Assembly: GCA_017619275.1 (NCBI GenBank)
Contig: JAFZSR010000008.1
Location: 1 to 60,055, forward strand
Reading direction: 5' to 3'
DNA length: 60,055 bases
DNA from: Prevotella sp.
Lineage (GTDB): Bacteria > Bacteroidota > Bacteroidia > Bacteroidales > Bacteroidaceae
A program made the position numbers and the translations under genes. The notes under the pieces are model-generated. The model searched no databases, was not told the origin of the DNA, and was given only the letters and a program-made list of their open reading frames with translations. Each line of letters opens with the position of its first letter. The first letter of the stretch is position 1. Below are positions 1 through 60,055 of this stretch, piece after piece.

Positions 1-210
1 AAGCACCTCCGCTATGTGTGCGCCCCTCCCTGCAATATAACTATATATAAATAATATATAATTATTATTAATAATATATAAAATACAATACCCTCTTTTT
101 CTTCCCCACCATATTCAACCTCCTTAATGTCACAAAGTCACATGTCACAAAGTCGCATAATCTGTACTTCCCTAAAAAAAGTTGAATGGATTCTGTGTAT
201 GGAGAGCAAA

Positions 211-237
211 CCCACTGTCGCGTTTCACGACGGTGGG
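211..237. repeat. hairpin
   Basis: Inverted repeat CCCACTGTCG / CGACGGTGGG with one G-T type mismatch and a short loop. It lies in non-coding DNA. Function is unknown; a terminator or part of a small RNA is possible. Confidence 0.4.
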
Positions 238-291
238 TATGATACCCGAGCCGGGGCTGCGCGATGTTTCTTTATCACACTAAAACAGACA

Positions 292-319
292 AATTTGGGC
301 CACATTTGTGGCCCAAATT
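292..319. terminator. strong palindromic hairpin, probable terminator
   Basis: The arms AATTTGGGCCACA and TGTGGCCCAAATT form a 13-bp stem with a two-base centre. It lies about 110 bp beyond the stop of the leftward exported-protein gene. The symmetric, GC-cored stem flanked by A/T runs fits an intrinsic, possibly bidirectional, terminator. Confidence 0.55.
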
Positions 320-356
320 AAAATGAATTAGAGAAATTCGTTTCTAAAAAACAAAT

Positions 357-420
357 GTCTTGATGTCTTGTTGTCTTAACGTCTTGTTGTCTTGATGTCT
401 TGATGTCTTAACGTCTTGAC
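357..420. repeat. octamer tandem array, eight GTCTTNNN units
   Basis: Eight consecutive 8-bp units with no spacing error: GTCTTGAT, GTCTTGTT, GTCTTAAC, GTCTTGTT, GTCTTGAT, GTCTTGAT, GTCTTAAC, GTCTTGAC. The array starts 8 bp beyond the stop codon of the leftward gene at 429. Read in that gene's direction it is the AAGACATC/AAGACAAC motif that also surrounds the GxxExxY gene at 57.5-58.4 kb. Confidence 0.9.
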
Positions 421-428
421 GTCTGACA

Positions 429-2657
429 TTACTTCACCACGACCTTACGGCCATTGACCACGACGATGCCCTTCTGCGGAGCGTTGATGCGCTGGCCCTG
501 CAGGTTGAACATTGAACGCTGGGCGTTGAACGTTGAACGCTGGGCGTCGCTGATGCCGACGGTGGTTTCCTTCTCCTCGATGGCGAGGTTGCGGAACATC
601 ACGGCGCCGTTGGTGTAGCGCTTGATCAGGATGCGCAGACGGACGGTCTGTCCGGCATACTCGGTGAAGTCGATGCTGTAGGGCTCGAACACGCCGTTGA
701 CCCAGTAGTTGCCGGCCTCCAGCTCTGCGTCGGGGTCGGCCTCCACGGCGGGCATGTTGTCCTTGTTGAGGGTGAGGATGTTGGTGTACTCCTCGCCGTC
801 GGTGGTGAGCTGCAGGGCGAACTCCTCGCCGTCGAGCATCTCGTAGGTGGGTGCTGCGAAGGTGCGGAAGGTAAACATGCTGGCGGCGACGTCGACCTTC
901 AGGGTGTTGGCTTCGGCGCCCAGCTCGATGGTGGGCGACTCCATCCAGGTGGTCTTCAGGTCATCGGTGTTAGTGAACGAAATCTGGCTCTTGAAGTAGG
1001 GTATCTCTTCATAGTTGTTGTTGGTCCAGGTGTAGTCTTCGTCCATGGTCCATCCCACGGGTGCGAAGGAGCCGTCCATATCGGGCACGAAGCTCCAGGG
1101 CAGCACGGCGGTGGTCATGACGCTCTGGTCGAGGTAGAGCGATGAGTAGGCGCCATTGCCGTCGGTGCTCCATGCGCGGAAGTAGTAGGCCTTGCCAGGC
1201 TCCAGTCCGGTGACCTCGATGGCGTCGGTCGATTCGCCCACATACACCACTTGGTTCTGTCCGGTGGCGTAGCCCACGATCTCCCAATCCTCTACGATGA
1301 AGTACTCGTAGTCGATGGCGTCGCCCACGGCATAGGTTCCTTCAGGCTGTCCGAACCATCCGTTCTCGAAGGGCTGTCCGTAGGGGTTCGTCTCCACGCG
1401 GTCGCTGATGGCCACGAGGACGGGGCTGCCAGCGGCCTCCACGCTGAGCGTGACGCTGTTCTTGCCCACAGCGGTGATGGCGAGTGCGGCGGGAGCGCCG
1501 GGCTTGGTGACGATGCTGCCCGAGGTGGCCTGTCCGTAGAGCGGACCGGCGGAGCACATGGAGTTGAAGGGAACGAAGATGAGGGTGTAGTTGGTGTTGC
1601 TCTGCAGGTCGTTGGGCGTGCTGAAGCTCACGCTGGCCAGCATACCACCCCCAGCGGCGTCGCTGGCAGCCACCTTAGCCACCACGCGCGAGGTGCCAAT
1701 CATGTCGCCCACGGCATACTTGGTGCGGTCGGTGGGTGCGGCGGTGATGTCGCCATCGGTGTTGGCCAGCACGAGGTAGTGGTCGGCGTCGGTTAGCACA
1801 ATCTTTCCGCTAATCTGGGTGCTGGTGCTGGTGAGGATCACGTTGTTAACGGCTGCTGTGGGCGTGGTGCAAGCCTCGGGAGCCTCGAAGGTGTAGGTGG
1901 TGCCGTCGGCGGGGTACTGCTCTGTGGAGTAGGTGATGCTGGCGTCGGAGGCGCCTACGGTCTGGCCGTCCCAGCTCTGCACCTGGAGGAAGTCGCGTGG
2001 GTCGCCCAGGATGCCGATGCGCATGAAGTGGTAGTTGCCAGTCTCCTGTGGCTGGAATCCGCTCACCTGCATGGCTATGTTGCCCGTGGCCTCATAGAGG
2101 CGGTACTGTATCTGAGCCTTGTTGCCGCACTCGTCGGCATCGGCGCTCCAGGTGGTCTGGAAGCCCAGGTTCTTGTACTGGATGGTGAGCACGCGGCTGC
2201 CGGCCTCGCCCTCGGTCTTGTAGCTAATCTCGGTGTCGTCGTAGCCATAGACGCCCTGTCGCGAGGTGATGCCAAAGGCGTCGTGCAGGCCGCTGTTCTC
2301 ATAGAACGACATGGCGTTCTTGTGCAGGTCGGTGGTGATGACCTGTGTGGGCGAGAGCTGAATCTCGCCGTCGGTGCCGATGAGGAAGTACTTCATCGAT
2401 TGGCCGTTGTAGCCAAAGTCGAAGCCGATGGGGAAGCCGGTAACGTCCTCGGCGGTGTTGAAGTTCATGTTGCCGTCGGCATCGAGCATCAGACCTTTCA
2501 GGTCGGTGCCCACGGTGCCTTGCAGGTCAACCACGGTGGCACCCTCCAGGGCGACGTAGTCGGCGGTGGTGGTGGTCACTTCGTAGGCAATCATCTGTGC
2601 CGATGCGGGCAGGATGCCTAAGAGGGCCGTAGCCAAAAAAGCGGAAATCTTTTTCAT
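429..2657 (-). CDS. exported fibronectin-III-like protein with Prevotella C-terminal tail
   Basis: 742 residues. A signal peptide covers about residues 1-20 (Lys-Lys, hydrophobic core, PASA cleavage region). The body is beta-rich: an N-terminal sandwich, a fibronectin-III-like segment around 390-520 ending in YYFRAWSTDGNG, and a C-terminal jelly-roll-like segment from about 520 (PWSFVPDMDGSF, WTMDEDYTW) resembling cleaved-adhesin domains. The last ~25 residues (GQRI, then VNGRKVVVK) match the short tail on many Prevotella exported proteins. The tail is preceded by two 7-residue repeats encoded by an in-frame heptamer array (504-545). Probably surface-exposed; the ligand is unknown. It is the last of three co-directional exported-protein genes. 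Confidence 0.75.
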   Translation of the reverse strand: MKKISAFLATALLGILPASAQMIAYEVTTTTADYVALEGATVVDLQGTVGTDLKGLMLDADGNMNFNTAEDVTGFPIGFDFGYNGQSMKYFLIGTDGEIQLSPTQVITTDLHKNAMSFYENSGLHDAFGITSRQGVYGYDDTEISYKTEGEAGSRVLTIQYKNLGFQTTWSADADECGNKAQIQYRLYEATGNIAMQVSGFQPQETGNYHFMRIGILGDPRDFLQVQSWDGQTVGASDASITYSTEQYPADGTTYTFEAPEACTTPTAAVNNVILTSTSTQISGKIVLTDADHYLVLANTDGDITAAPTDRTKYAVGDMIGTSRVVAKVAASDAAGGGMLASVSFSTPNDLQSNTNYTLIFVPFNSMCSAGPLYGQATSGSIVTKPGAPAALAITAVGKNSVTLSVEAAGSPVLVAISDRVETNPYGQPFENGWFGQPEGTYAVGDAIDYEYFIVEDWEIVGYATGQNQVVYVGESTDAIEVTGLEPGKAYYFRAWSTDGNGAYSSLYLDQSVMTTAVLPWSFVPDMDGSFAPVGWTMDEDYTWTNNNYEEIPYFKSQISFTNTDDLKTTWMESPTIELGAEANTLKVDVAASMFTFRTFAAPTYEMLDGEEFALQLTTDGEEYTNILTLNKDNMPAVEADPDAELEAGNYWVNGVFEPYSIDFTEYAGQTVRLRILIKRYTNGAVMFRNLAIEEKETTVGISDAQRSTFNAQRSMFNLQGQRINAPQKGIVVVNGRKVVVK
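504..545 (-). repeat. in-frame heptamer array, six 7-bp units
   Basis: On the plus strand the units are GTTGAAC, ATTGAAC, GCTGGGC, GTTGAAC, GTTGAAC, GCTGGGC: 42 nt, hence 14 codons with the frame kept. They encode a doubled seven-residue peptide (AQRSTFN, AQRSMFN) immediately before the C-terminal GQR tail. Equivalent 42-nt arrays occur at 2907-2948 and 4719-4760. Confidence 0.9.
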
Positions 2658-2716
2658 AAGCGTTTTGTTTGATTAGTTAATATATAATGAGATGATAATA
2701 TTTGATTGGTTGGGTA

Positions 2717-2760
2717 GCGCAGCCACTCCCCTCCCCTTGAAGGGAGGGGAGTGGCTGCGC
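2717..2760. repeat. 20-bp-stem hairpin element (gcgcagccactcccc type)
   Basis: Two 20-nt arms (2717-2736 and 2741-2760) match at 19 of 20 positions around a TTGA loop. The arm begins GCGCAGCCACTCCCCTCC. The same arm sequence bounds the larger inverted element at 12623-12754. It sits between two leftward genes and may also act as a terminator for the gene ending at 2820. Confidence 0.8.
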
Positions 2761-2786
2761 GTTGTTTATGCAGATGCATTGCAATC

Positions 2787-2815
2787 ATCCGTTCAATCCG
2801 TTTTAATCCGTTGTT
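2787..2815. repeat. ATCCGTT nonamer/decamer repeat, three copies
   Basis: Three copies of ATCCGTT at 9- and 10-bp spacing in the spacer just beyond the stop of the 549-residue protein gene. It belongs to the same family as the larger cluster at 4523-4640. Confidence 0.7.
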
Positions 2816-2819
2816 TAAA

Positions 2820-4469
2820 CTAGCGCAGCTGCTTGGTGGTGGTGCCGTCGGCTTGGCGCACGATGTTCAGGCCGAATGCGGGCTTGCTGATGCGCTGGCC
2901 CTGCAGGTTGAACGTGGCGGGTTGAACGTTGAGTGTTGAACGTTCAACGTTCTCGATGCCTACGGTAGGTCCATCGTCGTAGGTGACGTCATAGTTGCCG
3001 TCGATGCCGATGCGGAAGATGGTGATGCCGGGGTTCTTGCCGGTCTTGGTCTCGCGGTAGAACAGGTAGAGGGCCTCGTCTTCACAGATCATGGTGACGT
3101 CGGTGGGGGCGATGTCGCGGGCGATGGTGCGCGTCCAGACGCGCTCGCTGAAATCGCTGTTGTAGCGGCGGATGGTGAACGACTCCTTGCTGTAGGTGGT
3201 GATGTCGCGATAGGCCACGAGCCAGTCGCCGTTCTTCACAGCGCCCACGCCCGTCTTCACCATGCCAAAGTAGTAGCCGCCACTGGTGGCGTCGTTCTTG
3301 CCGGCCACCTCAACACCAGTGTCGTCGAAGAGGTAGTCGCCGTCGTAGGTGAAGCGCTGCGCCATCACGGCTCCCTTGCCAGCGAGCTGCGAGGCGAACT
3401 GCACCAAGATCTCTTGCGTCTCGGGATTGGCGGCAATGGCGGGGTAGTTGTGGTCGTATTCCTCGGCGTTGTAGGCGTCAAGGCCGGTGAGACCGAAGGC
3501 CAGCGAGCCGTCGGCGTTGATGTGCTGCACGCGGATGTTGTGCGAGAATTCGCCCATGAAGCGCTGGAAGGCCACGCAGGCACCGCCCATGCCATCGGGC
3601 ACGATGCGGTAGTGGTTCATCTCATAGCCGCCATAGTAATGGTCGTCGTAGATGACCGGCTCGCTCCACTGCGGCTCCAGGTCGCGGTTCAAGCGCTGCA
3701 CGCGGGCTCCGTCGGCGGTGTGGTCGAAGAACAGCAGGTCGCCGTCGTCGGTGGGCAAAATCTGGTATTGCAGGAACATGTCGTTGATCAGCACGCGGGG
3801 CTCGTCCCAAGCCGTGGTTCCGTCGTCGTTGATGCGCTGGATGTAGGTCACGGCGCTCTCGTCGGTGTAGTCGCTGTTCACGAAGATGAAGAACGTGTCG
3901 TCGCCCACCACGAAGGCGTTGGTGAAGGCGGCATTGGTGAACTGCGGGTATTCCACGCCGTCGAGACCCCAGAGGAAGTTGCCCTCCTGGTCGATCTTGT
4001 AGATGGCGGGCGAGAAGGTGCTGGCACCATCCTGGTCGTCGGCCATGGAGGCCTCTTCGGCACGACCGTCGGCCACGGTGACGATGGCGCTGCCGTCGGA
4101 AGCCACACACAGGGCATACTCCGACCACCACGAGGTGGTGGCGTAGTCGTTCACCATGATGGGCTCAGCGAACTGGGGCACACCGTCGCGGTCGAGCAAC
4201 TGCAGATAGGTGCGCACGGCAGAGCGCGAGATGCCGTTCACGTCTTTGCGACCCCATGTGCGCCAGGCGAGCCAGGTCTTCTTGTCGGCGGTGCGGGCGG
4301 CCTTTGGCGAGCAGGCGTAGTAGTCGCCGCCAACATGTGTCTCGCCGTTCTCGTCGACGTAGGTGGTACTGAAAATGCACTTCGGGGTGCCATTGGTGTT
4401 CCACTGTGCATGAGCGGGGGCTGCCATGGCTATGGCCAGAAGCAGCAGTGAGTAGAGTTTTTTCTTCAT
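2820..4469 (-). CDS. exported protein of unknown function, propeller-like repeats
   Basis: 549 residues with a clear signal peptide (MKKKLYSLLLLAIAMAAPAHA). The mature part has recurring 'DxxGN..W', 'RIN.DG' and 'W.EP.V..' segments at fairly regular spacing, suggesting a beta-propeller, but no named family was recognised. The C-terminus has an in-frame heptamer array (2907-2948) followed by LQGQRISKP and a divergent tail ending KQLR. Its neighbours are two other large exported proteins in the same direction, so a shared surface or secreted role is likely. No catalytic motif was found. Confidence 0.65.
   Translation of the reverse strand: MKKKLYSLLLLAIAMAAPAHAQWNTNGTPKCIFSTTYVDENGETHVGGDYYACSPKAARTADKKTWLAWRTWGRKDVNGISRSAVRTYLQLLDRDGVPQFAEPIMVNDYATTSWWSEYALCVASDGSAIVTVADGRAEEASMADDQDGASTFSPAIYKIDQEGNFLWGLDGVEYPQFTNAAFTNAFVVGDDTFFIFVNSDYTDESAVTYIQRINDDGTTAWDEPRVLINDMFLQYQILPTDDGDLLFFDHTADGARVQRLNRDLEPQWSEPVIYDDHYYGGYEMNHYRIVPDGMGGACVAFQRFMGEFSHNIRVQHINADGSLAFGLTGLDAYNAEEYDHNYPAIAANPETQEILVQFASQLAGKGAVMAQRFTYDGDYLFDDTGVEVAGKNDATSGGYYFGMVKTGVGAVKNGDWLVAYRDITTYSKESFTIRRYNSDFSERVWTRTIARDIAPTDVTMICEDEALYLFYRETKTGKNPGITIFRIGIDGNYDVTYDDGPTVGIENVERSTLNVQPATFNLQGQRISKPAFGLNIVRQADGTTTKQLR
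2907..2948 (-). repeat. in-frame heptamer array, six 7-bp units
   Basis: Plus-strand units: GTTGAAC, GTGGCGG, GTTGAAC, GTTGAGT, GTTGAAC, GTTCAAC. The 42-nt length preserves frame and encodes the NVERSTLNVQPATF linker immediately before the C-terminal GQR motif. Confidence 0.9.
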
Positions 4470-4522
4470 GTTGATAAATATTTAGGAATGATAAGTATCT
4501 TATACAAATGACTTTTTTTCTA

Positions 4523-4640
4523 ACAACGGATTGCACGGATTTCACGGATTGGCTGCGCGTGGCAATCATCCGTTAAATCCGTTTTAATCCGTTGTTGATG
4601 CAGGCACTCATCCGTTTAATCCGTTTTCATCCGTTGTTGA
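4523..4640. repeat. ATCCGTT repeat cluster with inverted half
   Basis: Copies of ACGGATT on the left (about 4526-4550) face copies of ATCCGTT on the right (about 4568-4592), giving an imperfect hairpin. A further direct set of three copies follows (about 4609-4636). The centre includes GGCTGCGCGT, also present at the edge of the 2717-2760 hairpin, so the two elements tend to travel together. It fills most of the 177-bp spacer between two exported-protein genes. Confidence 0.75.
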
Positions 4641-4646
4641 TATAAC

Positions 4647-7532
4647 CTACTTATGAATGATTTTCTTGTTCTTCTTGATAATAATGGGCGAGCGGCCAGT
4701 AGCGGGACGACCGTCGACGTTGAACGATGGACGTTCAACGTTCAACGTTAAACGTTCAACGTCGCTAATGGCCGATGGAACGGTGTTCTGCAGACTGAAG
4801 AAGACGTCGTGGAGGGCATCGGTGTAGGTGTCCTGCACCATCAGGCGGGTCTTGCCGTCGGCGGTCACCTGATGCAGCATGTAGTAGCCACGGCCGAAGT
4901 CGCCGGTGATGCCGTCGCCGCCAGCATCTTCAAACTCCAGCAGGTAGCAGTCGTCGACGGTGAGCGGCAGGTCGATGACCACCTTCTTGCGCGGCTCGGT
5001 GTAGGGTCCGCCTTGGCACACCACGTCGCCGGCGCTGTTGAGCACGGCCCAGGTGGTCTCCTCGGGCTTCTGGTCGGTCATGATGGTCAGTCGCACGGCG
5101 TTCTGGGCGCGGTGGGCGTTGGCGATGGTCAGGGGGTAGTGCACGCTCTCGTCGGCGGCCACGCCGTTGAGGTCGCTCATCCACACCTCCACCTGGTTGT
5201 TGGCTTCGTCGGTGAGGGTGAAGTCGGTGAAGAGCGGCGTGCGCAGGTTGATGATGTCGAGCGGCTCCAGCTCGCCGCTCCACTCGGTGCGCTGAACGGT
5301 GCCGTTAATGCTCACGTTGATGACGGCCGAGCGCAGCGTCTCGGTGCCCGTGTTGCGCAACCTCAGGTCGGCGGTGAACTGCGGGGTGCAGATGCGCTGC
5401 GGGGTGTTGCTCACCTTCAGAATCTTCATGGCGCGCGGACTGCCCGTGGGCCGCGGGGTGTAGGTGGTGCAGAGGATGCTCTTCGTCTGCATGTCCTGAA
5501 TAAAGGAGACAATACCCAGCTCGTTCTCGTCCTTGAAGCCGCTGATGGGCCAGGTGTAGTCATACTCCAACGGCGTAGCCTGCATGTTGCCGGGCAACAG
5601 CAGACCGTCGGCAGCGGGGAGCAGATGGCGCATGACGTAGTTCCACGAGCGCTCGCCGTTGGGGGCGGGGTCGGTCTGCTCGATGCGCTCCTCCACCACG
5701 GCGGCAAAGAGGCGCAGGTCGTGACCAGGCTGCGGCGTCAGGCGTGCCACCTGCCAGTGCAGATGCAACTGATTGTCGTCATCGATGCTGGCCTGCGTGA
5801 AGAGGTCGGCGGTGGACTCGGCCTGTCCGGCTACGTCGATGTAGGTGCCCAGCTGTGCTTCATAGCCCCAGGCTCCGACATGCTGACCGTCGACGAAGAG
5901 CGCGGGCACACCCGTTATGCCGTAGAAGTTGGCACGCTGCAGCACGTCGGTGGGATTCTGCAAATAGAAGGGGTCGGTGGCCGATGGGAAGTTCCAGTGG
6001 TAGGTGATGGCCACCATATCGCCCATGCGGTTGTAGATGGTTTCGTCGAGGGCAGGCGAGAACTCGGCACAGGGGTCGCAGCTGGTGTTGGTGAACTCCT
6101 CGAAGAGAACCAGGCGGGGACGATCGGGGGCTGGCGTGCCGGTGAGGCTGAAGTTCACGATGTGCGAGGCCCCGTCGTAGTCGCCCTGCGTCAGTCGGGT
6201 CTGCTTGCCAGAGGCATCGAGCTGGAACAGCTGGTAGTAGCCGTTGCCGGCGGCTCCCTTGATGCCGTCGCCACCCGCATCGAGCAGCAGCAGCTGGTAG
6301 CAGTCGTCGTGGCGCAAGTCGAAGTCCTCGGTGATGAACTTGCGGGCCTCGGTATAGGGGCCGCCCTGCCGCACCATGGTGCCCTGCGAGTCGAAGAGCT
6401 GCCAGGTGGTCTCCTCGGGCTTCTTGTCGGTATAGATTTTCATGCGCACGCCGTAGGTGGCTTGCACGGCATTGCTGAATTGGGTGGAGATGCCGTTGCT
6501 GCGAGCCGAAGTGCCGTTGATGGCGCTGAACCACACCTCGGCCACGTTCTGCCCCTCGTTCACCAGCCTGAAGTTGGTGTGGGGACCGAAGGCCATAGTG
6601 TCGCGCTGCAGGTAGCCCAGGTTGCCCTCCCAGGCATACTGCTCCACCGCGCCGTTCACGCTGACGTTGAGCGTGGCGGAGGTGATGGCGTTGGCGCCGT
6701 CGTTGCGTAGGATGACGCGACCGCTGTAGTCGGGACGGCAGATGAGGTCGGGCGTGTCGTAGAGGTTGGCCAGTGCCAGGCGGTTCTCGCCCTCGGCGTT
6801 GGGACCGGCATAGGCCGTGACCAGAATCTCGCGTGTGCTCATATCTTGCAGATAGGCCACCACGCCCAACTGCTGCAGGTCGTCGAAGAAGTCGATGTCC
6901 CACTGGCCCTCCCATTCGTAGGTGGTGCTGGCGGCGAGCGTCGTTGCGGGCTGCCAGCCTTGGGCGGCGGTGAGCATCTTGCGCATGGTGTAGTTCAGCT
7001 CGGTCTCGTCGTTGGGATAGGGCGTGGCTGCTTCGATATGCTCTTCGATGGCTGCCACGAAGAGGCGCAGGTTGCCGTTCTCCACGTCGGCGTGGGGCGT
7101 GAGGCGCGCCGTGGCCGTGAGGTGGTTGCCCTCCAGCTGTTTCGTTATCGTCAGGTCGTAGTCCAAGGGAATCTCCTGACACAGGGAGATGGCGGCGTTC
7201 ATGGCGGCAAACGTGCGCTCGGTCATCTCATGACCATCGACAATGGTGGTGGGCACGCCAGTGACGTTGTAGAAGTCAACCTTCGCCTGGTGCGCCTCCT
7301 GGTCATAGAGGTAGAAGGGGTCGTTGCGGTCGGGGTAGCCCGAATGGTATTTGATGGCGATGCAGTCGCCCAGTCGGTAGTGGATGACTGAATCGAGCAC
7401 TGGCGACCACGAGGCGCAGGGGCCGCAGCCCGTGTTGGTGAACTCCTCTACCAACACCAACCGTTTTTGGGCGTTGACAGATAGGGGCAAAAACGGCAAA
7501 AAAGCTAACAATAATACAAATACTCGTTTCAT
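4647..7532 (-). CDS. exported Omp28-like protein with two thioredoxin-like halves
   Basis: 961 residues with a signal peptide (1-22). Two homologous halves follow. Each begins with a strand, then EEFTNT and a CxxC motif (CGPC at 36-39; CDPC near residue 485), then a 'DPFYL..ptdv..R..FY.ITGVP...VDG' block ending in a cis-Pro-like VP, as in thioredoxin folds. Each half closes with a 'QKPEETTW..ls..G..v.QGGPYTE' beta segment and an 'AGGDGI' turn. This is the Omp28-related layout, duplicated in tandem. A periplasmic or surface disulfide role is inferred from the CxxC motifs only. The tail (IIIKKNKKIIHK) follows an in-frame heptamer array (4719-4760). Confidence 0.75.
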   Translation of the reverse strand: MKRVFVLLLAFLPFLPLSVNAQKRLVLVEEFTNTGCGPCASWSPVLDSVIHYRLGDCIAIKYHSGYPDRNDPFYLYDQEAHQAKVDFYNVTGVPTTIVDGHEMTERTFAAMNAAISLCQEIPLDYDLTITKQLEGNHLTATARLTPHADVENGNLRLFVAAIEEHIEAATPYPNDETELNYTMRKMLTAAQGWQPATTLAASTTYEWEGQWDIDFFDDLQQLGVVAYLQDMSTREILVTAYAGPNAEGENRLALANLYDTPDLICRPDYSGRVILRNDGANAITSATLNVSVNGAVEQYAWEGNLGYLQRDTMAFGPHTNFRLVNEGQNVAEVWFSAINGTSARSNGISTQFSNAVQATYGVRMKIYTDKKPEETTWQLFDSQGTMVRQGGPYTEARKFITEDFDLRHDDCYQLLLLDAGGDGIKGAAGNGYYQLFQLDASGKQTRLTQGDYDGASHIVNFSLTGTPAPDRPRLVLFEEFTNTSCDPCAEFSPALDETIYNRMGDMVAITYHWNFPSATDPFYLQNPTDVLQRANFYGITGVPALFVDGQHVGAWGYEAQLGTYIDVAGQAESTADLFTQASIDDDNQLHLHWQVARLTPQPGHDLRLFAAVVEERIEQTDPAPNGERSWNYVMRHLLPAADGLLLPGNMQATPLEYDYTWPISGFKDENELGIVSFIQDMQTKSILCTTYTPRPTGSPRAMKILKVSNTPQRICTPQFTADLRLRNTGTETLRSAVINVSINGTVQRTEWSGELEPLDIINLRTPLFTDFTLTDEANNQVEVWMSDLNGVAADESVHYPLTIANAHRAQNAVRLTIMTDQKPEETTWAVLNSAGDVVCQGGPYTEPRKKVVIDLPLTVDDCYLLEFEDAGGDGITGDFGRGYYMLHQVTADGKTRLMVQDTYTDALHDVFFSLQNTVPSAISDVERLTLNVERPSFNVDGRPATGRSPIIIKKNKKIIHK
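4719..4760 (-). repeat. in-frame heptamer array, six 7-bp units
   Basis: Plus-strand units: GTTGAAC, GATGGAC, GTTCAAC, GTTCAAC, GTTAAAC, GTTCAAC. Again 42 nt and in frame, encoding DVERLTLNVERPSF before the C-terminal tail of the Omp28-like protein. Confidence 0.9.
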
Positions 7533-7551
7533 TCTGATGGTATTTTGTCGG

Positions 7552-7559
7552 CAAAATTA
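7552..7559 (-). promoter_or_regulatory. -7 box for the Omp28-like gene
   Basis: CAAAATTA on the plus strand reads TAATTTTG on the minus strand, matching the Bacteroidetes TAnnTTTG box, 20 bp upstream of the start at 7532. No clear TTTG at -33 was seen. Confidence 0.55.
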
Positions 7560-7695
7560 CAATTTTTCTATTAAAAAGGAAATAAAATGAAAAAAAAATT
7601 TTAGCAACAAAGCAATTTTTGAGCGTAAACGCGTCTCTTTGTTTCTCACCGAAACTAAAAAAAGTTAAAAGCAGGAGTTGTTGCGGCATAATGTG

Positions 7696-7703
7696 TAACT
7701 TTG
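7696..7703 (+). promoter_or_regulatory. -7 box for the ECF sigma gene
   Basis: TAACTTTG matches the Bacteroidetes -7 consensus and lies 33 bp before the ATG at 7736. It excludes the upstream in-frame start at 7619, which lies before the box. Confidence 0.6.
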
Positions 7704-7735
7704 CACCATCACAGTCGTCTTCAACTTTAGAGGGG

Positions 7736-8263
7736 ATGAAAGAACTCAGCTTCCGCACCGATGTGTTGCCGCTGAAAGACGAACTCTTCCGGTTGGCACT
7801 GCGCATCACCCTCAACAGGGATGATGCTGAGGACGTTGTGCAGGAGACCATGATGCGGGTGTGGAACCGCCGCGAGCGGTGGCACGAGCTGGAGTCGATG
7901 GAAGCCTTCTGCCTCACCATCTGCCGCAATGTGGCACTCGACAAGCTGAAAAGGGCAGACCTGCAAAACGCCTCGCTCGACGAGGCTACACTGGGAGGAT
8001 ATGAGCACGCCGACCCCTCGTACGCCGCCAACCCCGAGGAGCAAACCGTGCAGCACGACCGAGTGGAGCAGGTAAGAAAGCTAATGGCACAGCTGCCCGA
8101 AAAACAGCGAACCTGCATGCAGCTGCGCGATGCCGAGGGAAAACCCTACAAGGAGATAGCCCAAGTGATGGGCATCACCGAGCAGCAAGTGAAGATCAAC
8201 ATCTTCCGGGCGCGGCAAACAATTAAACAGAAGTTTCAACAACTGGAGCAACATGGATTATAA
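7736..8263 (+). CDS. ECF-type RNA polymerase sigma factor
   Basis: 175 residues from the chosen start (MKELSFRTD), which lies just downstream of a TAACTTTG promoter; an in-frame upstream ATG at 7619 lies before that promoter. Region 2 is visible as FRLALRITLNRDDAEDVVQE followed by MRVW. Region 4 is visible as LPEKQRTCMQLRD, then GKPYKEIAQVMGITEQQVK and the recognition helix NIFRARQTIK. Length and domain order fit group-4 sigma-70 factors. Its stop overlaps the start of the next gene by 11 bp, suggesting translational coupling to a membrane partner. The regulon cannot be read from sequence. Confidence 0.88.
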   Translation: MKELSFRTDVLPLKDELFRLALRITLNRDDAEDVVQETMMRVWNRRERWHELESMEAFCLTICRNVALDKLKRADLQNASLDEATLGGYEHADPSYAANPEEQTVQHDRVEQVRKLMAQLPEKQRTCMQLRDAEGKPYKEIAQVMGITEQQVKINIFRARQTIKQKFQQLEQHGL

Positions 8264-8756
8264 GTACATTGAGCAATTGCTCGACCGTTACTTCGAGGGT
8301 GAGACCACCCTGCAGGAAGAGCAGATCCTGAAGGCTTTCTATGCGCAAGGAGCGCTGACAGAGATGCCCGAAGGGTTGCGCCGCTATGCTGCTTTGTTCA
8401 GTGTGATGGCAGAGCGCCCCACGTTGGACAGCGATTTCGACGACCGCATGCTCCAGATGATTGGCGAACAACAGCCAGAGCCTGCCACTCCGCAGGTAAA
8501 GGCCCGCACCATCAGCCTGGCCGACCGTCTGCGCCCACTCTTCGGAGCGGCAGCTGTGGTGGCCATCATGCTCACGCTGGCAGGCGCCATCAGCCAGTCG
8601 TTCAAGCATAACGACACCTGGGTGGATGCCGACGAATATGCTCAGCGCGGCGTCACCGTGGCTCCTGCCGAGCCTGCCGTGGCCTTCGAGCAGCCTGCGC
8701 TGACCGACTCGCTGGTGATGGCGGTAGACTCCATCAAGTTGAAGATTGAAAACTGA
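8253..8756 (+). CDS. single-pass membrane protein, candidate anti-sigma factor
   Basis: 167 residues. The N-terminal ~90 residues are soluble and helical (YIEQLLDRYFEGETTLQEE, a common opening for Bacteroidetes anti-sigma-like proteins). One membrane span follows at about 92-115 (GAAAVVAIMLTLAGAIS), then a ~50-residue periplasmic tail. The gene overlaps the sigma-factor gene by 11 bp. Topology and coupling suggest an anti-sigma factor, but no zinc-binding HxxxCxxC motif is present, so this is inference. Confidence 0.6.
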   Translation: MDYKYIEQLLDRYFEGETTLQEEQILKAFYAQGALTEMPEGLRRYAALFSVMAERPTLDSDFDDRMLQMIGEQQPEPATPQVKARTISLADRLRPLFGAAAVVAIMLTLAGAISQSFKHNDTWVDADEYAQRGVTVAPAEPAVAFEQPALTDSLVMAVDSIKLKIEN

Positions 8757-8822
8757 AAATTATTTCTATGCTTTCTCTATAACAATATCATTTAGGATTA
8801 AAACAACAAAAAAGGTCAAGCT

Positions 8823-8886
8823 GTGAAGCTTCACATTTTTCCAAAAGAGCCAAAAAGGGCCGACCGTCGGGAGCGACAGTCGGCCC
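8823..8886 (+). terminator. palindrome plus GC-rich hairpin after the sigma operon
   Basis: A 12-bp perfect palindrome GTGAAGCTTCAC (8823-8834) is followed by ATTTTT. A second, stronger hairpin (8857-8886) has arms GGGCCGACCGTC / GACAGTCGGCCC with one mismatch and loop GGGAGC. Both lie between the membrane-protein stop and the next promoter, consistent with termination. Confidence 0.55.
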
Positions 8887-8930
8887 TGCTCATGTATTAG
8901 GGCGTTTCTGTTCACTTTTTTTCCACTTCC

Positions 8931-8962
8931 TTTGGCTTATCGCCCTTTTTTTCGTATTTTTG
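8931..8962 (+). promoter_or_regulatory. Bacteroidetes promoter for the M20 hydrolase
   Basis: TTTG at 8931-8934, a 20-bp spacer, then TATTTTTG at 8955-8962: a complete -33/-7 pair, 23 bp before the ATG at 8985. Confidence 0.75.
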
Positions 8963-8984
8963 CCGTCCGAGAGATGATAAAGTG

Positions 8985-10076
8985 ATGGAAATGAAACACT
9001 ATCTTGACGATGCCATCGGTCTGCTGAGCCAACTGATTGCAACGCCGCGCGTGAGCCGCGAAGAGGCGGCCGCCGCCACCCTGATGCAGCAGCAGATGCA
9101 GCAATGGGGCCTGAAGCCGCAGCGCGAGGGAAACAATGTGTGGGCGGTGTGCCCCAACTACAACGAACAGCTTCCCACGCTGCTGCTCAACGCCCACATC
9201 GACACGGTGAAGGCTGTGGCCTCGTGGACACGCCAGCCGCTGGTACCCACCATCGAGGGCGACCGCCTCTATGGACTTGGCAGCAACGACTGCGGTGGTG
9301 GACTGGTGACGCTGCTTATGACCTATCGTTGGTGGCTCGACAGCGGCCTCAACAAGTTTAACCTGGTGTATCTGGCCTCGGCCGAGGAAGAGGTGTCGGG
9401 GCGCGATGGGTTCAGTCGCGTGCTGCCTATGCTGCCACCTATCGACGCCGCCATCGTGGGCGAACCCACGGGCATGCAGCCCGCCGTGGCCGAGCGAGGA
9501 CTGATGGTCATCGACGGCTATGCCAAGGGCGTGAGCGGTCATGCCGCGCGCGGCGAGGGCGTAAACGCCATCTACGAGGCACTGGAAGACCTGGTGTGGC
9601 TGCGCGACTACCGCTTTGAGCGACAAAGCCCCTTGCTGGGCGAGACGCGCATGACGGTGACGCAGGTGGAGAGCGGCACACAGCACAATGTGGTGCCCGA
9701 CCGTCTGCATTTCGTGCTCGACGTAAGACCCACTGAACAATATACCAACGAGGAACTGCTCGGCTTCCTGCAGCAGCACATGCGCCGCTGCCAATTGGAG
9801 GCGCGCTCGCTGCGACTGCGGTCGTCGTCCATCGCTGCCGACCATCCGCTGGTGCGCTGTTGCCAAGCGCTGGGCTTGCAGCCTTTCGGTTCGCCCACAT
9901 TGAGCGACCAGGCGCTGATGCCCTTCCCCTCGCTGAAGCTCGGACCCGGACAGTCGTCACGCTCCCATTCGGCCGACGAGTTCGTCTGCATCACGGAGCT
10001 GAACAGCGCCTTGAATCTCTACGCCCAACTGCTCATCTTACTAAACGACGACATTGATGGAATCCTTCCATATTAA
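8985..10076 (+). CDS. argE: M20-family metallo-amidohydrolase (ArgE/acylornithine deacylase type)
   Basis: 363 residues. M20 zinc-site motifs are in order: LLNAHIDTV (His and Asp ligands), GLGSNDCGGGLV (bridging Asp), SAEEEVSG (general-base Glu plus Glu ligand), VGEPTG, and the C-terminal HSADEFV with the last His ligand. The inserted dimerisation domain lies around 165-270, starting at RGLMVIDGYAKGVSGHAARG. Homologues in Bacteroidetes arginine synthesis remove the acyl group from N-acyl-ornithine or -citrulline. No arg genes are nearby, so the exact substrate is inferred. The start at 8985 is preferred over GTG at 8982. Confidence 0.8.
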   Translation: MEMKHYLDDAIGLLSQLIATPRVSREEAAAATLMQQQMQQWGLKPQREGNNVWAVCPNYNEQLPTLLLNAHIDTVKAVASWTRQPLVPTIEGDRLYGLGSNDCGGGLVTLLMTYRWWLDSGLNKFNLVYLASAEEEVSGRDGFSRVLPMLPPIDAAIVGEPTGMQPAVAERGLMVIDGYAKGVSGHAARGEGVNAIYEALEDLVWLRDYRFERQSPLLGETRMTVTQVESGTQHNVVPDRLHFVLDVRPTEQYTNEELLGFLQQHMRRCQLEARSLRLRSSSIAADHPLVRCCQALGLQPFGSPTLSDQALMPFPSLKLGPGQSSRSHSADEFVCITELNSALNLYAQLLILLNDDIDGILPY

Positions 10077-10077
10077 A

Positions 10078-11595
10078 ATGAAAGCAAAACGATGGCTGAT
10101 GTTGGCTGTTGCCGTCCTGTCTTATTGCGGGCCAGCGCTGGCTGTCGAACCCTTTCCCGAAAGTCTGTATGATCTGCTGATGATCAGACTCAACGCACGC
10201 TCGTTGCCATTGGTAAACATCGTTGTCGACCCATCGGAGCTCCAAACGACGAGCTTCGTGCCTGGCGAGATAGAGATTTCCGACTGGCACCGGCGCACCG
10301 ACCCCGAGCAGTTCACGGTGAAGTACCACTGTAAATATCGTATTCGCGGAGGCACCTCCACCGTCTTCGACAAGAAGTCGTTTGCGGTGAAGCTGCTCGA
10401 CGATAACGGCGAGGACCTGAATGCCAACCTTTTCGGCATCCGCGAGGAGAACAGCTGGATCCTCGACGCCATGGCCATCGACCGCACCAGAATGCGCAAC
10501 CGCGTGTGCTTCGATGTGTGGAACGACCTGAGCGTCACCCCTTACGACACGGACTACAACGGTCGCAACGGCACGGAGGGCATCTTCGTCGAGGTGTTCA
10601 TCAACAAGGAGTATAACGGCATCTACTGTCTGACCGACAAGATTGACCGCAAGCTGCTGGACCTGAAAAAGGCGCAGGTGGATGAGGAGGGCAATGTGAC
10701 CACCAGGGGCGTGCTCTACAAAGGCGAGAAATGGGGCGACTACACCGACATTTGGCTCCTCGGCTACGAAGAGGCCGACACCGACACCACAGCCTGGAAC
10801 GCCTGGGAGCTGCAATACCCCGACGACTATCCATCGCAGGACGCTTGGCAGCCGCTGATGGATTTGATAGACTTCTGCTCGGAGGCGACGAGCGACGATG
10901 AGTTCCTGGAAGCCTACCAAGACTGGTTCTACGCCGACAACCTGGCCGACTATGCCCTGTTCACCATGGCGCTGAACGTGGGCGACAACGCCTACAAGAA
11001 CACCTTCTTCTCGGTGAAGAACATCAACAAGGGGCACTGCTTCCTGCTGACGCCTTGGGATATGGACATGTCGCTCGGCGGCAACTGGAACGGCGATATA
11101 GACAGTTCATTGGTCAGCTTCAGGCGCTACAACAGTGTGGCGCCCTACAACAGGCTAATCTGGCACAACTTGGACAACTTCAAGCAGCTGCTTGCCAGCA
11201 AATGGGAGGAGTATGGCGAGACGCTGTTCTCGTGCGACGCCATCGCCCGCCGACTGGACGATTACGCTGAGTTGTTTACAAATTCTGGCGCATGGAAAAG
11301 GGAGTATAACAAGTGGAACGGCAACCCCGTGCCCCTCCAAGCGGACATTGCCGATGAGCTGGCCTACGTGAAGAACTGGTATGAGAAAAACCATGAGAGC
11401 CTATGCGAGCAAGTAGACTTGAGCGTCACCACAGCCATTAATGACGTTGAACGTTTAACGTTTCGCTCGGCTCTGCCGCTTCGCTTGTCGAAGAACGTTG
11501 AACGTGCAATGTTCAACTTGCAGGGTCAGCGTATCAGCAGCCTGCAAAAGGGTATCGTAGTGGTGAATGGCAAAAAGGTTGTAGTAGAAAAATAA
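10078..11595 (+). CDS. exported CotH-family (protein kinase-like) protein
   Basis: 505 residues from the ATG at 10078, one base after the previous stop, so probably co-transcribed with the M20 gene. A signal peptide covers about 1-22 (MKAKRWLMLAVAVLSYCGPA). CotH landmarks: RIRGGTST, KKSFAVKL, WILDAMAIDRTRMRNRV, GIFVEVFINKEYNGIYCLTDKID, and the metal-binding TPWDMDMSLGG. CotH proteins of spores phosphorylate other proteins; the role in Bacteroidetes is not established. The C-terminus carries GQRISS then VNGKKVVVEK, the same tail as the exported proteins at 0.4-7.5 kb, after an irregular heptamer-derived linker (11446-11517). Confidence 0.85.
   Translation: MKAKRWLMLAVAVLSYCGPALAVEPFPESLYDLLMIRLNARSLPLVNIVVDPSELQTTSFVPGEIEISDWHRRTDPEQFTVKYHCKYRIRGGTSTVFDKKSFAVKLLDDNGEDLNANLFGIREENSWILDAMAIDRTRMRNRVCFDVWNDLSVTPYDTDYNGRNGTEGIFVEVFINKEYNGIYCLTDKIDRKLLDLKKAQVDEEGNVTTRGVLYKGEKWGDYTDIWLLGYEEADTDTTAWNAWELQYPDDYPSQDAWQPLMDLIDFCSEATSDDEFLEAYQDWFYADNLADYALFTMALNVGDNAYKNTFFSVKNINKGHCFLLTPWDMDMSLGGNWNGDIDSSLVSFRRYNSVAPYNRLIWHNLDNFKQLLASKWEEYGETLFSCDAIARRLDDYAELFTNSGAWKREYNKWNGNPVPLQADIADELAYVKNWYEKNHESLCEQVDLSVTTAINDVERLTFRSALPLRLSKNVERAMFNLQGQRISSLQKGIVVVNGKKVVVEK
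11446..11517 (+). repeat. in-frame heptamer array with insertion
   Basis: GTTGAAC, GTTTAAC and GTTTCGC (11446-11466), then a ~30-bp GC-rich insertion, then GTTGAAC, GTGCAAT, GTTCAAC (11497-11517). The block is 72 nt, so the frame is kept. It sits exactly where the 42-nt arrays sit in the other exported proteins, just before FNLQGQR. Confidence 0.85.
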
Positions 11596-11599
11596 GGCT

Positions 11600-11893
11600 A
11601 TGTCCTGGAAACTGAAATATCGCTGCAAGGATTGTGGGTATGAAGCCGAGGTGTATGAAGGGCGCGGCCTTTTCCGACAGCAGATTACCCCAATGAACTG
11701 CCCCGACTGCAAGACGATCCAAAATATTGTGGTGGGGGGCATCATTGCCGATGTAGCCCCTTCGTACAGAAGCGAGGTGGGCCGCCTGTGCTTGAACTGT
11801 GGCAGTGATCGCGTGAGGATATGGGACAAGAAAACCTGTCCGAAATGCCAGGGAAAAATGGAGCAAACGGGAGAAAAAGAATTCTGGACTTAA
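11600..11893 (+). CDS. small zinc-ribbon protein
   Basis: 97 residues with four CxxC pairs: CKDC at 9-12, CPDC near 34-37, CLNC near 69-72 and CPKC near 80-83, forming two likely zinc ribbons. No other domain is visible. The gene starts four bases after the CotH stop and is followed 13 bp later by the LUD-domain gene, so an operon is likely. Function unknown; nucleic-acid or protein binding is the usual guess for such ribbons. Confidence 0.75.
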   Translation: MSWKLKYRCKDCGYEAEVYEGRGLFRQQITPMNCPDCKTIQNIVVGGIIADVAPSYRSEVGRLCLNCGSDRVRIWDKKTCPKCQGKMEQTGEKEFWT

Positions 11894-11906
11894 AATAACA
11901 CAAAAC

Positions 11907-12554
11907 ATGAAAGTAGTTTCGCCCATTGAAGTAAAACGAAATGATCGGTTGGCAAAGACCATCATCAAAAACCTGCAACGCCGACACATCGAGGCTTTCT
12001 ATTGCCCAACGGCGGAAGAGGCTGTGCAAAAGGTTTCTGAACTCATTGCCGACGGGAGCAGTGTGACATGGGGCGGCACGATGACCGTCCGCGACCTTGG
12101 CATCCCCGACTATCTTAGAAGTCGTGGAACGCTGGAGGTGCTCGACCGCGACCTTGTGCAAACACCCGAGGAGAAGCTGGCCTGCTATCTCAAGGCTTTC
12201 TCGACCGATGTCTACCTCACCAGTGCCAATGCTATCTCGGAGGATGGCGTGATCGTAAACATCGACGGTAATGGCAACCGTGTGGCTGCCATTACTTGGG
12301 GTCCGAAGAAGGTGATCTTCGTGATAGGGTTGAACAAGGTGGCCCAGACCGTGGAGGCTGCATTAGCCCGAGCACGCAGCACGGCATCGCCCATCAACGC
12401 TGCCCGGTTCGACATCAAAACGCCTTGTCAGGTGGATGGCGTGTGCCATAATTGCAACTCGGCTGATAGCATCTGCAACTATGTCCACTTCCTCAGAAAC
12501 TCGCCCAAAGGCCGACATGTCGTGGTGTTGGTAGGCGAGAGCCTGGGCTATTAG
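11907..12554 (+). CDS. LUD-domain protein (LutC/YkgG-like)
   Basis: 215 residues. LUD (DUF162) landmarks include the N-terminal helix RNDRLAKTIIKNLQRR, GSSVTWGGTMTVRDLGI, VYLTSANAISEDGVIVNIDG, and the conserved NRVAAITWGPKKVIFVIGLNKV. The C-terminus has a Cys-rich end, TPCQVDGVCHNCNSADSICN, seen in many stand-alone LUD proteins. LutB or LutA partners of lactate oxidation are not adjacent, so a lactate role is not supported here. Confidence 0.82.
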   Translation: MKVVSPIEVKRNDRLAKTIIKNLQRRHIEAFYCPTAEEAVQKVSELIADGSSVTWGGTMTVRDLGIPDYLRSRGTLEVLDRDLVQTPEEKLACYLKAFSTDVYLTSANAISEDGVIVNIDGNGNRVAAITWGPKKVIFVIGLNKVAQTVEAALARARSTASPINAARFDIKTPCQVDGVCHNCNSADSICNYVHFLRNSPKGRHVVVLVGESLGY

Positions 12555-12622
12555 TTCTGCTATCATTAGTGTCCAGTAAAATGAGCTGAGCCGATTGTAC
12601 CATCTGTATTGGGATAAACGAC

Positions 12623-12754
12623 GCGCAGCCACTCCCCTCCCTTCAAGGGGAGGGGTTAGGGGTGGGGTCTCTAAATACCTGCGAATGAAGAATATACAGA
12701 CCCCACCCCTGCCCTTCCCCGTAAGGGCAGGGTTCAGGAGGGGAGTGGCTGCGC
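12623..12754. repeat. 132-bp inverted element bounded by GCGCAGCCACTCCCC arms
   Basis: The outer arms match the arms of the 2717-2760 hairpin. The inner arms share GGGTGGGGTCT (12660-12670) and AGACCCCACCC (12698-12708). Each half contains its own small hairpin (CCCTTCAAGGGG; CCCTTCCCCGTAAGGG). The clover-like layout resembles a REP/BIME or MITE-type element. It may also terminate the LUD transcript. Confidence 0.8.
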
Positions 12755-12838
12755 TTTGTTTTTGGACTACTTAAACAACAAAAACAACTCGGCTTTCTTG
12801 CGTTCCTGCGGTGACAAGAACATTATCTATATCTAGTG

Positions 12839-12871
12839 CAAAGGTAAGAGCAGCCACTTTGCTTTTGCAAA
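12839..12871 (-). promoter_or_regulatory. orphan leftward promoter
   Basis: CAAAGGTA at 12839-12846 reads TACCTTTG on the minus strand, and CAAA at 12868-12871 reads TTTG 21 bp upstream, one base longer than usual. It faces an 18-codon frame and the inverted element, with no known gene. Confidence 0.4.
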
Positions 12872-12885
12872 GAACTTTTCGGTCT

Positions 12886-12992
12886 TAACGACCGATTTGA
12901 GTTTAAACCGCGACGCAGTCTATATAAACTGTGACGCGGTTTTTATAGATTACGACGTAGTTTATAAAAACCACGACATAATATGAAGAATG
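12886..12992. repeat. degenerate ~21-bp tandem array around CGACG
   Basis: The trinucleotide GAC occurs at 12890, 12912, 12933, 12954 and 12975, that is at 22, 21, 21 and 21 bp. Each copy has a GC-rich head (CGCGACGCAGT type) followed by an A/T tail (TATATAAA type). The first two full copies also form an imperfect inverted pair. The array lies upstream of the leftward promoter at 12839-12871. Confidence 0.65.
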
Positions 12993-13053
12993 TCTGTATG
13001 TCTAGAGCAAAAGTCCTGGTGCAGGTAGTTTTTCCCCGCACACCCATATTCTG

Positions 13054-14544
13054 CTATTTCATTTCCTGCACCAGCTGCCGCATCTCCTTGTTGCCGACGG
13101 CGTAGGTATAGATGCGCAGATCGGCAACGTCGGTCTGCGTCAGGTACTTGTCGCCAGGGAAAGGAGCGCGGCCTATCCAGCAGTTGGCGGGAGCCTCCTT
13201 GAATATCTCGGCGAGGATGGGCATCTTTTCATTGCGACCTATGAGCTTGCCGTCGAGGTAGAGTTCGCCTTGGTGGCCCTGCTGGCGGTAAAGCACATGG
13301 TGCCAAACATCGCGCTTGGGCTTGCCGCCCTGCATGATGATTTCCTCGTGCTCGTAGCCACCCGTGGAGGTCTCGAAGCGCTGCTCGTTCAGTCGCATGG
13401 CCATGTAGGGGCCTTCATGGGCGCTGTTCTCTGCCAAATGTGAGAAGGCGAAGAGGAAATGACCATAGCCGTCGAGCGCGTTCTCAGAGCCTACCTTGAA
13501 GCGGACAGAAATCGAGAAGTCGCGCAGACGGCCGACGAGCGCGCCCGTCTCTGCCGTGAGGTCGTAGTAGCCGTTGTTCGTCCCTAAATGCAGGATGCCG
13601 TCGTCGGTCGCCTTGGCATCGCGCCGCATGTATTCGGGTTGCCACACAAAGCGGTATTCCGCCTGCTGCTCTGCCTTGATGGTTGGCGTGGGCAGAGCAG
13701 AGGTCATGCTGGCGGTAATCCTGCGGATATGGTCTTTCAGAATCTTGTAGGCGGGCTGTGGCATGGCGCCGTGATCGTAGCCCTGCATCTCATAAAGCGT
13801 CGCGTCCTTGTGGCCCACCAGCTTCAGCATGCGCCAGAAGTAGGCCTGCTCCTCGTAGCGTCCATAAAACTCCAGCTCGCGGTCGCCGGAAATGATGATG
13901 ATAGGCGGCGCGTCGGGACGGATATAGGTGAGTGGGGCGTAGCGGTCGATGGTGGGCTGCAGCGGAGGGATGCCCTGCTGCTTGCGGATATTGTAATGCG
14001 TGATGCACTGTCCGCTGAAAGGCACGAGGGCTGCCAGCGAGTCGGCATCGACACCGTACTTGGCCAGCCACCGCTTGTCGAGTCCAATCATGTCGAGTAG
14101 ATAGCCTCCTGCCGAGTGTCCGGCCACGAAGATTTTGCGCTTGCTGCCGCCATACTTCCCGATGTTCTTGTAGGTCCAGGCCACGGCAGCCGCAGCATCG
14201 TCGAGGATGTCATCGATGTTGGCCTTGGGCAGTAGTCGGTAGTTGGCCGCCACTACAACGAGTCCGCTGTTCTTCAGCTGAGCGTCGATGTGCTTGCTGC
14301 CCCCTTCAATGCCGCCGCCGTGGAACCACACCACTACGGGCGCCTCCTTCTGGTTGGTGGGGTAATACACGTCGAGCTTGCAGCGCTCCTGGGCGTAGGC
14401 ATCGGTCGACTGCGTGTAGGGAATGTCGTTCACTTGGTTGTACTGCGCCCTTGCCACTGCTGTGCAGAGTAGCAGGACGGCGACGATTGCGACAAAGCCC
14501 TTTCGGCTTTCCCGCTTCACGGGGATGCTCAAATGTTTCATCAT
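13054..14544 (-). CDS. exported alpha/beta-hydrolase esterase with LamG-like C-terminal domain
   Basis: About 496 residues from the ATG at 14544 (14541 is an alternative). The start is just downstream of a TATCTTTG promoter box, which excludes the earlier in-frame ATG at 14646. A hydrophobic signal segment (FVAIVAVLLLCTAVARA) precedes the hydrolase. The oxyanion-hole motif HGGGIEGG and the nucleophile elbow GHSAGGYL are clear, and YDHGAM probably carries the catalytic His. Residues from about 310 onward form a concanavalin-like (LamG) domain with a 'DVWHHVLYRQQGHQGELYLDGK' pattern. Probably an esterase acting on acylated glycans; the substrate is inferred. Confidence 0.8.
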   Translation of the reverse strand: MMKHLSIPVKRESRKGFVAIVAVLLLCTAVARAQYNQVNDIPYTQSTDAYAQERCKLDVYYPTNQKEAPVVVWFHGGGIEGGSKHIDAQLKNSGLVVVAANYRLLPKANIDDILDDAAAAVAWTYKNIGKYGGSKRKIFVAGHSAGGYLLDMIGLDKRWLAKYGVDADSLAALVPFSGQCITHYNIRKQQGIPPLQPTIDRYAPLTYIRPDAPPIIIISGDRELEFYGRYEEQAYFWRMLKLVGHKDATLYEMQGYDHGAMPQPAYKILKDHIRRITASMTSALPTPTIKAEQQAEYRFVWQPEYMRRDAKATDDGILHLGTNNGYYDLTAETGALVGRLRDFSISVRFKVGSENALDGYGHFLFAFSHLAENSAHEGPYMAMRLNEQRFETSTGGYEHEEIIMQGGKPKRDVWHHVLYRQQGHQGELYLDGKLIGRNEKMPILAEIFKEAPANCWIGRAPFPGDKYLTQTDVADLRIYTYAVGNKEMRQLVQEMK

Positions 14545-14581
14545 CTTAGTCTTTTTGTTGGGTATGTTCACTATTTGGCTA

Positions 14582-14589
14582 CAAAGATA
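14582..14589 (-). promoter_or_regulatory. -7 box for the esterase gene
   Basis: CAAAGATA reads TATCTTTG on the minus strand, 37 bp upstream of the start at 14544. No -33 TTTG at the usual spacing was seen. Confidence 0.6.
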
Positions 14590-14685
14590 AAACTTTTTTC
14601 TATAATAATGTGTGAAACAGTAACAAATATTGTGAACAGCTTGCACTTTTTGGGCAGATGGGCAATGGAATTAGAGAAATATTCG

Positions 14686-14693
14686 TAACTTTG
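14686..14693 (+). promoter_or_regulatory. -7 box for the DIP1984 gene
   Basis: TAACTTTG, 31 bp upstream of the ATG at 14725. Confidence 0.65.
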
Positions 14694-14724
14694 CAGCAAA
14701 CTTTTCGAAAAAACGATAACAAAC

Positions 14725-15192
14725 ATGAAACTGGCAGAAGCATTAAGCATCCGAAAGGACTTGCAGAAGCGCATCCAGCAGTTGGGACAGCGCATTCAGA
14801 ACAACGTGAAGGTGCAGGAGGGCGACAAACCCTCGGAGGATCCTGTAGAGCTGATGAAGGAACTCGGCTCGTGCCTCTCGCAGCTTGAAACACTCATCTG
14901 GCGCATCAACGCCACGAACATGCAAACCCGCGATGGCAACGGAAAGACGCTGACAGAGCTGATGGCAAAAAAGGACGTGCTCACCATGCGAATCAGCACG
15001 CTGCGCAACGCCTTCGACGCGGCATCAACGGGTCACGACCGCTACTCCCGCTCAGAAATCAAAATGGTGACGGTCGTCGACGTGAAGGCACTTGGCAAGC
15101 AGATTGACGACTATTCGGCTCAGCTTCGAAAGCTCGACATCGAGATTCAGTCGCTGAACTTCCAGACAGAGCTTCTGGAAGTTGAAGCTTGA
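14725..15192 (+). CDS. DIP1984-family protein
   Basis: 155 residues, predicted almost entirely helical with two long amphipathic stretches. It opens MKLAEALSIRKDLQKRIQQL and contains the conserved RINATN segment, a 'DVLTMRISTLRNAFDAAS' helix, and RYSRSEIKMVTVVDV. This matches the DIP1984 family, sometimes labelled septicolysin-like; the cellular role is not established. No signal peptide is present. It has its own promoter, and a probable structured RNA follows 12 bp after the stop. Confidence 0.8.
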   Translation: MKLAEALSIRKDLQKRIQQLGQRIQNNVKVQEGDKPSEDPVELMKELGSCLSQLETLIWRINATNMQTRDGNGKTLTELMAKKDVLTMRISTLRNAFDAASTGHDRYSRSEIKMVTVVDVKALGKQIDDYSAQLRKLDIEIQSLNFQTELLEVEA

Positions 15193-15204
15193 AAAGTGAA
15201 CCAT

Positions 15205-15387
15205 AGGCATCCGCATTCACAGGGCGAACTGGAAAATCCTATTTGACCGCTGCCCGGAGCCGTCAGCACCCGTTCCGTTAAGGGACATCACGGCGCAGGC
15301 TCAGCACGTCTTTACGCGTATGCACGGCACATGTAGCATATTGCACTACCTCCCGGTTGACTATGAATGTCGGATGCCTTTTTTTCT
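15205..15387 (+). ncRNA. candidate structured RNA with long closing stem and U-tract
   Basis: AGGCATCCGCATTC (15205-15218) pairs with GAATGTCGGATGCCT (15365-15379), leaving one bulge, and is directly followed by a T run, a terminator-like end. Inside, AACTGG (15227-15232) pairs with CCGGTT (15353-15358), and GAGCC (15257-15261) can pair with GGCTC (15298-15302). No reading frame fills the segment. Either a small RNA ending in its own terminator or a leader of the DUF4353 gene at 15417. No known RNA family was recognised, and no TAnnTTTG box was seen just upstream. Confidence 0.5.
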
Positions 15388-15416
15388 GTTTTCCCCTCAC
15401 ATCGCCATTTCCACAA

Positions 15417-17600
15417 ATGAAAAAGATTTATGCGCTCCTCACAGCCTTTGTGCTGACGATTGCCGCCACGGGTCAGACCCTGAACGTAAAGGTGGGCAAC
15501 GTCACTTATCAGTTCCCTGCCACTCAGGCGGGCGAGATGAACTATAGCAACGGTAAGACGTTGACCATTATGGGCAAGTTGTTTACGCTGACCGACATCG
15601 AAGCCATTACGGCGGACGACACGAGCGTGAAGGATAACACGGTGGCGGTGGCCTATAATGGAACCACGGCCACGGTGACCATCGCGGGCAACGTGGCTCA
15701 GTATGTGGATGCCACCGTCAGCGGTGCCCACGTAGCCATCAACCAGACGAATACCGCCGACATCGATGACGATGAGATTACCTACACCATAAGCGGAACC
15801 TCGGAAGACGGATCGTTTGCGTTGGACGGCAGTTACAAGTGTAGCATCCAACTAGCAGGCGTGACGCTGACCAATCCTAACGGCAGTGCCATCAACATCA
15901 ACAATAAGAAGCGCATTCAAATCAGCGCCAAGAAGGATACCGACAACACACTGGCCGATGGCGCCGCTGGCTCGCAGAAGGCGTGCATCTATAGCAAAGG
16001 ACAGCTGCAGTTGCAAGGTAACGGCAGACTGGATGTCGTGGGCAACGCGGCGCATGCCATCAAGAGTGGTGACTACATCTCGGTGAAGAACCTAACGCTG
16101 AACATCGCATCGGCCGCAAAGGATGGCATCTCGTGCAACAAGTATTTCCAGATGAAGAGCGGCAATGTGACCATTCAGGGCGTGGGCGACGATGGCATTC
16201 AGGTGGAATTGGAGGCCGACGATGAGACGACGGCCGAAACCGAAGGCCATGAGGACGAAAACTCCGGCAACATCTATATTGAGGATGGCACGCTCGTCAT
16301 CACCGTTCCCGCAACGGCAGCTGGCGGCAAGTGTCTGAAGGCCAATGGTCGGGCAAGCATCATCGGCGGCAGCCTCACGCTGACGGCCAACGGCAAGGTT
16401 GACACCAGCGACAGCAGCGACCCGTCGTATACTGCTGCCATCAAGGGCACTAACGTCACGGTGGCGGGCGGCAACATCGACATCACGGTGAAGGGCGCAG
16501 CTGGTCGGGGTATCTCGGCCGACGAAACCATCACCACCGACGGCGGTGTGCTCACCATCACCAATAGCGGTGCTCCTACCACCATCTCGAGCGATGTGAA
16601 AGGTGCCAAAGGTTTGAAGGCACTCAACATCGCGCTTAACGACGGCACCATCAACATCACCATGAGCGGCAATGCCTCGAAGGCTATTCGTTGCGGCGAC
16701 GGAACGAAGTCGACCAGCGGTGGCGGTGGCGGTTGGCCTGGTGGTGGCGGTGGTTGGCCTGGCGGCCCAGGAGGACCTGGCGGAGGTGGCGGGCCTGGTG
16801 GTGGCTCCACGTGGACGAACATCACTGGTTCCTACAGCCAAGGCACAAGCGACGGCACTGGCCCCACGCTCACTATCACACAAACTGGTTCCACCAGCAG
16901 TTCTTCTTCGGCCAAGGCCATCAAAGCCATCTGCGCCGTGACCATCTACGGCGGTCAGACCGAGATTACCACGACCAAAAGCAGTGCCGAAGGACTGGAG
17001 TCGAAGACCAGTATCGACATCCGCGGCGGTCAGCACTATCTGAAGTGCTACGACGACTGCATGAACTCGGCAGGGAAAATCAGCTTCAACGGCGGCACCA
17101 CCGTCTGCTACTCCACGGGCAACGATGCCATTGACTCGAATGCCGGCAGCAGCGGCGCCATCACCATCGGCGACGGCTCCGTGCTGGCCTACATGACCAG
17201 GGGCGACCCCGACGAAGCCTTCGACTGCGACAACAATAACTATATCCAGATTACCGGCACAGGCATCGCCATCGGTGCCGGTGGCAAGCAGAGCAGCGCC
17301 TCGGGCACCGTCTCGGGCGCGAATCAGGGCTACGCTTTCCCCGGTACGGTCACCTTCAAGGCCAATGTCTATAACACGCTGGCCGATGCTTCTGGCCAGA
17401 ACCTCGTGACCTTCCAACTGCCCGTAGCCATCAGAAGCACGTGTACCTTCATCACCGCCACGGGCATGGTAAAAGGCTCCACATACACCGTGAAGTCATC
17501 GGAGACGGCTCCCACCGACGCCACCACCACCTGGCACGGTTTGTACCTCGGCTCATCGGCCACCGGAACAACCAATGTTGCCTCATTCACGGCCAAATAA
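15417..17600 (+). CDS. exported carbohydrate-binding domain protein (DUF4353 type)
   Basis: 727 residues from the ATG at 15417, chosen because MKKIYALLTAFVLTIAATG is a good signal peptide; an upstream in-frame ATG at 15357 adds 20 residues overlapping the structured RNA. The body is a long parallel beta-helix with regular Asn/Gly/Thr turns (KDGISCNKYFQMKSGNVTIQ, DGIQV, GKCLKANGRASIIGGSLTL, AKAIKAICAVTIYGGQ) typical of the DUF4353 carbohydrate-binding family. A Gly/Pro/Trp-rich linker with two WPGG repeats (about residues 437-462) splits the helix, close to a surface loop. No catalytic residues were identified; a cell-surface adhesin or glycan-binding role is likely. Confidence 0.75.
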   Translation: MKKIYALLTAFVLTIAATGQTLNVKVGNVTYQFPATQAGEMNYSNGKTLTIMGKLFTLTDIEAITADDTSVKDNTVAVAYNGTTATVTIAGNVAQYVDATVSGAHVAINQTNTADIDDDEITYTISGTSEDGSFALDGSYKCSIQLAGVTLTNPNGSAININNKKRIQISAKKDTDNTLADGAAGSQKACIYSKGQLQLQGNGRLDVVGNAAHAIKSGDYISVKNLTLNIASAAKDGISCNKYFQMKSGNVTIQGVGDDGIQVELEADDETTAETEGHEDENSGNIYIEDGTLVITVPATAAGGKCLKANGRASIIGGSLTLTANGKVDTSDSSDPSYTAAIKGTNVTVAGGNIDITVKGAAGRGISADETITTDGGVLTITNSGAPTTISSDVKGAKGLKALNIALNDGTINITMSGNASKAIRCGDGTKSTSGGGGGWPGGGGGWPGGPGGPGGGGGPGGGSTWTNITGSYSQGTSDGTGPTLTITQTGSTSSSSSAKAIKAICAVTIYGGQTEITTTKSSAEGLESKTSIDIRGGQHYLKCYDDCMNSAGKISFNGGTTVCYSTGNDAIDSNAGSSGAITIGDGSVLAYMTRGDPDEAFDCDNNNYIQITGTGIAIGAGGKQSSASGTVSGANQGYAFPGTVTFKANVYNTLADASGQNLVTFQLPVAIRSTCTFITATGMVKGSTYTVKSSETAPTDATTTWHGLYLGSSATGTTNVASFTAK

Positions 17601-17698
17601 ACTATTAACTTGGACGAGCCACGCGAGTAAATCAAGGACATAAAGTCTTGACAATTATTGACAAAAAGATAGGAAAAGAACAAAAAAAACATTTTTAT

Positions 17699-17729
17699 TT
17701 TGTTCTTTTCCTCTTAATTTGTAACTTTG
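17699..17729 (+). promoter_or_regulatory. Bacteroidetes promoter for korAB
   Basis: TTTG at 17699-17702, a 19-bp spacer and TAACTTTG at 17722-17729: a textbook pair, 33 bp upstream of the korA ATG. Confidence 0.85.
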
Positions 17730-17762
17730 CACAAAATTTCATATCACACTAAACATCAAGCT

Positions 17763-19688
17763 ATGGCTGAAAACGAAAAAATTGCTTCGCATGGCGAAGG
17801 ACAATTGGAAGTGAAAGAGCTCGACCAGGTGGTCGTACGTTTTTCAGGTGACTCCGGCGACGGCATGCAGTTGGCCGGCAACATTTTCTCTACTGTCAGT
17901 GCCACCGTTGGCAATGGCATCTCCACATTCCCCGACTATCCCGCCGACATCCGCGCTCCGCAAGGATCGCTGACGGGCGTCAGCGGCTTCCAGGTGCACA
18001 TCGGCGCCGGGAAGGTTTACACGCCGGGCGACCTCTGCGACGTGCTGGTGGCCATGAACGCTGCCGCACTGAAAACGCAGTACCGCTATGCCAAGCCCCA
18101 GGCCACCATCATCATCGACACCGATGCCTTTGGGCCGAAAGACTTGGAGAAAGCTCAGTTCAAGACCGCCGACTATCTGGGCGAGATGGGCATCGACCCC
18201 GACCGCGTGGTGACATGCCCCATGACGCAGATGGTGAAAGACTGTCTGAAGGATACGGGCATGGACAACAAGGCTATGCTGAAGTGCCGCAACATGTTCG
18301 CCCTTGGTCTCGTCTGCTGGCTCTTCAACCGCGACCTGGAGCTGGTGAATAATTTCCTTCGCGAAAAGTTCGCCAAGAAGCCTGCTATTGCCGAAAGCAA
18401 CATCATGGTGGTACGGGCTGGCTACGACTACGGAGCCAACACCCACGCCTCGGTGCCCGCCACCTATCGCATAGAATCGAAACAGAAGGAGCCCGGCCGT
18501 TATATGGACATCACGGGCAACAAAGCCACATCATACGGACTCATTGCCGCCGCAGAGAAAGCCGGACTGAGGCTCTATCTGGGCAGCTATCCCATCACGC
18601 CAGCCACCGACATCCTGCACGAGCTGTCGAAGCACAAGTCGTGCGGCGTCATCACCGTGCAATGCGAGGACGAGATCAGTGGTGCTGCCTCGGCCATCGG
18701 TGCCTCGTTTGCCGGAGCACTGGCCGCCACCAGCACCAGTGGCCCTGGCATCTGCCTGAAGAGCGAAGCCATGAACCTGGCCGTCATCGACGAGTTGCCG
18801 CTGGTGGTCATCGACGTGCAGCGCGGCGGTCCCTCCACGGGTCTGCCTACGAAGAGCGAGCAGACCGATCTGCTGCAGGCCCTCTACGGCCGCAACGGCG
18901 AGAGCCCCATGCCCGTCATCGCCGCTCTCAGTCCCACCGACTGCTTCTATGCTGCCTATGATGCCGCACGCATCGCCTTGGAGCACCTCACGCCGGTGGT
19001 GCTGCTCACCGATGCTTTCGTGGCCAACGGTAGCGGTGCCTTCAAGCTGCCCACCTCGATGGACGAGCTGCCCGAGATTCATCCCCACTATGTCACGCCG
19101 GAGATGAAAGGCCACTACACGCCTTACTTCCGCGACGAGGAGACGAAGGTGCGCTACTGGGCCATCCCCGGACAGGAGGGCTACACCCATATCCTGGGCG
19201 GACTGGAGAAGGACGGTCGCACGGGTGCCATCAGCACCGACCCTGAGAACCACGACGAGATGTGCCGTCTGCGTGCCGAGAAGGTGGCCCGCATCCCCGT
19301 TCCCGACCTTGAGGTTGAGGGCGACAAGGACCGTGCCGACCTGCTCATCGTGGGCTTCGGCTCAACCTACGGTCATCTCTACAGCGCCATGCAGGAGCTG
19401 CGCCGCGAGGGACATCGTGTGGCCTTGGCACAGTTCCGCTATATCAACCCCCTGCCGAAGAACACCGCCCGCGTGCTGCGCAAGTACAAGAATGTGGTGG
19501 TGGCCGAGCAGAACCTCGGTCAGCTGGCCGCCTACCTGCGCTCGAATGTCGACGAATTCACCCCCTATCAGTTCAACCAAGTGAAGGGACAGCCCTTCGT
19601 GGTTAGCGAACTGGTAGCCGCCTTCCGCAACATCCTTGAACCCCGCCGCACACGCATCGCAAGTGTCGACCTATCTTTCGGAGATTAA
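17763..19688 (+). CDS. korA: 2-oxoacid:ferredoxin oxidoreductase, alpha subunit with fused gamma domain
   Basis: 641 residues. The N-terminal ~190 residues are the gamma domain (VVRFSGDSGDGMQLAGNIFS, PDYPADIRAPQGSLTGVSGF). The alpha (pyrimidine-binding) domain follows, with YPITPATDILHELS, EDEISGAASAIGASFAGA, TSTSGPGICLKSEA and QRGGPSTGLPTKSEQTDLL. A C-terminal transketolase-like domain begins near 520 (DLLIVGFGSTYGHL). With KorB it would oxidise 2-oxoglutarate, or another 2-oxoacid, to the CoA ester and reduce ferredoxin. The start at 17763 lies after a consensus promoter; an upstream in-frame start does not. Confidence 0.9.
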   Translation: MAENEKIASHGEGQLEVKELDQVVVRFSGDSGDGMQLAGNIFSTVSATVGNGISTFPDYPADIRAPQGSLTGVSGFQVHIGAGKVYTPGDLCDVLVAMNAAALKTQYRYAKPQATIIIDTDAFGPKDLEKAQFKTADYLGEMGIDPDRVVTCPMTQMVKDCLKDTGMDNKAMLKCRNMFALGLVCWLFNRDLELVNNFLREKFAKKPAIAESNIMVVRAGYDYGANTHASVPATYRIESKQKEPGRYMDITGNKATSYGLIAAAEKAGLRLYLGSYPITPATDILHELSKHKSCGVITVQCEDEISGAASAIGASFAGALAATSTSGPGICLKSEAMNLAVIDELPLVVIDVQRGGPSTGLPTKSEQTDLLQALYGRNGESPMPVIAALSPTDCFYAAYDAARIALEHLTPVVLLTDAFVANGSGAFKLPTSMDELPEIHPHYVTPEMKGHYTPYFRDEETKVRYWAIPGQEGYTHILGGLEKDGRTGAISTDPENHDEMCRLRAEKVARIPVPDLEVEGDKDRADLLIVGFGSTYGHLYSAMQELRREGHRVALAQFRYINPLPKNTARVLRKYKNVVVAEQNLGQLAAYLRSNVDEFTPYQFNQVKGQPFVVSELVAAFRNILEPRRTRIASVDLSFGD

Positions 19689-19737
19689 CACAACGAAGAC
19701 AGGAATAAAAGTTGTCAATAAGAAAAAGAAATAATAT

Positions 19738-20745
19738 ATGGAACAGTACACATTCAATGATTATAAGAAGGGACAGCCGCGTTGGTGTCCTGGGTGTGGT
19801 GACCACTTCTTCTTGGCTTCGTTGCACAAGGCGATGGCCGAGACGGGTGTGGCCCCGCATGAGATGGCTGTCATCAGCGGCATCGGTTGTTCGAGCCGTC
19901 TGCCCTATTATGTCAACACCTACGCCATGCAGACCATTCACGGGCGTGCTGCCGCTATCGCCACGGGCGCCAAGGTGGCCAATCCCAAGCTGTGCATCTG
20001 GCAGATCAGCGGCGACGGCGACGGTCTGGCCATCGGCGGCAACCACTTTATCCATGCCATGCGCCGAAACATCGACCTGAACATGGTGTTGCTTAATAAC
20101 CGCATTTACGGCCTGACGAAAGGACAGTACTCGCCCACCTCGCCTCGTGGCTTCGTCAGCAAGAGCAGCCCTTACGGCACGGTGGAAGACCCGTTCCGTC
20201 CGGCCGAGCTGTGCTTCGGAGCACGCGGTCATTTCTTCGCCCGTTGCGTGGCCACCGATGCCAAAGGTAGCGTGGAGGTGCTGAAGGCCGCCTACGAGCA
20301 CAAGGGAGCCTCGGTGACCGAGGTGTTGCAGAACTGTGTCATCTTCAACGACCACTGCCACGACATCGTCTACAACAACGAAGGTCGTCGCAAGAACGCT
20401 ATCTATGTGCGCCACGGCGAGAAGCTCGTCTTTGGCGAGAACAACGAATACGGTCTGGTGCAGCAGGGCTTCGGTCTGAAGGTGGTGGAGATAGGCAAGG
20501 ACGGCTATACGCTCGACGATGTGCTCACCCACGACGCCCATTGCGAGGACAACACCCTGCAGCTGAAACTCGCCATGATGTCGCCCGAAGATGGCTTCCC
20601 CATCGCCCTCGGCGTCATCCGCGACGTGGAGGCTCCCACCTACAACGACGCCGTGCACCAACAGCTGGCCGATGTCTCGGCACAGAAGAAGTACCACAAC
20701 TTCATGGAACTGCTCGAGACCAACGACACCTGGGAGGTGAAGTAA
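19738..20745 (+). CDS. korB: 2-oxoacid:ferredoxin oxidoreductase, beta subunit
   Basis: 335 residues. The TPP-binding subunit: CPGCGDHFFL near the N-terminus carries cluster-ligand cysteines, SGIGCSSRLPYYVN follows, and the TPP/Mg motif is ISGDGDGLAIGGNHF with LLNNRIYGLTKGQ. It begins 49 bp after korA and works with it as one enzyme. The short KorB form lacks its own 2[4Fe-4S] ferredoxin domain, so a separate ferredoxin is needed; none is encoded nearby. Confidence 0.9.
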   Translation: MEQYTFNDYKKGQPRWCPGCGDHFFLASLHKAMAETGVAPHEMAVISGIGCSSRLPYYVNTYAMQTIHGRAAAIATGAKVANPKLCIWQISGDGDGLAIGGNHFIHAMRRNIDLNMVLLNNRIYGLTKGQYSPTSPRGFVSKSSPYGTVEDPFRPAELCFGARGHFFARCVATDAKGSVEVLKAAYEHKGASVTEVLQNCVIFNDHCHDIVYNNEGRRKNAIYVRHGEKLVFGENNEYGLVQQGFGLKVVEIGKDGYTLDDVLTHDAHCEDNTLQLKLAMMSPEDGFPIALGVIRDVEAPTYNDAVHQQLADVSAQKKYHNFMELLETNDTWEVK

Positions 20746-20760
20746 GCGGCAAAACCATAC

Positions 20761-22218
20761 ATGGAGGAGAAAGAAAAGAACGATAACGAACTGGTGCGCC
20801 GCATAGCGGAGCAGAAGTATGAGTTCGGGTTCACCACCGACATCAACACCGAAATCATCGAGAAGGGGTTGAACGAGGACGTGGTGCGCTTGATCTCGCA
20901 GAAGAAAGGCGAGCCAGAGTGGATGCTCGACTTCCGTCTGCGTGCTTTCCGCTATTGGCGCGAGCAGCAGGAGCCCACATGGGGCCACGTGCACGTCCCT
21001 CCTGTCGACTACCAGGCCATCAGCTACTACGCCCACCCTGCCAGCAAGGCCGGGTCGGGTGTGGGGGCTATTGACCCCAAGCTCATCGAGACCTTCGACA
21101 AGCTGGGCATCCCCTTGGAGGAGCGGCTGGCGCTGAGCGGCAACACCGCCGTGGATGCCATCATGGACTCCGTGAGCGTGAAGACCACGTTCAAGGAAAA
21201 GCTGCGCGAGAAGGGCGTTATCTTCTGCAGCATCGGCGACGCCATCAAGGAGCATCCCGACCTGGTGCGCCAGTATCTGGGCACCGTAGTGCCCTACCGC
21301 GACAATTTCTACGCCGCGCTCAACAGCGCCGTCTTCAGCGACGGCTCCTTCGTGTACATCCCCCGTGGCGTGCGCTGTCCCATGGAGCTGAGCAGCTACT
21401 TCCGCATCAACGCCCGCAACACTGGACAATTTGAGCGCACACTTATCATTGCCGACGACGACAGCTACGTGAGCTATCTCGAAGGCTGCACTGCCCCCAT
21501 GCGCGACGAGAACCAGCTGCACGCCGCCATCGTGGAAATCATTGTGAAGGAGCGCGCCGAGGTGAAATATTCCACCGTGCAGAACTGGTATCCCGGCGAC
21601 GAGCAAGGGCGCGGCGGCGTGCTCAACCTGGTGACGAAGCGCGGACTGCTGGCGGGCACCGATTCGAAGCTGTCGTGGACGCAGGTGGAGACGGGCAGCG
21701 CCATCACTTGGAAGTATCCCTCGTGCATCCTGAAGGGCGACGGCTCGCAAGCCGAGTTCTACAGCGTGGCCGTAACCAACAACTACCAGGAGGCCGACAC
21801 AGGCACGAAGATGATTCATCTGGGGCGCAACACGAAGAGCACCATCATCTCGAAAGGCATCTCTGCCGGACACTCGCAGAACAGCTACCGCGGACTGGTG
21901 CGTGCCGCCGCCACTGCCGATGGTGCCCGCAACTACTCCAGCTGCGACTCGTTGCTACTGGGCAGCAATTGTGGCGCACACACCTTCCCCTATATCGACG
22001 CGCAGAATCCCACTGCCATCTTCGAACACGAGGCCACCACCAGCAAAATCAGTGAGGACCAGCTGTTTTATTGCCAACAGCGTGGCATACCCGCCGAGCA
22101 GGCCGTGGGCCTCATCGTCAACGGCTATGCCAAGGAGGTGCTGCAGAAGCTGCCGATGGAGTTTGCCGTGGAGGCGCAGAAGCTGCTCTCGGTGTCGCTC
22201 GAAGGAACGGTAGGATGA
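20761..22218 (+). CDS. sufB: Fe-S cluster scaffold protein SufB
   Basis: 485 residues, full length for SufB. Landmarks: [48 protein letters not shown]-type core (here [11 protein letters not shown]), [12 protein letters not shown], the parallel beta-helix with [16 protein letters not shown], and [10 protein letters not shown]. SufB with SufC and SufD builds Fe-S clusters. It starts 15 bp after korB and probably shares its transcript, which fits supply of clusters to an Fe-S enzyme. No sufC, sufD or sufS is present in the window, so the rest of the Suf set must lie elsewhere. Confidence 0.92.
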
Positions 22219-22299
22219 AGCAGCCTACGACCTAAATGAGAAATGAGGATTTTCCCCTATAATTATAACTTTATTTATTAACCAAAAACAAAAAAACAA

Positions 22300-22977
22300 A
22301 TGAAAAAGTATCTTGCAGAACTTGTTGGAACGTTTACACTGACGTTCTTGGGCTGCGGCGCCGCCGTGGCTCTGGGCTGTGGCAGCGACACAGCCAGCAT
22401 CGTGGGCACCGCCCTCGCATTCGGTCTCGCCGTTGTGGCTATGGCCTACACCATCGGTGGCATCAGCGGTTGCCACATCAACCCCGCCATCACCCTGGGC
22501 TGCTTCCTCACTGGTCGTATGAACGCCAAGGACTGTGGCATGTACATGGTATTCCAGGTCATCGGCGCCATCCTGGCTGCCGCCCTGCTGAGCGCTATCG
22601 TGAGCACAGCTGAACCTAGCGCAGTTATCACCACCGCCACAGGTGCCAACGCCTGCGCCTTTGGCGTCACCAACGGACTGCTGGTTGAGGTTGTCCTCAC
22701 CATGCTCTTCGTCCTTGTGGTGCTCGGCGCTACCTCGAAGACCAACGGTGCCACCAACAACTTCGCTGGTCTGGCCATCGGTCTCAGCCTGGTGCTCATC
22801 CACCTGGTGGGCATCCACTTCACTGGCACCAGCGTCAACCCCGCCCGTAGCATCGGTCCCGCCCTCTTCCAGGGTGGCGAAGCCCTGAGCCAGCTTTGGG
22901 TGTTCATCGTAGGCCCACTGGTTGGCGGTGCTATCGCAGCCGGCGTGTGGAAGTGCATCCACCCCGACAAGAAATAA
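22300..22977 (+). CDS. aqpZ: aquaporin, AqpZ-like
   Basis: 225 residues with six membrane spans and two half-helices bearing NPA at 61-63 (SGCHINPAITLG) and 180-182 (GTSVNPARSIGPAL). The selectivity-filter positions read Phe41, His173 and Arg183, the pattern of water-specific aquaporins rather than glycerol facilitators. It follows sufB by 81 bp; a TAACTTTA-like box near 22268 may give a separate promoter. A strong hairpin terminator follows. Confidence 0.92.
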   Translation: MKKYLAELVGTFTLTFLGCGAAVALGCGSDTASIVGTALAFGLAVVAMAYTIGGISGCHINPAITLGCFLTGRMNAKDCGMYMVFQVIGAILAAALLSAIVSTAEPSAVITTATGANACAFGVTNGLLVEVVLTMLFVLVVLGATSKTNGATNNFAGLAIGLSLVLIHLVGIHFTGTSVNPARSIGPALFQGGEALSQLWVFIVGPLVGGAIAAGVWKCIHPDKK

Positions 22978-23000
22978 TTGCTGAGCAAACACTAATCTGA

Positions 23001-23050
23001 CTGTGGCGCCAAACGCAAATAAACACGTGTGGCGCCACAGACAGTTTTTA
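23001..23050 (+). terminator. intrinsic terminator after the aquaporin
   Basis: CTGTGGCGCCA (23001-23011) pairs exactly with TGGCGCCACAG (23030-23040), an 11-bp GC-rich stem, followed by ACAGTTTTT. It also lies at the 3' end of the leftward TIGR04076 gene, so it may serve both strands. Confidence 0.85.
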
Positions 23051-23065
23051 TCCCTGAAGTTCGGC

Positions 23066-23371
23066 CTAATTGTTCATCAGCTCAATATAGAAACTGAAAG
23101 GACGGAAGCCATCGTTGCAGCTGATCATGGCCGACATCGGGTTTTTCATCCATCCGTCGTAGAAATTGCCCTCGCCCCTGGCCAGCGACTCCACGAAGGG
23201 CTTCATCGATTCCCATGCCGATGGGCACATCCCTTCAGGGCATGCCCCATCGACAGAGATCCATTGTTGGCCTACGCTCACATCGCAAGTATGCTTAATG
23301 GGATTCTCATATTTCGCCATCAAGTTCTTATAGACTGTCTGGCGAACGGCAGTGATTCGTACTTTGCTCAT
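23066..23371 (-). CDS. TIGR04076-family small protein
   Basis: 101 residues from MSKVRITAV, four bases after the GH9 stop. The frame stays open upstream to 23581, but that part overlaps GH9 and has no family character. Conserved features: VRITAVRQTVYKNLMAKY, a Cys-rich centre (HTCDVSVGQQW, DGACPEGMCPSAW), and NDGFRPFSFYIEL at the end. The family is small and uncharacterised; the three central cysteines suggest metal or redox chemistry. Last gene of the GH127-GH9 operon. Confidence 0.75.
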   Translation of the reverse strand: MSKVRITAVRQTVYKNLMAKYENPIKHTCDVSVGQQWISVDGACPEGMCPSAWESMKPFVESLARGEGNFYDGWMKNPMSAMISCNDGFRPFSFYIELMNN

Positions 23372-23375
23372 CTTG

Positions 23376-25124
23376 TTATTCCAAAGCATCGAGCCAGCAG
23401 AGGAAAGCGACGAGCGAGGCGTTCCAGTTGATGGCAATCTCGTTGGAGGCATACGACTCTGCATCGTCGATAAACGACTCATCGGGATAGCTCGAGGGAT
23501 AGACAGCATTGTGCATGTCTCTCTTGTCCTGCTGTCCGGGGTTAGGACCGCCCACCAGCATGCCGGGGAAGGGAGCCTCAATGTTATCGGCGGCTGAGAT
23601 ACGGTGGTGGGGATGCATGGGACTCTTGGTGCCGAAGCCCGTCACAAAGCAGTAGCCTGTGGCGTTACGCCCCAGCAGATAGTCGGCGTTCTGCATGGCG
23701 AAGCGACGATATTTGCTGGTGCCCGTCATCTGGTCGGCCATCAGCAGCGCCATTGCCTGACAGCAGTTGTGCTCGGCCAGACAGCCCCAGCCAAAGTCGT
23801 TGGGCTTGTTGCCATAGGGGGCATTGAAGCACGATGTCTCCACGCCCTGCACGGCTCCTTCGCAATAGTCGAGCAGTTGCGAAAGCATCTTTTCGCAGAG
23901 ACCGTCCACAGCAGCTTTCTGCGTGTCGGCCACCGTGACGTTGGCTTGCTTGAGGGCCAGCCACTCAAAAGCACCCAAAGCGGCCAAACCACCCCACGAC
24001 GGGGTGGAGAACTGGCGCGGCTGATACTGCACGGCATCGTCGAGATACTGCTGACGACCCGTCAAGCGATAGAGTGCCGAGGCAGCCCAGAAAAACTCGT
24101 CGCGGGCATTCATGTCGCCATAGGTGCCAGTAGTGACAGCCGGCTCCTTCAGTCGCTGCTGCTGATAGAAGGCTGAGGGATGCTCTTTAGCCCACTGATA
24201 GGCGCGCTCGGCCACGGCGGCAGCCTGCGCCGGGAAGCTGGGATAATCGCTCAGATAAGGCTCCAGCAGGCGGGCGGCATCGGCCATCACGGCGGCAAAG
24301 TCGAGGGTGGCGGTGACACTCTTCTGCACCACATAGCGCTGCTGACGGCAGGCGTTGGGCATGATGAATCCCTCGAAGTTGGGCGTGGTGAGCTTATGGT
24401 AGACCCCTCCGTCGGCAGGGTCCTGCATGGTGAAGAGCCACTGTAGGTTGAACATCATCTCGTCGAGCAAATCGGGCGTCTTGTTCTTACTTTCGGGGAT
24501 GTTGGTGTTGAGGCGGGCAAAGTAGTCCTTCTGCTGCTCGTAGGCGGCGAACATCAGGCCGATGCTGAAGGCCGAGTTCACCACATATTTATTATAGTCG
24601 CCTGCGTCGTACCATCCCAAGGCCGAGCTGATGACGGTGCCGGTAGGTCTGAGCGTGGAAGCTGCCGAGTTATGCACCAGCACGCGGGTATCGGGATGTC
24701 CTGCGGGACGGTTGTAGTCGCCACCCATGGTGATGGGCACGCCCGAGCGGATAAGGTAGAACAGGCGCAGGGCCGCACTGGCCACGTTGTGCAGCGGACG
24801 CTCGACCACTGTGAGGGGGTACTGCTGCTTGTCGACAATCACCTGATAGTTGCCTGGCTGCGACAGCTGGCCCAAGTCGACCACATAGCGCACCTTGCCC
24901 GACCACGGTGATGTGGCCTTGCGCACCGACTTGGCTTTTAGCTTGCGCCCGTCGGGGGCAACGATACGCACCTTGCCAGCGGGGTTGATGCCTTCCACTA
25001 CGATTACTTTCTCTTGTTGCGGAGCATAACCCACTTGGTTCAGGCGAATCTCCACATCGCTCTTGCCCTGCACAGCCATCGTGGTGGCGGCAAGCACTAA
25101 CGATAAAAACAGTTTCTTTTTCAT
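23376..25124 (-). CDS. GH9 family glycoside hydrolase (endoglucanase type)
   Basis: 582 residues. Signal peptide about 1-20, then an N-terminal Ig-like domain (22-110; IRLNQVGYAPQQEK) typical of GH9 enzymes, then the (alpha/alpha)6 catalytic domain. Catalytic landmarks: YDAGDYNKYV with Asp173 and Asp176, MHPHHRIS near 510, and the acid Glu562 in ESYASNEIAIN. Expected to cleave beta-1,4-glucans or related xyloglucan-type chains, in the periplasm or outside. It overlaps GH127 by 4 bp (ATGA), indicating translational coupling. Confidence 0.9.
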   Translation of the reverse strand: MKKKLFLSLVLAATTMAVQGKSDVEIRLNQVGYAPQQEKVIVVEGINPAGKVRIVAPDGRKLKAKSVRKATSPWSGKVRYVVDLGQLSQPGNYQVIVDKQQYPLTVVERPLHNVASAALRLFYLIRSGVPITMGGDYNRPAGHPDTRVLVHNSAASTLRPTGTVISSALGWYDAGDYNKYVVNSAFSIGLMFAAYEQQKDYFARLNTNIPESKNKTPDLLDEMMFNLQWLFTMQDPADGGVYHKLTTPNFEGFIMPNACRQQRYVVQKSVTATLDFAAVMADAARLLEPYLSDYPSFPAQAAAVAERAYQWAKEHPSAFYQQQRLKEPAVTTGTYGDMNARDEFFWAASALYRLTGRQQYLDDAVQYQPRQFSTPSWGGLAALGAFEWLALKQANVTVADTQKAAVDGLCEKMLSQLLDYCEGAVQGVETSCFNAPYGNKPNDFGWGCLAEHNCCQAMALLMADQMTGTSKYRRFAMQNADYLLGRNATGYCFVTGFGTKSPMHPHHRISAADNIEAPFPGMLVGGPNPGQQDKRDMHNAVYPSSYPDESFIDDAESYASNEIAINWNASLVAFLCWLDALE

Positions 25125-28060
25125 TTCTTTTCGTTTATGTTTTCGTTAAGTTGGTTCATGGCTCGTTCAATCATGTCATGGGTACCACTGCCGTCGCTCA
25201 CGTAGCGCACCACCATGCCGGCGTAGTCGAGCGCGCGCTGCAACTGCTGCGAAGGCTGACTCTGCTGCTTGGCTTGCTCAATGAGCTTCATCAGTGGCTC
25301 CATGTCTTCCAGTTCGGGCAGGTTGCCAGGCCGCATCTGGTTGATGATGGCGTTCAGGTTGGCGGTGGCGTCTTCAATGTCCTGCTGGCGCAAGCCGCTC
25401 TCTGGGGCATCGAGCAGCTGCTGGCATTTCGCCATCAGAGCCGTCATGCGCTGGAAGGCATGAGGCGCCCACGGCGCATATTCGGGCACTTTCACGCTCA
25501 TGTTGTTCCACGTCTGCTGCTCATCGGCACGCTGACGAGCCACCTGCAACAATTCGCGCAGCGCCGAGCGGTCGATGCCCTCACTGGCCTGTGCGGCAGC
25601 ACTCACGGCAGCGGGATCGGCGGGCATGTTGAGGCGCAGATAATGGGTAATGTGGCGGTCGGCCTGATAGTCGGGGATGAACGTATGTCCGTGGAAGTTG
25701 AGCGTGTAGATGTTGGCGTCGGCTCCACTGCCCGACGTGGCTCCCATCAGCTGTACATCACTCAGGTCGGGGGCGATAGTGACGGTAGCCTCGTCCCAGC
25801 TACTGATGCCCGTGGTGGCCATCACCAATGGGCCATACATCAGCGTGCCCAGCCAGTGGCCGTCGGCCTTGTCGGGGCCGAAGTCGAGGTGCTTGGTGAA
25901 GGGCATCACCACCTCCACCACGTCCTTTTCCTTCCAGCGGCGTGCGGGAATCTCCACATAGCTGCTGGGCTGGTAGCTCTTGGCGATGCTGCGCCCATTG
26001 AGCTTCACGTCGAAGCCCTCGGTGGCCCAGTAGGGCACGCGCAGCTTCATGGCCAGCTTCTTGTTTTTACTAGACTTACTAGTCTGGCTAGATAGACTAG
26101 ATATACTAGTCTGGCTAGTCTTGCTAGTTTGATTGGGCAGGATGCGGATGGTGCTCTTCTCGGCGGGCCACAGGCATTCCTGAACGATGCTTACGCCCTG
26201 CTGCTGCCAATGGGCGGTGGTGGGCAGATAGAGCGCCACCCACACAGTGTCGGCTCCTACAAAATAGGCAGCCTCCTGATACTTCACATGGTTCTCCACG
26301 CCCGTGCCGCCACAACAGCTCTCCTGCGGGGTGCTGTTGCCCCAAGGCTTCGAGGCATTCAGACCCACGGCATACTGGTACACGGTTTTGTACTCTTTGG
26401 GATTCACGGAGCCTACAATCTGGTTGTAGAGCACGCGCTCGTAATAATCCATGTATCGGGCATCGTTGGGGTTGAAGCAGTTCAGGTCCTTCGTCAACTT
26501 GGCCAGGTTATAGGCACAGCAAGTCTCGTTCAGTGTGGGTTCCTGGCGTATGCGCCCGCCCCAACTGGTTTGGTTGCCCGTCATCGAGGTCATTTGTGAG
26601 TAGGGCTGACGGAACATTTCGCCGTTGCCCACGCCACCCATGGCGTAGCGATAGCGACCCTGGATCATCGTCCAGAAATTCTGTGCCAGATTATAGTAGA
26701 AGGGGTTGTGGTTGCCGCGATAGCTGCGCAGGGCACCCGTCACCATGGGTATATGCTGGTTGGCGTGGCGAGTGCGGATGGCATCTACGTTCTGTGCTAG
26801 TGGACCGAAGAAAGCAGGACTGTCGAAGCAGTTGGCAGCTTCGAGCAAGCGGGCTTTCTCTTCGGCATCTGTCACCATTTCCGACAGGCGGGCCAGCGAC
26901 TCGGCCATGCCTCCCACCTCGCCAGCAATATACATATTCCACATCTCATGGCGATTGCCCGGACGTGCGCGACGTTCCTGACTGTTACCGTCGCTCTTCA
27001 CAAAGGTGCGATAGTGCATGCGGTTCCACACCCACAAGCCCATGTCCTTGGCAATGAGCAGCGCCTTCTGGGCGATGGCGGGATCGTCGATGTAGGTGGC
27101 AATGTCGATGAGGCCTGCCAGCTGCTTATGCACGCTGTAATAGGGTGCCCATACCCACTGCTCATTATTATACGCGCGATACATCTCGATGAGTACGCAG
27201 TGCTGTGCCGGGATGGCGTTCAGGTAGCCATAGCCGTAGCGTTTGTACTGCTGCTTGTAGTTGCTGAAGTCTTTCCAAGTGCCTTGCATTGTTCGCAATT
27301 CTTCTTCTGGGGCGAAGTCGCGGGCCTCCCAGTAACGTCCCAGCGAGTCGTTCCACACGAAGGTACGCTCCTGACAGCGCCGCAGCTCATCGACCATGAG
27401 GCTCAAGTTACGACGCAGACGATACTTTTTTTCTTCATCCTGACAACTGGCATACGCCATCGCCATCGCACTCATGTAATGACCCGAACCGTGACCTTTC
27501 AGCTTGGTGGTGGGCGAGTCCCAGCCATCGGCCACAGGACAGCCCTCGGTGCTTATTCCATAAGTATCGTAATAGTTGAAGAGCTGTTGGCGCACCTCGA
27601 GCCAGAGCAAACGATCGATGTCAAGGTCGCGGTTCCACGTCAGTCGGTTGTCGCCCGTCAGCGCCACCTCGTCCAAAGGCAACGTCTCAGCCACAGGGGT
27701 GGCTGGCACCGCCCATGCCGTGTTGGTCACGCTCACCTCTGCTGTCACGGGGAATCCCTGCGCGGTGGTGTTGTCGCCAGTGATGAATCCCTTCACCTTG
27801 TAATTGGTGCCTACAGGCGTCATCGTGGCATCGGCCTCCGCCTGTTCGCGCACCAGCGAGCTGTTTTGCCAGCGCACCTGTCGCCATTCGGCCGTGCCAT
27901 CGCTATACTCCACCCACAACTGGAAGGGCAGACGGGGTGCACATCCCACGGGCACATTGACATTCACTGGCTGCACCGTGGTGATGCGACGCACGGTGTC
28001 GGCTTCGGTATGAACCGACATAAATAACAAGAAAAGTGCAGAACAAAAAGAATACTTCAT
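25121..28060 (-). CDS. GH127 (DUF1680) beta-L-arabinofuranosidase-type hydrolase
   Basis: 979 residues from MKYSFCSALFLLF, with signal peptide. The start at 28060 is set by the promoter at 28106-28136; an in-frame ATG at 28135 would lie upstream of transcription. The GH127 zinc/nucleophile site is visible: NETCCAYN (Glu and Cys ligands) and ESCCGGTGVENH (catalytic Cys and Cys ligand), as in HypBA1. An unusual Ser/Thr-rich stretch (SKTSQTSISSLSSQTSKSS) comes from an in-frame nonamer array at 26070-26132. The last ~200 residues are helical and not needed for catalysis. With GH9 this suggests degradation of arabinose-decorated plant polysaccharide. Confidence 0.88.
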   Translation of the reverse strand: MKYSFCSALFLLFMSVHTEADTVRRITTVQPVNVNVPVGCAPRLPFQLWVEYSDGTAEWRQVRWQNSSLVREQAEADATMTPVGTNYKVKGFITGDNTTAQGFPVTAEVSVTNTAWAVPATPVAETLPLDEVALTGDNRLTWNRDLDIDRLLWLEVRQQLFNYYDTYGISTEGCPVADGWDSPTTKLKGHGSGHYMSAMAMAYASCQDEEKKYRLRRNLSLMVDELRRCQERTFVWNDSLGRYWEARDFAPEEELRTMQGTWKDFSNYKQQYKRYGYGYLNAIPAQHCVLIEMYRAYNNEQWVWAPYYSVHKQLAGLIDIATYIDDPAIAQKALLIAKDMGLWVWNRMHYRTFVKSDGNSQERRARPGNRHEMWNMYIAGEVGGMAESLARLSEMVTDAEEKARLLEAANCFDSPAFFGPLAQNVDAIRTRHANQHIPMVTGALRSYRGNHNPFYYNLAQNFWTMIQGRYRYAMGGVGNGEMFRQPYSQMTSMTGNQTSWGGRIRQEPTLNETCCAYNLAKLTKDLNCFNPNDARYMDYYERVLYNQIVGSVNPKEYKTVYQYAVGLNASKPWGNSTPQESCCGGTGVENHVKYQEAAYFVGADTVWVALYLPTTAHWQQQGVSIVQECLWPAEKSTIRILPNQTSKTSQTSISSLSSQTSKSSKNKKLAMKLRVPYWATEGFDVKLNGRSIAKSYQPSSYVEIPARRWKEKDVVEVVMPFTKHLDFGPDKADGHWLGTLMYGPLVMATTGISSWDEATVTIAPDLSDVQLMGATSGSGADANIYTLNFHGHTFIPDYQADRHITHYLRLNMPADPAAVSAAAQASEGIDRSALRELLQVARQRADEQQTWNNMSVKVPEYAPWAPHAFQRMTALMAKCQQLLDAPESGLRQQDIEDATANLNAIINQMRPGNLPELEDMEPLMKLIEQAKQQSQPSQQLQRALDYAGMVVRYVSDGSGTHDMIERAMNQLNENINEKK
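26070..26132 (-). repeat. in-frame nonamer array, seven CTAG-headed units
   Basis: Seven consecutive 9-bp units on the plus strand: CTAGACTTA, CTAGTCTGG, CTAGATAGA, CTAGATATA, CTAGTCTGG, CTAGTCTTG, CTAGTTTGA. Nine is a multiple of three, so on the minus strand each unit adds one tripeptide (QTS, KTS, ISS and so on) to GH127. CTAG is usually rare in bacterial DNA, which makes the array stand out. Confidence 0.9.
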
Positions 28061-28105
28061 TCTTCGGTTATTGTTTTTAGTTAGCTTCGTTTTAAAATTC
28101 CCATG

Positions 28106-28136
28106 CAAAGGTAAGAAAAAACAAGAGAACAGCAAA
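28106..28136 (-). promoter_or_regulatory. Bacteroidetes promoter for GH127-GH9
   Basis: On the minus strand TTTG (28133-28136), 19-bp spacer, TACCTTTG (28106-28113); about 45 bp upstream of the GH127 start. Confidence 0.8.
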
Positions 28137-28181
28137 AGAAAACAGTAGTTTTTTCTTTTGCATCATTGCCTTTAAAACATT

Positions 28182-28290
28182 CTTATCGACCTGCAAAAAA
28201 AACTCGTACGAGATTTTTTAAAAAGTCGTTACCATTTTTCAAAAAATCGTTACCGAAATTTTGAAAGGCGCAACCTATTAAAAATGGTCG
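28182..28290 (-). repeat. A/T-tract array of ~21-bp period upstream of the GH127 promoter
   Basis: CG dinucleotides at 28187, 28205, 28227, 28248, 28269 and 28289 (spacings 18, 22, 21, 21, 20) are separated by runs of T6-A5 or T5-A6. The first marks TATCGACCTGC and the second the palindrome CTCGTACGAG; the next two are GTCGTTACC and ATCGTTACC. A near copy occurs at 43160-43245 and a diverged one at 51961-52072, each upstream of a leftward promoter. Confidence 0.75.
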
Positions 28291-28329
28291 ATTATTATGA
28301 CAAATAAGCAAATGATAAAAGCGGTTTTA

Positions 28330-28623
28330 TTAATGCATGTTCTGCGCGTGGCAGGTATCGACAATAGTAATAATGTCGCCATCTATAGTGTAAGCATAAT
28401 ACCATTTGTCGGTATTAGCCATGTAATAGCCCTCCCAACGGCTTATCGTAGGTTTACGTCGCGGTAGCGTTCTCTCTATCGCATAAATATAGAAGATGGC
28501 CTCGCGAATGTTGTGCTCCATGTCCTCAAAAGAATAAGTATGACGGTATTTTAGGGCTACATTCCTATAGAATGTCCTAATATTTCTGACAGCCTGTTTA
28601 GTATAACGATATTTATACTGCAT
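28330..28623 (-). CDS. RelE/ParE-like toxin
   Basis: 97 residues. It has the compact RelE/ParE pattern: an N-terminal YKYRYTKQAVRNIRTFY helix pair, then FYIYAIERTLPRRKPTISRWEG, then the paired strands WYYAYTIDGDIITIVDTCHAQ. Toxins of this fold cleave mRNA at the ribosome or act on gyrase; which one cannot be told here. Its start overlaps the upstream 53-residue gene by 11 bp, the usual toxin-antitoxin arrangement. Confidence 0.75.
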   Translation of the reverse strand: MQYKYRYTKQAVRNIRTFYRNVALKYRHTYSFEDMEHNIREAIFYIYAIERTLPRRKPTISRWEGYYMANTDKWYYAYTIDGDIITIVDTCHAQNMH

Positions 28624-28774
28624 CTTTTAGACTATACACAGATTTAATGTCGCTCATTACCAATTCGTAGGCTTCTTCTGGGGTATAAAACTCCTTCTCA
28701 ATGGGCGACTGTATGAACCCATTGTCCTCATAGAGCGACTTATCTGTATAGTCAATAATATCTTTTCGCTGCAT
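28613..28774 (-). CDS. small putative antitoxin
   Basis: 53 residues from MQRKDIIDY, just downstream of a strong promoter (28794-28825); the longer in-frame start at 28846 lies before it. Acidic C-terminal half (EKEFYTPEEAYELVMSD). Not recognised as a named antitoxin family; the assignment rests on its overlap with the RelE-like toxin gene. Confidence 0.6.
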   Translation of the reverse strand: MQRKDIIDYTDKSLYEDNGFIQSPIEKEFYTPEEAYELVMSDIKSVYSLKDAV

Positions 28775-28793
28775 TTGCTTATCTATTTGTCGG

Positions 28794-28825
28794 CAAAAAT
28801 ACATTAATTTTTCAAGACTTCCAAA
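28794..28825 (-). promoter_or_regulatory. Bacteroidetes promoter for the toxin-antitoxin pair
   Basis: Minus-strand TTTG (28822-28825), 20-bp spacer, TATTTTTG (28794-28801), 20 bp upstream of the antitoxin start. Confidence 0.8.
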
Positions 28826-28883
28826 TTTTTTTGAAAGAAAATACATTATATAATCTAATACAGTTTTTTTGCGTCAACCTAAA

Positions 28884-29131
28884 TGTGGAAAACCCTGTGG
28901 ATAACTGTGGAAAAAGGTGTGGATAAAATGGTGGACAAATGGAGGGGTGGGATAAGAGGGTAGTTATGCGAAAGAAAAAATGAAGTTTTCCACCGATTTT
29001 TGCTGAAAAAAGATATAAACTTCGTAAATTTGCACCAAAATACGGAATGTGGATAAATGCCCTACCCTACTCTGCATCAGGCTGAAGCAATTCACACCCT
29101 GTGTGGATAAACCAAAACTTGATGTGGATAA
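28884..29131. other. DnaA-box cluster, candidate replication origin
   Basis: Five exact copies of TGTGGATAA (reverse complement of the DnaA box TTATCCACA) lie at 28896-28904, 28918-28926, 29048-29056, 29102-29110 and 29123-29131, all in the same orientation, with near matches TGTGGAAAA at 28884 and 28906. The 465-bp spacer around them is AT-rich and gene-free. This is the density seen at chromosomal origins. No dnaA, dnaN or gyrB is in the window, so a DnaA-controlled promoter remains an alternative. Confidence 0.6.
29025..29032 (+). promoter_or_regulatory. possible -7 box toward nadA
   Basis: TAAATTTG with TTTG 22 bp upstream (28999-29002), slightly over-long spacing. It lies within the DnaA-box cluster and 208 bp before nadA, so the transcript would start inside the candidate origin. 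Confidence 0.4.
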
Positions 29132-29239
29132 TGAAATGAGCAAGAAAATGGACAATAAGTTATGAACTTATCAACGCCCCATCATCAATATCATTTCTTT
29201 TATCTTTAAAAAGAAAAAAATAAAAAATATAATAATGTC

Positions 29240-30217
29240 ATGTTGAAAAAAGAGTGGATAGAACAAGGCTACATTGATGAGCCGATTGACCTGAAGCAGG
29301 AGATTCGCCGACTGTGCAAGGAAAAGAATGCGGTGGTGCTGGCACACTACTACACCACGGGCGACATTCAGGAGGTGGCTGATTTCGTGGGCGACTCGTT
29401 GGCACTGGCTCGCCAAGCTGCCAAGACCGATGCCGACATCATGGTGATGGCGGGGGTGCATTTCATGGCCGAAACCTGCAAGCTGTTGTCGCCACAGAAG
29501 AAGGTGCTATGTCCCGACCTGAATGCTGGTTGCTCACTGGCTGACTCATGCCGTGCCGAGGACTTGAAGAAGTTCAAGGACGAGCATGCTGGCTACAAGG
29601 TGGTGAGCTATGTGAACACCACTGCCGCCGTGAAGGCATTGACCGACGTGGTGGTGACCAGCGGCAACGCGAAGAAGGTGATCGATCAGCTGCCACAGGA
29701 CGAAAAGATTATCTTTGGTCCCGACTATAATCTGGGCAACTATATCAATGCGGTGACGGGTCGGCAGATGTTGCTTTGGAACGGCGGTTGCCACGTGCAT
29801 GAGCGTTTCTCGGTGCAGAAGATTGTGGAACTAAAGGAGCAATATCCCGATGCGGTGGTGATGGCTCATCTGGAGTGCAAGGCACCCGTGCTGGCCATAG
29901 CCGATGTGAAAGGCTCTACTGCTCACATGTTACAGTATGCCCAGCAGAGCGATGCCCGTCAGTTCATCGTGGCCACCGAGGCAGGCATCCTGCACGAGTT
30001 GCAACGCACCTGTCCCGACAAGGAGTTCATTCCCGTGCCGCCCGAAATCAGCGAGTCGGGATTGGAATGTCAGTGCAACGAATGTCAATACATGAAGATG
30101 AACACGCTGCTGAAAATATACAATTGCCTGAAGTATGAATGGCCCAGCGTGGAGGTAGACCCAGAGATAGCCAAGGAAGCCGTGAAGCCCATTGAGCGGA
30201 TGCTGCAGATGAGCTGA
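29240..30217 (+). CDS. nadA: quinolinate synthase NadA
   Basis: 325 residues. NadA makes quinolinate from iminoaspartate and dihydroxyacetone phosphate in NAD synthesis. Visible: AVVLAHYYTTGDIQEVADFVGDS, MAGVHFMAETCKLLSP with the first cluster Cys, DLNAGCSLADSC, HLECKAPVL and the C-terminal 'LECQCNECQYMKMNTL' with the remaining cluster cysteines. It stands alone here: nadB and nadC are not adjacent. It ends two bases from the stop of the convergent CotH gene. Confidence 0.92.
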   Translation: MLKKEWIEQGYIDEPIDLKQEIRRLCKEKNAVVLAHYYTTGDIQEVADFVGDSLALARQAAKTDADIMVMAGVHFMAETCKLLSPQKKVLCPDLNAGCSLADSCRAEDLKKFKDEHAGYKVVSYVNTTAAVKALTDVVVTSGNAKKVIDQLPQDEKIIFGPDYNLGNYINAVTGRQMLLWNGGCHVHERFSVQKIVELKEQYPDAVVMAHLECKAPVLAIADVKGSTAHMLQYAQQSDARQFIVATEAGILHELQRTCPDKEFIPVPPEISESGLECQCNECQYMKMNTLLKIYNCLKYEWPSVEVDPEIAKEAVKPIERMLQMS

Positions 30218-30219
30218 GC

Positions 30220-31623
30220 TTATCTGACAACGATTTTGCGTCCGTTCTGAATATAGATGCCTGGTTTCAAACCCTGCTTGCTTGGCATCTTCCTACCATT
30301 GAGGTCGTAGATTAGTCCGTCGTGCATGTCATGACGGACTTTTTCTATAGTCGATGTGTTCTCCCACAGCGTATCGATGTTATTGTTAAGCCATTCGTAA
30401 CGTTGAGCGAACCATGCGGTGGCAGCCTTGATGTTGTCTTCGACGGTGGTGGTGTCGGTGTAGTTCCAGCGGTAGTGGTCGAAGTTGCGACTGATGTCGA
30501 TATACATGGCCGTCTTCGACTCTGCAAAATCGTTCAGGTACTGATTGAGTTCCTCGAAAACTGTATTGGCGTTTTCGCGCCATATCTGCTTATAGCTGTG
30601 CGTGAAGAGCGTATAAGGATCGTTGAAGAGCTCGTTGAAATAGAAATAATTGTAGTGAACGCGTGCCCAGTTGTCGGTAGTGCGCATGATGGAATTAAAG
30701 TCCCATAGGGTGGCCATCCGCACTTTGGTGGTGTCGGTATTGTCGTACTTGGTGAGGAAAATATTCGAGCCGCCGCTGTCGTAGGTTCCCAAGATGTCGT
30801 GGGCCAGCAGCCAGCGAGCAAACGACTCTACATCAATCCAGTCTGCATACGTATTGTTGTCGATGGCTTGCTCAAAGCCCTCCATGTAGCTTTGCAAGTA
30901 CTGCAACTGCTCGTCGGTGAGGTCGTCGCTATCGGGGTATTTAAAGGTATACTCCTTGTTCATGGGTGTGGTGAAGTAAATGTCTTCATTCCACCAATAA
31001 GCATCGCGCTCAAAGACGTATCCTGTGGCCTTATCAACGTTGAGCCGACAGTCAGCATTGCGTTCCACCGATTCAATAAGCATGTAGATGCCGCGGTATT
31101 CGCCATTCATGATGAGGTTGACAAACATGTAGTCGGGTGTCCAACCCAATCCCATGAGCTGGCTCACTTTAAGCCCTATCATGGTGTTGAGCGATAGGTC
31201 GCCATCGCTGATGAGAGCCCAGTCTTTGTCGTTGAAGCGCTTGTCGTCGCGACAGAGCATGTCGGCTTTCTTTTGCAGTTTAATTTTGTAGCCTTTCTTG
31301 CTGTAATAGTAGGCACTGGTGTTGCCACGAATCTTGATGGTGATGCCGCTGACATCCTTTTCGTAGTCGCCCGAATCGAAAAGTACGTCATTTTGTATTT
31401 TGAGCACCGCACGCCCATGCACTTTGTTTTTGTTGGTGGTACCAATGCCGAATGCTCCAGGCGGGGGAAAGACGAAGTCGCAGGTTGGCTCTTCGTGGTT
31501 GATGGTGTAGATGCTGAGTGTGGGGAACTTTAGCCGCACGATGGCGGTGGTGTCGACATGCGCTGCACATATAGGCACCAATGTGATGACATTGAAGAGA
31601 AGTAAAAGCAGCGTTTTCTTCAT
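30220..31623 (-). CDS. exported CotH-family protein (second copy)
   Basis: 467 residues from MKKTLLLLLF, 7 bp after the PorZ stop. Signal peptide 1-22. CotH features: IKIRGNTSAYYYSKKGYKIKL-type block (31300-31360), DWALISDG, NLIMNGEYRGIYMLIESVE, and the metal-binding segment reads ATLWDFNSIM instead of the TPWDMDMS seen in the other CotH protein at 10.1 kb, so activity may differ. The C-terminus has YDLNGRKMPSKQGLKPGIY and QNGRKIVVR, the exported-protein tail, without a heptamer array. Last gene of the leuS transcript. Confidence 0.82.
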   Translation of the reverse strand: MKKTLLLLLFNVITLVPICAAHVDTTAIVRLKFPTLSIYTINHEEPTCDFVFPPPGAFGIGTTNKNKVHGRAVLKIQNDVLFDSGDYEKDVSGITIKIRGNTSAYYYSKKGYKIKLQKKADMLCRDDKRFNDKDWALISDGDLSLNTMIGLKVSQLMGLGWTPDYMFVNLIMNGEYRGIYMLIESVERNADCRLNVDKATGYVFERDAYWWNEDIYFTTPMNKEYTFKYPDSDDLTDEQLQYLQSYMEGFEQAIDNNTYADWIDVESFARWLLAHDILGTYDSGGSNIFLTKYDNTDTTKVRMATLWDFNSIMRTTDNWARVHYNYFYFNELFNDPYTLFTHSYKQIWRENANTVFEELNQYLNDFAESKTAMYIDISRNFDHYRWNYTDTTTVEDNIKAATAWFAQRYEWLNNNIDTLWENTSTIEKVRHDMHDGLIYDLNGRKMPSKQGLKPGIYIQNGRKIVVR

Positions 31624-31630
31624 ACGTGTG

Positions 31631-33820
31631 CTAATTGACGAAAGCAATCTTAGCCACTACCCCCTTGCTGCCATCGCTCTTTGCGGTGGCTACCATATAG
31701 ATGCCACTGGCCACACGCCGGCCCTGACGGTCGCAACCATCCCATGTGAAGGTGCCACCATTGCTGCGTCCCTCGGCAATGAGTTTGCCACTGGCTGAAA
31801 GAATCTTCACATCGGCATCAAACGAGAGGCCCACCACGCTGATCAATCCGTTATAGGTGGAAAGCACAGGGTTGGGATAGGCATATACATTGTCTTTGGT
31901 CATCTCGATGGCTGCTTCGGTGGCATCGGCCTGATAGGAGCAGAGTCCTTGGTCGGTGCCGAAGTAGACAATGCCCGTGGCATCATCGATGGCGATGGAT
32001 TCAATATGGTTGGAGATGAGCTTGCTGTTGGTCGTCGTGAAATGCTGTAACTGCTCCATATTGTCGGCGCTGATGAGATAGACACCGCCGCCATCGGTGC
32101 CCAGCCACTTGCGGTCGGCACCATCGATGGTGATGGCCGAGATGTCGACACCCGTCATCAGGTAGTCGGCGTAGTTCGAGCCGTCGTTGCGGGGCACCTT
32201 AATCTGGGTCATGCCCAGTTCGGGGTCTTGCTGTTGCTGCTCATCGAACATGAAGAGTCCTTTGTCGGTGCCCACCCACAGGTTCTGGTAGCGGTCGAAC
32301 ACCATTCCGTGAATGCTGAAGACGGTATAGGTCACACCATCTTGGTTCACGAAATCGGCAAAGCGCTGAATTCTTCCAGTAGTGGGATTGATTTTGATGA
32401 GACAAGCCATGTCGTGGTGGTCGTTGGCCATCCACACATTTCCGTTTTGGTCGATGGTAGTGCTGCGCAAGATGCGAAGTCGGTTACCATTGTTATACAG
32501 CAGTTCGTCGTCGTAGGTTGTCCATTCTTCGGTTTTGGTGTTGAGGCACAGCACCATATTTCCCTTTGAATTGTGCGAGCTGCACGACATCCAGAGCATT
32601 CCATTATCGTCGAAACAGAGTCCTTCAACACGCACGTAGTCGGGATTTTCGCCAGAGCTGGAATTAAGCGGACTGTTGGAAGGGGTATAGTTCTTTACCA
32701 ACTCACCATTCTGCAGTTTGTAGAGTCCTGTTCCGCAGGTACTCACGTAGATGATGGAGTTGTCGTCTTTGTCGATGGCCATGCTGGTGGCATCGATGAA
32801 GCGGGTGCCCTCCAAGGGTTGCAGGTTGGTAATGCAGTTCCAGTTGTTGTTGCGGTCGAGAATCTGTGCGCATCCTGGACGGAAGAATTGTGTGCCGTCG
32901 CGCCATCCACCGCCAGTGGTGTAGAGGTGGTCACCAGTAAACTTCATGTAATTGAAATGATTGTAGGCAGGACCATCGGGGTTGAGCGTCTCCACTAGCT
33001 CGTGGTAGGTGTCCCAGTCGCTGTTGTCGGCGTTGTAGATGCCGGCGGGAACCGTTTCGGTGTATTCCCAGCTGTGGGGGTCGATGAGGTTGCGGGTCAT
33101 CAGGGCGCGGTGGTTACCCTCGATGATAACGGTTTTCTTCGACGGTTTCTTGTTGTTGCCCGAACCGGTGTATTCCACAACCACGTCGCTCACCACAACG
33201 CCCGGACTGAGCGTACTGTTGTCGATGTCGTAGTCAACGCGGTTGAAGGTGTCGCGGGTCTTGATGTAGATGTAGCCGTCGGCAATACCCATGCTGATGG
33301 CGTTGCGGTTGAGGATGTACGACTCGCTCACCTCGCCTCGCTGCATGTTTATTTTCACCACGCCGAAGCCAGTGTTCAGATAGGCATAAATATCGTGGAC
33401 GTAGATGCCGTGAATGGTCTTGTCTTGCGTCATCGACTTGGAGTAGATGGCGCTGATGTTGGTGATGTTACCCTGCGCATCCATCAGGTCAATGTTCGAG
33501 TTGGTGTAGACAATCATGAGGCGGTTGGCAGCATTGTTCCAAGCTATGAGGTTGATGCCGTTGTCGCTCAGATTGCTCACCTTGTCGTAGGTGGTGATGC
33601 TTTGGTCGTTGAGGTTATAGCTGTAGAGGTTGTCGCTGGCACGCACAAACAGCTGGTGGCCTCCCTTCACAATCTGCTGTGGCTCGTGATAGGCCATGTA
33701 GGCGCGCCAGGTACCTACCTGCGCAAATAATGGACAATGAACAATGAATAGGATGGCGTGTACTATCCATCTGTGGTGATATGGTTTGAACGGGTGTTTC
33801 ATGAATAGTCTTTTTTTCAT
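31631..33820 (-). CDS. porZ: PorZ-like type IX secretion protein with T9SS sorting domain
   Basis: 729 residues (723 if the ATG at 33802 is used). An N-terminal export signal is followed by QVGTWRAYMAYHEPQQIV, the start of the PorZ family, two beta-propeller domains with short repeats (LYSYNLNDQSI, LNTGFGVVKINM, VSTCGTGLYKL, LWVGTDKGLFMF), and a C-terminal type A sorting domain of ~80 residues (AYPNPVLS ... GIYMVATA). In Porphyromonas PorZ sits on the cell surface and helps deliver anionic LPS to the type IX sortase. This is the clearest sign that the organism has a type IX system. The signal segment is encoded by an ATTCATTGTTCATTG microrepeat. Gap to rdgB is 16 bp. Confidence 0.78.
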   Translation of the reverse strand: MKKRLFMKHPFKPYHHRWIVHAILFIVHCPLFAQVGTWRAYMAYHEPQQIVKGGHQLFVRASDNLYSYNLNDQSITTYDKVSNLSDNGINLIAWNNAANRLMIVYTNSNIDLMDAQGNITNISAIYSKSMTQDKTIHGIYVHDIYAYLNTGFGVVKINMQRGEVSESYILNRNAISMGIADGYIYIKTRDTFNRVDYDIDNSTLSPGVVVSDVVVEYTGSGNNKKPSKKTVIIEGNHRALMTRNLIDPHSWEYTETVPAGIYNADNSDWDTYHELVETLNPDGPAYNHFNYMKFTGDHLYTTGGGWRDGTQFFRPGCAQILDRNNNWNCITNLQPLEGTRFIDATSMAIDKDDNSIIYVSTCGTGLYKLQNGELVKNYTPSNSPLNSSSGENPDYVRVEGLCFDDNGMLWMSCSSHNSKGNMVLCLNTKTEEWTTYDDELLYNNGNRLRILRSTTIDQNGNVWMANDHHDMACLIKINPTTGRIQRFADFVNQDGVTYTVFSIHGMVFDRYQNLWVGTDKGLFMFDEQQQQDPELGMTQIKVPRNDGSNYADYLMTGVDISAITIDGADRKWLGTDGGGVYLISADNMEQLQHFTTTNSKLISNHIESIAIDDATGIVYFGTDQGLCSYQADATEAAIEMTKDNVYAYPNPVLSTYNGLISVVGLSFDADVKILSASGKLIAEGRSNGGTFTWDGCDRQGRRVASGIYMVATAKSDGSKGVVAKIAFVN

Positions 33821-33836
33821 TGTTCATTAATCATTA

Positions 33837-34460
33837 TTATTCATTAGCTCCGCAGGAGCGCAAATATTCGCAAAGTTTCTGAGTGGCGCGGCCGCGGTGG
33901 CTTATTTGGTTTTTGGCTTCCTCGCCCATATCGGCAAAGGTGAGGTCGTAGCCATCGGGGCGGAAGATGGGGTCGTAGCCAAAGCCCCCTACCCCACTGC
34001 GCTCGCGCATAATCTCTCCCTCCACGATACCCTCGAAGAGGTGTTCCTCCTTCTCGGCGGTGTCGTGGTTCTTTCTTATTAACGCGAAGACGGTGCGAAA
34101 TCTTGCCTTGCGGTTGTTATTATTTCCTAATTCCTTGAGCAATCGAGCCATATTTGCCTCGCTGTCGTGGGGCGAAACGCTTTCATCCACAAGACTGGCA
34201 TAGCGGGCGCTATAAACGCCAGGCGCACCGCCAAGGGCTTCCACCTCCAAACCGGTATCGTCGGCGAAGACTTCCAAATGATAGTGCTGCCAGACGTATT
34301 CAGCCTTCAGACGGGCGTTCTCTTCGAGCGTCGTACCCGTCTCGGGGATGTCAACATCGCAGCCGATATCGTTTAATGAAAGCACTTCAAAACGGTCGCC
34401 CAGAATGTGGCGCACTTCTTGCAGCTTGTGCTGGTTGTTGGTGGCGAAGACAATTTTCAT
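33837..34460 (-). CDS. rdgB: non-canonical purine NTP pyrophosphatase (RdgB/HAM1)
   Basis: 207 residues. It removes ITP/dITP/XTP by cleavage to the monophosphate. Landmarks: [14 protein letters not shown] at the N-terminus, [41 protein letters not shown], and [28 protein letters not shown] at the C-terminus. The start overlaps the yitT stop by 4 bp (ATGA). Full length for the family. Confidence 0.93.
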
Positions 34461-35380
34461 TTTTTTACTTTCACTTTTATCTGGTCGAAGCCCTCGCCAA
34501 AGACACCGATGACGGCGCTCTGCGACACGAAGGCGTTGGGGTCAATCATCTTGATGAGACGGAAGATGTGTGTGCTCTCGTTTTTCTTGGCCAGGATGCA
34601 AAGCACTTTTCGATCTTCGCCTGTGTACCAGCCGTGACCATCGAGGATGGTAACGCCGTGCTCCATGTGGACACCGATGGCGTTGGCTATCTCCTGCCAT
34701 TTGGACGAGAAGATGAGGAACTGCACCGACTGCCGCTGGCGGCCCATCAGGAAGTCGATCATAAAGTTCTCGATGACCATCGTGCAGAGGCCAAACACCA
34801 CCATATGGGCACGCTGCAGCATATCGCCAAATTGCGGGATGAGCAGACAGGTACCGATGATGATAAGGTCGAGGAAGGTGAGCACGGTGCCGAGGCTTAC
34901 GTCGCGGTATTTGTTTACCGAGGCGGCAATGATATCGGTGCCGCCCGTAGAACCGTTGTTCAGAAAGACAATGGCCAGCGCTGAACCTGTCATCGTACAG
35001 CCGAGGATAAGCGACATGAAGTTCTGCCCCTCGCCCAGTATTTTCACAAAGTGGCCAGCCTCGTCAAGAGGCATAAGACTCTGAAAGAGTCCCAGCAGGA
35101 ACGACAGCATGGTGAAGGCGTAGATGGTCTTCGACAGGAACCTCCAGCCCAGAATGCGAAGCGCCACAACGCCCAAGACGACGTTGATGCCGAAATACGT
35201 GTACTCCAACGGGAAGCTGGTGGCATAGAACACGATGGCAGAGATACCGGCCACACCGCCCGTCACAATCTCGTAGGGCATGAGGAAGACGGTGAAGCCG
35301 AAAGCATACAATATGAGGCCGAGGGTTATGAACACATAATCCCCGACCTCTTTCAGAATCATTTTGTGGTCAATAGTCAT
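34457..35380 (-). CDS. YitT-family membrane protein
   Basis: 307 residues with five or six membrane spans (for example [69 protein letters not shown]) followed by a cytosolic DUF2179-type domain from about 215 ([19 protein letters not shown] to the end). Transport role unknown. Its start directly abuts the leuS stop, and its stop overlaps rdgB by 4 bp, so it belongs to the leuS operon. Confidence 0.85.
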
Positions 35381-38227
35381 TTATTTACATACTATGTTCA
35401 CCATGCGCTTGGGTACAATGATAATCTTCACAATCTGCTTGCCGTCGGTGTACTTGGCGGTACGCTCATCGGCACGCACGGCCTGCTCGATGGTGGCATT
35501 GTCGGCATCGGCGGGGAACTGCATGTCGAAGCGGATTTTTCCGTTGAACTGCACGCCAAGCTTGATTTGACTTTCCACCAGGTACTCCTCGTTCCACTTG
35601 GGCCACTGGGCATCGCAGACGCTGCCCTCGCCGCCTAACTGCTCCCACAGCTCCTCGGCAATGTGAGGCGAGAAGGGGGCGATGAGCGTCACAAGGGTCT
35701 TCATCACTTCGCGGTTCTGGCACTTCAGCTGTGAAAGTTCATTTACGCAAATCATAAAGGCCGAGATGGCGGTGTTGTAGGAGAAGGCCTCGATGTCCTG
35801 CGTCACCTTCTTGATGAGCTTATGAAGGCTCTTCAGCTCCTCAGGAGAAGCCGCTGTTTCCTTTGCTGCAACACTGTTGCAGCATGGAGAGACGAGGTTC
35901 CAGAAGCGGCGCAGGAAGCGGTGGCTGCCCTCGATGTTGTTGGTGTCCCAAGGCTTCGACTGTTCCACAGGGCCGAGGAACATCTCGAAGAGACGCAGGG
36001 TGTCGGCGCCGTACTTCTCGATGACATCGTCGGGATTCACCACGTTGAACATCGACTTCGACATCTTCTCGATGGCCCAGCCGCAGATGTACTTACCGTC
36101 TTCCAGAATGAACTCGGCGTTCTCGTATTCTGGACGCCAGGCTTTGAATGCTTCGATGTCGAGCACGTCGCCATGCACGATGTTCACATCCACATGGATG
36201 GGCGTCACGTTGTACTGGTCTTTCAATCCAAGGCTGACAAACTTTCCTTTTTCAGCACCTTCTTCGATACGGTAGACGAAGTTGGAGCGTCCTTGAATCA
36301 TACCTTGGTTAATGAGCTTCTTGAAAGGCTCGTCTTCGCAGATGTAGCCGCTGTCGAAGAGGAACTTATTCCAGAAGCGAGAGTAGATGAGGTGGCCAGT
36401 GGCGTGCTCGCTACCGCCGACGTAGAGGTCGACGTTGCGCCAATATTCGTTCACATCAGGGTTCACTAGGGCTTTGCTGTTGTGTGGGTCTTCATAGCGC
36501 AGATAGTAGGCGCTGCTGCCAGCAAAGCCAGGCATGGTATTCAGTTCCAATGGGAAGACGCTCTTGTTGTCGATTTCGTCAACCGACACCACTTTGTCCG
36601 TCTTTGTGTCCCAGGCCCACATCTTGGCGCGGCCCAGCGGCGGCTCGCCCGTCTCAGTAGGCTTGTACTCGTCGATTTCGGGCAGCTCCAGAGGGAGGCA
36701 CTCGCGTGGAATCATATAGGGCATGCCATCCTTATAATAGACGGGGAAGGGCTCGCCCCAATAGCGCTGACGCGAGAAGATGGCATCGCGCAGACGGTAG
36801 TTCACCTTCACGCGGCCCAGTCCTTTCTTGGTGACAAATTCCTTAGTGGCGGCGATGGCCTCTTTCACGGTCAAGCCGTTCAGCGAGAAGCCATCGAGCG
36901 ATGTCTTTCCAGCGGCGGGCGAGTTCATCACAATGCCTTCCTTGGCGTCGAAACTCTCTTCCGAAATGTCGGCACCTTCGATGAGCGGGAGGATAGGCAG
37001 GTTGAAATGCTTGGCGAAAGCATAGTCGCGACTGTCGTGGGCAGGAACGGCCATGATGGCACCTGTGCCGTAGCCGGCCAGCACATATTCTGCAATCCAG
37101 ATGGGAATCTTCTCGCCAGTGAAGGGATTAATGGCATAGCTGCCAGAGAACACGCCCGTGACGGTATGGTCGATCTGACGCTCGCGCTCGGTGCGCTTCT
37201 TCACATAAGCGAGGTAATCGTTTACGGCAGCCTGCTGATCGGGAGTGGTAAGTTCCTGCACCAGTTCGCTCTCAGGAGCCAGCACCATGAAGGTAACACC
37301 GAAGATGGTGTCGGCGCGTGTGGTGAAGATGGTGAAATGCTTGTCGCTGTCGGCCACGTTAAACTCCATCTCTGTTCCTTCCGAGCGACCAATCCAGTTG
37401 CGCTGGGCTTCCTTGATGCTATCGCTCCAGTCAATCTCCTCCAGTCCATCGAGCAGACGCTGTGCGAAAGCACTTATGCGCAGACACCACTGGCGCATCT
37501 TCTTCTGCTCCACAGGGAAGCCACCACGCACGCTGACGCCGTCGACCACCTCGTCGTTGGCCAGCACCGTGCCCAAGCCGGGACACCAGTTCACCATCGT
37601 GTCGGCCAGATAAGCAATGCGATAGTTCATCAGCACCTCCTGCTTTTTCTTCTCAGAGAAGTTTGCCCATTCCGAGGCGGTGAAATGCAGCTCTTCCGTT
37701 CCCAGTGCCCCGCAGTTCTCGGTACCCATCAGTTCGAAGTGCTCGATGAGCTTGATGGTGGGCTGCACTTTTTGCGACGAGATGCTGTAGTAGCTTTTGA
37801 ACATGCGCTCGAAAGCCCACTGCGTCCAATGGTAATAGTCGGGGTCGCAGGTGCGCACCTCGCGGCTCCAGTCGAAGCAGAAGCCAATCTTGTCGAGCTG
37901 CTCGCGATAACGGTTGATGTTCTGTTCGGTGGTGATGGCGGGGTGCTGTCCCGTCTGTATGGCGTATTGCTCGGCGGGCAGACCGTAGGCATCGTAGCCC
38001 ATGGGATTCAACACGTTGTAGCCCTGCTGGCGCTTGTAGCGGGCATAGATGTCGCTGGCGATATAGCCCAACGGATGACCCACGTGCAGTCCGGCTCCAC
38101 TGGGATAGGGGAACATGTTCAGCACGTAGAACTTTTTCTTCTTTTCGTCTTCAACAACGCGGTAGGTGCCTTGTTCCACCCAGCGCTTCTGCCATTTCTT
38201 CTCGATGTCTCTGAAGTTGTATTCCAT
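35381..38227 (-). CDS. leuS: leucyl-tRNA synthetase
   Basis: 948 residues, class I synthetase. The HIGH-type motif is [12 protein letters not shown], the editing (CP1) domain lies roughly between 225 and 430 with [12 protein letters not shown], and the KMSKS motif is [15 protein letters not shown]. The C-terminal anticodon-binding domain follows. Start confirmed by a consensus promoter at 38261-38291. First gene of a five-gene leftward run (leuS, yitT, rdgB, porZ, cotH). Confidence 0.96.
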
Positions 38228-38260
38228 AATTGTTTGTCGTTGTTTCCTGATTTAAAACTG

Positions 38261-38291
38261 CAAAGGTACGCCAAAAAGGCGAAACTGCAAA
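38261..38291 (-). promoter_or_regulatory. Bacteroidetes promoter for leuS
   Basis: Minus-strand TTTG (38288-38291), 19-bp spacer, TACCTTTG (38261-38268), 33 bp upstream of the leuS start. Confidence 0.85.
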
Positions 38292-38314
38292 AGAAAACGC
38301 GGAAAATCTTTATT

Positions 38315-40222
38315 TTAGAGCAGATAGCCGTGTTTCTTCAGCTGTGTTTCGAACTTGCGGATGTCCTCGGTCTTCACCAACAGGCGATAGCCTTCGGCGC
38401 GAATGACGATGGCGCGCAGCGTGGGGTCGGTGGTGACGAGTTGTATCAATTCGGTGTTGTCGGGCTGCAGCGTATAGTGGCGGTAGCTGATGCGGTCTTC
38501 CATCAATGGATGGCAATGCTGAAGCAACTGTTGGAAGAACTGTTGCCACAGCGGGGGCAGTTCGTCGGCGATGAACTGTCGGAAGATGCTTATTTTGCTT
38601 TCCACGTCCTCACGCGTATGGCAGTTGCTGAGAAACGACATCGGCGACGTTTGAAAGCGGTTGGCCGAAATGGGTACGCTGGTGTCCATGAGCAGCTGGG
38701 CGTAGGGGTTGGGATTTACGAGCGAGCGGATGATGAGCCGGTCGGGATCCAGCTCAAAGTAAGCCATGTGCTCCATTTCGGGGGCTTCGTAGTCGGCGGT
38801 GACACCCAGCACATAACGTCCCAGGGGAGTGAGCCGCAGATATTTCAGTTGAGTAAATGGCGTAGTATTCGAATACTCGTATTCGTCGAGGGCAATCTCG
38901 GCTAAGCCCAGACTGCACAGCAGGAAGGCAAACGACTGCAAGCCCGTGTAGCCAAACTCATCGGTATAATGCTCCACGGTGATGTAACGCTGGCTGTATT
39001 CGTTCACCACATCATTGCTGCTTTTCTCGTTGCTTTGGTGAAACACCTGTGTATTGATGAAGCTCATGCTGCCGTTGCTGTCGAGGGTGGTGATTTGGAA
39101 GAAGATGTCGTCGATGGGCACCCACTGCCTTGGTTCCGATTGCATCCATTGCAGCATGCGCACGCACAGCTGCAGCAGATGGTTCCACTCGGTGAAGCTC
39201 TGGCGCAGCCCTTTGATGTAGGGATAGATGAGACTGGGCAGGTTGGTTTGGAGCTTTTCCAAGTTTCCGAAGAGCTCTTTCAGCGTTTCTTCGTAATTGT
39301 CGGTGAGCTTCTTTTTATTGTTTTTCTTTAGCTCGTTCAGCACCAGCGTCTGCACGTAGAAGTTGGCACGCATCATCTGCTGGTATTGATTGTTGCTGTT
39401 GGTGAAGAATTCCTGCATCGACAGCTTTTTGTTGGCACGTTTGATGTCGGCTTGGCCGATACCTTTCTTCTTCATTTCAAACTCTCCTTGGCTGATGAGG
39501 CTGCTGAGCAGCTTGAAGTGGCTTTGGCTGTCAGCTTCCAGTTCTATGGTGCGCCAGTTGCCCTTGGGCAAGTCCTCGGTGGCGTGGCTTCCTTCGCCCA
39601 ACAACTGATAGAAGAAGATGGGGAAGAAGATGCCGCGCACAGTATTGTTTACCGTGATATAGTTCTCTGTATCACGATAGCCGTATTTGTTCATCTCACT
39701 CGACAGATGGTTGGCTATGCTGAAAAAGCAGTATTCGCGCTTGTTCCAGGTGAAGCTTCCACCGCTGTAATAGTAGTAGGAGCGTTGCTCGTTGAAGAGG
39801 TCGCTCTTCGTCTGAAGGATTTTCTTGGCCGAGGTTTGCGAGACGTAGTTTTTGAGCAGGATAGTGCGCCACAGGGTCTTCATTTCTTCCGACAGGGAGT
39901 CGACATATATCCGCAGGTTCTGCTGGCTGGCCAGGATGATGGCCACGCCGCGTGCTACCTCGCTTTTGATGGTGTTGGTCTTCACCATTAGGGTTAATTC
40001 GACGGCTCGGCGAACGCGTCCGTTTTGGGTGCTCAGGAAAATATCCCCATGCTGGCTGAACCAAGGGGTGAACGCATCGGCATAGTTTAACAGCTGCTGC
40101 TTGTTGCAGCGGGAGTTGAGCAGTTCGGCCATGGCGTTCCACTGTTCTTTGGGTGGCTCTTCGAGCACCAGGTTCTGGGGCATTGCTTCGCCGAAGAGAT
40201 TGGTGTTTGGTGTGGTGATCAT
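38315..40222 (-). CDS. uncharacterised 635-residue protein coupled to the SNF2 ATPase
   Basis: 635 residues from MITTPNTNLFGEAMP; the start overlaps the SNF2 stop by 4 bp (ATGA), strongly suggesting coupling. An in-frame extension to 40444 lies wholly within SNF2 and is rejected. No domain was recognised with certainty. A central helical region contains a Lys-rich segment (NELKKNNKKKLTDNYEE). The C-terminal third has a winged-helix-like stretch (FTQLKYLRLTPLGRYVLG) followed by a segment resembling helicase-associated domains (FELDPDRLIIRSLVNPNPYAQL). A partner or regulator of the remodeller is the simplest reading; this is inference. Confidence 0.65.
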   Translation of the reverse strand: MITTPNTNLFGEAMPQNLVLEEPPKEQWNAMAELLNSRCNKQQLLNYADAFTPWFSQHGDIFLSTQNGRVRRAVELTLMVKTNTIKSEVARGVAIILASQQNLRIYVDSLSEEMKTLWRTILLKNYVSQTSAKKILQTKSDLFNEQRSYYYYSGGSFTWNKREYCFFSIANHLSSEMNKYGYRDTENYITVNNTVRGIFFPIFFYQLLGEGSHATEDLPKGNWRTIELEADSQSHFKLLSSLISQGEFEMKKKGIGQADIKRANKKLSMQEFFTNSNNQYQQMMRANFYVQTLVLNELKKNNKKKLTDNYEETLKELFGNLEKLQTNLPSLIYPYIKGLRQSFTEWNHLLQLCVRMLQWMQSEPRQWVPIDDIFFQITTLDSNGSMSFINTQVFHQSNEKSSNDVVNEYSQRYITVEHYTDEFGYTGLQSFAFLLCSLGLAEIALDEYEYSNTTPFTQLKYLRLTPLGRYVLGVTADYEAPEMEHMAYFELDPDRLIIRSLVNPNPYAQLLMDTSVPISANRFQTSPMSFLSNCHTREDVESKISIFRQFIADELPPLWQQFFQQLLQHCHPLMEDRISYRHYTLQPDNTELIQLVTTDPTLRAIVIRAEGYRLLVKTEDIRKFETQLKKHGYLL

Positions 40223-43029
40223 TGTCCGAAAATGTATTTGATGTCTTCCTCGGTGAGTCGTTTGGTAATGGCTGCGTCGCCCGTGATGAGGCTGTCGGCC
40301 AGGTCTTTCTTCTGCTGTTGCAGCAGTCGTATTTTCTCCTCGATGGTGTCGCGTGTAATAAGGGCATAGCTCATCACCTTGGCTTTCTGTCCTATGCGGT
40401 GCAAGCGGTTGATGGCTTGTTCCTCGGCGGCCTTGTTCCACCAAGGCTCGAAGATGTACACGGTGTCGGCCACGGTGAGGTTCAGCCCCACCCCACCCGT
40501 CTTCAGCGTCATCAGCAGCACGCGGCAGGTGGGATCGTTTTGGAATCGCTCCACCACGGTGCGACGGTCGCGTGTGCTGCCGGTCATGGTGGTATAGTCG
40601 ATACCCAGCTCGGTGAGCCGGTCGCCAAAGAGTTCGATGCCGGCGATGAAGTTGAAAAACACCACCACCTTGTGGCCACCGCCCACGGCCTCCTCCACCT
40701 GCTCGGTGAGCAGCGCAATCTTGGGCGAGCTGATGGCTCCTTCGCTCAGGCTTTCGGGCACCGAGGCGATGCGGCGCAGCTCGGAAAGGGCTTGGAACAT
40801 CATCATCTGCGACTTCTCAATGCCGTTCATCTTCACCGCTTTTTGTATGGCTTCTTGGTAGTAGCGTCGGCGTTCCTCGTAGAAGCGCTGGTGGTCGGCC
40901 TCCATCTCCACATAGAGGGTCTGCTCGGTACGGTCGGGCAGCTCTTGCAGCACGTCCTTCTTCAGTCGGCGCAGCATGAAGGGGAATATCTTGCGGCGCA
41001 GGGCTTCGGTGGCTTCTTTGTCGGCTTGCTGTTGAATGGGCGTGGCATACTGGTGGCTGAAGTCATCGGGCGAACCCAACATGGCGGGGTTGAGGAAGCG
41101 GAAGAGCGAATAGAGTTCCGTGAGGTTGTTCTCGATGGGCGTGCCGCTGAGTGCCAGACGGTGGCTGCCGTTGAGCAGGAACACGGCTTGGGTGGTCTGT
41201 GACGCCAGGTTCTTGATATTCTGGCTCTCGTCGAGGATGACATAGTGGAACTGTTGCTGGCGGAAGGTCTCGATGTCGTTGCGCACCAAGGCATAGGTGG
41301 TGAGGATGAGCTGATGCTTCAGGGCCTCCTTGATGTCGCGTTGCGCACCGTAGTAGGTGTAGTAGGTGAGCTGGGGCGCAAACTTGCGCAGCTCGTCCTG
41401 CCAGTTGAAGAGCAGCGAGCGAGGCATGACGATGAGGGAGGGAGCCGTGGCCTCTGAAGTACCTTCGGAGGCTTTTTTATACACCTTTGTCAGCATGGTT
41501 ATCGTCTGCAGGGTCTTTCCCAGTCCCATGTCGTCGGCCAGACAGCCGCCGAAGCCGTTGTCGTAGAGGTAGTTGATCCATTTCACGCCCTCTTTCTGAT
41601 AGTTGCGCAGCTTGGCGTTCACCTCCTTGGTAACGAGCCGTTTGCTGGCCAACTGGTTGAAGCCCTCGTAGAACTCGCGGTGGTGCTTGAAGGCGGCACC
41701 CTCCAGTTTCTCTTGCAACAGGTTTTCAATCTCAGGCAGGTCGAAGAACGACACCTTTACCTTGTCGCCCTTCTCCACCTTGCGGAAGATGCGCTCCAAG
41801 CGGCGTACATAGTGCTCGTCGACCAGTCCGCGCTGACCATCGCCCAGTGTGACGTATTTCTGCTTGTTGTATTGCTGTAGGAACTGGCGCAGCGTCATCT
41901 CGTTGCCGTCGATGTCGATGGTAGCGGCGCCCTCCAAGAAGTCGATGCCCGACGAGAGTTTCAGTTTCATCTTCGGCGCGATAGGCTTCACCTTGTATTC
42001 CTTCAAACGTTCCACGCCCAACAGCTGATAGTGGCGCACCAACTGGGGCAGCGCCTGCAACAGGAAGGGGCCGGCCACGTCTTGGGGGATGATGAACTCG
42101 CCGCCCTCGTTCCACACGTCCTTCGCGGCTTGCTTCGTGGGGGCGTACGAAATGATGGTGCGGCGCAGTTCGTATTCATCGTTGCTATTGTCGGTGTGTA
42201 CGATGCGGCGCAGCAGCACCTGGTGCTCCATCGTGAGGGTAGCCACGTAGGTGAGGTCGAAGCGCTGGGCGAAGTCGGCGTCGATGCCGGGCAAGGTCTG
42301 GGTCAGGCGCAGGTAGAGGGCCATGTCGGCATCCACCTTCTCAATGATGATGGTGGGCACCGTCTCCACCGTCTGCTCGCTATGCACCAGCACATAGTCT
42401 TCGAAATCGAGCGCCACGTTGTCGATGTAGCTGTAGAACACCGAAAGGTATTGCTCCAACAACGGACGGGGGAAGACCTCGCAAAAGAAGTCCATGCGCA
42501 GGTAGTTCTCGCCCAGAGAGGGTATGGGGAAGATGGTGTCGCCCGCCAAGGCAAAGACATCGCTCAACAGATGGAAAGGCTGTGGCGAAAGACCCTCGGC
42601 GCGGGCATAGAGTGCGGGCTGGCATTGGCTTTTTTCGCCATTGGTGATTTGCAGCACGATGGTGGCGGGGGCTTCGCTCACGCGCAGGGGTTTCAGCTCG
42701 GCGTCCACCAGGTTGTTGCAGCGTAGCAGGGCGAACACCAGATAGGGATAGTCGTGCAAGCGGATGCCGCTGAAGATTTCAGTCTCCCAGCTGATGCGCA
42801 TGGCCTGTTCGCGACGGATGTTGTAGAGGATGCGCAGCACGTTGAACGTCTCGCCCTGATAGAGTTTGTAGTCGGGGTCCACGGGCTCGCCCTTCTCGTT
42901 GACAACGGTGACGAGGGCACCGCGCTCAAACGAGAGGCGGAAGAGCACTCGCGTCTTCCCTACCCCACCCTTCTGCGTGGTCGTGGCTTGTAGTGATGAT
43001 TTATGGAATTGGCTCAGAAAGTCGCTCAT
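40219..43029 (-). CDS. SNF2-family DNA-dependent ATPase
   Basis: 936 residues. The N-terminal ~440 residues form a family-specific region. The SNF2 motor follows: motif I GGCLADDMGLGKTLQTI, motif II DESQNIKN (DESQ where many relatives have DEAQ/DEAH), motif III LSGTPIENNLTELYSLFRFLNP, motif IV VVVFFNFIAG, motif V LLMTLKTGGVGLNLTVAD, and motif VI AINRLHRIGQ. Such bacterial Swi2/Snf2 proteins move along DNA and strip proteins or RNA polymerase. It has its own TATCTTTG promoter and is coupled to the downstream 635-residue gene. Confidence 0.9.
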   Translation of the reverse strand: MSDFLSQFHKSSLQATTTQKGGVGKTRVLFRLSFERGALVTVVNEKGEPVDPDYKLYQGETFNVLRILYNIRREQAMRISWETEIFSGIRLHDYPYLVFALLRCNNLVDAELKPLRVSEAPATIVLQITNGEKSQCQPALYARAEGLSPQPFHLLSDVFALAGDTIFPIPSLGENYLRMDFFCEVFPRPLLEQYLSVFYSYIDNVALDFEDYVLVHSEQTVETVPTIIIEKVDADMALYLRLTQTLPGIDADFAQRFDLTYVATLTMEHQVLLRRIVHTDNSNDEYELRRTIISYAPTKQAAKDVWNEGGEFIIPQDVAGPFLLQALPQLVRHYQLLGVERLKEYKVKPIAPKMKLKLSSGIDFLEGAATIDIDGNEMTLRQFLQQYNKQKYVTLGDGQRGLVDEHYVRRLERIFRKVEKGDKVKVSFFDLPEIENLLQEKLEGAAFKHHREFYEGFNQLASKRLVTKEVNAKLRNYQKEGVKWINYLYDNGFGGCLADDMGLGKTLQTITMLTKVYKKASEGTSEATAPSLIVMPRSLLFNWQDELRKFAPQLTYYTYYGAQRDIKEALKHQLILTTYALVRNDIETFRQQQFHYVILDESQNIKNLASQTTQAVFLLNGSHRLALSGTPIENNLTELYSLFRFLNPAMLGSPDDFSHQYATPIQQQADKEATEALRRKIFPFMLRRLKKDVLQELPDRTEQTLYVEMEADHQRFYEERRRYYQEAIQKAVKMNGIEKSQMMMFQALSELRRIASVPESLSEGAISSPKIALLTEQVEEAVGGGHKVVVFFNFIAGIELFGDRLTELGIDYTTMTGSTRDRRTVVERFQNDPTCRVLLMTLKTGGVGLNLTVADTVYIFEPWWNKAAEEQAINRLHRIGQKAKVMSYALITRDTIEEKIRLLQQQKKDLADSLITGDAAITKRLTEEDIKYIFGQ

Positions 43030-43076
43030 TGCATTTTGGTTTTATTGATAGGCTCGAAAAAAAAGGAAACAACTTG

Positions 43077-43084
43077 CAAAGATA
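43077..43084 (-). promoter_or_regulatory. -7 box for the SNF2 gene
   Basis: CAAAGATA reads TATCTTTG on the minus strand, 48 bp upstream of the start at 43029. No TTTG at -33. Confidence 0.65.
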
Positions 43085-43159
43085 CAACTTTTTTTCATGA
43101 AAACCGTCATCACGCGACAAAAATTTTCGGGTTTCCGCAAATTTTTCATAGGGCAAAAA

Positions 43160-43245
43160 AAAGCAGGTAACGCCACTGAAAAAAATCTCGTACGAGATTT
43201 TTTCAAAAGTCGTTAACTTTTTTCAAAAAGTCGTTACCAAAATTT
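43160..43245 (-). repeat. A/T-tract array of ~21-bp period upstream of the SNF2 promoter
   Basis: CG at 43171, 43189, 43211 and 43232 (spacings 18, 22, 21) with T/A tracts between. The core ATCTCGTACGAGAT is palindromic and is followed by AAAGTCGTTAAC and AAAGTCGTTACC, nearly the same as at 28201-28255. Confidence 0.75.
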
Positions 43246-43247
43246 TA

Positions 43248-44261
43248 TCACTCACAAAGGCGGGCGGCAAGGTCGTTCAGTTGTAGGCAACGCTGCCGCA
43301 TATTTTCGAGCTTTTCTGTTTGGTAGGCGAAGGGGGCGAGCATGAGCAGGCGTCCCTCGAGGCAGGCCTCGAAATAGCGTGGCTGGGGCTTGAAATGAGC
43401 AGGGAATCCATTGAGCAAGAGAACGATAAGGGGGATTCCCTCGTCGAGGGCGGCAGTGGCTATCTGCTGTTCGCCAGGGCTGATGCAGGGTGAGACGAGG
43501 ATGGCACCTTGGTCGTGGGCCGAGGCGAGGAGGGTCTGCTTGGCATCTATCTCGGAGGGGTAAAGGTGGCGCGAGCACTGCACCTGCATTTTTATGGGGT
43601 TGTCAAGGAGGAAGCGGTTGCCCATGGCCTCCATCGGTATCCCGCGTACATCCAGTGTTCCAAGGCGGGTGAAGAATTCGGGATGGAGGCGCTTCAAAAG
43701 GAGGCGGCGTGGGTTGTCTTCCACATAGGCCAGCATGCGTGCCAGCTGGTTCTTGCCGCGCAGGATGCGGTCGTGGTATCCTGGCTCCCACAGGACGCCG
43801 TGCTTCCTGTCATAACACCCTGCCCGCTGCGGCAATGCCGCATCGCACCGAACCTTCCCCGGTTTGGTGAACGGCGGCATTGCCGCCGTTAAAAGAACCC
43901 CCAGCTCGCGGGCGGCCTTGTTGCAGCCTGCCTTAAAGCCGGAAACCACCTGCCCCAGGTGCTTCTCCAGCTGTTCATGCACAAAAAGCACCCCATGAAT
44001 GTGGTCGGGCATAATGCACAGCCGCATCACCTCTATCGATGGATAGTGCCGCGGAATGTCGAGCCAGCACTGCTTCACCCGTTCCCCTAATGCCGTCAGC
44101 TCCACGAAGGCCTTCTCGGCATCACCTGCCAACCGCCCCAAGAGCGGCCTACGCCCCTCTATAGCCATCGTAAGCATGTAGATGCCCCGCTCGCGGTAGT
44201 CGTGCTGTATGCATCGTCGTTTCATCGACGGCTGCTTCTCTTTTCTCCACGCCTCGTCCAT
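43248..44261 (-). CDS. REP-associated (Y1/HUH) transposase-like protein with C-terminal extension
   Basis: 338 residues from the ATG at 44261; 44225 (MKRRCIQHDY) is an alternative. The first ~200 residues are a single-Tyr HUH domain: YRERGIYMLTMAIEGRRPLLG, IMPDHIHGVLFVHEQL with the HUH pair, and WEPGYHDRILRGKNQLARMLAYVEDNPRR. An insertion of ~20 residues in the middle (near LTAAMPPFTKPGKVRCDAAL) is encoded by two palindromes (43828-43842, 43870-43890). The last ~130 residues (from about NPIKMQVQCSRHLYPSE) are not part of the transposase and look like a Rossmann-type or DprA-like fold (AHDQGAILVSPCISPGEQQI, GIPLIVLLLNGF). No flanking IS ends were found, consistent with a domesticated RAYT. Confidence 0.75.
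   Translation of the reverse strand: MDEAWRKEKQPSMKRRCIQHDYRERGIYMLTMAIEGRRPLLGRLAGDAEKAFVELTALGERVKQCWLDIPRHYPSIEVMRLCIMPDHIHGVLFVHEQLEKHLGQVVSGFKAGCNKAARELGVLLTAAMPPFTKPGKVRCDAALPQRAGCYDRKHGVLWEPGYHDRILRGKNQLARMLAYVEDNPRRLLLKRLHPEFFTRLGTLDVRGIPMEAMGNRFLLDNPIKMQVQCSRHLYPSEIDAKQTLLASAHDQGAILVSPCISPGEQQIATAALDEGIPLIVLLLNGFPAHFKPQPRYFEACLEGRLLMLAPFAYQTEKLENMRQRCLQLNDLAARLCE
43828..43890. repeat. two related palindromes inside the RAYT gene
   Basis: TGCGGCAATGCCGCA (43828-43842) and a 21-bp perfect palindrome at 43870-43890 with centre GGCATTGCC. The two cores (GGCAATGCC, GGCATTGCC) are reverse complements. REP-type palindromes are the usual substrates of RAYT proteins. Confidence 0.75.
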
Positions 44262-44313
44262 TCCTCCCTTTCCTCTCTTTGCTTTTTCTTTCTTCCTTGT
44301 TTCTGGTTGGGTG

Positions 44314-44334
44314 AACTGAGGCACCGCCTCAGTT
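44314..44334 (-). terminator. hairpin between polA and the RAYT gene
   Basis: AACTGAGGC / GCCTCAGTT, a 9-bp perfect stem with loop ACC, 10 bp after the polA stop. No long U-tract follows on the minus strand, so it could equally be a REP-type palindrome linked to the RAYT gene. Confidence 0.5.
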
Positions 44335-44343
44335 CCCTTGCCT

Positions 44344-47112
44344 TTAGTGTGCCTCCAGCCAGTTCTCCCCCCAGCCGCAGTCGGCCACCAGTGGCACGTT
44401 GAGGGCGATGGCGTTCTGCATCTCCTCGATGACAATGGCCTCTACCCTACCCTTCTCCTCTGGCACCACGCTGAAGTTCAGTTCGTCGTGCACTTGCAGG
44501 ATCATCTTGCTCTTCAGCCCTTCGTCCTGGAAGCGCTGGTGGATGCGAATCATGGCCACCTTGATGATGTCGGCTGCCGTGCCCTGTATGGGGGCGTTGA
44601 TGGCGTTGCGCTCGGCAAAGCCACGCACGGTGGCGTTCTGTGATTGGATGTCGGGCAGATAGCGGCGACGACCGAAGAGGGTCTCCACATAGCCTTTGGC
44701 ACGAGCCTCCTGTTTGGCGCGCTCCATATAATCGTGTACGCGCGGGAAGGTCTCGAAGAAACCGTCGATGAGCTGCTTACCCTCCTCGCGACTGATGCCC
44801 AGTCGCTCGGCCAGGCCGAAAACAGTAATTCCATAGATAATCCCGAAGTTGGCGCGCTTCGACTTGGTGCGCTCATCGCGTGAAACCTCGTTGATAGCTT
44901 TCTTGTAAATGGTGGAGGCTGTAGCTGCGTGCAGGTCTTTCCCGTCGCGGAACACAGCAATCATGTGCTCGTCGCCACTCAGATGGGCCATTACGCGCAG
45001 TTCAATCTGACTGTAGTCGGCCGAGAAGAACAGGCTGCCTGGCTCTGGCACGAAAGCCTTGCGAATCTCCTTTCCGTCCTCACCTCGCACGGGAATGTTC
45101 TGTAGGTTCGGGTCGCTGGAGGAGAGTCGTCCTGTGGCCGTGACGCACTGGTTAAATGAGGTGTGGATATGGCCGGTTCGGCTGTTGATGAGGCCAGGTA
45201 AGTTGTCAACGTAGGTGGAGAGCAGCTTCTTCAATCCTCTGTAAGCCAGGATGTCGGCCACTATCTCATGCTTACCTTGCAGTTGAGTGAGCACATCCTC
45301 GGAGGTTACATACTGCCCCGTCTTGGTCTTCTTAGGTTTCTCTATAATCTTCATCTTTCCGAAGAGGATGTCGCCAACCTGTCGTGGCGAGGAGATGTTA
45401 AACTGTTCACCGGCCAGCTCATAGATGCGGGTTTCTATCTCGTTCATGCGTGCGGTGAGGTCTTTCGAAGTCTGTCGCAGGGCATCGGTGTCGAGCACCA
45501 CGCCCGTCATCTCCATGTCGGCCAGCACGGGCATCAGGAGCATCTCGATGTCGTAGAACAGCCGCTCGCAGTCGTTCTTCTTCAGTTCAGGCTCCAGTAC
45601 GTTCTTTAGTTGCAGGGTGATGTCGGCATCCTCGCAAGCATACTCATACACCTGCGAGGGCGAGAGGTCGCGCATCGACTTCTGGCTTTTACCACGCGGA
45701 CCTATCAGTTCGTCGATGTGCACCGTCTGATAGTGCAGGTAGGCTTCGGCCATGAAGTCCATGTTGTGGCGCAGCTCCGGTTGGATGAGGTAGTGGGCAA
45801 TCATCGTGTCCCACATTGACCCTTGCAGTCGAATGTTATAATTTCTTAAAACTTCCAGGTCGTATTTCAAGTTCTGCCCAATCTTCAAAATTTTGGGGTC
45901 TTCGTAGAGCGTTTTGAAAAGTTTAAGAATTTTTACGGCCTCTTCACGATTTGCTGGCACGGGCACATAAAAAGCCTTGTGAGGCTCCACCGAGAAGCTC
46001 AAACCCACCAATTCGGCGTCGATGGCGTTGGTCGAAGTGGTCTCCGTGTCTAAACTTAAAAAATCGTTTGTCAATAAATAATCACGAAGACGTAGCATTT
46101 CCTCTTCACTTTCAACAAGTTGATAGTCGTGAGCCACCGTTTTAATGCTCTCAAAACTCGAAAATTTTTCGACGCCCGACTCTTCGGTGGCATTTTCTTC
46201 AAATAGAGAGAGCTGCTGACTGACCTTTTTGATGGGTTTTTCCGTTTTTTTGAGAATGCGGTCGGCCAGCGTCTTAAACTCCAATTCGGCAAAGAGTTTT
46301 CCCAATTGTTCCTTGTCGGGCTCCTTCATAGCTAAGGCATCGAGGTCGAGGTCGATGGGGACATCGGTTTTGATGGTGGCCAGGAAATAACTCATGCGGA
46401 TGTCGTCGGCATGTTCCTCCACTTTCTTCTTCAGCGCGCCCTTCAACTCATCTGTTCGGACGAGGAGCTGTTCCACGTTCCCGAAGTCGTGGATGAGCTT
46501 GATGGCGGTTTTCTCTCCCACGCCGGGACAGCCCGGAAAGTTGTCGGCCGAGTCGCCCATCAGCGCCAGCAGGTCGATGACCAGGGTGGGGTGGGGGAGG
46601 TCGTACTTCTGGCACACCTCTTCCGTGCCCATCACCTCATAGCCCCCGCCGTGGCGCGGGCGATAGATTTTCACGTTGTCACCTACCAGCTGACCGTAGT
46701 CCTTGTCGGGCGTAAGCATGTAGGTCGTCAACTGCTCATTGCTTGCCGCTTTTTTGGCCAGGGTACCTATCACATCGTCGGCCTCGAAACCGTCGACTTG
46801 AAGCACAGGAATATGCCAGGCGGCCAGCAGATCCTTGATGATGGGAACGGCGCGGGTGATGTCCTCAGGAGTCTTTTCGCGCTGGGCCTTGTATTGTGGG
46901 AATGCATCGCTGCGGAACGTAGGTCCGTGAGGATCGAAGGCCACGCCGAGATAGCGGGGCTGTTCTTTCTCCATCACTTCTTGCAGCGTATTAACGAAAC
47001 CAATGATGGCGCTGGTATTTAAGCCCTTAGAATTGATGCGAGGATTCTTAATGAAGGCGTAATAAGAACGATAGATGAGTGCGTAGGCGTCGAGCAAAAA
47101 CAGTTTATCCAT
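44344..47112 (-). CDS. polA: DNA polymerase I
   Basis: 922 residues from MDKLFLLDAYALIYRSYYAF, the conserved start. The 5'-3' nuclease domain fills about 1-290. The 3'-5' exonuclease is intact: SLDTETTSTNAID with the Asp/Glu pair and YACEDADITLQL. The polymerase motifs are A (SADYSQIELRVMAHLSGD), B (KRANFGIIYGI) and C (QVHDELNF). It fills Okazaki gaps and repair patches. Divergent from the polyprenyl synthase gene with an 88-bp spacer. An in-frame extension to 47157 is less likely. Confidence 0.96.
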   Translation of the reverse strand: MDKLFLLDAYALIYRSYYAFIKNPRINSKGLNTSAIIGFVNTLQEVMEKEQPRYLGVAFDPHGPTFRSDAFPQYKAQREKTPEDITRAVPIIKDLLAAWHIPVLQVDGFEADDVIGTLAKKAASNEQLTTYMLTPDKDYGQLVGDNVKIYRPRHGGGYEVMGTEEVCQKYDLPHPTLVIDLLALMGDSADNFPGCPGVGEKTAIKLIHDFGNVEQLLVRTDELKGALKKKVEEHADDIRMSYFLATIKTDVPIDLDLDALAMKEPDKEQLGKLFAELEFKTLADRILKKTEKPIKKVSQQLSLFEENATEESGVEKFSSFESIKTVAHDYQLVESEEEMLRLRDYLLTNDFLSLDTETTSTNAIDAELVGLSFSVEPHKAFYVPVPANREEAVKILKLFKTLYEDPKILKIGQNLKYDLEVLRNYNIRLQGSMWDTMIAHYLIQPELRHNMDFMAEAYLHYQTVHIDELIGPRGKSQKSMRDLSPSQVYEYACEDADITLQLKNVLEPELKKNDCERLFYDIEMLLMPVLADMEMTGVVLDTDALRQTSKDLTARMNEIETRIYELAGEQFNISSPRQVGDILFGKMKIIEKPKKTKTGQYVTSEDVLTQLQGKHEIVADILAYRGLKKLLSTYVDNLPGLINSRTGHIHTSFNQCVTATGRLSSSDPNLQNIPVRGEDGKEIRKAFVPEPGSLFFSADYSQIELRVMAHLSGDEHMIAVFRDGKDLHAATASTIYKKAINEVSRDERTKSKRANFGIIYGITVFGLAERLGISREEGKQLIDGFFETFPRVHDYMERAKQEARAKGYVETLFGRRRYLPDIQSQNATVRGFAERNAINAPIQGTAADIIKVAMIRIHQRFQDEGLKSKMILQVHDELNFSVVPEEKGRVEAIVIEEMQNAIALNVPLVADCGWGENWLEAH

Positions 47113-47174
47113 GTTGATTATTGATTTTTGGTGTAAAATTACTAAAAAAATTCGCAATACTCATTATTTTTCCG

Positions 47175-47182
47175 TAATTTTG
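47175..47182 (+). promoter_or_regulatory. -7 box for the polyprenyl synthase gene
   Basis: TAATTTTG, 18 bp before the ATG at 47201. Confidence 0.6.
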
Positions 47183-47200
47183 TGCCAAAATTTATCGTTC

Positions 47201-48178
47201 ATGGATTCTCTTACACTCATCAAACGCCCTATCTTCACCGAATTCAGCGAGTTTAAAGAGCGTTATGGTCAAGCGCTCTCACATGCTGACGGTCTACTGG
47301 GTAGTGCCCTTGCACACATTCGTCAACGCGACGGAAAACACATGCGTCCGCTGCTCACCCTGTTAATGGCCAAAAACTATGGCGAGGTGACCGACGTGAC
47401 GCTGAATGCTGCCATCGGCTTGGAACTGCTGCATGCCGCCTCGCTGGTGCACGATGATGTGGTGGACGAGAGCGCAGAGCGCCACGGACAGCCATCGGTC
47501 AACGTTTCCTTTAATAATAAGGTGGCCGTGCTCGTGGGCGACTATATCCTCTCAACGGCTTTGCTCCATGTTTCGATGACCGACAATCTTCAGATTATGG
47601 CTAACCTTTCTGAAGTGGGTCGGAAGCTCGCAGCCGGTGAGCTGCTTCAGTTGCAAAATGTTCAGAACACCGATTTCTCGGAGCAGGTTTACTACGACGT
47701 GATTCGCATGAAGACGGCCTCACTTTTTGAGTCATGTGCTGTGTTAGGATGCCTTTCGGTAAATGCAACGAAGTCCCAGATGGAAAAGGCTCGCCAATTT
47801 GGAGAGACGCTCGGCATGATGTTCCAGATTCGCGATGACATTTTCGACTATTATGACTCGCGCGAAATAGGCAAGCCCACCGGCAATGACATGACCGAGG
47901 GCAAGCTGACACTCCCAGTGCTCTATGCCTTGAAATCAACCACCTACGAGTCGATGAGCAAGCTGGCGCTGAAGGTGAAAGCAGGAACCATCAATGCCGA
48001 TGAAATCGCCGTTTTGGTGGAATTCACCAAGCAGCAAGGCGGCATCGAGTACGCCGAGAGTCGCATGCAGGACTTCTACAAAGAAAGCATGGTGTTCATC
48101 GATGAATGCGTGCAAAAAGAAGAGATACGCAATGCACTCGTCACGTATCTCGACTATGTGATGAAACGCCATTATTAG
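47201..48178 (+). CDS. polyprenyl (octaprenyl-type) diphosphate synthase
   Basis: 325 residues. Trans-isoprenyl synthase with the first Asp-rich motif LVHDDVVDE and the second FQIRDDIFDY, both complete, plus GKHMRPLLTLL near the N-terminus and GKPTGNDMTEGKLTLPVL after the second motif. Chain length cannot be fixed from sequence alone; in Bacteroidetes this enzyme usually supplies the menaquinone side chain. The start at 47201 follows a TAATTTTG box. Confidence 0.9.
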   Translation: MDSLTLIKRPIFTEFSEFKERYGQALSHADGLLGSALAHIRQRDGKHMRPLLTLLMAKNYGEVTDVTLNAAIGLELLHAASLVHDDVVDESAERHGQPSVNVSFNNKVAVLVGDYILSTALLHVSMTDNLQIMANLSEVGRKLAAGELLQLQNVQNTDFSEQVYYDVIRMKTASLFESCAVLGCLSVNATKSQMEKARQFGETLGMMFQIRDDIFDYYDSREIGKPTGNDMTEGKLTLPVLYALKSTTYESMSKLALKVKAGTINADEIAVLVEFTKQQGGIEYAESRMQDFYKESMVFIDECVQKEEIRNALVTYLDYVMKRHY

Positions 48179-48181
48179 CCT

Positions 48182-49423
48182 TTATTCCGTGTCGGGGGCC
48201 AAGCGTCCTTTCGTTGTAAACAGCTTCAAGTCGATGGCATTTCCCATCGTCTCATAACCCTTTGCATTGAGGTGCAGGTGGTCGTTCTCAAAGAGATACT
48301 GATCCTGTAAGGTTTCGGCATCGTCGTCCTTGCATACGGCGGCTGAAAAGTCGATGACACCGTCGAGCATGGGTGTCGTCTTTATCCAGTTGTTCAGTAT
48401 CTGGCGACCCTTTTCATGGTCGGGGTTGTAGTAATTATTACCCTTGAAAGGCGTGATGGTAGCGCCAAAGACACGGATGCCCTTGGCATGTGCCTCGCGA
48501 ATGACCTGACGGTAGAATTCGATGATGCCATTGGCCGTCTGTTCGCCGTTGCGACTGCCGCCAAGGTCGTTCACGCCTTCATACAGAATGATCCATTTCA
48601 CCCCTTCTTGGTCCAGCAGGTCGCGCTGGTAACGCTTGCGAGCGGTGGGTCCCAGTCCGCCGAACAACACGCAATTACCGCCGATGCCCATGTTGAGCAC
48701 ACCAATGTTTTTGGTGGCTTTGTTGGCCAATAAGCGACGGGAGAGCACGTCGGGCCAGCGGTTCTGTTGATTGGTGGTAGAGCCGCGGCCGTCGGTGATG
48801 CTATTGCCCAGGATGGCTATGGCCCCGCTTTTCTTGGGAGCCATTACCTCCAATGTCTGAATGCTATACCAGTGGTCGGTGTGAACAGCATCGCTGAAAT
48901 CGGTGGTATTGCCCTGCTTCAGATAGGAGGTGGTGCGCGAGCCGGGATGGCCTGAAACACTGGTTGAAGAAGCCGTACCATAATGGATGGTAATGGCGAC
49001 GTTCTGCCTCGGTTTGATGTTGAAGGCGATGGGGTCGCTAACGGCGTTTCCGCCCGGTTCCATCGTTACAGAAGGGTTGCCGCCGAAGGTGAGGCTCACT
49101 GTCGAAGTCTCGTCGATGTCGCTGCCACTGCCAGCCGTAGTGGCGTAGGCCAGTTCAATTCCCTTGATTTCGGTACTGTTCTGGCTGAACTCGTTGGTAA
49201 GCTTGAGGCGCACTGTTTTGCCGCCTATCGACACCTGCACGATTTGGCGCAGCGAGTTGCCGTCCAGGCCTGGTGATGGGGGATTGTTGTGACGCTCCAC
49301 CAGTTGTGGAGCCGTTCCCCATGTTCCCACCCACTGGTTTTTAGCTGATGAAGGCAGGCAGAACACGCAAAGAGCCATTGCTATCAGCCCCAGCCAAAAT
49401 GTTTTGTTAAGCGTTGTTTTCAT
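48182..49423 (-). CDS. exported SGNH/GDSL-family esterase
   Basis: 413 residues from MKTTLNKTFWLG, signal peptide to about residue 26 (CLPSSA). An N-terminal beta domain (KNQWVGTWGTAPQLV, LKLTNEFSQN) precedes the SGNH core: block I AILGNSITDGRG with the Ser, block III YEGVNDLGG with the Asn, block V NDHLHLNAKGYETMG with Asp and His. Expected to deacetylate or de-esterify glycans in the periplasm or outside. The start is one base after the HepT-like stop, though the two are functionally unrelated. Confidence 0.87.
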   Translation of the reverse strand: MKTTLNKTFWLGLIAMALCVFCLPSSAKNQWVGTWGTAPQLVERHNNPPSPGLDGNSLRQIVQVSIGGKTVRLKLTNEFSQNSTEIKGIELAYATTAGSGSDIDETSTVSLTFGGNPSVTMEPGGNAVSDPIAFNIKPRQNVAITIHYGTASSTSVSGHPGSRTTSYLKQGNTTDFSDAVHTDHWYSIQTLEVMAPKKSGAIAILGNSITDGRGSTTNQQNRWPDVLSRRLLANKATKNIGVLNMGIGGNCVLFGGLGPTARKRYQRDLLDQEGVKWIILYEGVNDLGGSRNGEQTANGIIEFYRQVIREAHAKGIRVFGATITPFKGNNYYNPDHEKGRQILNNWIKTTPMLDGVIDFSAAVCKDDDAETLQDQYLFENDHLHLNAKGYETMGNAIDLKLFTTKGRLAPDTE

Positions 49424-49424
49424 G

Positions 49425-49838
49425 TTAGTTTTCTGGTTCATAAGGGATAAGTTCATAGAGGTTTTCTATGAAGTAGTTTACAGCCTCGTGTAGGACGGGT
49501 AGGTCGTTTTTTACTACGTCCCACACAAGGTCTGTGTTGATGTCGAAGTAACCATGAGCTATGTGGTCTCTCATACCTTTAACCGCTTTCCAAGGAATCT
49601 CAGGGCGTAGTGGCAGTAACTGTTGGTTTGTACGCTCATCAATACGTTTGAAACCTTCACCTATTGCCTCTATGAGCATACAGTCAGCCGCCAATGTCTT
49701 TACACCTTCTGGTGATAGGAGTAAGTCATCGACCGACTTTAGTGAGCCATTCCATAGTTCTAGGTTGCTAATGGCTTCGTCTATTTGCTTCAGTTGCTCT
49801 TCGACAATTCTAAGCTGCTGTAAAGATATCGATGCCAT
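49425..49838 (-). CDS. HepT-like RNase toxin (DUF86)
   Basis: 137 residues, all helical. The HEPN RNase motif R-x4-H-x-Y is complete as RDHIAHGY (Arg90, His95, Tyr97). The partner, a minimal nucleotidyltransferase, lies immediately upstream and overlaps by 29 bp. HepT/MntA pairs are toxin-antitoxin systems in which MntA AMPylates the toxin near the HEPN motif. Confidence 0.85.
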   Translation of the reverse strand: MASISLQQLRIVEEQLKQIDEAISNLELWNGSLKSVDDLLLSPEGVKTLAADCMLIEAIGEGFKRIDERTNQQLLPLRPEIPWKAVKGMRDHIAHGYFDINTDLVWDVVKNDLPVLHEAVNYFIENLYELIPYEPEN

Positions 49839-50112
49839 ATAGTTCTATTTGTTTTCTGAAGAAAGGCCGTAGATTCTTATGATCTTGCACGAGGTCCACT
49901 TCACAGCCTAACAGGTTCTCAAGATATTGTGCTGCAAGGATGTGATTATAAAACTTGGGCGGCATAGTAACGTATATGTCTATATCACTGCCTTCATGAT
50001 GTTCACCTCTGGCCACAGAGCCGAACACGCGCATGGATGTGATGCCAAACTTTTGTTTCAGTTCGGTGGCATGTTCACGCAGAATTCGGATGTATTCTTC
50101 GGATGTTTTCAT
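49810..50112 (-). CDS. MntA-like minimal nucleotidyltransferase (antitoxin)
   Basis: 100 residues. The nucleotidyltransferase signature is GSVARGEHHEGSDIDIYV (Gly31-Ser32, metal-binding Asp43 and Asp45), with a later Asp in LGCEVDLVQD. It belongs to the MNT fold that pairs with HepT. Overlaps the HepT-like gene by 29 bp. Confidence 0.85.
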   Translation of the reverse strand: MKTSEEYIRILREHATELKQKFGITSMRVFGSVARGEHHEGSDIDIYVTMPPKFYNHILAAQYLENLLGCEVDLVQDHKNLRPFFRKQIELYGIDIFTAA

Positions 50113-50150
50113 ATACGTTATTTTTTATTGAATGAGGAAGTTTCTTTGTT

Positions 50151-51074
50151 TTAGAAGAACTTCACTTCCTCGCCTATCACCTCGCTCAGCAGCAAGTTTG
50201 CCAGACGACTGGTGCCTAAGCGCAGCCATTTATTGGTGAGCCATTTTTCGCCCAGGACTTCCTTCACGATGGTGTACATGATAATGGCATCTATTGGCGT
50301 GTTGAGGCCTCCAGCAGGCTTAAAACCAATCTGAATGCCCGTTTCATCGTAGTATTCCTTGATGGCCTGGCACATCACATAGGCGGCTTCCGGCGTAGCA
50401 GCGGGCTTCTCCTTGCCTGTTGATGTCTTAATATAGTCGGCACCGGCATACATGGCCAGGAGCGAAGCTATCTTGATGTTCTTCGCGGTCTTTAGCATAC
50501 CCGTTTCAAGAATAACTTTCATCGGGGCTTCGCCGCAAGCTTCTTTCTGCTGCTGAATCTCGTCAACCACGGTTTCGTAATCTCCCTCCAAGAGGCTTCC
50601 CACGGGTTGCACGATGTCAATCTCGGTGGCACCGTCTTTCACGGCCAGTGCTGTCTCTACCGTCTTCACCTCGATGAGGCTTTGGCTGCTGGGGAATGAA
50701 CCGCTGACACAGGCAATCTCAACGCCTTCCACCTCTAATGTCTCGGCTACGGTGCGGGCAAAACGTGGATAAACGCAGATGGTGGCCACGTGGGGTAGGG
50801 TGGGGTAGGCTTCTTCAAACTGGTTCACCTTCTCTGTGAAAGCCATCACGCTGGTGTCGCTGTCTGTGGTCTTCAGGGTAGTCAGCTCCACGCTGCCCAT
50901 CAGGAATTTCTTCACTTCGAGTGTGTCGTTCTCAGGCACTTTCTCTGCGATGATTTTCTTCACGGCCTCGTTCACCTCTTCGTCGGTGATTTCGAGGTTA
51001 TACTTCTTCAGAGCCTGTTCGATTTGGCTCATGGGCATCGTGTGCAGATGCTCGTGTTCGTGTTGTTCTGCCAT
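50151..51074 (-). CDS. deoC: deoxyribose-phosphate aldolase
   Basis: 307 residues, of which about 1-75 form an N-terminal extension. The aldolase core has IACVSGSFPSSQS, ATEIDIVQPVG, KVILETGML, and the Schiff-base lysine in DYIKTSTGKEKP, then IGFKPAGGLNT. It cleaves deoxyribose-5-phosphate to glyceraldehyde-3-phosphate and acetaldehyde. It lies 6 bp after a MazG-like gene in a three-gene run (dtd, mazG-like, deoC). Confidence 0.93.
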   Translation of the reverse strand: MAEQHEHEHLHTMPMSQIEQALKKYNLEITDEEVNEAVKKIIAEKVPENDTLEVKKFLMGSVELTTLKTTDSDTSVMAFTEKVNQFEEAYPTLPHVATICVYPRFARTVAETLEVEGVEIACVSGSFPSSQSLIEVKTVETALAVKDGATEIDIVQPVGSLLEGDYETVVDEIQQQKEACGEAPMKVILETGMLKTAKNIKIASLLAMYAGADYIKTSTGKEKPAATPEAAYVMCQAIKEYYDETGIQIGFKPAGGLNTPIDAIIMYTIVKEVLGEKWLTNKWLRLGTSRLANLLLSEVIGEEVKFF

Positions 51075-51080
51075 ACTGTT

Positions 51081-51407
51081 TTATGCTTTTAGTTTTGGGT
51101 TTGCTATATGCCGCAACGAGTCGCGGCGTGTCTTTTTCTCAATCGATTTCTTCAGTTCCTCGGTGAGGTCAACCCCCGTCTGGTTGGCCAAGCAAATCAG
51201 TACCCACAGCACGTCGGCCATCTCCTCACCCAGGTTGTCCTTTTCGCCCATTTTGAAGCTTTGGTCGCCATATTTACGGGCCATCACACGTGCCAATTCG
51301 CCCACCTCTTCGGTTAAAACCGCCATGTTGGTGAGCTCCGAGAAATAACGCACGCCATATTCATGGATCCATGCGTCAACGATTTGCTGAGCCTCCTTGA
51401 TTGTCAT
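51081..51407 (-). CDS. MazG-like nucleotide pyrophosphohydrolase
   Basis: 108 residues, a single MazG-type domain: TIKEAQQIVDAWIHEYG, then the metal-binding helices TEEVGELARV and LGEEMADVLWVL, spaced as in the family. Probably hydrolyses non-canonical or excess NTPs. Abuts dtd. Confidence 0.87.
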   Translation of the reverse strand: MTIKEAQQIVDAWIHEYGVRYFSELTNMAVLTEEVGELARVMARKYGDQSFKMGEKDNLGEEMADVLWVLICLANQTGVDLTEELKKSIEKKTRRDSLRHIANPKLKA

Positions 51408-51860
51408 TTATTCTTTGTTTTTAGTATCCATACAGATGGTTACTGGACCATCGTTGAGTAGTTCCACTTTCATGTCGGCGCCGAATTCACCTGTTCCAAC
51501 GGGTTTTCCTGTCTCTGCAGAAAGCTGCTCGCAAAACGCCTCGTAGAGCGGTATGGAATGCTCATGGCTGCCGGCACGGAACCACGATGGCCGGTTGCCC
51601 TTCTTATAGCTGGCGAAAAGCGTGAATTGACTCACCACAAGTGCCTGACCCTCAATGTCGATGATGCTGCGGTTCATCACTCCTTCATCGTCGTTGAAAA
51701 TGCGCAAATTGGCCACTTTCTTTACCAACCAGTCAACGTCTTCCTGCTCGTCTTGGTCGCATACACCCAATAGGATAAGAAGGCCTGGGCCTATGGCCGA
51801 CCAGACCTGTCCATTGATGCTGACGCTGGCATGGCTAACGCGTTGAATCACTGCTCTCAT
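51408..51860 (-). CDS. dtd: D-aminoacyl-tRNA deacylase
   Basis: 150 residues, full length. Motif SQFTLFASYKKGNRPSW and the Gly-cisPro motif NDGPVTICMD at the C-terminus define DTD, which frees D-amino acids and mischarged Gly from tRNA. First gene of dtd-mazG-deoC, behind a TATCTTTG box. Confidence 0.94.
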   Translation of the reverse strand: MRAVIQRVSHASVSINGQVWSAIGPGLLILLGVCDQDEQEDVDWLVKKVANLRIFNDDEGVMNRSIIDIEGQALVVSQFTLFASYKKGNRPSWFRAGSHEHSIPLYEAFCEQLSAETGKPVGTGEFGADMKVELLNDGPVTICMDTKNKE

Positions 51861-51882
51861 AGTTCTTTCCGTTTCATTGCTG

Positions 51883-51890
51883 CAAAGATA
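51883..51890 (-). promoter_or_regulatory. -7 box for dtd-mazG-deoC
   Basis: CAAAGATA reads TATCTTTG on the minus strand, 23 bp upstream of the dtd start. Confidence 0.65.
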
Positions 51891-51919
51891 AACAATTTTC
51901 CTAATATAACATGTTTTTC

Positions 51920-52072
51920 CGTCGATTTTTTTCTTACTGAAAGGTGCGTTTTTAACATTTCCTATCGAGCTGCCAAAAATTGGCGTACGACTTTTTTAAA
52001 AAACTCGTTGAGATTTTTAAATTTGGCGTTGACTTTTTTGAAAAATTCGTGCTCCTTTTTAAAACGCCCGTC
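51920..52072 (-). repeat. diverged A/T-tract array of ~21-bp period upstream of the dtd promoter
   Basis: CG at 51966, 51984, 52006, 52027, 52048 and 52069 (spacings 18, 22, 21, 21, 21), with T6-A5-like tracts between. The opening TATCGAGCTGCCAAAAA and TGGCGTACGAC parallel TATCGACCTGCAAAAAA and CTCGTACGAG at 28184-28210. The repeat fills most of the uvrC-dtd spacer. Confidence 0.7.
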
Positions 52073-52141
52073 TGTAGGGCATTTCCAGCGAACCTAATTC
52101 TTCGCTTTTGTATGTTCTCTTTTTAACAAACTAAACACATT

Positions 52142-53986
52142 TTAACCTTTCTCCGTTTTATCTGTTGGGTGGAAGTGTTCAAATATGATATTGGCCTTTG
52201 CCATTCCAATGAAACCGTTTAATTCTGAGAGGGTTGCCTCTTTTATTTTCTTGATTGACTTTAGTTTTTGCAGCAATTCATCGCGCGTTTTCGGCCCTAT
52301 ACCCTTTATCTCATTCAGTTCGCTGTGCAATGCTCGTTTGGAACGTTTTTCGCGGTGGAAGGTAATGGCAAAACGGTGTACCTCGTCCTGTAATTGTGTC
52401 ATCACATGGAAGAGTTCGGAATCGGTCTTTAATGCGATGGTCATAGGTGGGAATCCATAAAGCAGTTCGTTGGTGCGGTGACGGTCGTTCTTGGCTAATC
52501 CAGCGATTGGAATGTCCAATTGCAGTTCGTCCTGAATCACATCGCGTATCACCTCCATTTGTCCTTTTCCGCCATCTGCCACAATGAGGTCGGGTAGGGG
52601 TTCTTCTTCTTCCTGCATCCGTTTATAGCGCCTGAAAACTACCTCTTTCATCGAAGCGTAATCATCAGGACCAACCACCGTTTTGATGTTATAGCGTTTG
52701 TAGTCTTTCTTCGAAGGTTTCATCTTCTTAAACACTACGCAGGCTGCCACCGCATCACTGCCGCTGATATTAGAGTTGTCGAAGCATTCTATCTGATAGG
52801 GTAGGGAAGGCAACTGCAATTTGTCCTGCAGCTCTTTCATTAGTCTAACCTGTTTTTGCTCAGGATTCAACTTTTCTGCCTGTTTCAATCGGTCAAACTT
52901 GTACTGTTTTCCATTCATGATAGATAGGTCAAGCAGCGTTTTTTTATCGCCCCTTTGCGGAATGGTGAAGGTAATTCCCTCTAAATCGATTTCCACTTCT
53001 TGTGGCACGATGATCTCTTTCGATTCACTCTTGAATCGTTCTCTCAATTCCACTATACCCAACTGAAGGAGCTCTTCGTCGGGCTCGTCCATCTTCTTCT
53101 TATACTCTATCGTAAAGCTCTGGTTGATACTCCCATTGGAGACGTGGATGTAGTTGATGTAGGCTATGTTCTCGTCGCTCGTGATGCTAAAGACGTCAAC
53201 ATTGTCGATGGTATGACTCACCACCTCGCTCCGACTGACGAAGCCCTCCAGTGCCAAATACTTTTGCTTTACTTCCTCTGCTTCTTCAAATAGGAGTTGC
53301 TCCGCCAGCAGCTCCATTTTCTCTTTTAACTCGCGAATCACTTTACGAGAATTGCCCTTCAATATCTCGCGCGCTTGACTGATATTTTCCTGGTAGCTTT
53401 CCCAACTCTGTTTGCCCATGCATGGCCCATTGCAGCGCTTGATATGATAGTCAAGACATACTTTATATTTGCCGCTTTCCACCCCCTCTTTGGTCATGGG
53501 CATCCGACAAGTTCGAGGTCTATACAATTCTTTTATTAAATCCAGAATGGCATACATCGAGCTCACATGTGAGTACGGGCCGTAGTAGGTTCCTCCTTTC
53601 TTGTTGATGGTTCGTGTTTTGAAAATGCGAGGAAGGTATTCGTTGGTGACGCAAATGCTGGGATAGGTCTTACCGTCTTTCAGCAAGACATTATAGCGAG
53701 GATTGTATTTCTTGATGAGCGCGTTTTCCAAGAGCAGGGCATCTTCTTCGGTGTTGACTACCGTATAGGAAATGTCGTGGATTTTGCTTACCAACACCTT
53801 TGTCTTGAATCTGTCTACCTCTGTGTGGAAGTACGACGACACCCGATTCTTTAGGTTCTTCGCCTTCCCCACATAGATGATGGTATGCTTATCGTCGTAG
53901 AACTGGTAGCTTCCAGGTTTATCTGGCAGTCTGCTGACAATCCCCCTCAGATATTCTAGTCTTTTTTCGTTTTCCTCCTTCGTCAT
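52142..53986 (-). CDS. uvrC: excinuclease ABC subunit C
   Basis: 614 residues. The GIY-YIG nuclease domain is at the N-terminus (PGSYQFYDDKHTIIYVGKAK). A UvrB-binding (UVR) region follows around 205-240. The C-terminal RNase H-like nuclease reads IECFDNSNISGSDAVAACVVF, and an HhH end carries LNEIKGIGPKTRDELL. It makes both incisions in nucleotide-excision repair with UvrAB. The upstream spacer has a parS-like site. Confidence 0.95.
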   Translation of the reverse strand: MTKEENEKRLEYLRGIVSRLPDKPGSYQFYDDKHTIIYVGKAKNLKNRVSSYFHTEVDRFKTKVLVSKIHDISYTVVNTEEDALLLENALIKKYNPRYNVLLKDGKTYPSICVTNEYLPRIFKTRTINKKGGTYYGPYSHVSSMYAILDLIKELYRPRTCRMPMTKEGVESGKYKVCLDYHIKRCNGPCMGKQSWESYQENISQAREILKGNSRKVIRELKEKMELLAEQLLFEEAEEVKQKYLALEGFVSRSEVVSHTIDNVDVFSITSDENIAYINYIHVSNGSINQSFTIEYKKKMDEPDEELLQLGIVELRERFKSESKEIIVPQEVEIDLEGITFTIPQRGDKKTLLDLSIMNGKQYKFDRLKQAEKLNPEQKQVRLMKELQDKLQLPSLPYQIECFDNSNISGSDAVAACVVFKKMKPSKKDYKRYNIKTVVGPDDYASMKEVVFRRYKRMQEEEEPLPDLIVADGGKGQMEVIRDVIQDELQLDIPIAGLAKNDRHRTNELLYGFPPMTIALKTDSELFHVMTQLQDEVHRFAITFHREKRSKRALHSELNEIKGIGPKTRDELLQKLKSIKKIKEATLSELNGFIGMAKANIIFEHFHPTDKTEKG

Positions 53987-53994
53987 GTACGTTT

Positions 53995-54010
53995 TGTTTC
54001 ACGTGAAACC
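53995..54010. promoter_or_regulatory. parS-like ParB site (15 of 16 match)
   Basis: TGTTTCACGTGAAACC differs from the parS consensus TGTTTCACGTGAAACA at the last base only. It lies in the apt-uvrC spacer, 614 bp from a second site. Confidence 0.75.
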
Positions 54011-54058
54011 ATCCTTGCCTCAAAGCTCGTTGCAATCTTTGTTTTTCTCCCTTTCGGG

Positions 54059-54589
54059 TTAAATTGTCAGCAATGTGGTTACTTCGCACAAGTCCTTAAA
54101 CTCATCGCGGCCGTGCAGTCCTTCGTCCTTGATTTCGATGATGAAGTTCACATACACCTTTTTCGGATGGAAGTGCTGCACCAGCTTTAAAGTGGCCTTG
54201 GCGGTGCCTCCAGTGGCCAGCAGGTCGTCGTGAATCAGCACGACATCATTCTCGTTGATACTGTCGATGTGCATTTCAACCGTGTCCACACCGTATTCCT
54301 TCGAGAAGCTTTCCTTGATGACGGTGCTGGGCAACTTACCTGGCTTACGTGCCAAGACGATGCCGCAACCCAGTCGACCGGCGAGCGCCGAGGCCATCAC
54401 AAACCCGCGGCTCTCTATTCCCACAATCTTGGTGATACCCTTGTCGCGATAGAGATTTTCCAATTCGTCGAGCATGATTTGCACGCACTCGGCATTCTTG
54501 TACAGGGTGGTCACGTCGCGAAAGTTGATTCCCTTTTTTGGAAAGTCAGGAATGCTCCTGAGATTTTCCAACAGCACTTTGTTGTTCAT
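54059..54589 (-). CDS. apt: adenine phosphoribosyltransferase
   Basis: 176 residues. N-terminal FPKKGINFRDVTTL, GIESRGFVMASALA, and the PRPP loop VLIHDDLLATGGTAKA are intact. It salvages adenine to AMP. It lies between mnmG and uvrC with parS-like sites in both spacers. Confidence 0.94.
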   Translation of the reverse strand: MNNKVLLENLRSIPDFPKKGINFRDVTTLYKNAECVQIMLDELENLYRDKGITKIVGIESRGFVMASALAGRLGCGIVLARKPGKLPSTVIKESFSKEYGVDTVEMHIDSINENDVVLIHDDLLATGGTAKATLKLVQHFHPKKVYVNFIIEIKDEGLHGRDEFKDLCEVTTLLTI

Positions 54590-54623
54590 AATCTTCGGTT
54601 TTATTGGTATTTAAATGGTTCTT

Positions 54624-54639
54624 TGTTTCACGTGGAACA
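54624..54639. promoter_or_regulatory. parS-like ParB site (exact variant)
   Basis: TGTTTCACGTGGAACA is the reverse complement of TGTTCCACGTGAAACA, an accepted parS form. It lies in the mnmG-apt spacer. Confidence 0.8.
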
Positions 54640-54649
54640 GATGTTCGTT

Positions 54650-56533
54650 TCAACGGTGCATCAGTACCAAAAGGACGTTGATGTCGCTGGGACTCACACC
54701 GGGGATGCGACTGGCTTGGGCCAGCGTTTCTGGGTCGATGGCGATGAGTTTCTGTCGGGCTTCGGTCGAGAGCGACAGCAGTTCGTTATAGTTGAAGTGG
54801 CCCTTGATGCGGATGTTCTCCAGGCGGTGCATCTTATCGGCTACGGCACGTTCACGCTCTATGTAGCCTTTGTACTTGATGCGAATCTCAGCAGCCTCGG
54901 CAATCTCCTCTTTCCTGTTGGGCAGACGGTCGAGCATTTCGCGCAGCTGGGGAATGATTTCCGAGAGGTTCTTCAGGTTCAGTTGCGGGCGTGCCACTAG
55001 GTCTTCCAGCTTCACGCCAAATTGCAGTGGGGTGGTGCCCAGACGTTCTAAGGCGTCGTTGACCTCTTTCGGTTTGATGGCGTAGTTTTTGCAGAAGTTG
55101 TTGATGTCTTCAATCTGTGCTTTCTTCTCCATCCACCAGTCGTAGCGCTCGCGCTTGACCAGTCCTAGTTCATAGGCGCGTTCCGTCAGCCGTCGGTCGG
55201 CATCGTCTTGCCTGAGCAGGATGCGGTACTCGGCGCGCGAAGTAAACATCCTGTAGGGTTCGTCAACGCCCTTAGTCACCAGATCATCAATCAGCACGCC
55301 GATGTAGGATTCGTCTCTGTGCATCACAAAGGTCTTGTCGCCATCGCATTTCAAAGCTGCATTCACGCCAGCGGCCAATCCTTGTCCTGCCGCCTCCTCA
55401 TATCCCGTGGTGCCGTTCACCTGTCCTGCCATAAAGAGCCCGTCGATGAGCTTCGATTCCAGTGTATGCTTCAGCTGGGTGGGGTCGAAGAAATCGTATT
55501 CGATGGCATAGCCAGGCCTGTAGACTTTCACATTCTTGAAGGCGGGCATCTTTTTTAGCGCTTCTATCTGCACTTCCATCGGTAGTGACGAGGAGAAGCC
55601 GTTCAAGTACATCTCATTGGTGTTGGTGCCTTCCGGTTCTAAGAAGAGCGGGTGTTGTTCGCGGTCGGGAAAGGTCACCAGCTTGGTTTCTATCGAAGGA
55701 CAGTAGCGTGGACCTATGGATTGAATCTGTCCGTTGTAGAGCGGCGAATCCTCCAATCCACCGCGCAAGATGCGATGCACTTCGGCATTGGTGTTCACCG
55801 TCCAACAGGGCAGTTGGGGGATATGGGAAATATGGGAGAGATAGGAGAAGCGGTAAGGGTGTTCCTCGCCCGGTTGCTCGGCCAGGCAACTGAAGTCAAC
55901 GCTGCGCTTGTCGATGCGCACCGGCGTGCCTGTTTTCATTCTGGCCGAACGTATGCCGTGGCGGGTGATACTCTCGGTGAAATCGGCAACTGCTGGTTCT
56001 GCTATCCTACCGCCAGCCACCATTTTCCGACCTATATGCATCAATCCGTTGAGGAAGGTTCCAGCGGTAACGATCACGCACCGAGCCAAAATATCTGCTC
56101 CCCAAATGGTGCGCACGCCTTTTACCATTTTGGGGTTTCCTTCTTCAATCAGCAGCTCGCAAGCCTGATCTTGCCATACGTCTAAATTTTCGGTTTCATC
56201 GAGTCTTCTTCGCCATTCCCAAATAAATTTTCCTCTGTCGCATTGTGCTCTTGGACTCCAGACGGCCGGTCCTTTTCCAACGTTCAGCATGCGGAACTGA
56301 ATGGCGGTGGCATCCGTAACCAGTCCCATCTGTCCGCCCAGCGCGTCTATCTCTCGCACAATCTGTCCCTTCGCAATACCTCCAACGGCAGGGTTGCACG
56401 ACATCTGTGCAATCTTGTTCATATCCATGGTGACAAGCAGCGTCTTCGCACCCATGTTGGCCGAGGCGCAAGCAGCCTCGCAACCGGCATGACCGCCACC
56501 AATCACCACCACATCGTATTTAAGCGTCAGCAT
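54650..56533 (-). CDS. mnmG: tRNA modification enzyme MnmG (GidA)
   Basis: 627 residues. FAD-binding Rossmann motif VIGGGHAGCEAACASANMG at the N-terminus, then CNPAVGGIAKGQIVREIDALGG, the Cys of GTPVRIDKRSVDFS region, and the C-terminal GidA domain ending RIPGVSPSDINVLLV. It works with MnmE to install cmnm5 on wobble uridine. Promoter at 56551-56558. The gene is often near oriC in bacteria. Confidence 0.95.
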   Translation of the reverse strand: MLTLKYDVVVIGGGHAGCEAACASANMGAKTLLVTMDMNKIAQMSCNPAVGGIAKGQIVREIDALGGQMGLVTDATAIQFRMLNVGKGPAVWSPRAQCDRGKFIWEWRRRLDETENLDVWQDQACELLIEEGNPKMVKGVRTIWGADILARCVIVTAGTFLNGLMHIGRKMVAGGRIAEPAVADFTESITRHGIRSARMKTGTPVRIDKRSVDFSCLAEQPGEEHPYRFSYLSHISHIPQLPCWTVNTNAEVHRILRGGLEDSPLYNGQIQSIGPRYCPSIETKLVTFPDREQHPLFLEPEGTNTNEMYLNGFSSSLPMEVQIEALKKMPAFKNVKVYRPGYAIEYDFFDPTQLKHTLESKLIDGLFMAGQVNGTTGYEEAAGQGLAAGVNAALKCDGDKTFVMHRDESYIGVLIDDLVTKGVDEPYRMFTSRAEYRILLRQDDADRRLTERAYELGLVKRERYDWWMEKKAQIEDINNFCKNYAIKPKEVNDALERLGTTPLQFGVKLEDLVARPQLNLKNLSEIIPQLREMLDRLPNRKEEIAEAAEIRIKYKGYIERERAVADKMHRLENIRIKGHFNYNELLSLSTEARQKLIAIDPETLAQASRIPGVSPSDINVLLVLMHR

Positions 56534-56550
56534 TATAGATTATTTTTGTG

Positions 56551-56558
56551 CAAAGTTA
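56551..56558 (-). promoter_or_regulatory. -7 box for mnmG
   Basis: CAAAGTTA reads TAACTTTG on the minus strand, 18 bp before the start at 56533. It is divergent from the DUF3737 promoter. Confidence 0.7.
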
Positions 56559-56632
56559 CGCTTTTTTTATGACACGCCCTTTTCCGTAATAATAAAAAAC
56601 CTAAAATCCTTCGTTTTTTATTCTTTTCTTCG

Positions 56633-56640
56633 TAACTTTG
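56633..56640 (+). promoter_or_regulatory. -7 box for the DUF3737 gene
   Basis: TAACTTTG, 24 bp before the ATG at 56665. Confidence 0.7.
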
Positions 56641-56664
56641 CAGTTCACATTATTGGATAGTTCT

Positions 56665-57519
56665 ATGCAAATCATTCAAAACCAACACTTCGAAGGGGAG
56701 CGTCCGCTCTTCGAATCACATAACCTTAGACTTGAACACGTTACGATAGGCGACGGCGAGAGTGCCATTAAGGAATGTAGTAATATCGAGGCCGAAGACT
56801 GTTGTTTCTGGGGTAAATATCCCTTTTGGCATGTTCATGGCTTCCGTATCAACCGTTGTCAGTTTGATGCGGGCGCCCGCTCAGCCTTGTGGTATAGTAA
56901 CCATCTGGACATGCGTAACACACGCATCGACGGTCCTAAGATGTTCCGCGAGATGCACGACATTTACCTGGAGAATGTAGTCATCAATGATGCCGATGAG
57001 ACTTTCTGGCGCTGCACGAACATCGAGGCTAAGAACCTCGAACTGCACGATGGAACCTACCCTTTTATGTTCTGCGAAAACGTTAAGATCGACGGACTGA
57101 AGAGCGACTCTAAATACGTCTTCCAGTATTGCAAGAACGTTGAAATCAACAATGCGCATATAGTGACCAAGGACTCGTTTTGGGAGTGTGACGATATCAC
57201 CATCAGCAACAGCATTCTCGACGGCGAGTATCTGGCCTGGCACTCCAAGCACGTGCGACTGGTGAACTGTCACCTGGCGGGCGAACAGCTGCTGTGCTAC
57301 GCCCACCATCTGGAACTGGAGAACTGTTCGTTTGATAAGGCTTGCGACCGCGTCTTCGAGTACAGCGAGGTGGTGGCCGACATCCGTGGACATATCGAGA
57401 ACATCAAGAACCCCACTACTGGCTATATCATCGCCGACAGCATCGGCAGTGTCACCATCGACGAGAATGTGCGTCAGCCAGCCGATTGTGTGATTGACAT
57501 CAAGACACGTAGACATTAA
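56665..57519 (+). CDS. DUF3737-family beta-helix protein
   Basis: 284 residues from MQIIQNQHFEGERPLF. A right-handed beta-helix built of ~20-residue coils with Asn/Cys ladders: ESAIKECSNIEAEDCCFWGK, DADETFWRCTNIEAKNLELH, FQYCKNVEINNAHI, DSFWECDDITISNSILDGEY, LLCYAHHLELENCSFDKAC. No signal peptide, so cytosolic. Function unknown. The C-terminus (DIKTRRH) is encoded by the start of an octamer array, so its end may have been altered by the repeat. Confidence 0.8.
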   Translation: MQIIQNQHFEGERPLFESHNLRLEHVTIGDGESAIKECSNIEAEDCCFWGKYPFWHVHGFRINRCQFDAGARSALWYSNHLDMRNTRIDGPKMFREMHDIYLENVVINDADETFWRCTNIEAKNLELHDGTYPFMFCENVKIDGLKSDSKYVFQYCKNVEINNAHIVTKDSFWECDDITISNSILDGEYLAWHSKHVRLVNCHLAGEQLLCYAHHLELENCSFDKACDRVFEYSEVVADIRGHIENIKNPTTGYIIADSIGSVTIDENVRQPADCVIDIKTRRH

Positions 57520-57558
57520 GACAACAAGACAACAAGACATCAAGACATCAAGACAACC
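57497..57558. repeat. octamer array overlapping the DUF3737 stop and preceding the GxxExxY gene
   Basis: Units of ACATCAAG/ACAACAAG type at 8-bp spacing. The array begins inside the last codons of DUF3737 and ends 17 bp before the GxxExxY ATG, in the same orientation as the left arm at 57990-58167. Confidence 0.88.
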
Positions 57559-57574
57559 TTTTAAACTAAATATT

Positions 57575-57967
57575 ATGGAGATTGAGGAATTAATACAATT
57601 GATTAAGAATTGTGCGAAGGAGGTTCGGGCGTATCTGACGCCAGGATTTGAGGAGAATGTCTATAAGAACGCTTTGTATATCGAGCTGAAAGAACATGGA
57701 CTGGATGTAAAAACAGAAGTTCCTCTCAAGGTGGTCTATAAAGGACGCGAGGTGGGAAGCTATCGTGCCGATATGATTGTAGACGATAAGGTTATCATAG
57801 AATTGAAAGCTATTGCAGCGCTAACCACCATTCATGAAGTCCAATTGGTGAACTACCTCACAGCAACAGGCATTGACGATGGCCTACTTATCAATTTTGG
57901 TGCCGACAAAATCCAAATCCAACGAAAATTTAGATTGTATGAACGTCTAAAACTAAATAAACAATAA
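57575..57967 (+). CDS. GxxExxY protein, PD-(D/E)xK nuclease-like
   Basis: 130 residues from MEIEELIQLI; the frame is open upstream through the repeat but that part (TSRHVDIKTTRQQDIKTS) is repeat translation. The namesake motif is GFEENVY (Gly24, Glu27, Tyr30). PD-ExK-type residues follow: RADMIVDDKVIIELKA with Asp66, Glu76 and Lys78, then HEVQLVNYL, where the Gln fits motif III of the fold. The family is widespread and its biological role is unknown. Nuclease activity is predicted from residues only. It is flanked on both sides by octamer repeats and has no TAnnTTTG box of its own. Confidence 0.82.
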   Translation: MEIEELIQLIKNCAKEVRAYLTPGFEENVYKNALYIELKEHGLDVKTEVPLKVVYKGREVGSYRADMIVDDKVIIELKAIAALTTIHEVQLVNYLTATGIDDGLLINFGADKIQIQRKFRLYERLKLNKQ

Positions 57968-58444
57968 AGTCCTGATAACCATTATACGACATCAAGACGA
58001 GAGACTGTAGGACATCAAGACTACATGACGAGAGACCTTACGACATCAAGACAACATGACGAGAGACCTTACGACATCAAGACAACAAGACAATATGATG
58101 AGAGACAATAAGACATCAAGACAACAAGACAATATGATGAGAGACAATAAGACAACTAGACAACAAGTCAATGTTTATACATCTTGCTGCCCGTCGTTTT
58201 GGTGCCTATCATCATGTTGTCTTGTTGTCTTGATGTCGTTTCTCTTGAAGTCTTGCTGTCTTGATGTCGTTTCTCGTTATCGTGTCGTCTTGTTGTCTTG
58301 ATGTCGTTTCTTGTCATCATGTCGTCTTGTTGTCTTGATGTCGTTTCTTGTCATCTTGAAGTCTTGTTGTCTTGATGTCTTTTTGTCGTACATCGTCTTG
58401 ATGTCTATCGCTTAATTGTCTTGTTATCAAATAAAAATAACCCT
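57968..58444. repeat. large inverted octamer-repeat structure
   Basis: A 430-bp imperfect inverted repeat. The left arm (about 57990-58167) is built of ATCAAGACAACAAGAC words nested in 31- and 39-bp units that start GACGAGAGAC or GATGAGAGAC; 39 is 31 plus one octamer. The right arm (about 58208-58430) carries the reverse complement, GTCTTGTTGTCTTGATGTC, in units of about 37-39 bp. The centre (58168-58207) is unique. A 17-bp exact match joins 58074-58090 and 58218-58234. No real gene lies within; a short open frame is repeat-encoded. Confidence 0.9.
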
Positions 58445-59620
58445 ATGTCGAAGTATAATTTTGATGAGTATATTGAAAGACGCGGCACTGGCTGCGTGAA
58501 GTATGACGAAGCCCCGCACGATGATGTCATAGCGTTGTGGGTGGCTGACATGGATTTTGCTGTGGCCCCTGCCATTCAGGAGGCCGTCAGGAAGCGTGCA
58601 GCGCATCCCATCTATGGTTACACGCATGTCACCGATGCTTATTACGATGCCGTCATACATTGGTTTCAGCGTCGCCACCAGTGGACCATCCATCGCGATG
58701 AGCTGCTCTACACCACGGGCGTAGTTCCTGCTATGTCGGTGGCTATCAAGGCGTTGACGATGCCTGGCGAGAAGGTGCTCATCCTCTCGCCCGACTACAA
58801 CTGCTTCTTCTCCTCCGTCCGCAACAATGGCTGCGAGGTGTTGGAAACCGCGCTCAAGCCCACCCCGCAAGGCTGGGCTGTTGACTGGGCCGACTTTGAG
58901 GCCAAGTGTGCCGACGAGAAGACCACCGTCTTCCTGCTTTGCAATCCCCATAACCCCACGGGACGTGTATGGACCAGCGAGGAGCTGACCCGTATGAACG
59001 ACATCTGCTTGCGTCACGGCGTGAAGGTGGTCTCCGACGAGATCCATTGCGAGCTCATCATGCCCGGCCATCGTTTCCAGCCTTTTGCCGCCGTCAGCGA
59101 GGCTTGCCGCATGAACAGCGTCGTCCTGAACTCGCCCTCGAAATCTTTCAATATCGCCGGTTTGCAGGCGGCAAACATCATCTGTGCGCAGCCCGAATGG
59201 CGCCGACGCGTCGACCGCGCCATCAACATCAACGAGGTGTGCGACCTCAACCCCTTCGGGCCTGTGGCACTCGTCGCCGCCTACAACGAGAGCGAAGACT
59301 GGATTGACGCGCTCAACCAGTATCTCTGGAGCAACTTTCAGGCACTCTGCCAGTTCTTTGCCCAGCATCTGCCCCAACTTGTTGTCACACCTTTGGAAGG
59401 CACCTACCTGGTATGGGTCGATGTGTCCGCCTTGGGCATCCCCGACGACCTGCTCTGCGACCGCCTGCTCCATGAGGCCCATGTTTGGGTGAATCCTGGC
59501 ACCATGTATGGCCCCGAGACAGGCCGCGGCTACATCCGCATCAACATCGCCTGTCCCCGCGCCCGCCTCCTGGAAGGGCTTGAAAGGATGCGGTCGTTCA
59601 TATTGTGTGAGAAGGAGTGA
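58445..59620 (+). CDS. PatB/MalY-type aminotransferase (cystathionine beta-lyase)
   Basis: 391 residues. Fold-type I PLP enzyme: N-terminal RRGTGCVKYDEAP and LWVADMDFAVAPAI mark the MalY/PatB group. The PLP lysine is in NSPSKSFNIAGLQAAN, the Asp/Tyr contacts in LCNPHNPTGRVWT and SDEIHCELIM, and the C-terminal Arg in YIRINIACPR. Expected to cleave cystathionine or similar thioethers to a thiol, pyruvate and ammonia. ATG at 58445 chosen over an upstream one at 58421 inside the repeat-rich spacer. Confidence 0.9.
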   Translation: MSKYNFDEYIERRGTGCVKYDEAPHDDVIALWVADMDFAVAPAIQEAVRKRAAHPIYGYTHVTDAYYDAVIHWFQRRHQWTIHRDELLYTTGVVPAMSVAIKALTMPGEKVLILSPDYNCFFSSVRNNGCEVLETALKPTPQGWAVDWADFEAKCADEKTTVFLLCNPHNPTGRVWTSEELTRMNDICLRHGVKVVSDEIHCELIMPGHRFQPFAAVSEACRMNSVVLNSPSKSFNIAGLQAANIICAQPEWRRRVDRAININEVCDLNPFGPVALVAAYNESEDWIDALNQYLWSNFQALCQFFAQHLPQLVVTPLEGTYLVWVDVSALGIPDDLLCDRLLHEAHVWVNPGTMYGPETGRGYIRINIACPRARLLEGLERMRSFILCEKE

Positions 59621-59671
59621 CCACAACGTAATTTTTTCCACTCTTTCTTCTTTTCTTTCAGAAAAACTGTG

Positions 59672-59679
59672 TATCTTTG
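59672..59679 (+). promoter_or_regulatory. -7 box for the right-edge RNA
   Basis: TATCTTTG; the first hairpin arm begins four bases later, so the RNA would start with structure. Confidence 0.55.
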
Positions 59680-59682
59680 CAG

Positions 59683-60055
59683 GTGCTTATCGCCCGAAGA
59701 GTCGAATTCTGTTTCCAGAGAATAGACTGAGGGCGAGGCACTACATTGCGGAAAAGCGACACTGTACGCTTTGTTTTTGGACATTTGAACTACCACAATC
59801 AAATCTCGATCAAAGACACTAGCAGAGGTGACGCCTACGGATGTGTATATCTATGCGCAGCCGGAGTGTGCCGAGGGTCTTGTGCCCTCACGCACACTTT
59901 TGGGTGCATTGTATATACTCCCGAGGGTATCAAATCTGTTCGTTCTAAAGAGAGGGCTGTGGTAGGCCTAAATGTCGGAACGGGCAGCAGGAGATACCCT
60001 CGTTCTTTCTGCTTTGTGGAAACCTGAAACTTTAGAACTCTCTGACACTTGGGTA
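59683..60055 (+). ncRNA. candidate structured RNA, cut by the window edge
   Basis: Hairpin 1: GTGC (59683-59686) and TCGCCC (59690-59695) pair with GGGCGA (59731-59736) and GCAC (59738-59741); ATTCT and AGAGAAT pair inside. Hairpin 2: GTATAT (59845-59850) pairs with ATATAC (59913-59918), and GTGTGC-GAGGG (59866-59877) with CCCTC-GCACAC (59885-59897). Hairpin 3: CGAGGGTATC (59922-59931) pairs exactly with GATACCCTCG (59993-60002), enclosing CTGTTCGTTC / GAACGGGCAG. It does not show the signatures of RNase P RNA or tmRNA; a 6S-like identity was considered but cannot be confirmed. The 3' end is outside the window. Confidence 0.45.

Follow-up and report, generated by a model that had tools for sequence, protein, structure and literature searches.

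Introduction

The 23S rRNA gene of Coxiella contains an intervening sequence (IVS) of 428 nt that holds an S23 reading frame between terminal inverted repeats and is excised by RNase III; tandem GACAGAT heptamers lie upstream of the reading frame and vary in copy number (PMC4990558). That paper calls the origin of S23/IVS elements unclear. A second related system is formed by the REPIN-RAYT elements, in which each repeat class has one distinctive single-copy gene flanked by the repeats, gene-less inverted pairs lie elsewhere between genes, and repeat and gene change together (PMC3116915). On the protein side, Cas4/RecB-type and Hjc nucleases are among the nearest known systems.

Here, we analyzed a window of 60,055 nucleotides that comprises the entire contig C67 of a Prevotella genome (3.59 Mb, 127 contigs, about 85% complete). 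It contains a small gene of the GxxExxY family amid octamer repeats, and a preliminary description had proposed that gene and repeats belong together. Our text searches of the open journal literature, which did not extend to preprints or the complete TIGRFAM comment, returned no description of an association between GxxExxY genes and repeat arrays. We lean towards the view that gene and arrays form one palindromic selfish cassette built around a Cas4/Hjc-like nuclease.

Results

The GxxExxY locus of the window

The nuclease gene of the window is flanked by ACATCAAG arrays (Table 1). With up to two mismatches allowed, a two-octamer pattern had 31 matches in the window compared with 0.18 expected by chance. 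The bracketing of the gene by octamer arrays, as stated in the preliminary description, is confirmed. The left array does run into the stop codon of the preceding gene as had been claimed: its octamers are listed from 57512 on, and the first of them, GACATTAA, includes the DUF3737 stop codon TAA (57517-57519), while GACATCAA is found in-frame farther upstream at 57496. On the right, the 441-nt stretch 57985-58425 folds at -111.5 kcal/mol as compared with -52.3 ± 3.9 kcal/mol for 100 shuffled versions (z = -15), with the inverted arm pairing with the inner plus-strand arm, in agreement with the two inverted arms described earlier. The higher-order units of 31 and 39 bp, originally ascribed to both arms, apply to one arm only, because TRF returned for the left arm a period of 31 at 57988-58091 and one of 39 at 58042-58172, but for the right arm a main period of 37 with additional rows of 29 and 74. 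When 57480-58444 was folded as RNA (z = -11.4), the 5' array paired with the far 3' array and the gene was placed in the loop. The flanks of the gene gave an inverted-alignment score of 51. No Rfam match at gathering level was obtained for 56500-60055. The distant array of the same octamer reported earlier was found as well.

Table 1. Positions of features in the window
Feature	Position	Strand	Basis or remark
DUF3737 (PF12541) gene, upstream neighbour	56665..57519	+	profile search
5' arm, octamer array GACATCAA/GACAACAA	57496..57559	+	begins within the end of the DUF3737 gene
GxxExxY nuclease gene (PF13366 PDDEXK_3, TIGR04256), 130 aa	57575..57967	+	
Palindrome, inner + arm: octamers in 31/39-bp higher-order units	57985..58172	+	TRF, pattern search, fold
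Inverted arm: octamer reversed; main higher-order period 37 bp	58209..58406	-	TRF, pattern search, fold
PatB-family C-S lyase (TIGR04350) gene, downstream neighbour	58445..59620	+	profile search
Gene-less array of the window octamer	355..424	-	immediately past the stop of the ORF at 429..2657 (-)

A scan of the window for inverted arms within 300 bp with a score of at least 44 returned two palindromes, the one at the nuclease locus being the stronger. The second is G/C-rich and lies at 12616-12761 (CTCCCCTCCC ... GGAGGGGAG). Arrays of an ACGGATT-type unit (AACAACGGATTGCACGGATT ... AATCCGTTTTAATCCGTTGTT) are present between genes for exported proteins at 4526-4641 and 2787-2818; the former resembles a gene-less palindrome by eye and falls under the score cut-off of the scan. 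Among the GxxExxY copies of the host genome, none carried this unit. Heptamer repeats of another kind (GTTGAAC/ACGTTCA) are located within coding 3' ends (504-547, 2906-2944 and 4717-4762); the exported proteins encoded there carry QRSTFNAQRSMFN-/VERLTLNVERPSFN-like peptide repeats close to their C-termini.

The window protein matched PF13366 with E 4.7e-37 (127.4 bits, curated cut-off 22) and TIGR04256 with E 1.2e-39 (135.3 bits, curated cut-off 35). It covers residues 5-117 of 130, and no other Pfam/NCBIfam domain was matched at E ≤ 0.001. Low-scoring Pfam similarities to DUF559, Phage_endo_I and Cas4 (best E 4e-4 to 0.01) were set aside as evidence, and a search of the PDB by sequence yielded no informative hit, T7 endonuclease I appearing at E 1.8. 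The window protein was aligned with 35 relatives (36 rows in total); G24, E27, D66, E76, K78, Q90 and Y94 were invariant and Y30 was conserved in at least 90%. The conserved set reads E27, D66, E76-x-K78 and Q90-xxx-Y94; it contains the PD-ExK-type residues D66, E76 and K78 which, together with the GxxExxY motif, had been recognized before and are now backed by profile matches and alignment. The fold model of the protein had a pLDDT of 93.9. As judged from sequence, the window gene is a predicted PD-(D/E)XK nuclease with intact catalytic residues, here called Cas4/Hjc-like.

Inverted flanks across the genus

Among 60 genomes of the same genus, one per species, the GxxExxY family was detected in 41, a patchy distribution. 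We compiled 94 loci, namely 89 copies outside the host genome (up to 8 kb per side) and the host's own five; nine rows that were short, broken or under cut-off were omitted. For each locus, the 300 bp upstream were locally aligned with the reverse complement of the 300 bp downstream, using a cut-off of 40. Control ORFs from the same stretches were provided by a simple longest-ORF caller rather than a gene finder. In the host genome, the family is represented by five intact genes plus one fragment. By eye, each of the intact genes is enclosed by inverted repeats, which vary among the copies; four of the five genes reached 40 in the flank test and the fifth, L018, scored 28.

Inverted flanks scoring at least 40 were present at 55/94 GxxExxY genes compared with 8/749 other ORFs and 3/170 controls bounded by a gap on either side; in these and the following counts, neither related genomes nor pairs of loci are independent. 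When direct matches were counted as well, the figures were 72/94, 14/749 and 5/170. The 749 controls included three GxxExxY and six S23 relatives; without these, 4/740 had inverted and 10/740 direct matches. Size-matched ORFs from outside the families (80-200 aa) gave 0/224 and 3/224, respectively. Ranked against the flanks of the other 93 loci, the downstream flank of the same gene came first at 46 of the 94 loci, and at 72 the match exceeded the 95% level of mismatched pairs.

Tandem arrays of the kind that the preliminary description placed beside the gene did not hold up as the defining feature. Strict periodicity (≥ 0.9 across two periods of 6-12) occurred at 11/93 GxxExxY loci and in 31/347 other gaps (p 0.25), and long near-perfect arrays were likewise not enriched, with 2.1% of 187 GxxExxY flanks and 7.1% of 338 gaps. 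Degenerate periodicity of 7-10 nt was enriched beside GxxExxY genes (p 1e-16). What stays constant is the inverted pairing of the two flanks rather than long tandem arrays, and as regards the latter the window locus is an expanded case. An RNA duplex energy cut-off (below -25) failed to discriminate (0.979 versus 0.986), although the medians differed (-60.2 versus -46.8). At L117, L111, L120 and L073, GxxExxY genes were observed within long direct repeats. Some of these repeat units hold both array orientations by eye, so gene-less palindromes seem to have been tandemly amplified around the gene.

These counts bear on a rival explanation, namely that replication slippage expands oligomers in Prevotella gene gaps and that a small gene merely sits in one of them. 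Oligomer arrays do occur with no such gene nearby, those of the long near-perfect type are no commoner beside GxxExxY genes than in other gaps, and the 3/224 size-matched ORFs with direct repeats would fit. However, slippage is not expected to give inverted arms across a gene (55/94 versus 0/224) or the genome-matched units described below. The matched controls already disfavour coincidence, and we consider it very improbable.

The repeat unit goes with its gene

The units, mostly 7-10 nt, differ between genes, and resemblance is largely confined to close relatives. The pairing of gene and arrays put forward in the preliminary description is strongly supported, but the octamer as a family-wide partner is ruled out since units are gene-specific. 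The exact 24-nt pattern of the window octamer was found in only two of the 60 genomes, G000 and G041, and these are the genomes in which a GxxExxY gene flanked by this octamer was seen; the proposed link thus withstood the comparison with genomes that lack such a gene. The two octamer-flanked genes, the window gene and L093, are 73% identical and reside at different sites. In G041 the exact octamer matches lie on contigs C15, C41 and C48 and the octamer-flanked gene on C65.

For three further units, expectations were drawn from the flanks before the pattern searches, with no record made beforehand. The heptamer of L019/L081 was found in 2/60 genomes, G000 and G059, and the unit of L100 had 25 matches, all in G051 (1/60), both as expected, since the matching gene had been seen in precisely these genomes. 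The fourth unit, expected in G023, G030 and G041, agreed in part: G023 had 12 matches, all at the gene's own array, G030 had 13, single matches occurred in G003, G014, G038 and G050, and G041 had none. The 61%-complete genome G041 contains degenerate heptamer arrays (L203, L204) and lacks the exact L019/L081 pattern; a cognate gene for these arrays was not found in it.

Beyond their own locus, the arms had 31 matches in 4.0 Mb of stretches from the same genome (7.8 per Mb) compared with 29 in 95.4 Mb from other genomes (0.30 per Mb), lengths being summed over the 94 loci (distinct sequence 1.06 Mb). None of 5000 label permutations reached 31 own-genome matches. Such matches elsewhere in the same genome were obtained for 20/94 loci. 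Inspection confirmed as gene-less six places matching the octamer, in addition to the window's own one. GxxExxY proteins of one genome were at most 69.5% identical (fetched copies, 24 genomes with at least two). With no near-identical copies within a genome, the gene looks single-copy while its unit recurs.

When genes from different genomes without a shared neighbour were paired, unit likeness of at least 30 was seen in 11/18 pairs at 75% protein identity or more, 25/91 at 60-75%, about 2% at 40-60% and 0.3% below 40%. As a control, the reversed orientation produced 5/18 and 10/91 in the two upper classes, a signal that we take to stem from nested palindromes at some loci. Unit and gene fit each other and occur together. 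Two composite gene-less elements were observed, L012 (G000:C75, 1400-1570) and L007 (G000:C28, 1465-1610). In both, one arm consists of L019-unit heptamers and the opposite arm of window-gene octamers, and the arms converge; these elements appear to be common to two GxxExxY systems of the genome.

Arms change in concert and junctions are filled, gene-less or empty

Loci from different species were paired by a shared neighbouring protein (blastp E ≤ 1e-5), yielding 86 pairs in 16 clusters; the junction may differ within a cluster, and pairs inside one cluster are not independent. The two arms of a locus matched each other better than arms combined across the two species in 76/86 pairs and worse in nine (mean 43.2 versus 25.6), and did so in 53/55 pairs with 60-75% protein identity. 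The arms therefore change in concert.

DUF3737 is followed by PatB in 26/30 loci (30 best matches), or 25/29 excluding the window. Only the window has a gene between them, the other 25 being too tightly spaced to accommodate one. In G059, the closest by DUF3737 (85%), the junction is occupied by a short palindrome that lacks a gene and is of the same unit type as in the window, and in G018 and G025 by gene-less palindromes of other units.

The korA-korB junction was surveyed in 30 genomes by best KorB matches, with arms, gene-less forms and the half array judged by eye. A GxxExxY cassette was present in 9/30 and an S23 cassette in 2/30. A gene-less palindrome was seen in three (that of G054 being weak) and a half array in one. 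Ten junctions had a gap of 4-6 bp, four, including that of the host genome, had 34-122 bp without visible arms, and one was left unclassified. One and the same junction hence exists in gene-less, S23-bearing and empty versions. Gaps with a cassette were 424-612 bp where measured, and the gap in the window is about 0.93 kb. At L333 (G019, korA-korB gap of 197 bp) both arms were observed together with a remnant that by eye resembles a decayed GxxExxY start; the family search did not flag it. L333 is likely an internal-deletion derivative. With one genome per species, no movement was observed, and no target-site duplication was established at the compared junctions.

The conserved catalytic residues, and the occupation of the same junction in several species (9/30 korA-korB junctions for GxxExxY), could also indicate that the cassette is kept because the host profits from using nuclease and arrays, with DNA repair, phage defence and chromosome structure as conceivable roles. 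Such domestication sits badly with the patchy distribution (41/60 genomes) and with the observation that the same junctions are elsewhere empty, gene-less or filled with copies that look decayed, and appears improbable to us.

The reading frame is in sense to codirectional neighbours in every counted case, 60/60 in the genus, 55/55 in the overlapping set of named taxa described below and 25/25 for S23. Ordinary ORFs of 100-200 aa between codirectional neighbours were in sense in 66/81; much of the bias is therefore normal operon order. The 5' arm had more A than T in 46/57, 28/32 and 14/17 decided cases, and its G versus C skew had no consistent sign (30:20, 7:23 and 17:0).

Other taxa and S23 genes

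A set of 80 loci from named taxa, mostly Bacteroidales MAGs and overlapping the genus set (at least L220 and L222), provided 78 loci with both flanks. Inverted matches of at least 40 were found in 27, direct matches in 24 and either in 44; other ORFs at these loci gave 2/136 and 5/136 for inverted and direct matches, respectively. Outside Bacteroidota, the inverted layout was clear in a Lentisphaerae MAG (L298, score 55) and an Opitutae MAG (L280, score 51). In Ichthyobacteriaceae (L299) it was visible by eye with a score of only 35, and in L279, L281, L284 and L291, among others, it was absent by score.

Among the eight genus-set control ORFs that reached 40, two were GxxExxY relatives and two were S23/IVP four-helix-bundle genes, a third S23/IVP gene scoring 39. 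With the best S23 gene from each of 30 genomes (L143-L172), inverted flanks of at least 40 were found in 17/30. Two unrelated protein families thus have one cassette layout; the array units of S23 genes look unlike those of GxxExxY genes. No rRNA was found in 20 scanned loci, 16 of them S23. In L130 (G051:C61), the ORF at 893-1772 of the oriented stretch is related to neither GxxExxY nor S23 and was observed with direct arrays on both sides that look like the unit of L100, the GxxExxY gene of G051.

The S23 results raise the alternative that the arms act only as an RNA stem, an RNase III site or shield that shelters an operon ORF as in 23S rRNA intervening sequences, that the role of the nuclease lies elsewhere and that spread occurs by ordinary repeat recombination. 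The shared architecture of unrelated S23 genes and their presence at the korA-korB junction (17/30 and 2/30, see above) speak for such a passenger, as do the invariable sense orientation, arm pairing that is kept while arm sequence changes, and the Coxiella IVS, for which S23 ORF, inverted repeats, heptamers and RNase III excision are all described (PMC4990558). It leaves unexplained, however, why other arrays of a genome carry the unit of its own GxxExxY gene and why the nuclease residues are intact. We therefore regard a purely RNA-level role as unlikely.

Discussion

Taken together, the layout, the gene-matched units, the paired change of the arms and the range of junction states (filled, gene-less and empty) reveal a palindromic cassette. 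Its architecture is that of a nuclease gene, single-copy and in sense to the operon, between inward-running arrays of a gene-specific unit. Under the selfish-cassette explanation, the cassette would be expressed by read-through. Like 23S rRNA intervening sequences, its RNA could fold into a stem whose loop holds the reading frame, which might make the cassette nearly harmless within an operon. The nuclease would recognize its own unit, or a hairpin or cruciform formed by it, and cut there. Repair or replication at the cut may then keep the arms alike and expand the arrays, and may seed gene-less palindromes at other junctions, as RAYTs are thought to spread REPINs. That the nuclease cuts and spreads its own arrays is, in our estimation, somewhat probable.

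The data suggest a nuclease-based family of selfish DNA cassettes rather than one based on a known transposase. Tentatively, and at lower confidence, they might represent a new class of bacterial DNA, selfish or mobile, that could be termed 'repeat-nuclease' cassettes. In these, a minimal Cas4/Hjc-like nuclease would read its private unit of 7-10 nt within arrays that form hairpins, keep the two arms homogeneous and plant palindromes without a gene at operon junctions; GxxExxY and S23/IVS would be two ORF types on one kind of cassette in several phyla. If so, this would account for a class of Prevotella oligomer arrays, provide an alternative to RAYTs for the spread of short palindromes into bacterial gene gaps, and give S23/IVS elements a home, the same architecture being found between protein-coding genes with another ORF inside. 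TIGR04256 is widespread (41/60 genomes here), and if each nuclease reads the unit flanking its gene, the family offers a natural series of nuclease-target pairs whose specificity is directly testable.

The cassettes share with REPIN-RAYT elements all the features listed in the Introduction. Distinctive single copies (maximum within-genome identity 69.5%) and gene-less cognate repeats in the same genome (places inspected for the octamer only) were both found. In contrast to REPINs, the cassette repeat is an array of short oligomers and not one short palindrome, and the gene occupies the interior of the inverted pair, at a junction within an operon. The enzyme also differs: the gene at the window locus encodes the predicted PD-(D/E)XK nuclease and no tyrosine (HUH) transposase.

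With 23S rRNA intervening sequences, the window cassette has in common a small ORF that terminal inverted repeats place in a loop, and short tandem repeats upstream of that ORF. Size is similar too (424-612 bp at korA-korB versus 428 nt), the window's cassette being longer. The inverted repeats of the window pair around the ORF, both by alignment score (51) and in the folds. Unlike in an IVS, other arrays of the cassette's unit are present elsewhere in the genome. The window cassette is located between DUF3737 and PatB and not inside a 23S rRNA gene, and its ORF belongs to PF13366 and is no S23/IVP ORF. Given its enzyme on the one hand and its location and ORF on the other, we assign the window locus to neither system; the S23 genes found elsewhere in the same layout tie it to the 23S intervening sequences.
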